From: Paraglomus occultum
Taxonomy: Eukaryota; Glomeromycota; Glomeromycetes; Paraglomerales; Paraglomeraceae
NCBI GenBank assembly: GCA_910592205.1
Contig: CAJVPJ010000279.1
Location: 1-31,130 of the forward strand
DNA: 31,130 bases
Direction of reading: 5' to 3'
Below the pieces are notes generated by a model that did no database searches, was not told the origin of the DNA, and saw only the letters and a program-made list of their open reading frames with translations. Positions within the stretch are counted from its first letter, which is position 1; every line of letters begins with the position of its first letter. The translations under genes were made by a program, and so were the position numbers. Positions 1 to 31,130 of this stretch are shown one piece after another.

Positions 1-171
1 TCTCCGGAGATCATGCAGGAAATAGTAGTAATAGTAATTAGTAATGCCTACTATTGATGTGTTACAATCCATCCGAGAGTGACTAAAACATGAATTACAA
101 AGGTGTCATTGAACAATTACTCTCCTATATCTATTTGACACAGTACGATACCTAGATGCTTTATTGTAATC

Positions 172-2410
172 TCACTTTTTTTTCAAAGGTGTTCGTAAAT
201 GTTCCAGTTGCACCGTAGAGGGAGAATCCTCCCGTGCCATCTCATCTCTAAAAAGTTTTGTTTTTTTTGACAAAATATCTAGAGTTCGTCCTGCATTGTC
301 TATGAGATACTGCAAAACACCATAAATATTTATAAGTCCACAAAGCAAACCAAAAATAATACAATAACAAATAAAATTACCCTGTGAATCAAAAATCGTT
401 TACAGAGGAGGATTACTTCACCAACATCAGTGTCCTTGATGGGCAGATCTTCTGATGCCCATTCATAAATGCCATAGAGGTCACCACTGATTTGAAAAAG
501 AAGGTAGAAACGGACCTTCATACCAATAACGTGGAAAAATGGTATTATAATGGATGCCAACGTTTCCTGAACACTCTTGGGCAAAGGATTTTGCATGGTT
601 TGCTCGATTAGAAGCGTCTTGAATTGGATGTGCTGGGACTTCGCAACCTTCATTACATCAATAAATTTCGACTTAGCTGCATCATGGTGGTCTTTAAGTT
701 TAGGACCAGCATTCTCCCCAACCCCAATTTCTCGACGAGAACTCTATAAATCCCATGTTAGAACAAGGTTATAATACACATTTTATGTAATTGAACCAGG
801 TGTATACCCAATATAGATAGTCACATGACTTTCCTACACGATCAGTTCCAGAACGTTCAGTCTTGTCCTCACGATCGGCATCAGAGTGGTTATCACCGCT
901 GTAAATAAACAATAATGTTCAGTAACATTACATATTTGCAGGCAACAACAAAAATAAGACTCACTATAAAAAAACTGTTCGTGGCGTCTTTGCACATGGC
1001 CCCAGCACAAACATATCTATAGTCCTCTCTGACTGGCATTGTCCATTAAAGCTGGAGATCCATGCGTTTCTATTACAAAGTTTACAGATAAGCTTTAGAA
1101 TAATGAAATCATGACATAAAGGAAGAAAGAGATACTCACACATCCTCAAAACATTTTCCTATGTACATTGTATCATCATCCTCAATATTTACATAAGCTA
1201 GGTAATCTCGAACTTGCTCTCTATTCAGATTGTTGCCAAATGTACCCTGTTCAAAGTAATGTAAGTTAATGTATGACCCATGGATCTAATGATATAGCGA
1301 AATTAACCCACCTCATTGGCTTCTGACTCTTTTTCCAGCAGCGCACATAACCCAGCTAATCCACGAGTCCCTCGCTCCTTTGCAAGTACACGCAGGCTAA
1401 CAACATCCGAACGAGATAAGGCATCTAGGAATGATTTTGCTGATCTTCCCATCTTATCTTCTGCTACTTCAATGGAACGCCTAGCCATTGCCATCAATCG
1501 ATTGATCTCTTCCTCAGAAAGGAATTGCTTCGCTCGGGGGAGACTCAGATTCGGATGCACGCCCTCCTCGCGAAAATCTAGAAATCCCCACCAAGACGGG
1601 CTACAACAAAATATACATAGAATAACTATAACAGAATTTATACAAGCAACATATAAGTAGCTTACTCAGTATGCGCTGCAGCATTGTCGACGCGAACAGT
1701 TTCAATGGCGCTAACGGCATCGATATACTCGTCAAACGATATATCAACAGTGAAATCTGATTTTTTCTGTAGCATACAGTATTACGAAATTAAGCATGAT
1801 TGAGCAGATGAATAAAAGCGTAAACCAAGGACATGTAAATTAGCCTCCAACCTTCTTTGGATTCGACAGCGTTTCAAATGACACCCGACGCTTCTCAAGT
1901 CTCTCCTACATATCAATATGGACGGATTTCACAAGTTGCGAACAATACTCTGTTTTCACACACAATTGAAAAAAGGATTAGTGTAAAATTTTAACGAACC
2001 TGAACGACGTTTCGTAGTGAACTACTTGCAGTATCATGTTCGATTATGACGTTTGACATAATATGGACGACGTGCTGTTCCTATATTCGAAGTCTCAATG
2101 AGGACATTGATTGGACGGACCACATACTTGATGTCATACTCACTTCTTTTTCAGCTGAAATGGCTTTCGTTGTTTTCGTTGTTTCTCGCTCCTCACTCAC
2201 ACGTACTGAGTTCCAATATTGTTCAGAGCTAAAATTGTGTGTCAGGATGCTTAAGTCGCGAAGCCAATCTTGGGCCTTGCCTGAGAAGGCGTTTTGTTCG
2301 GATGCAATGGCTTCGAGTGCCTTCCGTAAATGCTCCTCCGCTTCTTGTCGCTGGGAATGCCGGTAATTTAGATGTTTGTAAAATTTTATTACCCCGAAGC
2401 CTTTTGTCAT
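172..2410 (-). CDS. Unrecognised multi-exon protein, about 486 residues
   Basis: I do not recognise this protein. Nine exons can be joined on the minus strand with consistent phases, approximately 2410-2144, 2080-2000, 1905-1852, 1766-1667, 1600-1311, 1249-1138, 901-840, 751-379 and 311-172. Donors are mostly GTGAGT or GTAAGC, with weaker GTTCGT and GTTGGA in two places. The start is the ATG at 2410 (MTKGFG); the stop follows a lysine run at 172. The N-terminal half is charged and probably helical (RQEAEEHLRKALEAI). A centre with SWWGFLDF follows, then an R/K/E-rich helix (EEEINRLMAMARRS), an acidic spacer, and a C-terminal stretch with a mildly hydrophobic segment (LASIIIPFFHVIG). Together these suggest a coiled-coil or helical-bundle adaptor, but that is a guess. 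Lack of internal stops across nine exons argues for a live gene. The exact N-terminus is uncertain because an upstream exon near 2476 is possible. Confidence 0.6.
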
Positions 2411-2618
2411 GATTTCTTTCAACGTTTCGATCGTACTTGTCTTATACCATAAAGAAGCAATTAGTATTGTGAACACTAGAAATCAACAAGCAACAAAGAA
2501 TAGATATGCACCATTATTAGCCTGCAAATACCAAAGAAAAAGAAAAGAAAAAAGCCGGTGAATTAATCAATTGACAAATGCATAATGTATTAAATATTAG
2601 GATAGTAAGTAGTCATCC

Positions 2619-2875
2619 GTTGACAACACACAGGGCAAGTGCGTAACCGCCAAGGTTTTACAGGCCCCCGGAATGCTGGCTTATCAAAGACCAGAATCTT
2701 CAAGTCACTACACAAGTCATTTCGTAGAAAAAACCTCAGGAGAGTATCTCCCAAAGGGATTATTACAAGTCAACGAAAAGGTGACTCAGAAAGCCACAAC
2801 CTTGAGGTCGCAATGCAGCAATTTTGTTGACAACACCAGGGCAAGTGCGTAACCGCCAAGGTTTTACAGGCCCCC
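2619..2875 (+). repeat. Near-identical 50-base direct repeats, 157 bases apart
   Basis: The unit beginning GTTGACAACAC and ending CAAGGTTTTACAGGCCCCC occurs at 2619-2669 and again at 2826-2875, differing only by a two-base indel. A further shared string (GACTCAGAAAG) lies at about 2782 and 2883, so the duplicated block may be longer and diverged. No protein is recognisable across 2500-3260. The stretch looks like repeat debris between the first gene and the inverted-repeat element that follows. Confidence 0.75.
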
Positions 2876-3282
2876 AAAATTTTGACTCAGAAAGTCAAAA
2901 CCACCAAGATCACTTGTGTAGATGTTCCGCTTTACAAGCCAACGGAACACCGACTGCGAGGCCAGGGCTTGAAGATCACCACATTAGCTGGTTTAGCTCA
3001 AAAATTTGTTTTACGTAACTTTGTATGCAGCCGATGGGACGAGGAAACTTGTCGAGATCGTTAATATGAGCTTCGGACAATTATGGCGAACGCGAATATT
3101 TTTCCGAAGTGTTACGCAACGCAGACGCGTTTACTTTTGTTGTGACCGAGTTGACTTCGGTGTACATTTCCACGTGATCCGAACATTTTTGCTAGGTACT
3201 ACAAAAAGCGCAAGGATGTCATCAGAATGTCATATGAGTGCAAAAAGGGTAGTCACGTTAGTTGGGTTGGCATTTGTAATAG

Positions 3283-3663
3283 TTATTTCTTATACGTATA
3301 TGCCATAATAATAAAGACTTTGGTTTTTTGTAATCGTTATCGCCGTAGTTATGGAACTTTTTAATCATACGATTGTAATTGAAATCTCGCAAATACAATA
3401 AATATATCAAAGTTCTTTACAATTCCATAAACCATACGATATGTCAAAATAGTTAATATTATATTAATTCTATGTTAATAATTAATTAAATAAGTCATAG
3501 CTGTAACATTAATGCTCAAATTTGTATAATCCTTGCTTAATAAAAATAACAATAGAAGATATTTTGATTGCGAGATTATGAAATATCGTATTATTATGCA
3601 AAATCGCTACAAAGTAAAAAAAAAACAACCAAAGTCTTTATGGCATATACATATAAGAAATAA
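3283..3663. mobile_element. MITE-like inverted-repeat element, 381 bases
   Basis: The left arm at 3283-3328 starts TTATTTCTTATACGTATATG. It is matched by the reverse complement of 3620-3663, apart from one substitution in that string and a six-base indel. A second inner inverted match (AATCTCGCAA) occurs near 3386 and 3572. The interior is AT-rich with no reading frame of note. Inverted ends, short length and no coding capacity fit a non-autonomous foldback or MITE-type element. No clear target-site duplication is seen. Confidence 0.6.
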
Positions 3664-3807
3664 CTAAGTTATTAATGTAAAACTGTTATTACAAATGCAT
3701 ATTATAAACATTACCTTATATGTAATGGATCAAAATCTGCTATTGCTGTATTGCGGTGCACTTTCTTCACGCGGATCTCTACCCAAACTAGCATCGGCAA
3801 CCAACTA

Positions 3808-3930
3808 CCCCAGCATCATCATGAAAATATAGAAGCAAAATTTAATTTATGCTAAATTTTTTGTTAAACTTAAATTATATATATATATATAAAATCACGT
3901 GAACGTGAAATTTTCATGGTGACGCTGGGG
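3808..3930. mobile_element. Very short inverted-repeat element, about 123 bases
   Basis: CCCCAGCATCATCATGAAAA at about 3808-3828 is matched by the reverse complement of 3910-3930 (CCCCAGCGTCACCATGAAAA), two differences in 21 positions. The interior is almost all A/T with a TA run. This is either a tiny MITE or a large hairpin. The flanks show no obvious target-site duplication. Confidence 0.55.
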
Positions 3931-4003
3931 AAAATTCGGCCACTTTTTTTTTTGTTAAGTAATACGAACCGCGTTGCAAAATTTTTGGCCAAAGCACGCG
4001 TCC

Positions 4004-4368
4004 ATGGCAACTCGAGAACAGATCAATTGGTTTCTTTCACAAACGAGCAGCCAACTCCATCCTGCACGATTCTATGAAAGATTTAAATATTCCTATGCAC
4101 AGAAGGCAGAGGCTGAACGAGAGTATGCCAAAATGCTGTAAATTATAATGACCGTAAGGTAAAGGCCAATGCCATAGCGCATATTGGGCGGTTTTCTGTA
4201 AGTATTTCACCTTATAGCATGAATTGAGTATGATTAAATATAAGTTTTTCGAACTGAAGTTTTTTGTCTCAAAAGGCTCATGATCAATGACTTGGAATCA
4301 GGCAATTACTGGCAGACTGTCCGGGAGAAAGCGGTAGAAACAGAAATGCAGTATGACAAGGTAATCTG
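4004..4368 (+). pseudogene. Broken spliced gene fragment, unknown family
   Basis: A 45-codon frame from the ATG at 4004 (MATREQINWFLSQ, ending EYAKML) stops at 4139-4141. About 120 bases on, a second coding-like piece (RLMINDLESGNYWQT) ends at about 4361 in front of a GTAATC donor. Further debris to about 4765 includes a direct duplication of a string encoding ETDSEK at about 4680 and 4722, with stops between. The composition looks like real protein cut by stops and lost exons. I do not recognise the family, and a short live gene cannot be excluded. Confidence 0.3.
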
Positions 4369-5039
4369 GGTTCATATTTATATTTACACGTTTTTGCATA
4401 CCAAAGGCAGTATGTACTACTATTGACTTGCTATTCATATCTGTTATTCTAGCTTATCCATAGCGACATTCAAGCGCGTTTACGAGGAGCATAAAATATA
4501 TAAAAAAAACGGGCTCGCCAAATGCTTAATAACTCACCATGTCCAGGTAGTTAGTAAGAGTAAACCAACAGTTTTTGATATTATTCTTTATCAATTTAAT
4601 TTCCTAAAATTGTTCACTTGTTATTGTCCCAGACCATCGTCCAATCGCAACAGATCAGAACCTGAATTTGAAAGCATGGAAACAGATTCAGAAAAGAATG
4701 ATAGTGGAATGAGAAATCATTGAAACAGATTCAGAAAAGAGTGATAACGATGATTACGATGGGTAATTCAGATTATAGTATATAGTCTTAAGTGGAAGCT
4801 TTATGTACTATTTTGTCCCACACTGTATATACTTTCAACTCCGAGAGTTATTTTACCACAAAAAATCTTGCCCTCGATAGCATGTGGTTTAATCATGTGA
4901 TGCTCAACGTATTTGAAATAATATTTAACGAGTATCGCGTCTTGTTTTTTCATTGCACTTTGACCTGTTACATTGTCAATTATTTTGCAAACAGCTCGCA
5001 CAAGATAAAAAATCAACGCCTCAAGTTGTTTTTACATTT

Positions 5040-5769
5040 CTGGATATGGAATCAAGGGATACAATCTTCATGACTAAATTAGCTGAAAAGTGTCTTGAGC
5101 TATCATACAGAGCAATTTCAAGACATTTGGGAGGCTTGCACTATAAGAATAACATGCCTTTGGCTACCCAATGCTTACCGATAATCATAAAAGAAGATGA
5201 ATTGAATGGGCTTATACTCATCTCAATGATAACTGGCAGAAAGCCCTTTTTACGGATGAAACTGCATTTCAGCTATTTCGGAATACCATAACACAGTGGT
5301 ATAAAGGCCCCCGACCAGTTCGTCCTATCCCCAAAAAAATTTTCGCTTGGGGTGGATTTGCGCGAAGGGCAAAACTGCTTTGAAAACATAATGACGGGGC
5401 CAATTTATGTCGAAATTACCTACCCAAATACGACAAATGCTCGGAAGAAGCTGGCGCTTCCAACAGGATAATGATCCGAAACATACAAGTTTTGTCGCTA
5501 AACAATTTCTACAGGAAAATATGCCCAGAGTTGTCGAATAGTCCTGACATACTGTAAATCCAATAGAAGATCTATGGAGCATAGTTAAAACAAATGTTGA
5601 AAGGCGAAGACCGCAAAATCTTAGTGAATTAAGGCGTTTTATGGTAGAAGAGTGGGACGGTATTCCGGATATAATTGTAAAAAATTTAGTAAACTCAATG
5701 AAGAGACGTTGCGAGGCGATTATTGAACGTAATGGTGAACGAGGGCAAGATTTTTTTGTAAACGTATAA
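5040..5769 (+). pseudogene. Tc1/mariner transposase pseudogene (DDE, DD34E-like)
   Basis: Several frames together spell a Tc1/mariner transposase. Visible pieces are ALFTDETAFQLF (first catalytic Asp), KGPRPVRPIPK, IFAWGGF, RFQQDNDPKHTSF (second Asp) and NPIEDLWSIVK (catalytic Glu). They are followed by an intact C-terminal run ending FFVNV and a stop at 5767-5769. The reading is broken by an in-frame TGA at about 5197, by frameshifts near 5335-5450 and by two stops at about 5540-5552. In life the enzyme would cut at terminal inverted repeats and insert at TA. No intact terminal repeats are seen around this copy; a Tc1-like end sequence (TTTTGTCCCACACTG then TA) lies upstream at about 4812-4830 but points the wrong way to pair simply with it. 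A dead copy. Confidence 0.85.
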
Positions 5770-5772
5770 TAA

Positions 5773-5788
5773 TAAACAAGCTTGTTTA
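5773..5788. repeat. 16-base perfect palindrome after the transposase stop
   Basis: TAAACAAGCTTGTTTA is a perfect palindrome starting four bases beyond the transposase stop codon. It could be part of a former element end or chance in AT-rich DNA. Confidence 0.4.
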
Positions 5789-6530
5789 CTGAACTTGTCT
5801 TCAACCTATCTGAAGAAAGTTACAAGTGCAATAAGATGAGATTTGTACTCTATTTAGTAATGATAGTGATTACTGTGGATAGTGCGAAGCATTATGTTAT
5901 AATCTTATTTTTCAGACTCGTTGAAAATAAGAGTGTTAGATATCCAAAATTCCAGCTCTTACGAGGCGTCTCGGTCTGCGAGATAGAGAATTCAAGGACA
6001 TTGTCTTACTTGAATATGAATATGGAAATCCAGCAACCTCAAATCCGTATTATTATACCAATTTAGAAAAACAGATCAGTCTTCCGAGATTGGACGAATC
6101 TGAAGGCCAACCAAGATAGATAACAATGGTAAAGACCAATCATCTGTCGCACTAGTCCATATTAGGCATGACATTTTGAACGTTTATTTCTATCTTCCAT
6201 ATAACATGCTCATTTTTATTCTCACAACAAACTGTCATACAGAATCATCATCAACGACTCGGATCAACTAACCTCTCACTTTTCCCTACCTTCACTCAAG
6301 TCGCCCCGTCAGAAACACTCCGCGTATGAAAGAATCGCAATCAGCAAGTAGGAAAAAACACTTACGAGCTCGTGAAACTTCCCCGGAACCGCTCCAAAAT
6401 TTTCATTGGAATGATGGTAAAAGTGAGAAGTCAACGTGGGTGATTATAGTAAAGACACTACCAATCAGTAATATAAGCGCTTAGCTTTCGGATTTCCTCT
6501 TTGAGTATAGTGAATCGGGCCGTTATGTAA
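5789..6530. other. Non-coding or decayed stretch with gene-like debris
   Basis: No gene can be supported. A protein-like patch on the plus strand at about 5955-6119 (RDREFKDIVLLEYEYG, ending at a stop) is not joined to a credible start. A 52-residue plus-strand frame (6326-6484, MKESQSASRKKHLRARE) has no recognisable homology. Both may be remains of former genes. Confidence 0.35.
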
Positions 6531-6766
6531 TTAACTTCGTGACGAAAAGATATAGTTTTTTTTGACGCGTAAGAGACGGATACAAAAGATGAAATAATGA
6601 CAATAAGGGTGGATGGAGGATGAATGGGCGTGGATGGATGAATGGGCGCGGATAGGTGGATAATGATTGGACGGAGAGGGTTTTAATGCTTGAAGGAGGA
6701 TGTATATAGATAGAGTGCTACAAAAGAGGGTGATTAAGAATAGAGAAGGGGCAGCTTGTGACGATA

Positions 6767-8350
6767 TCAAAAGGGGCGTGAATGTTGATGAGAAGAGGGT
6801 GCTACAATATGAGAAGCCCCAAAAGAGATACGATATTTTTCCAGAGATGCTCGCTTCTCTTCCTACAATGCCAAAAAATTGAGATTAAATAAACATCCAA
6901 CCAAGTAAAAGAAAAAAAAAACAATAGACGTAAATATGTACCGGCGATACTTCATTGTCGCTATATACGAGCACAGTCGCCGTAGGCTTCTTCTGAGTTT
7001 GCTGCTGTCCCTGTTGTTGCTGGCCTGCAACGGACTGACTCTGTTCTATAGATATCGCTGCTCCACCATCTTCCGTACCTACACCATTTGACATCGCGAT
7101 AGCTGTCCCTGTTTGTTGGTAAGCTGCTTGTGTCGATGTTGTAGTCACATATGGAGGATAGGTACCATCCACGGGAGATGTCACAGATGTAGCGGTAGTA
7201 GCAGGTCGGACGTAAGGTTGCATTCCATTGAAGGTAGTTTGTGGATTTGCTCCGGACGGATTGTAAGGTGGTATATTACCGTAAGGTGCTGCTGTTGGTC
7301 CTCCTCCAACTGGAGGACGCCAGCCTGCTGCTGCCGGTGGTGTACCAGACGGTGGACCGCTAAGGGAACAAAGACAGGAATTGCAATGGATCAATATTGA
7401 AACAATTTGAATTAGATTATGAAAACTAGCAACTGCTTCAATACTTACGATGGCCGATACGGATATGCTTGTGAATATGGCTGAGTAGGTGGTACACCAG
7501 GCCGTTGATAAAATTGACTGTATTGATGAGGCATTAAGGACGCTGTCTGCTGTGTCGGGTATCCTGGATATGTACCATAGGAGTACGCGTTTGATGGATT
7601 TTGCATCATAGCTTGGTGCTGCGTCAATTGTTTCCCATCTGACAAGTCTGACCCATCTATGCTGTCTGTTCTCGATTTCTTCACTACATGTCCGCTCTCT
7701 ACTTCTAATGAAGTTTGATGAGCAATGACATCTTCGGGAGGAATACCTTCCATCCCAAAAATCTCTACATCAGTTGACTCTCTTCCTCGAATTGCATTTG
7801 GAACCCTGTTTAAACAATTAACAAGGTTCAATGAAACAGATATAATAGATGAAAGATAAAGATTAAGATGAGAAATAAGGTTGAAAATTAAAAGAAATGA
7901 CAACACATGACACACTGGCCTTTGAAGGTACTTGTGTTAGCCTTGACTAATAGGAGAGGGTGTTGTATTATATATGATGATAATGGTTGATAACAATGAA
8001 ATATAAACAAACAAAGTCAGGAGACTGATCCTTACACTGTAATGGTTTCTTTATGAACTTGAGCTACATGAACTACCATACCACCAGCAGTATTCAGTTT
8101 TTTGCTACAATGTGGGCATTTGAAGTGTTTTGCCTTTTGGTGTTGTATGAGTACTTTTTCATCCTCAAAATCTCTCTCACAGTACCTTTACAGGAAAAGT
8201 CACATGCAATAAGTTCGTAAGCTGCATCAAAGTTCTTCGTAAAACACAAGACAGAATGATCTCGACTGTTTACTGTTGCTTTGCCCTAGTGGGAAGAACT
8301 TACCAGCACCAGGGACGTACTACTACTTGCTTCTTCTTTTTCTTCCCCAT
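6767..8350 (-). CDS. BuGZ/ZNF207-type zinc finger protein, Bub3-binding
   Basis: Five exons (8350-8304, 8185-8036, 7805-7449, 7359-6942, 6862-6767) join in frame to about 355 residues. The N-terminus MGKKKKKQ, then [20 protein letters not shown] and [11 protein letters not shown], forms the paired C2H2 fingers of the BuGZ/ZNF207 family, followed by the hallmark VPNAIRG and [12 protein letters not shown]. The middle is a low-complexity Pro/Gln/Tyr/Gly region, as in animal BuGZ, where it drives condensation. The C-terminal [15 protein letters not shown] resembles the GLEBS motif that binds Bub3; its two halves lie on either side of the last intron. In animals BuGZ stabilises Bub3, aids kinetochore-microtubule attachment and binds splicing factors. 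It shares a 189-base divergent promoter with the AP endonuclease gene. Identification is strong; the function here is inferred from the family. Confidence 0.92.
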
Positions 8351-8539
8351 GGTATTGGTATTTGATGTATAAAGATTAGACTCGAACTAATTTTTGTTAA
8401 ACGTGCAGACACCAAGCGCAGCAAGGACTCTATTTTATCAAATCACATGGATTGAATTGTGCAACGCGAGGTTTTTAACGATGAGAATGTTTAATACGCG
8501 TGTGAGACTTTTTTTTTTTTCCAAGTTTCGCGTATTAAC
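8351..8539. promoter_or_regulatory. Divergent intergenic promoter, BuGZ and AP endonuclease
   Basis: Only 189 bases separate the two start codons, so both promoters must overlap here or lie in 5' transcribed sequence. It contains a short T run just before the endonuclease start and no distinct TATA or CCAAT box that I can defend. Confidence 0.5.
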
Positions 8540-10030
8540 ATGCCTGTCAAACGGAAAACACTCTCCACGGCAGCATCCAAGCTCAATAGTGGTGCGAAAA
8601 TAGTGCACGATGTCTTTGAACCACCAGTTGATACAGAGAAAGAGTCGCGTCCTACTAAAAAAACGAAAAGTTCAGCTGCTGGGACTCAAAAGTCAAACAC
8701 CAATGTCATCAAGCAAAAGTCTACCGGTAATAAAGTCGAGACAGAAGATAACGAAAAAGACTATGGAATTGATATGAAAGCTGAGGCTGAGAACAACGCT
8801 AGCACAAACAACAACTTTGGACCGACCAATACTTGTATGCCAGCTACTTTGTCTTTCCAAAAGAAACAGGAGGACACGATAAAGTTTGCTTCCTGGAATG
8901 TTAGCGGTTTGACTGCAGCAATGAAAAAGGTAATAATGGCCAAAAATAATAATTACTTAATATTCATAAACATATAAGTAATATATTGCTTAATAACAGG
9001 GATTTGAGACGTATATGGATGCTGAAGATGCAGACATTTTGTGCCTGCAAGAGACCAAAGTGAAAGGGCCGTTAGAGATAAGCTCTATCACTGATAGATA
9101 TCCTCACAGGTGGTGGGCGATTGGCGACAAGAAAGGACACGGTACATACTATGTTTTTTTATATGAATAAAAGTTTGCGGCACTAATCATCTGTTTAATG
9201 GGGCAGGTGGTGTAGCTGTATTCTCAAAACTTGAGCCGATTTCCGTGACTTTTGGAGTCGCGACTCATTCAGACGTAGAGTACACAAAAAGTAGGGTTAT
9301 CACGCTGGAATTTTCCGATTTTTATTATGTTGCTTGTTATATTCCCAATTCGGGAACTAAGTTGAAGAATTTGGCCGCGAGGATGGAGTGGGATATTGCA
9401 ATGGATAAATATTTGAGGCAATTAGATGAAAAGAAGCCTTTAATCTGGGCCGGGTAAGTCTCTTTGAATATAACATGGCATGTTATAATTGATTAACTGT
9501 CAAAAAGTTTATCAAATTTCCGTATTCAATCTGTAGCGATTTGAACGTTGCACATACAACGATTGACTTGGCGAGACCTTCAACCAATTCCAAGTAAGTA
9601 ATATTATTTAATTGTCAATGACGTGATCTGGTAATGCATCATGTATTAACTTGTATTTGAACAGAACAGCAGGCTTTACAGCGGAAGAACGAGCAGACTT
9701 TGAAAAGTTTTTGAATGGTGGTGCGCAAAAGTTTGTTGATACATGGCGCCATTTCCATCAAGAGACCAAGGGAGTGTATACATACTATTCGTACAGATAC
9801 AATTGCCGCACCAAAGGTATTGGATGGCGATTAGACTATCATGTAGTAAGCGAGCGATTACTCGATAGGATTATATTGAGCGAGATCAGGTAATCAAAAT
9901 TATACGAGATATTTGGATTACATTCACGTTAATGGGTTCACTATTGACATGCTTGATGTCTTGAATTTATAGGAGTGAGTGCTATGGAGCTAGTGACCAT
10001 GTTCCAATCGTCATGATTTTAAAAGCTTAA
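8540..10030 (+). CDS. AP endonuclease, exonuclease III / APE1 family
   Basis: Six exons (8540-8929, 9000-9141, 9207-9453, 9537-9593, 9665-9889, 9973-10030) join in frame to 372 residues. The first 110 or so residues are Lys/Ser-rich and disordered, with KRK and KKTKS basic clusters suitable for nuclear import. The catalytic domain starts at IKFASWNVSGL. Visible active-site elements are the Asn in SWNVSG, the metal-binding Glu in CLQETK, the Tyr in YIPNSG, Asp and Asn in GDLNVAH, Asp in WRLDYHV and the final SDHVPIV. This set is complete for the family. The enzyme nicks DNA 5' to abasic sites in base-excision repair. It resembles human APE1 in having the ExoIII-type core with a short N-terminal extension and no C-terminal zinc finger. 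It is convergent with Ugo1. Confidence 0.96.
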
Positions 10031-10311
10031 TCCTCTATACTTTAACTTGTACAGCTTTGATAATTATCAGCAGGAATAATAAAGAACACTTTACACATAC
10101 ATTTCAATTACTATGCAGACATTGTATACACTTTCAATTACATTTACAAATAATTTACACAATACAATTATAGATAGGTTAAACACACCTCATGCAATGT
10201 CTCAATTTACAATAATTATTATATTCACGGATTGTTCATGAATATCTTTCATACATTCATGGCCCATATTTAGAACAAATTACCCATCAGGCAATATAAA
10301 ACTTAAATTCT
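10031..10311. other. Convergent 3' intergenic stretch
   Basis: 281 AT-rich bases hold the 3' ends of the AP endonuclease and Ugo1 genes. An AATAAA lies at about 10076 on the plus strand, a plausible polyadenylation signal for the endonuclease gene. Nothing else is evident. Confidence 0.5.
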
Positions 10312-12069
10312 TCAAATATCCTCAAAGTCATCATCGCCGCCATTGACAGCTTGCACGACAAACATCAGTAGGTTGGCTGTGAAATGCATCGAAAATCCGT
10401 TATATAAACCACGAATTCCATAATTATCTAACCAACTCGTCTGCTTTCGTTGCAAGTGACGTTTCGGAGCATTACCACGTTTGGGCATCTTCCTCTGGCT
10501 TATACCCTCTTCCACGATAATTCTATATCCACAGTCCAGCATACCAACGTACGGTGCTTGGCGTGTCTGTACAACGGTTTCGAATCTTTTTCCAGGCACA
10601 CGAGATCGTACTTGACAGTGAAGTCTTTTACGGATCGTTTCGATCGGAAGAGTAATCATCAGCTGAACAGTATTGAGCAACAGTTGGACGGTTCCATAAA
10701 TAAGGGGTGAATCGCTAGCTGATATGTGGAAAATACGGTCAATTAGAATTGGAATGCTATTTTCCAAAAGTGGGTCAATGGCATGATAGACGATGGAAGG
10801 AAGAAGGTTATGACCCCAGTATAAAGAGGATAAACCCTCCTCTTTTATCATCTGGCGAAGACAATCAAAGAGTCCTTTATATTTCCTCTGACTTGGAGAT
10901 GATGTCTGGACTATGAGCCTAAAAATCATTAACGATAACATTGAATTAGTGTGAATATAAATCAGAGCTTGATAACGGTGGTTTCACCAATTAACAACAC
11001 TTGATATTAAACAAGACACCCATATTCCCCCTTTTCCCGATAATGTACCTTGTCCTAGCCACCTCTAATGGACTCAATAGTACACCAACGACTATATGAC
11101 TAGCAACAAGTGTAGCAAGATTAGGTCCGACTTTGTCCAAATAGACTAACGGAATCGTATCATCATACAGATCGAATGCATCATTTAAGATTCCTTCGAT
11201 GGTAGGTTGAAAGAAGAGATGTGCCATATCATACAGCCAGCCAGTGAATTGTCCTTAAAAGATGGATGAATATTAATGATGCAGTTATGCAGTCATAATT
11301 TTCATTAGAATCAAATATTATGCCGATTAAGGTTTTGCCAATTTTGTTTGACTAGCAAAACGTCTTACCTTTCCACAAGGATTTCCAACCTTCTGTTTTG
11401 TGTTTCGTTAGGATGCTTATAGTACCCCACACACCGTCATCTAATGGTGGTAACATGTAAGCGGGTCTTGTTGACTCATCATATATGGATGTGTTTAATA
11501 GATATCCTTGTTTGTCTGATGTCTTCCTCTTTCTAAATGCTGGTGAAGTTGGATCAAGCTGTGGCTTTGTAGATCTGCCTTCCTGATCAAAATCTGACAA
11601 GTTTTCATCTGAAGACTATAGAATAAGAACGAGAGTTCTTTTAGCTATACAAATGTTCTCGGCATAAGAATATAGATAAAAAGTTACGTATTTGTTTATA
11701 CAAGTATCATGGACATACCTCATCATCAGACTCTAGATTGTTTTCACGAACAACGGGCACAACGTCTTCATTAGGTAGATACTGGACTTGTAACAAAGTC
11801 TTTGATACTTCAAATGGGTTGGATATTGCTGTGCTGACATATTTGACCAAAGCAAAACTGCCTAATTCCTTCAGCGCACTGTGAGTCTCTTCATCAACAA
11901 GTTTATTTTGTTCCGATTGATTATTGGCTATAGCATTAGAGCCGGGTGTATAATAGTAATCTGTATTTGGAGGGACGTAATATGGTCGAAGTGGATGTAC
12001 GATTTTCGATTGAGGAAAGGGCGTGTAAGTGTATTTTGGAGAGGGAGAGGGATCGGACGCAGAAGACAT
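10312..12069 (-). CDS. UGO1: Ugo1-like mitochondrial outer-membrane fusion protein
   Basis: Four exons (12069-11719, 11615-11369, 11253-11049, 10918-10312) join with matching phases to 469 residues, close to the roughly 500 of yeast Ugo1. The N-terminus is Pro/Ser/Tyr-rich (SPKYTYTPFPQSK), followed by ISNPFEVSKTLLQVQYLP, a carrier-type repeat with the characteristic Ugo1/SLC25A46 divergence. Later carrier-like repeats include LLSPLEVARTRLIVQ, YKGLFDCLRQMIKEEG, LYWGHNLLPSIVYH, LPIETIRKRL and GIRGLYNGFSMH. The P-x-(E/D)-x-x-(K/R) signature is retained as PFEV, PLEV and PIET. Ugo1 links the fusion GTPases Fzo1 and Mgm1 rather than transporting metabolites. The acidic linker (ESDDE, SSDENLSDFDQEG) between repeats one and two is typical of fungal Ugo1. 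The family call is confident; the mechanism is by analogy. Confidence 0.9.
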
Positions 12070-12299
12070 GACGTTGAGTACTCGTGAGTTGAACCAGTCA
12101 AGAGTACCAATTAAAGGGGGGAGTTTATTGCACGCAACAGTGTAAAATGGTCCAAGATAAAAGTATCGCGCTTCGATTATTTTAATTTTATTTTTTTGAT
12201 CTGAATTTTTTTTAATATGTAGATCTGAACATACTCTATGGATTGTAACACAATAACAGTATCTCCGGAGAGGAATCAAGGCTCCATCAAGCAATGCCC

Positions 12300-12822
12300 G
12301 GAGAATCTCGATCCCTGCTGCTGGGAGTGTTGGATATTATAACATGACCTAATTCTTCTGCTTTAGCCATCAGACATGGCGAAACTGATAGTGGGCCACC
12401 AGAGCATTTACGAACAGCTTTTCGTGATATCTTTCTTGTTTTCGAGTTACCATATTAATATTCGATACTCAGTGATAATGACATGAAATTCGCGAGTAAA
12501 AATGCGACACTCTTTTTATGAGCTTCACTTTACAGGTGCTTGATTTTTCGTCCCATCCGAAAAATTGCCGTATCAAGTTGCGAGACCCTTTTTCTTCTGA
12601 CGTTTCCATATGTTTGCCATACACAAATTAGAATAATGTTCGAATGCCGTTGGCCAACCTTTAGTAGGAGAGTACCATGTGAAGGGTGTACGAACACGCC
12701 AGGGTCAATGGAAATTGCATTAACAGAACCATTCGCTTGCGTTTCGCGGAGTTGTTTTGATGTTTCGTAAACCCATGAAGTTTCCATTCATTGGTTTTAC
12801 AAACATATGTGAGCTTGCAATT
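12300..12822 (-). pseudogene. Decayed Fanzor (eukaryotic TnpB-like RNA-guided nuclease)
   Basis: Minus-strand pieces appear in the order of a Fanzor/TnpB RuvC nuclease. First comes a pre-RuvC strand (CKLTYVCKTNEWKLH, about 12819-12775). Then the RuvC-I motif AISIDPGV (catalytic Asp at 12706-12704) continues, after a two-base offset that looks like a duplicated GT, as RTPFTWYSPTKG (12692-12657). A basic segment ends RKIKHL, then EAHKKSVAFLLANF and, after a frameshift, HVIITEYRI (about 12527-12455). MVTRKQERYHEK and ALVAHYQF (12453-12373) match the bridge region, and AEELGHVII follows at about 12364. A DRD near 12310 could be the RuvC-III Asp, but the zinc-finger part is missing. N-terminal homology may extend to about 13110 but is too broken to define. 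Frameshifts and stops make it inactive. No flanking element ends or guide-RNA region are identifiable. The call rests on remembered family motifs and motif order. Confidence 0.72.
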
Positions 12823-13129
12823 GGGCGTCACGTATTCTGTGAGAGATCAGGCCACTTATTAATATGCCTTTTCTTTTCGAAATAAAAAGGCCACATGCAC
12901 AGCGAGAAGAGTCATCAGATAACTTAAACCATGCACTCTGAAAAGCCAGGGAAATTGCGTGTCTGTTTCTTACATGTTTCACCCATGCCATCAGCAGAGA
13001 AATGTGCCATACAAATCGCGTTGGTTGTCCAGCGTGATGACAGGCTTATACATAAAAACGGTTTCCACGTGGCTTTTGAAAACTTTTGCACACCAGTTAC
13101 CGAAATGATAAGGTGGATCCATTAATTAT

Positions 13130-13600
13130 CCTGTTTCTACAAGTAGTATTAATTGAAAATAAAATAAATAAAATAAAACAAAAACAAGGGAAAAAAACAA
13201 ACGAGGAAGTAGTTAATGCAATCACCTCATTTATTATGATAGTTTACGAATTGGGTAGAATTTATTCAGAAAATTTTTTAAAATGAATGCCTTATGAACA
13301 ATTTACCGCGAAGCGTAAAGAAAATTTGGCCAAAAACCGGACATTGTCTTCTAATATCAGGTCATATACAGTAATTATTTAGACATCAATCGACAGATAG
13401 CTTAATATTGTTTTTTGTAATAGTTTGTTTTAATCAATTATTTAAAGACCTTATCAAGTTGCCATCATAATATTGCTAATTCTCAGAAGATTGTAGATAT
13501 GTTCAAAATAGGAGAAAGCAGTAGTAATTCGGAAGAAGCACTGAAATGACAGCTGTTAGCGCTAGTGGAGCATTGGAAAGTTTAGAGACTGTACAAGCAT
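13130..13600. other. AT-rich spacer, no gene seen
   Basis: The sequence is A/T-rich with lysine-coding A runs at about 13150-13200 and no recognisable coding, RNA or repeat structure. It separates the Fanzor remnant from the dispersed coding repeat. Confidence 0.5.
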
Positions 13601-13609
13601 TTCTAATTC

Positions 13610-14875
13610 AGCAAGAAAATGCGTACTAATAAGTGAACGTTTTACTGCTACAGTAGCCGTCAAAAGTATCCGAACGGGTGTATCACCTAAACGCACATAA
13701 TAATAACTCGTTAAATTTTCCAGCAAAAAGGTTTTTGACAACGCCTGATCACACGTAAAATTTCTGCTCGAGCGGATGTCTCCAGCAAATTTTCCAAACA
13801 TTGGATATTTTGTTTCGAAAATGTATGAAACATATTAATATCAAAATCGCATTCGCTTATTTCGAACTTAAACTTCAAAAATTTATCTCTACATGTTTCT
13901 AATCAGTTGTTTTTCTATTGCTTATCTAAGCCATCTCTGCATGGTTTTTGGAACTTCTAGTCGAATTATGAAACGATTTGTTACTATAAAAAAGAAACAA
14001 CTGCATTATAACTCTTAACGTCGTCATCGCTTATTTGCATTTCGTAGTAGCGATCACGCTATAATTTGCCCATTGATCATAAGCATAATTACGGCTGGTT
14101 CAAAGAATAAAAAAGAAGAAGAAAATACAAAATTTTGTTATACAAGCGTCGAGATATGAATTTTTGAAGTTTTATGGTTGGCATCGCATAGAGGATGTAG
14201 TATAGTCCGATATAAAATATTCGATGTTTGGAAAATTTTCTGTAGACATCCGCTCAAGCTAAAATTTTACGTGTGATCAGGCGTTGTCAAAAACCTTTAT
14301 GCTGGAAAATTTAACGAGTTATTATTATGTGCGTTTAGGTGATACACCCGTTCGGATACTTATGACCGCGACTGTAATACTCCACTTTGTCAGAAAAACG
14401 TACCTCAATATGTTAGGAATTGGTCACACACACTTGAAATCATTTGGCGAAATACCAGCGCGTTTATGGTAGCATAAAACAAATGCCACGATGGAAAACC
14501 AAAATAACCATTGATATAAACGTTGCTACTGCCGTGAAGGATTGTATGCTGAAATTTATGGATTATCAAGTCTTGGTAGAAATGTCAATCGCATTACTCC
14601 TTACACTCTTGCCAGCTGAAACGAGTTACAAGTCTATCGTAATTTTATTGCAGGTCTCGAAAACGACAGCACGTTGAAATATGCGTTCCGTAAGTTATGA
14701 CACCAATAATTCCTTATATTAATATTCAAATTATGAGTTCCACAAACGGATTTAGGTGACACACGCCAACATTTCTTACAGTACAACGCTCGCAAAGAAG
14801 AAGAGGCGAGAGACTTACTAAAAAGATACAAAGAAATTCTTGGGTTCCATAGTAGATTTAATGTAAATTAATTTT
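13610..14875 (+). pseudogene. Broken dispersed coding repeat, copy A, split by a MITE
   Basis: The sequence on either side of the inverted-repeat element (13651-14374) is colinear with 30055-30565 of this window. Shared coding pieces are RTNK at the left junction, KTYLNMLGIGHTHL at about 14395, ITIDINVATAVK at about 14508, AGLENDSTLK at about 14652 and NARKEEEARDLLKRYKE at about 14784-14836. Frames shift between pieces and stops intervene, so it is dead. Where copy B keeps TDLCNTCQ, copy A reads TDLGDTRQ, so a CxxC pair has been lost. I do not recognise the family by name. A repeated, decaying gene with a Cys pair beside an inverted-repeat-like end suggests a transposon protein, which is inference. 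Confidence 0.6.
13651..14374. mobile_element. 724-base Tc1/mariner-type MITE inserted at TA
   Basis: The ends are long inverted repeats of about 145 bases: 13651 onward (CAGTAGCCGTCAAAAGTATC) and the reverse complement running back from 14374 (CAGTCGCGGTCATAAGTATC), with few differences along the arms. Both sides carry TA (13649-13650 and 14375-14376), the Tc1/mariner target duplication, and the CAGT...CAAAAGTATCCG end is typical of that superfamily. The roughly 430-base interior has no transposase, so movement would need an enzyme supplied elsewhere. The short coding-like strings in the arms (ENLTSYYYVRLGD) appear in both orientations because they are the repeats themselves. Confidence 0.85.
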
Positions 14876-15031
14876 ATATTAGAGATAGACCTGTATGGAA
14901 TGTGTTATAATTTTTAGGTAAAGTGTTACTCAATAATGTTACAGGTGTTAAAACCGTAATTTATATAAATTTTGTGAATAATTGTGCAATCTTCAGCCAC
15001 ATTAGCTTCTCATTTATATCGCATACAAAAG

Positions 15032-15067
15032 GTTTACTTTGTCTGGTTTTGTTGCAGTCTGCCCCAT
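15032..15067 (+). repeat. 36-base dispersed motif, copy 1 (possible element end)
   Basis: GTTTACTTTGTCTGGTTTTG followed by TTGCAGTCTGCCCCAT recurs almost exactly at 30946-30981 and, inverted, at 27639-27675. Here and at 31 kb it lies downstream of a copy of the same broken coding repeat, so it probably marks that repeat's right end. It is 210 bases upstream of the Stm1-family start and may now lie in that gene's promoter. Confidence 0.75.
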
Positions 15068-15276
15068 CTTACCTTCCAGCGTGACAGGAGGTCCGTCGTA
15101 TTACATAACAATTATTCTGTGCAGGTGTTATCTTGGTATTATTACGTAATGGAAAGATGGTTTCTGATTGGCCGAGTCCACCACATTCTTCTCTTTTTTC
15201 CCCCATTGCCAGACAGGACATACAAGTCATCCAAGAGCGCGACAATCGTGTATTGTCATCCATCCACCAATACGTA

Positions 15277-16937
15277 ATGGCCAGTGTCGCAAGCCGAAAC
15301 TTATTCGACATTTTGGCCGATGTCGAGGACCAGCCGCAGGAAACTACTTCTGAACCGTCAAAAGAGGAGATAGTTGTTTCTAAGAAAGTAGATAGGTCTC
15401 GTGCTAGCAAGACCGAAGCTAGAATTCGTCACGAATATCCTCAGCGTGGTGGTGCCACCAGGGCTGCTGCTTCTACGAGGGGCAATGACGAGGCTAGATC
15501 AGGTTAGTGGAAATGTAACTGTTTTTTGCGTTTTGGCAAAGGCATTTGCTACGTACGTTCTCGCGTTTTTATAAAAGCTATGTATAAAGGCTTTGACCGC
15601 ATCAATGCCGTTGACAGTCGATGATAGGCATATAATTGTTGTTTTACCATTGTCATTGTTCTGATGAGTACACAAATTGTATATAACAATATTGTCAATC
15701 GAATCACATATCTCTTCCCGCTACATCGTTTAACTCTATATTTTGCTTTTGAAGGACCTCGTGACCGTAATGTGGGCCCTCGTCTCTCTGGTCGCCGTAA
15801 TCAAGACGACGGAAACGGCGGTTCTGACTATCCTCCTCGTAATGCTCGCGGAGCTCGTGCCGGTGAACGTTCTCGCGGCGGTCGTGGTGGACGACGTGGA
15901 CGTGAATACGACCGTCACAGCGGAACTGGCAGAGAGTATGTAAAACAAACTGAATTGAATTGTGATATCCCAGAATTAGATTAGACAATGAAATTATAAC
16001 TTGGTTATTCTGTTTCCCTTTGCAGGGATAGCGGAAAAAAGGATTCGCAAGCATGGGGAGATCCTACTAGTTCGTGGCCATCCGAATCAAATGAAACAGA
16101 AAAGTGGGGAAATGATACTAGCGCAACGGAAACCAGTTCCTGGGCGGCGAATGATGACTCTGCTAATGGAGGGACGTGGGGTACCGGCGATGAAGCTACT
16201 GGTACAAATGAGGCCGGTGGTTGGAACGAGGGAGAGGATGGCGCCAAGAGTGATAACGCCTGGAATCCTGGAACTTCTTTGGACGATTTGAACACGGAAA
16301 ATGTTGATTGGAAAAGTGGCGATCAGGAAAACAAAGACGATAGTGGTTACTCCATTGATGTGGTACAGGCTCCTGTTGAAATAGTGCAAAAGACTCTGGA
16401 TGAATATCTTGCCGAACGTGCCCAAAGAGGTTTAAGTGTAGCGCTTCCCGAACCAAGGAAGCCTAATGAGGGAGTTGACGATTCGCAATGGAGGGATGCT
16501 GTTCCTCTTGAGCGCGATGAGGAGGAAGATGTGTTGTTCGCTGGCAAGGTAGTTATTGCGTTCTTTTACGGCTAAAACGGTATTTATATGTACATTTTCA
16601 TTAACAAAATCATTTTTACCATCAACAGGAAACATCTTATAAATTGAAGAGCAAGGATAAGACCAAGGCGAAAAAGGAATACATCGAAATCGACCAAGCG
16701 TTTGAGAGACCTAGTGGCGGATCTCAAAGAGGTAGAGGCCGTGGACGAGGTGGAAGGGACGGCAACAGGGACGGCAACAGGGACGGCAACAGAGACGGCA
16801 ACAGAGACGGCTACAGAGACGGCAACAGAGAACGCCGTGACAATCGTGATGGTGGCTACAGAGAAAATCGTCGCGGTCGAAATGATGGTTTCAATCCTAA
16901 TGATACAAGGGCTTTCCCTAGCCTTGGAACTGCGTAA
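15277..16937 (+). CDS. Stm1/SERBP1/HABP4-family ribosome-binding protein
   Basis: Four exons (15277-15502, 15755-15935, 16026-16548, 16629-16937) join in frame to 412 residues. The start MASVASRNLFDILAD carries the conserved NLFDIL/NPFDLL motif of Stm1/SERBP1 proteins. A basic Arg/Gly-rich region follows (RRNQDDGNG, RSRGGRGGRRGREYDRHSGTGR) with the family's basic-RHSGTGR-type motif. Next is a Ser/Asn/Gly region with eight regularly spaced Trp, then the conserved helix KTLDEYLAERAQRG. An RGG/DGNR tail ends in FPSLGTA. Such proteins clamp idle ribosomes with eEF2, blocking the mRNA channel and preserving them during starvation. An upstream in-frame ATG at 15133 would add unrelated residues, so 15277 is preferred. 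The last codons overlap a possible donor (GTAAGC at 16934), but the FPSLG ending favours termination here. Confidence 0.88.
16758..16829 (+). repeat. Six tandem 12-base units in the RGG tail (DGNR)
   Basis: Six units of GACGGCAACAGG type encode four DGNR, one DGYR and one DGNR within the C-terminal RNA-binding tail of the Stm1-family protein. Because the unit is a multiple of three, copy-number change would keep the frame. The units are nearly identical, which points to recent expansion or homogenisation. Confidence 0.9.
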
Positions 16938-17669
16938 GCATATTTATGCATTTATCAAGAGCAAATCATTTCATCCAAGAGACAAACATCCGACCTTTCG
17001 TCCAAAAACGAACAATTATTACCCTCAAGGGACACTTTATTTCCTTTTTATATATAGTTATAGTTATATCGAATATGGAATGATAATATGCATTCAGTTA
17101 TTGTGAGATAACGTTATTTCATTATCAAAAAGTAAATTTACATTGTCGATCTTTGGAGAATGCGGGGTAGATCTTTTGTCAGCGAAAATATTTGTCAAAT
17201 TATCATGTATCGAAAGCATCCGCAGTATATTGTAACTAGTATGATCCCGTGATCGATTGGACGACTTGTCCAATTCAAGGCTGTGTCGCTGTTCAGTTGT
17301 TTGTTCCCTTCCTCGAGTCACAGCGTATCCAATATGATTGGCTGAAGCATGAAGCCCAACTAGACCTGTAACTGTTCCCTTTCTTCCACCTTCCAACTCG
17401 TCCTTCTACGCTCTTCTACTACTCGCTCGTCTTCCGATTAACTATTAGTAACGTACCTGTAGCGATCGTTTGTCTTGGTCACGATCGTTGTTCGATCGTG
17501 TTCTCGTTTGCTCACTTTCCCACATAATAAAAGAAGTTCCGTGTAATACTATTTCTAGTCTTAGATCTGACCAGATCGTATAGTACTTCTTCATATACTG
17601 GTATCAAACACTTATATAATACGGTGGAAATAGTTTCCGTCTTGTGCGCTTTTCACCGCTCGTATACCG
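16938..17669. other. Intergenic and 5' region with a short hairpin
   Basis: It lies between the Stm1-family gene and the MPN gene. A perfect inverted repeat, CACGATCG-TTGTT-CGATCGTG, at 17480-17500 is followed by further GATCG/GATCT strings. No gene is seen. The 3' end of the first gene and the promoter of the second must lie here. Confidence 0.5.
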
Positions 17670-20600
17670 ATGCAACCTCAATTAGGTGATGCTAAAGTAA
17701 CGCCCGCCACTACCAAGGCAAAGTCACAGTCACCGTCGAAAATGCCAAATGTGTCTCAAGTAGAACAGATCGTTTCTGCATCCTTGCAGTCCTCAAACAT
17801 TCAGATGGGTAAGCCCAGAGCTAGACGGCTGTCCATGACTGGAGATCGAGCTTCTGGTCCCATTCCGTCCACACCCAGACGTAATGGTACCAAGAAGGTG
17901 GCAGCAGACATAAACAACAGAGTGGATGACCCAGTTGGGTAAGCACGAACTTCTCAGTTGTTACATTGTGAGTGGTCCTATACACTAAGACCTTGTTAAT
18001 TGGGATGGCAATATATAAGAGTAAAAAGCTTTGACATTAGTAGGTAGTAATATGTAAGGGGAGGAGCAACAATGCAGTAGTTCTACACAAGACTGTTTAT
18101 GTTGTTGACATACACAGCTCGTCGCCTACTAGCCATGTTTATTTGAATATTGAATCTGAATAATGTGTGTATATATGGTTTTGTAGTAAATTTCGTGTGA
18201 TAATTGACGAGTCAGTAGTTTCTGCTCTTTTGGATTGCGCATTTTCAGATTATAAACATGAAGTCATGGGATATTTGGGAGGAAGGTTTGATGCTGATTT
18301 GAATGACAACGAAGCTATAATTTGTCGCATAAATCATTTTGTTGCATCTGAGAGGTAAATTTGGGTTGAACTTGATATGCAAACTTGTGCACTTACCGTT
18401 TAGCAATAATCGTGTCGTTTTTGGCGCAGGAATGTCGTGTCTATGTTGACTACCACAGTTCGAGAAGTTGAGGCAGCGTTGGATGAGGCAGTAAAGACTT
18501 TTGCTGAAATGGGATATTATCTAGTTGGATGGTATCGAAGGTATATGCACTACGTATATGAGTGGTGATATGTATTATAAGTCATCAATTATTATCGGTA
18601 CATCAAATGCTAGTTTTCATAGTAGACCACACCACACTACGTTTTGTTAAATTCTTGTGTTTATATACATTGCATACATGTGTTTCAAAATTTTTCGTCT
18701 GATTCTAAATTTTCCGTGGGGTGTCGTTACAGTAATCTCCCAAATATCCATAAATCAATTCCAGTTGATACAGACATTAAGAAGCAGCAATCGATACAAT
18801 TACAGGTATTACATTTACTGGCAATTCGAGGAATTATTGTTCGGTTCTCATGGTTACCGTTTGCTAATTAATACCCTTGTCTCCAACTCTAACTACGCGT
18901 CACTGACTTGTTCGTCAGTCTCCGAATAGCATTGGTTTGATTGTCTCTGTATCTAGCAGAATACGTCCTGAATCCGGCTTGGGCGCTTATGCGTCTAGTA
19001 ATCCGGCATATGGGATGTATGTCTTCAGAACGAGCAGCGCTAATGGTCTACATTCATATGCCAGCAACCCCCATAATAATCTCTCTACTCCACACAAGAC
19101 GAGCAGATCGGGAAAAGGGAAGGGAACCGAAAATGACATCATTCATAAAGTGTCATATACAGTACAAAGGCAGGCTTATATGTCGCCAAGAATAATGCAA
19201 CAGATGACGTGTACAATGATGGTATGTGTTTTGACCTACCTGCGCTACTAGTATGGATATAACCTTTTTTGCATCACATATTTATGCTCATCGCATGCCG
19301 TCTCCCCTACCCCTCGCGTTCACAGAACACCTTGCGAGAATCAAAGCAAGTATACTCGCAACAGCTCGTCGATTGTGACAATAAAAATGTACAGAGAATT
19401 TTCGTAGATTCGGAATATGAATCCTTCTTGATTAATTTCCTAAAAAAGAGCGTGCTACAGGTAATGAATTAAAACCAATAGCAAGAATATATATCGCAAA
19501 TACCTTACCGAAAGCAACATTCTTTTCCGGTTCATTAGTTTGATAAAACCATAGAGCAAGACTTTAGATCATTGGCAATTACTAAACACCATATCAAGAC
19601 ATTAATATCAACGAGGATAAATGATATCCTTACAAAATGGCAGAAATATCGCAATGGAGATGCGAAAGAGAACGCGATACGACGTAGAGAACTGGAGGCT
19701 TTGGCCGGAAAGGTAAGAAATGTTCAAACCATCGTTATATTATGACATTTTGCCTCATCTTGATATTCTCCTCGCCACAGCATCTGTATCATATCTTTGG
19801 GAAGGATATTAAGAGAGAGTCACCAGCTGTAGAGAATGCATACAGAGTGACGAGATGGCTCAACCTGAATACGCCTACTGTTGTTGATGATACAACCCGC
19901 GCAACGTTCACTTCTGCTACGCTAGAGTCTTCTTTGCCGGTGGTTTCGGACTATTTTTCCAGTTTAAAGAGCGAAATGGATGGGGACGAAATGATGACAC
20001 CCACAACGTCAATACACCAGTTCTCATCGATACATACCAGTAATGCACAAGCTTGCAATAATGTCTCTGATGTTGAGGATAATGAGTCGACGGATACGCA
20101 TGAGGGATCCGCGGTATTATCATCGATGCAGAACACGGAAAAAAGTACAAAGAGCAATGGCAGGAAGAGACCGTCTATTTCATCTAACGAGACGCTACAG
20201 TCGCCTCAGAAAATTGTAAAGACTGAAAGCAATCAATCAACGGCCTACAGCTCACACGTTCATTCAAATGACAGCATGACACCGCCAGCTAGCCACGATA
20301 GTATATCGCTGGCATCACCAACATTACCAACTGCTCCGACATATTTATCTTCTCGCGTGATAAATGAACCGAATGAGACTCTTATCAAAAGCGCAAATGC
20401 ACATGGTCAACCTTCGTACGCATATAATAACTACATAACAGCATATCCTAGTCCGCAGAATGGTCTGTCTATAAGCCAGTCACTTACGCAACCTGTGGCC
20501 AATGCACTTTCTCCGTCACCATCACAATCAATGACGAATAATGCTACAAACAAAAACTCAAAACGTCCATCCGAAGGGTTAAATTTGCCCAGTATAAGAG

Positions 20601-21094
20601 GGTTACTCGAACTATCAGGTCGTTCATCAGCCTCCTCGGCACCAGCCCAGCCCTCAACTCCAACTCCAACTTCACTTTCCAATGCAGAAATGCACGAATC
20701 CAATTCACCGTTCTCACAGCTATCATATCAATCACTTTATCCTTCATTTAGAAACCAGTATATAAATTTTAGTCCGATGCAATCGTCTACACCGCAGTCA
20801 ACACTTACTTTGCCAACTACACCACCATCATCTTTGCAATCGCCACTCCAACACATATTATCACCAACTGGTTCCACATCGAATGGGGCCACATCGCCTA
20901 CATTGTCAACACGACAATATATTCCAATTGCACCATCTCCGATGACCAATTCCTTGAATGCAAATCGATCAATGACATTGTCACCATCGTCTTCGACTCC
21001 AATATACACATCATCTACATCGCCGGGTTTACAATACATGCATCAGCAGAATCAGAGTACAGATGGACATGGCAATGATTTTTATATTCGGTGA
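17670..21094 (+). CDS. MPN-domain protein with lost JAMM histidines; Ser/Pro-rich tail
   Basis: Eight exons (17670-17938, 18187-18354, 18430-18540, 18733-18805, 18919-19221, 19326-19460, 19539-19712, 19781-21094) join in frame to 848 residues. Residues 1-89 are basic and Ser/Thr-rich. The MPN domain begins FRVIIDESVVSALLDCAF and has HEVMGYLGGRFD, whose Glu matches the JAMM glutamate. It continues to GYYLVGWYRSNLPNIHK and VDTDIKKQQS, where active members have GWYHSHP and a downstream Asp. Both metal-binding His are replaced (RSN for HSH), so peptidase activity is unlikely. GLIVSVSSRIRPESG then matches the domain's next strand. A helical segment (QVYSQQLVDCDN, FLKKSVLQ, ILTKWQKYR) precedes roughly 410 residues of Ser/Pro/Thr/Gln-rich tail. 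The domain order suggests the BRCC36/MPND/MYSM1 side of the superfamily, used as a scaffold. The exact orthologue is not settled. Confidence 0.82.
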
Positions 21095-22305
21095 TGATGG
21101 CTCGAATGACAGTATGAGTCACGGTATGTGGAGGAATGGTAAGCTAGATATAAGGAAAAACAAAAGATTTTATTTCAGACATAGAATGATAATTGTAACA
21201 CAAGTTTAAAAGAAGCAAGGAAACCAGTTTTATGTGTTAAAACAAATAATTGAAATTATCGGAATTCTCTTTCTGTTTGTAATCTACCTGATCGTTTCTT
21301 CTTTTTTATATAACCCTTTGTTCTGTTCGCATTTGCTTAATTATTCACACTAGCACTCGCATGTCTTGCAACTTATTTTTATTCTTCTTATTTTATTATT
21401 TACACTTGCTGGGATGCTGCGTGATTTTTAGATTATAATAAGATTGGAATATTCGAATTGATGTGTAAAAAAAATTGGCGAAATCAAACAAAAAACAAGA
21501 TAAATTAAAAAGATCGCAACCAAGTGAATGAAAACAAATATGCTCCCTTTCAATTGCCAGCTGCTATTTGTTCTCACTTCCAATTCTTAGATTCAGGGTT
21601 TAGCCATATTAATACCTGTAATGCAACACACATAAAAATATACTTTTCAGCCTTTAAGCCCACTTGCTTTCTCCATTATCCATTTTGTACTCCCAAGCAT
21701 TTGAATTAACGTTTTTGGCGGATAGTTGGGAGGGAAAATCAAGTGACCCTGAAATGGAAATTATGACGTAAGGATTTCGTCATGTAAGTTGGAGTGCAGA
21801 TAAAAGAATTTATGGTAACATAAAATACACATTAACTCAAACAATCTGCAATAATCAATTGGGTAACCTTCACCGATTTCTTTCCCCCCATCGTCATAAT
21901 ACAGCTTTCCTGGAAAAAAAGGGAAACTCCAACAAACAAACTCACTGCTAACAGCCCAAATATATTCATACGTCCCCTCAGTAACTGCCAACTCACCACA
22001 CTGACCAACAACACTCTTCCGCAGTAGACTCTTCTGTTCTTACTTCAAAGGTATTACCATTTACCCTCCACCGAGTTTCAAGTTGAAAATTTGACAGCTT
22101 ACCTATACTATAAGTGTATATACTAATTTTATTGACAGCTGTAGATGTAAATACTATTATACTTGTCAAATACCATCATTACATTACTTGCTTACACACA
22201 CATACTTGACACACATACACATACAGACTCTCCACTCACCACACACAGACTTCGCCCCCCCCACCTCTCTAACAGCACAGCTATAGCATATAAACTTGTT
22301 ATAAT
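21095..22305. other. Intergenic region, 3' end of MPN gene and bZIP promoter
   Basis: About 1.2 kb without a credible gene. Short T-rich and A-rich tracts fill 21240-21510. A CA-rich, pyrimidine-biased tract (22193-22270, many ACACAC/ACATAC strings) ends some 35 bases before the bZIP start and is probably 5' untranslated or core promoter sequence. Confidence 0.5.
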
Positions 22306-24093
22306 ATGGCAACGACTACGGAAATCTCTTCTACCGATTCAATTTCTGGTCGAGACATTTTATTTAAGACGCCAGGTCTTCTAGACGATAGCAATAAGGA
22401 TGCTCCGCACACAATAACCGATCAAACGCCCACCCGATTTTTGGCTCGATGTTCTAAACTAGACTTGGAACCCAATCCATTCGAACAAAGTTTCTCCCAT
22501 ATAACTCCACTAGGAGATACCCCCGGCACCAACAGTCCTAAACCAAGCCTCCCTCCAGTAGCAGAAATTACCAGTCCAGCAGCAGGAGGAACGAGTGCAT
22601 CCGAAAGATATGGCTGGAATTTACAATCACTCCGTTCCGGTCCATTATCTCCCGCAATGTTGGGAGGACCTCAGAACTATGATGGCATCGGCGTAACAGC
22701 AAATGGCCGCACCGGTACCACTCCTCTCGGTTTCCAATCTTTTGAATCCCCTCGATCGGCTGCTCTCTATGGCGCACAGTCACTTGCTCTTGCATCAGCA
22801 TTTAACAATTCATCAAATACACTGAAGCCTGGTGGTGGACTAATGGCTGGCCAGTTCGGGCCCAAGGTAATCATTTTACAATTCATTTGTATAATGACCC
22901 GTTACAAACCTTGGTATCGTATTGGCAGACTTGTTTAGTTGAGCATGTATCATCAAAAGCACTCTAACAAAGTTTACAAACATTCAGGCTGTGTCTAATG
23001 TGAATGGGGCAGCCGTTGTCAGTACGCAGAACGGATCAGAAATTAATAATGAGGGTGAGTGAGTTGGCATAGAGTGAACAAAGAGAGGGGAGATGAAATT
23101 GAAAGTGACAGAGTAGGCATCTTGTGGAGATTGATATCATGAAATTCAGCATTGTAACCGAGATAACAATCATTATTTTTTTTAAGACGTAGTACCCACA
23201 AAGACAGAACGAGAAGATTATGGATCGAACGCAATCACAAATTCGACGACATCATCTACTCGCTCAAGATCGACAAAGTCTAAAACAAATGGTGTTCGAC
23301 CACCCAGCCCGACAGACCACAACTCCACAGAATCTGAAGACGAAAGCGACGAAGCCCAGTCCAACGCAGGAAACGATGCATATACAAATTCACCAAAGAA
23401 TTCAAAGACGAATCATCGCCGCAAGGCGTCCGAAGATCTTACGGATCAGCCTGCACAAAAGAAGAGCAATCAAAAGACAAAAAATGATTTATCTGATGCG
23501 GAGAAACGGAAAAACTTTTTGGAAAGAAATCGCCAAGGCATGACTATTATAACTAGCATTTGTTCATGGTTTTCGTTATTTTAGTTGACCGTTCGATGCA
23601 ACGGATGCGACATTCTATGCATGGGTCCCGTACGCTAATTTTTTTTTTTTTTCATTATTCCTCGTCCCGTTAAGCCGCCCTCAAATGTCGCCAACGTAAG
23701 AAACAGTGGCTCGCCAATCTCCAAGCCAAGGTCGAATATCTGACTAACGAGAATGAACAGTTGCAAAGTCAAGCAACATCTCTTCGTGAAGAGATTCTTA
23801 ATCTGAAGACATTGCTGCTTGCGCACAAAGATTGTCCAATTGCTCAAGCAAATGGAGTTTTGGGCATTGAAGCACTCGCGCATTCGCAAGCAGGCATAAC
23901 AGCACTTCACGGAGTACCGATAGGTATGAACATGGGTATGTTGCAGAATACCATACCAAATGTACACGCACCAAATCTTGCGACAGGCGTTGGAGTGCCG
24001 AGTGTTCAGCAATCGGTGAATGTACCTTCTCACATACAAGTACAGCCGCATATTAGTAATCACGTCAATGGGCCTGGGTTTATGAGAATGTAA
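22306..24093 (+). CDS. Atf1-type ATF/CREB bZIP stress transcription factor
   Basis: Four exons (22306-22866, 22988-23054, 23187-23537, 23675-24093) join in frame to 465 residues. The N-terminal half has KLDLEPNPFEQSFSH, the OSA-type signature of fungal Aft1/Atf1 proteins, then Pro/Ser-rich segments with SP/TP sites (GPLSPAMLGG, TPLGDTPGTNSP) that fit targets of a stress MAP kinase. The bZIP begins DAEKRKNFLERNRQAALKCR and continues RQRKKQWLANLQAKVEYL with leucine heptads (NEQLQ, LREEILNLKTLL). The basic-region core NRQAALKCR is canonical for ATF/CREB factors. HKDCPIA follows the zipper as in Atf1 relatives, then a Gly/Asn/Val-rich tail. The intron splitting Q from AALKCR begins with GC rather than GT. 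Expected role: a CRE-binding regulator of osmotic and oxidative stress responses. Confidence 0.93.
23538..23674 (+). other. Apparent GC-AG intron inside the bZIP basic region
   Basis: The flanking codons CAA-G and CC-GCC-CTC restore the invariant NRQAALKCR only if the intron runs from GCATGAC (23538) to the AG at 23673-23674. No GT near the exon end keeps this frame. The T-rich run at 23641-23652 supplies a normal polypyrimidine tract. All other introns I placed in this gene start with GT. Confidence 0.75.
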
Positions 24094-26983
24094 TGGTGGA
24101 AGATTTACAAGTTGATGAAGAGTCTTATACTAGATAATAGTTTGGCTATGTTATATAAAATGTTTTTGTAGATGGTGTTTTTTTTTTTTTTTTACTTTTT
24201 ATTTTTTTTTCCTCTCGTTTTTGGGATGGTTTGGGTGGGAAGGGCGATGGGGGCTTTTGCGTTTTCTTTTTCTGTTGTATTGATGTTGATGACGGTGGGT
24301 TTCTTTTTTCTTTTCTTTTTTCTTTTCATTTACGAAATGGTACGATTAGCAAAAATAACTTTGCCGTTCTCGCGGACATTATAAAACTTTGACGATCGAG
24401 TGGGAATAATTTCCCGTTCTCGTCGGCGGTGTTTTTTATATAGGCTAAAGATGTCAGATGCTTAAACTGAATTTATTTGTTCCTTCCTTTTTGTTGTTGT
24501 TTTTTAGTCATGTTTTGATCTTTTTGTTTATCAGTTTTCTTCTTTACATAGTTTTTTCACATTGTACAGTTTCATACTTTTTTTTCTCTTTTCTGAATTG
24601 ATTTGAATTATTATATATGATCGGATGCTATAATGACGGCATACGCATGTATTGCAATTTTCAAGTTTTTTTGAAGCAAAGCAAATAGTGCGCATTTGTT
24701 TGATTGGATTGACATCTGGTATCGTCAGGTTGATCGATCTATCGTCTATCACACACGCACAATTAATTGAAAATAAAAAAAAAATAAAAAAAATAATGTA
24801 TACGTTGATTATTATGTTGACATTCTATGTTATGTAACAGTCACAATTGAAACTTTGCGATGATCATTTCCAAAAGTATGTTAGTTGACTTGTTTTAGAA
24901 CAATAATGGGATTGTTCTATGTTGGGAACGTTCGAAAGGGAACAAATCGATGGGGGGGGGTTGTTGGGGGGTAGGATGAATGTTTGTAATGAAGAGCAAG
25001 GGCCCAAAATGTAAAATATGGAAACTTTAACGAGTTACAGCAATGTGTCTTTATGTTACATAAATAAATTCCATAACCATAGCTATTGTGCCTTAATATG
25101 TCTCGTTATCTTGCATATCTGGTGAAGTATTAGGAATAGCTTGTGTTCTGTATCAACGTTTGGATCAAAAGATAAAATCAGGCTCTCGCGCCTCTTATCT
25201 CATCAATCTTACGAGCCATAGTTAGTTCGAATAGATGACAACCTATTTAGCCGCAGCCAATTCATAGGCCTTTCCGTAAATGGGATACATACTTGCAATA
25301 AAAAATGGAAAAAAGACGCCGCTTTGTTTATTGTGTTTGTTTGTTTTATAGTAATTATCTCCATTCGTCGTCTCAACAGTCAAACATGTGTGGAATGTAT
25401 TCCAACATCGCAAGTCAAGCAGAGCTTTATCGTTTTCGACACAAAGGTGTTGTGCGTGTTGTGAAAAATATTATACACTTTCCAAGCCCATGCTTTTTTT
25501 GAATAGATCGGTTTATAGATAGATACAAATTATGACGTATTATGCTCCTAATTTCTGCGTAACTCGGATGCGGATAGTACCACAACAGATCGGTCATGCA
25601 ATATTACACAACCGCGTACACAAACTCGGTGTGTTCCTTTATTATAATAAACGGGTCATTTTCTATAATATGAAATACATTATTGATCCGGTAAATTATT
25701 TGATATGATTGCGAACCACTAATTCCTATATCGCTTCTTATCCCATGGATATTTGTTATTCGTTCAAGATGAGGCGTGCGTTTGAATAGACACTAGTTTT
25801 ATTTAGTACTGGGCGAGAGCGGTTTACTATTCTAGAAGAGTACTATTCCTAGTATATTAGGTAATTAAAATGCTTTGTCCCAACGGAATTCATGGGACAT
25901 ATGATTTCAAATGTTACGGGATCTCAAATAAGGGAGGACAGAAGCGATGATGTAATCATTGATTATTATCGAGCGTACAAATACAGAAAATTGAGATGAT
26001 TAGTAGATGCAGTTTTAACTGTCTGTCTGCATGATTATATTAATTAATATCAATGCTTTGAAATATCGCTTTGGTCTTGTACAATAGCCTTTGTCAGTAT
26101 CGTACAAGTTGTACCCGGGTACTGGGGGGAGTACCAGAACCAGTGCGGTACAATATACTCCCAACCTATACCGATACCGGCTAAGGATTAATGCCTACCC
26201 CGATCGACACAAGTTTTTAGTTGAAAGGTCTTTAAATACAAATACTAAATTTAACCAAAAGTGGCCAAACCACAGCTCTGCGTAGAGTTGACTCTCCCGC
26301 AATTGTTGACTTTATGCAAATTTTGATTATGCTTTTGTGCAATTCTCGTTAGTGTGTTCTTAACGTTGGGTTTTTTCATGTAAATAAACTTTAGTTAGTA
26401 AGATTGGCTATTGACAACCAAGTGTTGGCATCAACGCTTGTCATACAAATGTCAAGCGTTTTAGTAAATATTTACTTTTTACAAAAGCTGGTGTTGACAG
26501 CCTTTTCTACTGACATCGTTCAAAAGGAGAAAATACATAAACCTCGAACGTTTCAACTGTTTCAGAATCCGTAACCGTAACGCATTTATAATCAGTAATA
26601 GTAATAGTAAGAATAATGAACACGCAATCTGTCGGCATCAGAGCTTATTGTAAAAACACGACCCGTATTTATATTCTGTTTTAGAAAAACCGAACTATAA
26701 AATCTTTCCAACATCAATATTTAACCTATAAAAGAAGCGAACAACAAATTATTCAAAAAATGCTTACAAAATTAGATTTACTGTTACACACCGATCGCTA
26801 ATTAATACTTCTTCATAATTAAATGTCGCTTTGGTTTCGGATTTGCAGTAAATTTCCCTGAGTGCAACGTCGATTTGTTCTTACGAGCCATCCAGTTAAA
26901 CGCAAATAATTACGGGTATAGATATTTTACTGGGCAAGGATCGTCTATGTAAATGTATCAACTGCAAAATAAATAAGCACAAG
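24094..26983. other. Long AT-rich intergenic region, no gene seen
   Basis: Nearly 2.9 kb with no supportable gene. It holds T-rich homopolymer runs (24178-24215, 24300-24330), a short G-rich string with two runs of eight and six G (24952-24971), a GTAC-rich patch with several overlapping GTACC/GGTAC strings (about 26092-26180), and the small palindromic elements described separately. The first part is presumably the 3' untranslated region of the bZIP gene. Confidence 0.5.
26403..26505. repeat. Cluster of overlapping hairpin arms, possible tiny MITE
   Basis: Three related arms lie in a row: CAAGTGTTG (26419-26427), CAACGCTTG (26432-26440) and CAAGCGTT (26453-26460). The middle arm can pair with the first (one mismatch) or perfectly over eight bases with the third, where CAT/ATG inside extends the stem. 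A 14-base palindrome AGTAAATATTTACT follows at about 26463. Imperfect outer ends (GGCTATTGACAACC against the reverse complement of GGTGTTGACAGCC) suggest a short inverted-repeat element of about 100 bases. Confidence 0.4.
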
Positions 26984-27112
26984 ATGCAATTGAATATTCC
27001 CAATATATTTTTATTTGCGATTTTCGTCGCCGTGTTTGTGGTCTATACGTTTGCTTATCAAAGCATACCGAAACTTAAAAAAGATAAAAAAAGAAAACCG
27101 TCCAATGCATAA
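26984..27112 (+). CDS. Possible 42-residue membrane-anchored small protein
   Basis: The frame from the ATG at 26984 reads MQLNIPNIF, then a clear single hydrophobic segment (FLFAIFVAVFVVYTFAY), then a basic tail (KLKKDKKRKPSNA), and ends with TAA immediately followed by TGA. This is the layout of a small tail- or signal-anchored protein. I know no matching family, and the length makes chance possible. A downstream splice to the exon at about 27257 was considered, but the tandem stops prevent a simple join. Confidence 0.35.
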   Translation: MQLNIPNIFLFAIFVAVFVVYTFAYQSIPKLKKDKKRKPSNA

Positions 27113-27256
27113 TGAAGCGGAATGGAGAAGTGGAGCCCAAAGTAAAGGTTTGTAAACTATTTCGTGAGAATGACACGCTATGTTAAGACGTGTAAGTATA
27201 TTGTTGTATTTCAGGGTTAAACTCATTGCTTTATAAAACCTGAATTTTCTAACTAG

Positions 27257-27516
27257 GGCAAGCATCTGTGCAAAGTTGCGGATCTGAATGCTATACCGAA
27301 ACTGAAACCCTCTGGGTTGAATTTACTCCTTGGAAAAAGAGAAACGTTCTCCTGCACAAATGTACAATATTATTAGACAAAATCGAAGCGAAAGAAAATC
27401 GAAAAAATTCTAGTAGCAGTAGCAGAAATCTATTTTTGAGTAGTGCTAACAGAGAAATAATTCGCGATGGCAGTAGTTTCAAAAATAACGATAACAATAA
27501 TGATGATATTAGTTAA
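27257..27516 (+). CDS. Possible exon, two competing frames
   Basis: After an acceptor-like AACTAG (ending at 27256) one frame runs about 86 codons (CYTETETLWVEFTPWKKRN, then KENRKNSSSSSRN and an Asn/Asp-rich end DNNNDDIS) to a stop at 27514-27516. The overlapping frame one base away is also protein-like for about 40 codons (CKVADLNAIPKLKPSG) and could be joined to an upstream ATG at about 27111 (MKRNGEVEPKVK) across a GTTTGT donor. I cannot decide between them. Neither matches a family I know. Confidence 0.25.
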
Positions 27517-27582
27517 TATCCGCGAGCCCAAAGAATAGGAGTAGTTATTGTCTTCCGAGACAGGCTTTGGGTCTGACTACTT

Positions 27583-27605
27583 CTAGTACTCTGATCAAGT
27601 ACTAG
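27583..27605. repeat. Perfect short hairpin (8-base stem, 7-base loop)
   Basis: CTAGTACT-CTGATCA-AGTACTAG forms a perfect stem-loop. It sits in an otherwise unassigned strip just before the inverted 38-base motif. A structured RNA or terminator role is only a possibility. Confidence 0.4.
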
Positions 27606-27825
27606 TTTCCCTCCCATGCAAGCTTGCGGTTATTTAACATGGGGCAGACTGCAACAAAACCAGACAGAGTGAATATTTGAATACATGAGTTAAAAATAGC
27701 TGATGTAGCTAATTATAATGTAACTGTTATGTGATTATCAGAAAATGATTGCTGCATGGAGATGTCCTACATATACATAAACTTGTTTTATTTCCAAAAG
27801 TCAATAACATGATATGACCAACAAT

Positions 27826-28982
27826 TTATTCCTCAGGATAGTCTTCATATGGTTTGAGTGTTCTAGCTTCTTTTGTGTCCCTTTTAGTATCAGCCAGCAT
27901 TGGTGATGTCTGTTGTTGTGTATGAAAATACATACTCAATGCATTGTTTTCTTGGTAACGTTTTTGACTACGAGATTTGGCAAGAACTTGACCTGAAGTC
28001 AGCTTCAATATCCCAAGGCTATTTCCTGTTTTTTCTAGCCCATTCTAAGAAATAAGAACTAGATCAACAAGCATGAAGAACCTGTAACAATGTACAAATT
28101 GTTAATACACTACCTTCAAGTCCCATAAAAGTGGCAGCAAAGTGATCAACCCATTCTTGTAGTCCCAATATAATGGGAGCTTGGCACATCCAATGAAATA
28201 CATTCTAAAGAGTTCTGAGACTGGGCAGTCCATTGCCCAGATCTCAATATCTAAGCCTGATCACGAACAAAATCAGTATACGTAAAACTGGTAAAATTCT
28301 ATTTTTACAATCTTACCATGTGTCTGGATAAAGTATACACGAAGCCGGCGTATCACTGCAAAGCTCCCCTGGCAATATTTCATATCAGCAGCAATGCCAT
28401 TGAGGAGGTCTCTCATCCCCCAGTAACCCCGCACATGATCTTTGATGTAGCGGGGTAGATCTCGGACATTGGGTCCCCCCGTCATCTCCACAAGCCCCAC
28501 CTCAGTATCATCAATAACAAATAATCCATCAACCTTTTGGCCCAGTTAATTACCAAAATCTACCAACTGCGCCTGCTTCATTACTGGTGTCTCAATAATT
28601 TCGTCTGGCATTCCCTCAGATACTGTTTCTTGAGATGACATTGCTGGATCACCTGTTAAATTGTTTCTCAACAAGCTGTTCAAAGAAAAATATTCAATGA
28701 TCAATTCAAGTCACAAATACCCAAAAAAAAACAAACAAACGCTTATTACTTAGCCGTCTTCCTCTCAAAATGATCCCTCAAAGCTGTGGCTCCCGTTGTA
28801 AATGCTGCACTTTCTACACTGAACTATATTTCACGAAGAATCGGAAGAGGATTAGCACAACAGCCTACAAATAATCAAAGCAATTAACACAACTTACAGT
28901 ATCCACTCGATTAGCAACGGTTAGTCCAGCCAACTCTTTCATATACTTGGACCACAAATTGACATTCGAATCGTTTTTATGA
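27826..28982 (-). pseudogene. Broken spliced gene of unrecognised, possibly element-borne family
   Basis: The last three exons join cleanly (28500 region to about 28317, about 28260-28114, and 28044-27826). They read EVGLVEMTGGPNVRDLPRYI, GYWGMRDLLNGIAADM, VYFIQTHGLDIEIWAMDCP, LFRMYFIGCAKLPLYWDYK and a charged end (RSQKRYQENN to YEDYPEE). Upstream pieces in the right order include LWSKYMKELAGLTVANRVDT (about 28974-28900), SVESAAFTTGATALRDHFER and MSSQETVSEGMPDEII. The reading meets a TAA at about 28548 (after VDFGN) and a TAG near 28830, so this copy is broken. The E-(V/M)-x-GGP...K-D pattern loosely recalls fungal repeat-borne proteins with a possible nuclease-like fold. That is weak inference and I give it no name. 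Confidence 0.5.
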
Positions 28983-29100
28983 CAATCCTCATTCAGGAGA
29001 GAAGGGGAAATGTGTTAGAAAACTTTCCAATGTGGCAAATATCAGGACATCACCCAGTTACAATTCGGCCAAATCATGTGCATTCAGCACTTCCCCCACT

Positions 29101-29266
29101 CCCAGCAAACACACGGTTTGTCTTCTGTAACGACGTTACTCGGCACCCGGCCGCAGGGGTATGGTTTGTGCCTTACATATACAATTGTCACAGAGCCCAC
29201 TTCCAGCAAACACACGGTTTGTCATCTGTAACAACGTTACTCGGCTACCCGGCCGCAGGGATATGA
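29101..29266 (+). repeat. Direct repeat pair, about 63 bases per unit
   Basis: CCAGCAAACACACGGTTTGT begins the units at 29102 and 29202. Both run on through TAAC(G/A)ACGTTACTCGGC to CCCGGCCGCAGG, with a few substitutions. The GC-rich core stands out from the AT-rich surroundings. The pair interrupts the region where upstream exons of the neighbouring minus-strand pseudogene would be expected. Confidence 0.7.
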
Positions 29267-29305
29267 CAATTGATTGGCATTTCATTTCCGGCATAAAATT
29301 TTTAC

Positions 29306-29557
29306 CTTAAGAGATGTCATCATAAGAACTGCATGTTGATGGCAAGGGCTAGAGTGCGGCAATCTCATAAGAACTCTTAGTTCGGCAGCAAGCGAATGGT
29401 GCGCGTTCCACTTGGTTGCCTCTGGTATTTGTTGTATGAAAAACATGTCCCAGTCACAGAGACCTCCCCATCGCGAGGGATCTCTATTCCAGAAGCCTTT
29501 AGAGAGATAGTTAACATCACGGAATAGGACTGAGACATAACTACGAAGGTCCTGCAA
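29306..29557 (-). pseudogene. Orphan exon-like frame, unknown protein
   Basis: A continuous minus-strand frame reads MQDLRSYVSVLFRDVNYLSK, then GFWNRDPSRWGGLCDWDMFF, IPEATKWNAHHSLAAELRV and MMTSLK before a GTAAAAAT donor-like site. It has a natural amino-acid composition and may be an upstream exon of the broken gene at 27826-28982, from which it is separated by the direct-repeat pair. No family is recognised. Confidence 0.35.
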
Positions 29558-29924
29558 AAAAAAAGACTCACTAGGGAAACGCAGAGAATTTCAGATGGCA
29601 GAGACATTGCAAATTTCGCAAATTCGACTTTCGCGATTACGTGAACGCGTGTATTTACAGCGGAATTCACATGATCAATGATCTGTGTGTCCTCATCATA
29701 CTGGGAGTTGACTAATTTTTGTTGGCATACTACATTAATAGAGATAGTGACAATTAGAAATTATATTACAAAAGTTAGGAGTTACTAAATAAAGATTTGA
29801 ATATCACGGAGTAATCGCTAAACATAAAAAAGTCAATGAAAAATTCTAATTAGAACAACTCCATCGAATATGATAAAGCAATGCGCGTTTCTTGAAGACA
29901 GGTTGTAATTGCGGTTGCTCAAAA

Positions 29925-30565
29925 AGAATTCTAAAAGAAAAATACGTGAAGCGTTTCAAGCTCTCTCTAGATCCGAACAAGATATATTTGTAATGGCCCA
30001 GCTGAAAGCAATGAATGGTGGAGAAATAATTGCCAGTCGGCGTCTTAAAAGGAAAACGCGTACTAATAAGAGAACGTTTTATTATTGAGATCGAATTATG
30101 CCGTTTTGTCAAAGACGTATCTAAACATGTTAGGTATTGGTCGCACTCTCTTCGAAAACGTCAGAATCATGGTAACATAAAACGAATGCCGCGATGAAAA
30201 ACCAAAATAACCATTGATATAACTATTGCTATCGCTGTGAAGAATTTTCTCGAGAATTATGCTGATTACCAAGAAATGTCAATCGCATTACTCAATCGCT
30301 TACACCATTGCCAGCCAAAACGAGTTATAAATCAGTTTACCGTGATTTTATTGCAGGTCTCGAAAATGATAGCACATTAAAATCGTTAAAATATGACGCA
30401 TTTCGCAAGTTATGGCACCAATTAACGCCTTATATTCAAATAATGAGTCCGTGAACGGATTTATGTAATACTTGTCAACGTTTTCGGAATGGCTTACAGT
30501 ACAACGCTTGCAAGGAAGAAGAGGCAAAAGACTTAAAAAATTCAAAAGAACATCTTAAGAAAGCA
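29925..30565 (+). pseudogene. Broken dispersed coding repeat, copy B (no MITE)
   Basis: Colinear with copy A but lacking the 724-base insertion. The leader reads KNSKRKIREAFQALSRSEQD and IIASRRLKRKTRTNKRTFYY. Then come TYLNMLGIG at about 30120, KTKITIDITIAIAVKNFLEN at about 30200, a frame with TDLCNTCQRFRNGLQYNA at about 30456-30510 and KEEEAKDLKNSKEHLKKA up to about 30564. Stops and frameshifts separate the pieces. TDLCNTCQ keeps a Cys pair that could bind zinc. The family is not recognised by name; a transposon-encoded protein is likely given its repetition and adjacent inverted end. Confidence 0.6.
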
Positions 30566-30885
30566 TGTCTACTTTTTATGAACACCAAATAAACTCTTTA
30601 CAAAAACAATTAAATGAAGCCGAATGAACTATTCAAGAGGAACGAGAAGCTCATGAGAATTTTATGGAGTAGTCTGAGGAATGAAGTAAAAGGCAAAAAC
30701 AGGAGTTATTGGATCGAATAAAAGAGCTAGAAACGGAAGTAGAAAGATTAAAAAAGCAAACTCCACAAGAATTAGTTGATAAACTAAATGCTAAAGAAAA
30801 GGAAATTAAGGAGTTAGAAGTTCAATTACAACAGTTCCAACAACAAAATGGTCGATTAATCGCTCAAATTGAGGTTAAAAAATGA
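30565..30885 (+). pseudogene. Coiled-coil protein pseudogene, 107 codons with three stops
   Basis: A single frame from the ATG at 30565 (MSTFYEHQINSLQKQLNEAE) to the TGA at 30883 has strong heptad character throughout (ELLDRIKELETEVERLKKQ, KEKEIKELEVQLQQFQQQN). It is cut by three in-frame stops at 30625 (TGA), 30670 (TAG) and 30682 (TGA) with no frameshift. All three are one C-to-T step from a sense codon (CGA or CAG). It continues, one frame over, from the preceding broken coding repeat, so it may be the C-terminal coiled coil of the same protein. Confidence 0.6.
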
Positions 30886-30981
30886 CCTTGATTGAAAATA
30901 AGGAAGTAATTAAAAAAATTAAAAGATACCTGAGTAATGCCAGATGTTCACTTTGTCTGGTTTTGTTGCAGTCTGCCCCAT

Positions 30982-31130
30982 ATAAAGTTATAATCATGCC
31001 TTTTGCCTTTACTGAATTATTCTTTGTCTCCACAAAGATATATGGTTGTGATAGTGATTCTTACCTATACCCTCAGAACACAATCATTGAATTGTCAAGA
31101 TTGACTAATATTCAATGTTATAAAGCTTTC
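30982..31130. other. Window edge, nothing identified
   Basis: 149 bases beyond the inverted 38-base motif. No coding or repeat signal can be supported. Confidence 0.4.

What the first reader, a model, noticed from the sequence alone, without database searches (positions are those of the whole stretch)
12300..12822. Remnant of a eukaryotic RNA-guided nuclease (Fanzor)
Seen: the RuvC-I core ISIDPGV followed, across a two-base offset, by RTPFTWYSPTKG; then EAHKKSVAFLLANF and MVTRKQERYHEK, all on one strand and in the order of TnpB/Fanzor proteins. Known: Fanzors are TnpB-derived RNA-guided nucleases spread by transposons in fungi and other eukaryotes. Inference: this is a decayed copy that lost its zinc-finger part. 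It lies next to the Ugo1 promoter, so its arrival may have reshaped that gene's 5' flank. Intact relatives in the same genome could be active.
Basis: partly seen in the sequence, partly recalled or inferred. Interest (0 to 1): 0.78.

Follow-up and report, generated by a model that had tools for sequence, protein, structure and literature searches.

The report
Dead Fanzor gene in fungal genome

Summary
Confirmed. Window 12238-13230 (-) is the decayed 3' part of a Fanzor element. The quoted motifs are where stated; tblastn with database relatives reaches E=3.7e-27, 101 bits, against at most 31.6 bits in 40 shuffles. The same genome, judged by one host protein to be Paraglomus-like (93% to P. brasilianum), holds 81 matching pieces on 37 contigs; no piece is an uninterrupted full-length gene, but several are cut by contig ends. 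The family has DPG in RuvC-I and a shifted RuvC-II glutamate, the Fanzor marks of PMC10711439; its best solved relative is mimivirus L79, so I call it Fanzor2-like. No recombinase gene was seen in the family's elements; two degraded IS607-type recombinase pieces lie elsewhere. The window copy lost its 5' part, zinc finger and shifted glutamate, gained a 112-bp insert, and its private substitutions are even over codon positions: a pseudogene. A 44-nt 3' block, coding end and possible guide-RNA scaffold, is free of substitutions. Whether the insertion affected the neighbouring gene could not be tested. Known kind, modest interest.

The parts
12238..13230 (-). whole remnant: 3' part of a Fanzor2-like element; left end and 5' part of the gene not found in the window
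   Evidence: DNA matches to paralogous copies: 12238-12305, 12330-12893, 13006-13230 in pieces
13100..13230 (-). most 5' part with family similarity; contains an A/T-rich stretch that may be an intron (inference from frames, not tested)
   Evidence: 68-70% to C1363 over 13101-13230; NRIINGSTLSFR at 13100-13135
12894..13005 (.). 112-bp insert absent from the paralogues, between GCCA repeats (12890-12893 and 13006-13009); single copy in the genome
12695..12715 (-). RuvC-I motif ISIDPGV (Asp-Pro-Gly retained)
   Evidence: aligned with relatives
12657..12692 (-). RTPFTWYSPTKG, continuation of RuvC-I in another frame
   Evidence: same letters in P0001-P0003
12471..12526 (-). region of the canonical RuvC-II site, split over two frames (EAHKKSVAFLLANF and FTREFHVIIT)
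   Evidence: P0003 reads EMHKKSVAFFTREFDAIII
12373..12453 (-). MVTRKQERYHEK and EKLFVNALVAHYQFRHV, counterpart of MVNRKTRK...VRKMLCWAHYRFR
12318..12331 (-). junction of the deletion that removed the shifted glutamate and zinc finger (counterpart of P0012 residues 367-404)
12290..12316 (-). RuvC-III remnant RDRD, out of frame with what follows
12261..12305 (-). conserved 3' block: end of the coding sequence and possible start of the guide-RNA scaffold; no substitution against the family, one extra base
12238..12259 (-). right-end remnant (TGTTATTGTGTTACAATCCAT); the terminal CCG of other copies is lost

Best explanation
A Fanzor2-like element of IS607 style, carrying the RNA-guided nuclease gene but no recombinase gene that I could find, inserted upstream of the carrier gene and then died. 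Its 5' part, zinc finger and most of the 3' RNA region are gone, its frames are shifted and a 112-bp insert splits it. Shown here: homology, order of motifs, copy number in the genome, ends of the family's elements, decay. Inferred: an intact member would make a nuclease with catalytic residues RuvC-I Asp, shifted RuvC-II Glu and RuvC-III Asp, guided by an omega-RNA that overlaps the end of the gene and runs past the right end into the flank; the element was moved in trans by an IS607-type serine recombinase. The window copy can do none of this.
For: DNA and protein homology with controls; 1382 protein relatives at E<=0.001, 120 listed, named fungal ones from Diversispora, Cetraspora, Glomus, Gigaspora and Borealophlyctis; TnpB family model NF040570 over its cut-off for 4 of 4 relatives tested; PF07282 over cut-off for 3 of 3; DPG and invariant shifted Glu in 12 aligned relatives, the latter also in mimivirus L79, the best solved relative, E=2.6e-35; right ends ACAATCCATCC followed by G in 15 of 19 and then by any base, as the fixed right-flanking nucleotide of IS607 elements in PMC10711439; left ends without a matching inverted repeat; IS607-type recombinase pieces on C379 and C1247; neutral private substitutions 5/64, 4/60, 5/56.
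Against: No reference tree was made, so Fanzor2 against Fanzor1 rests on the best solved match and on the ends. Target dinucleotide and empty site were not established. The two recombinase pieces are fragments below the NCBIfam cut-off (33.3 and 38.8 bits against 110); only that on C1247 passes the Pfam cut-off. The RNA structure has modest statistical support. A raw frame of the window has no Pfam match.
Confidence: 0.85

Rival explanations
1. A Fanzor carried by another eukaryotic transposon type (Fanzor1, or a Fanzor2 captured by a cut-and-paste element), not an IS607-style one.
For: Fungal Fanzors often ride Helitron, Mariner, MuDR or Sola elements (PMC3627910, passages), and PMC10432273 says Fanzor1 is the type highly spread in incertae sedis fungi (passages). 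No intact element was available.
Against: No long inverted repeat at the ends of the loci that keep a left end, a single fixed G after the right end, mimivirus L79 as best solved relative with no recognisable Fanzor1 entry in the list up to E=10 (I did not check that a Fanzor1 chain is in that library).
Confidence: 0.13
2. A bacterial TnpB, by contamination or recent transfer.
For: Bacterial TnpB proteins are among the matches (P0086, P0110, P0114).
Against: Copies are dispersed over many contigs with fungal-looking neighbours, and the named matches that score best are from mycorrhizal fungi.
Confidence: 0.01
3. A chance run of motif-like peptides or another transposase family.
For: No Pfam match of the joined raw frame.
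Against: Shuffled and reversed controls and DNA paralogues.
Confidence: 0.01

Closest known systems
Fanzor2 proteins of IS607-type elements (mimivirus L79, PDB 9b0l; ISvMimi elements of PMC3627910)
   Same: RuvC with DPG and shifted glutamate, zinc finger, RuvC-III DRD; ends without inverted repeats; best solved relative
   Different: the fungal family has a long extra N-terminal part in its relatives (P0008, P0011), no recombinase gene seen in the element, dozens of decayed copies; the window copy is dead
Fanzor1 of Spizellomyces punctatus (SpuFz1; PMC10432273, passages read)
   Same: multi-copy fungal Fanzor with full-length and partial copies; the paper reports functional ghost omega-RNAs at loci without the gene
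   Different: flanked by inverted repeats there, not here; no sequence match to it was seen or sought by accession
IS607/IS605 TnpB
   Same: general architecture, NF040570 over cut-off
   Different: shifted RuvC-II glutamate and eukaryotic setting

Membership tests
TnpB/Fanzor superfamily | significant match of intact relatives to TnpB family models | tested here: met
   NF040570 over cut-off in 4 of 4; PF07282 over cut-off in 3 of 3; genome copies over PF07282 cut-off in 20 of 24 matches
TnpB/Fanzor superfamily | window copy itself homologous to these proteins | tested here: met
   E=3.7e-27 with controls; E=3.5e-21
Fanzor lineage (marks of PMC10711439) | DPG in RuvC-I | tested here: met
   invariant in 12 relatives; ISIDPGV kept in the window
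Fanzor lineage (marks of PMC10711439) | shifted RuvC-II glutamate, canonical one not conserved | tested here: met
   family: Glu 405 of P0001 invariant, canonical site E, D or N, L79 has the Glu too. Window copy: this stretch is deleted. That the E/D/N site is the canonical one is my reading of the alignment
Fanzor lineage | intact zinc finger and RuvC-III in the window copy | tested here: not met
   zinc finger deleted, RuvC-III out of frame: a remnant, not a working member
Fanzor2 against Fanzor1 | position in a reference tree | not tested
   no tree made; only best solved relative
IS607-type element | no inverted repeats; fixed nucleotide after the right end | tested here: met
   three contigs with left ends, 15 of 19 right ends with G
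IS607-type element | IS607 serine recombinase in the element | tested here: not met
   none seen in frames of C517 and of the left-end loci; one PF00239 match in the genome, on another contig
omega-RNA of TnpB/Fanzor | structured RNA with pseudoknot at the right end | tested here: inconclusive
   pseudoknot partner found as best pairing in 4 of 7 family sequences tested, 1 to 44 of 300 shuffles as good; Rfam no match
Fanzor | RNA-guided DNA cleavage | not testable with these tools
   needs biochemistry

The most novel reading that the evidence does not exclude
In this mycorrhizal fungus, Fanzor elements without their own recombinase spread in trans, and dead copies keep a substitution-free 3' block because their ends or omega-RNAs are still used by proteins encoded elsewhere, so that the genome holds a stock of ghost guides (ghost omega-RNAs are known to work for Spizellomyces Fanzor, PMC10432273, passages). 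The window copy keeps the block but lacks the pseudoknot partner.
Probability: 0.1. Interest if true: 0.5.

Novelty: new member of a known kind. Interest (0 to 1): 0.22.

Why it matters
It adds a multi-copy Fanzor2-like family in a probable Paraglomus-like mycorrhizal fungus, with both ends of the element described. Searches of the paper library found no paper holding IS607 with Rhizophagus, three unrelated ones holding TnpB with arbuscular mycorrhizal, and none on this theme among the 40 listed of 82 that mention Fanzor; supplementary tables of the Fanzor surveys were not seen and may include such fungi. The protein database already holds relatives from Diversispora and others, some named transposase. 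The window copy itself is a fossil with no demonstrated consequence.

Tried and rejected
The conserved block as a purely non-coding end: rejected, it reads RALLDGALILSGD as in the end of P0001. Fanzor self-cutting as the cause of the many 10- and 20-bp gaps between copies: rejected as a Fanzor-only effect, because a Tc1-type family (PF13358 and PF01498) in the same genome shows similar gaps; microhomology at the gaps is about twice random (6 of 40 with three or more bases, 6.5% in simulation). The first left end that I took (GGTGGTAGCC) was about 290 bp too far inside. The first gap script returned nothing, probably because of its BLAST gap costs; the second mixed strands for the palindromic MITE; one search replaced both. 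Exact search for the 45-nt block with three mismatches found only the window itself, because the window copy has one extra base. Rfam gave no match. Folding energies were not exceptional: z from 0.61 to -2.33 in the family sequences. In the block test C571 and C913 show no depletion, and the C466 row pairs a block and a coding part of opposite orientation, so I also give sums without it. Structure prediction was not used.

Full report
Observation. A hand-joined reading of the window frame gave no Pfam match. Relatives settle the matter. As DNA, 12200-13200 gives 41 matches in the same genome, itself included, the longer ones 67-80% identical, and contigs C517, C632, C571, C913, C622, C434 and C1149 among them carry PF07282 matches found independently (24 in the genome, 20 over the cut-off). 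A read-through of the longest copy, C517, found 1382 proteins at E<=0.001, of which 120 are listed. These 120 were compared back with the window: best E=3.7e-27 and 101 bits, against at most 31.6 bits in 40 shuffles of the region and 23.1 for the reversed region. A genome search with P0001 scored the window piece at E=3.5e-21 with three stops.

Host. One host protein from contig C571 is 93% identical to Paraglomus brasilianum and 73-77% to Geosiphon, Rhizophagus irregularis, Ambispora and Acaulospora. I take the genome for a Paraglomus-like arbuscular mycorrhizal fungus; this rests on that one protein.

Family. Twelve relatives align with invariant I-D-P-G-V in RuvC-I and an invariant Glu just before the zinc finger, while the site that I read as the canonical RuvC-II one holds E, D or N. 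These are the marks that PMC10711439 gives for Fanzors and the closest TnpBs (passages read). The best solved relative of the profile is mimivirus L79, E=2.6e-35; the next entries are TnpB, Cas12f and similar nucleases. PMC3627910 places the ISvMimi elements with Fanzor2 in IS607-type elements (passages read). I therefore call the family Fanzor2-like; no reference tree was made.

Element anatomy. Loci on three contigs (C200, C622, C169) start with GATGAA(A/)C- or GATGAAATTATA-type left ends after unlike flanks. Of 19 right ends that I took as family members from the list (other loose matches left out), 15 have G directly after ...CATCC or its variant, followed by A 3, C 4, G 4 and T 4 times. 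From the 290 bp of left-end sequence and the C517 copy (5689-8046), which itself lacks a stretch present in C913, I estimate a full element of about 2.7 to 3 kb. I saw no recombinase frame in C517 or in the left-end loci, and PF00239 matches the genome once, on C1247. A second piece with weak IS607 similarity lies on C379 about 0.3 kb before a Fanzor-type HTH. Mobilisation in trans is inference.

Decay of the window copy. Family similarity runs from 12238 to about 13230. The shifted glutamate and zinc finger are deleted. A 112-bp insert, single-copy in the genome, lies at 12894-13005 between GCCA repeats. Private substitutions, at sites where at least 85% of the other copies agree, number 48 of 436 and fall evenly over codon positions where a frame could be assigned (5/64, 4/60, 5/56). 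Against C517 directly there is a mild third-position excess (11, 13, 19), so part of the divergence may be older than the death of the copy. Among 81 matching pieces on 37 contigs for P0001 (contigs counted by me) and 63 pieces for P0011 none is an uninterrupted full-length gene; the search reads exon by exon, and several copies are cut at contig ends.

The 3' block. The 44-nt block at the end of the gene is the best conserved stretch of the family: pooled difference 1.6%, against 4.9-17.6% in 44-nt windows that do not overlap it. It codes for the protein end after RuvC-III. The window copy has no substitution in it and one inserted base. Of 12 copies tested for private substitutions, nine keep the block: 6 of 393 sites inside, 300 of 3846 outside; without C466, whose block and coding part have opposite orientation, 4 of 349 and 239 of 3454. 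C571 and, against C517, C913 show no depletion. C228 and both C564 copies have a third-position excess, so conservation in live elements before insertion explains much of this; use of the ends in cis by a recombinase is another plain explanation. Three right ends seen (C980, C632, C466 plus strand) have lost most of the block.

Guide RNA. A pairing of GGCATTGC with GTAATGCC inside a stem is the best scoring one in C1149, C517 and C1363, and C237, of another subfamily, keeps it with changed letters; 11, 44, 1 and 9 of 300 shuffles did as well, and in C517 the enclosing stem is a different one. C1356, C880 and C52 preferred other pairings, and the window has none (225 of 300 shuffles as good). 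PMC10711439 describes a pseudoknot in IS607 TnpB and Fanzor2 RNAs (passages). I rate the RNA as plausible, not shown.

Surroundings. The remnant lies between a gene with a mitochondrial-carrier domain (10315-10941; likely ATG at 12069) and an Stm1-like frame at 15133 that stays below the Pfam cut-off (18.1 against 23 bits). The space also holds a 728-bp MITE-like element (13649-14376) with 169-nt inverted repeats, 92% complementary, which splits a short dispersed repeat, and another high-copy repeat at about 14835-15068. Nothing here speaks for or against an effect on the carrier gene.

Verdict. It is a dead member of a known kind. Open questions are whether live copies and guide RNAs exist in this fungus, and why the 3' block stays free of substitutions.

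Noticed in passing
window 13649-14376: 728-bp MITE-like element with 169-nt inverted repeats (92% complementary); near-complete copies at 84-87% on C228, C20 and C885 and many partial ones.
   Followed up: partly
window 13613-13650 and 14374-14420: Two halves of a short dispersed repeat, split here by the MITE; both halves lie close together on other contigs such as C1306, C374, C709, C1358, C410 and C1288.
   Followed up: no
window 14835-15068: High-copy repeat with two conserved parts (about 14835-14881 and 14992-15068); the first look gave 292 candidates, 40 scored, 57 matches. Unidentified; a copy also lies left of the Fanzor on C25.
   Followed up: no
L039, L041, L014, L060, L022, L045, L047, L077: Copies of transposons differ by many gaps whose sizes peak at 10 bp, with further groups near 18-20 and 28 and none at 13; a Tc1-type pair has 10 gaps of 5 or more bases at 3.4% substitutions, MITE copies fewer (1 to 4 per pair). 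Could be a deletion habit of this genome or an assembly effect.
   Followed up: partly
L012 and L016 (C564:18085-21030): Two Fanzor 3' parts stand head to head around a MITE-like centre as one large inverted repeat, arms 67% alike; C913 and C466 also hold oppositely oriented Fanzor pieces.
   Followed up: partly
L051 2452-2796 (C379) and L068 1402-1770 (C1247): Pieces of IS607-type serine recombinase in a fungal genome (NF033518 E=3.2e-8 and 6.6e-10, below its cut-off).
   Followed up: partly
L039 2283-2490 (C517:5782-5989): Short tandem array between left end and gene of the Fanzor element; copies differ in it.
   Followed up: no
window 12894-13005: 112-bp insert between GCCA repeats inside the remnant, no second copy found in the genome; origin unknown.
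   Followed up: partly
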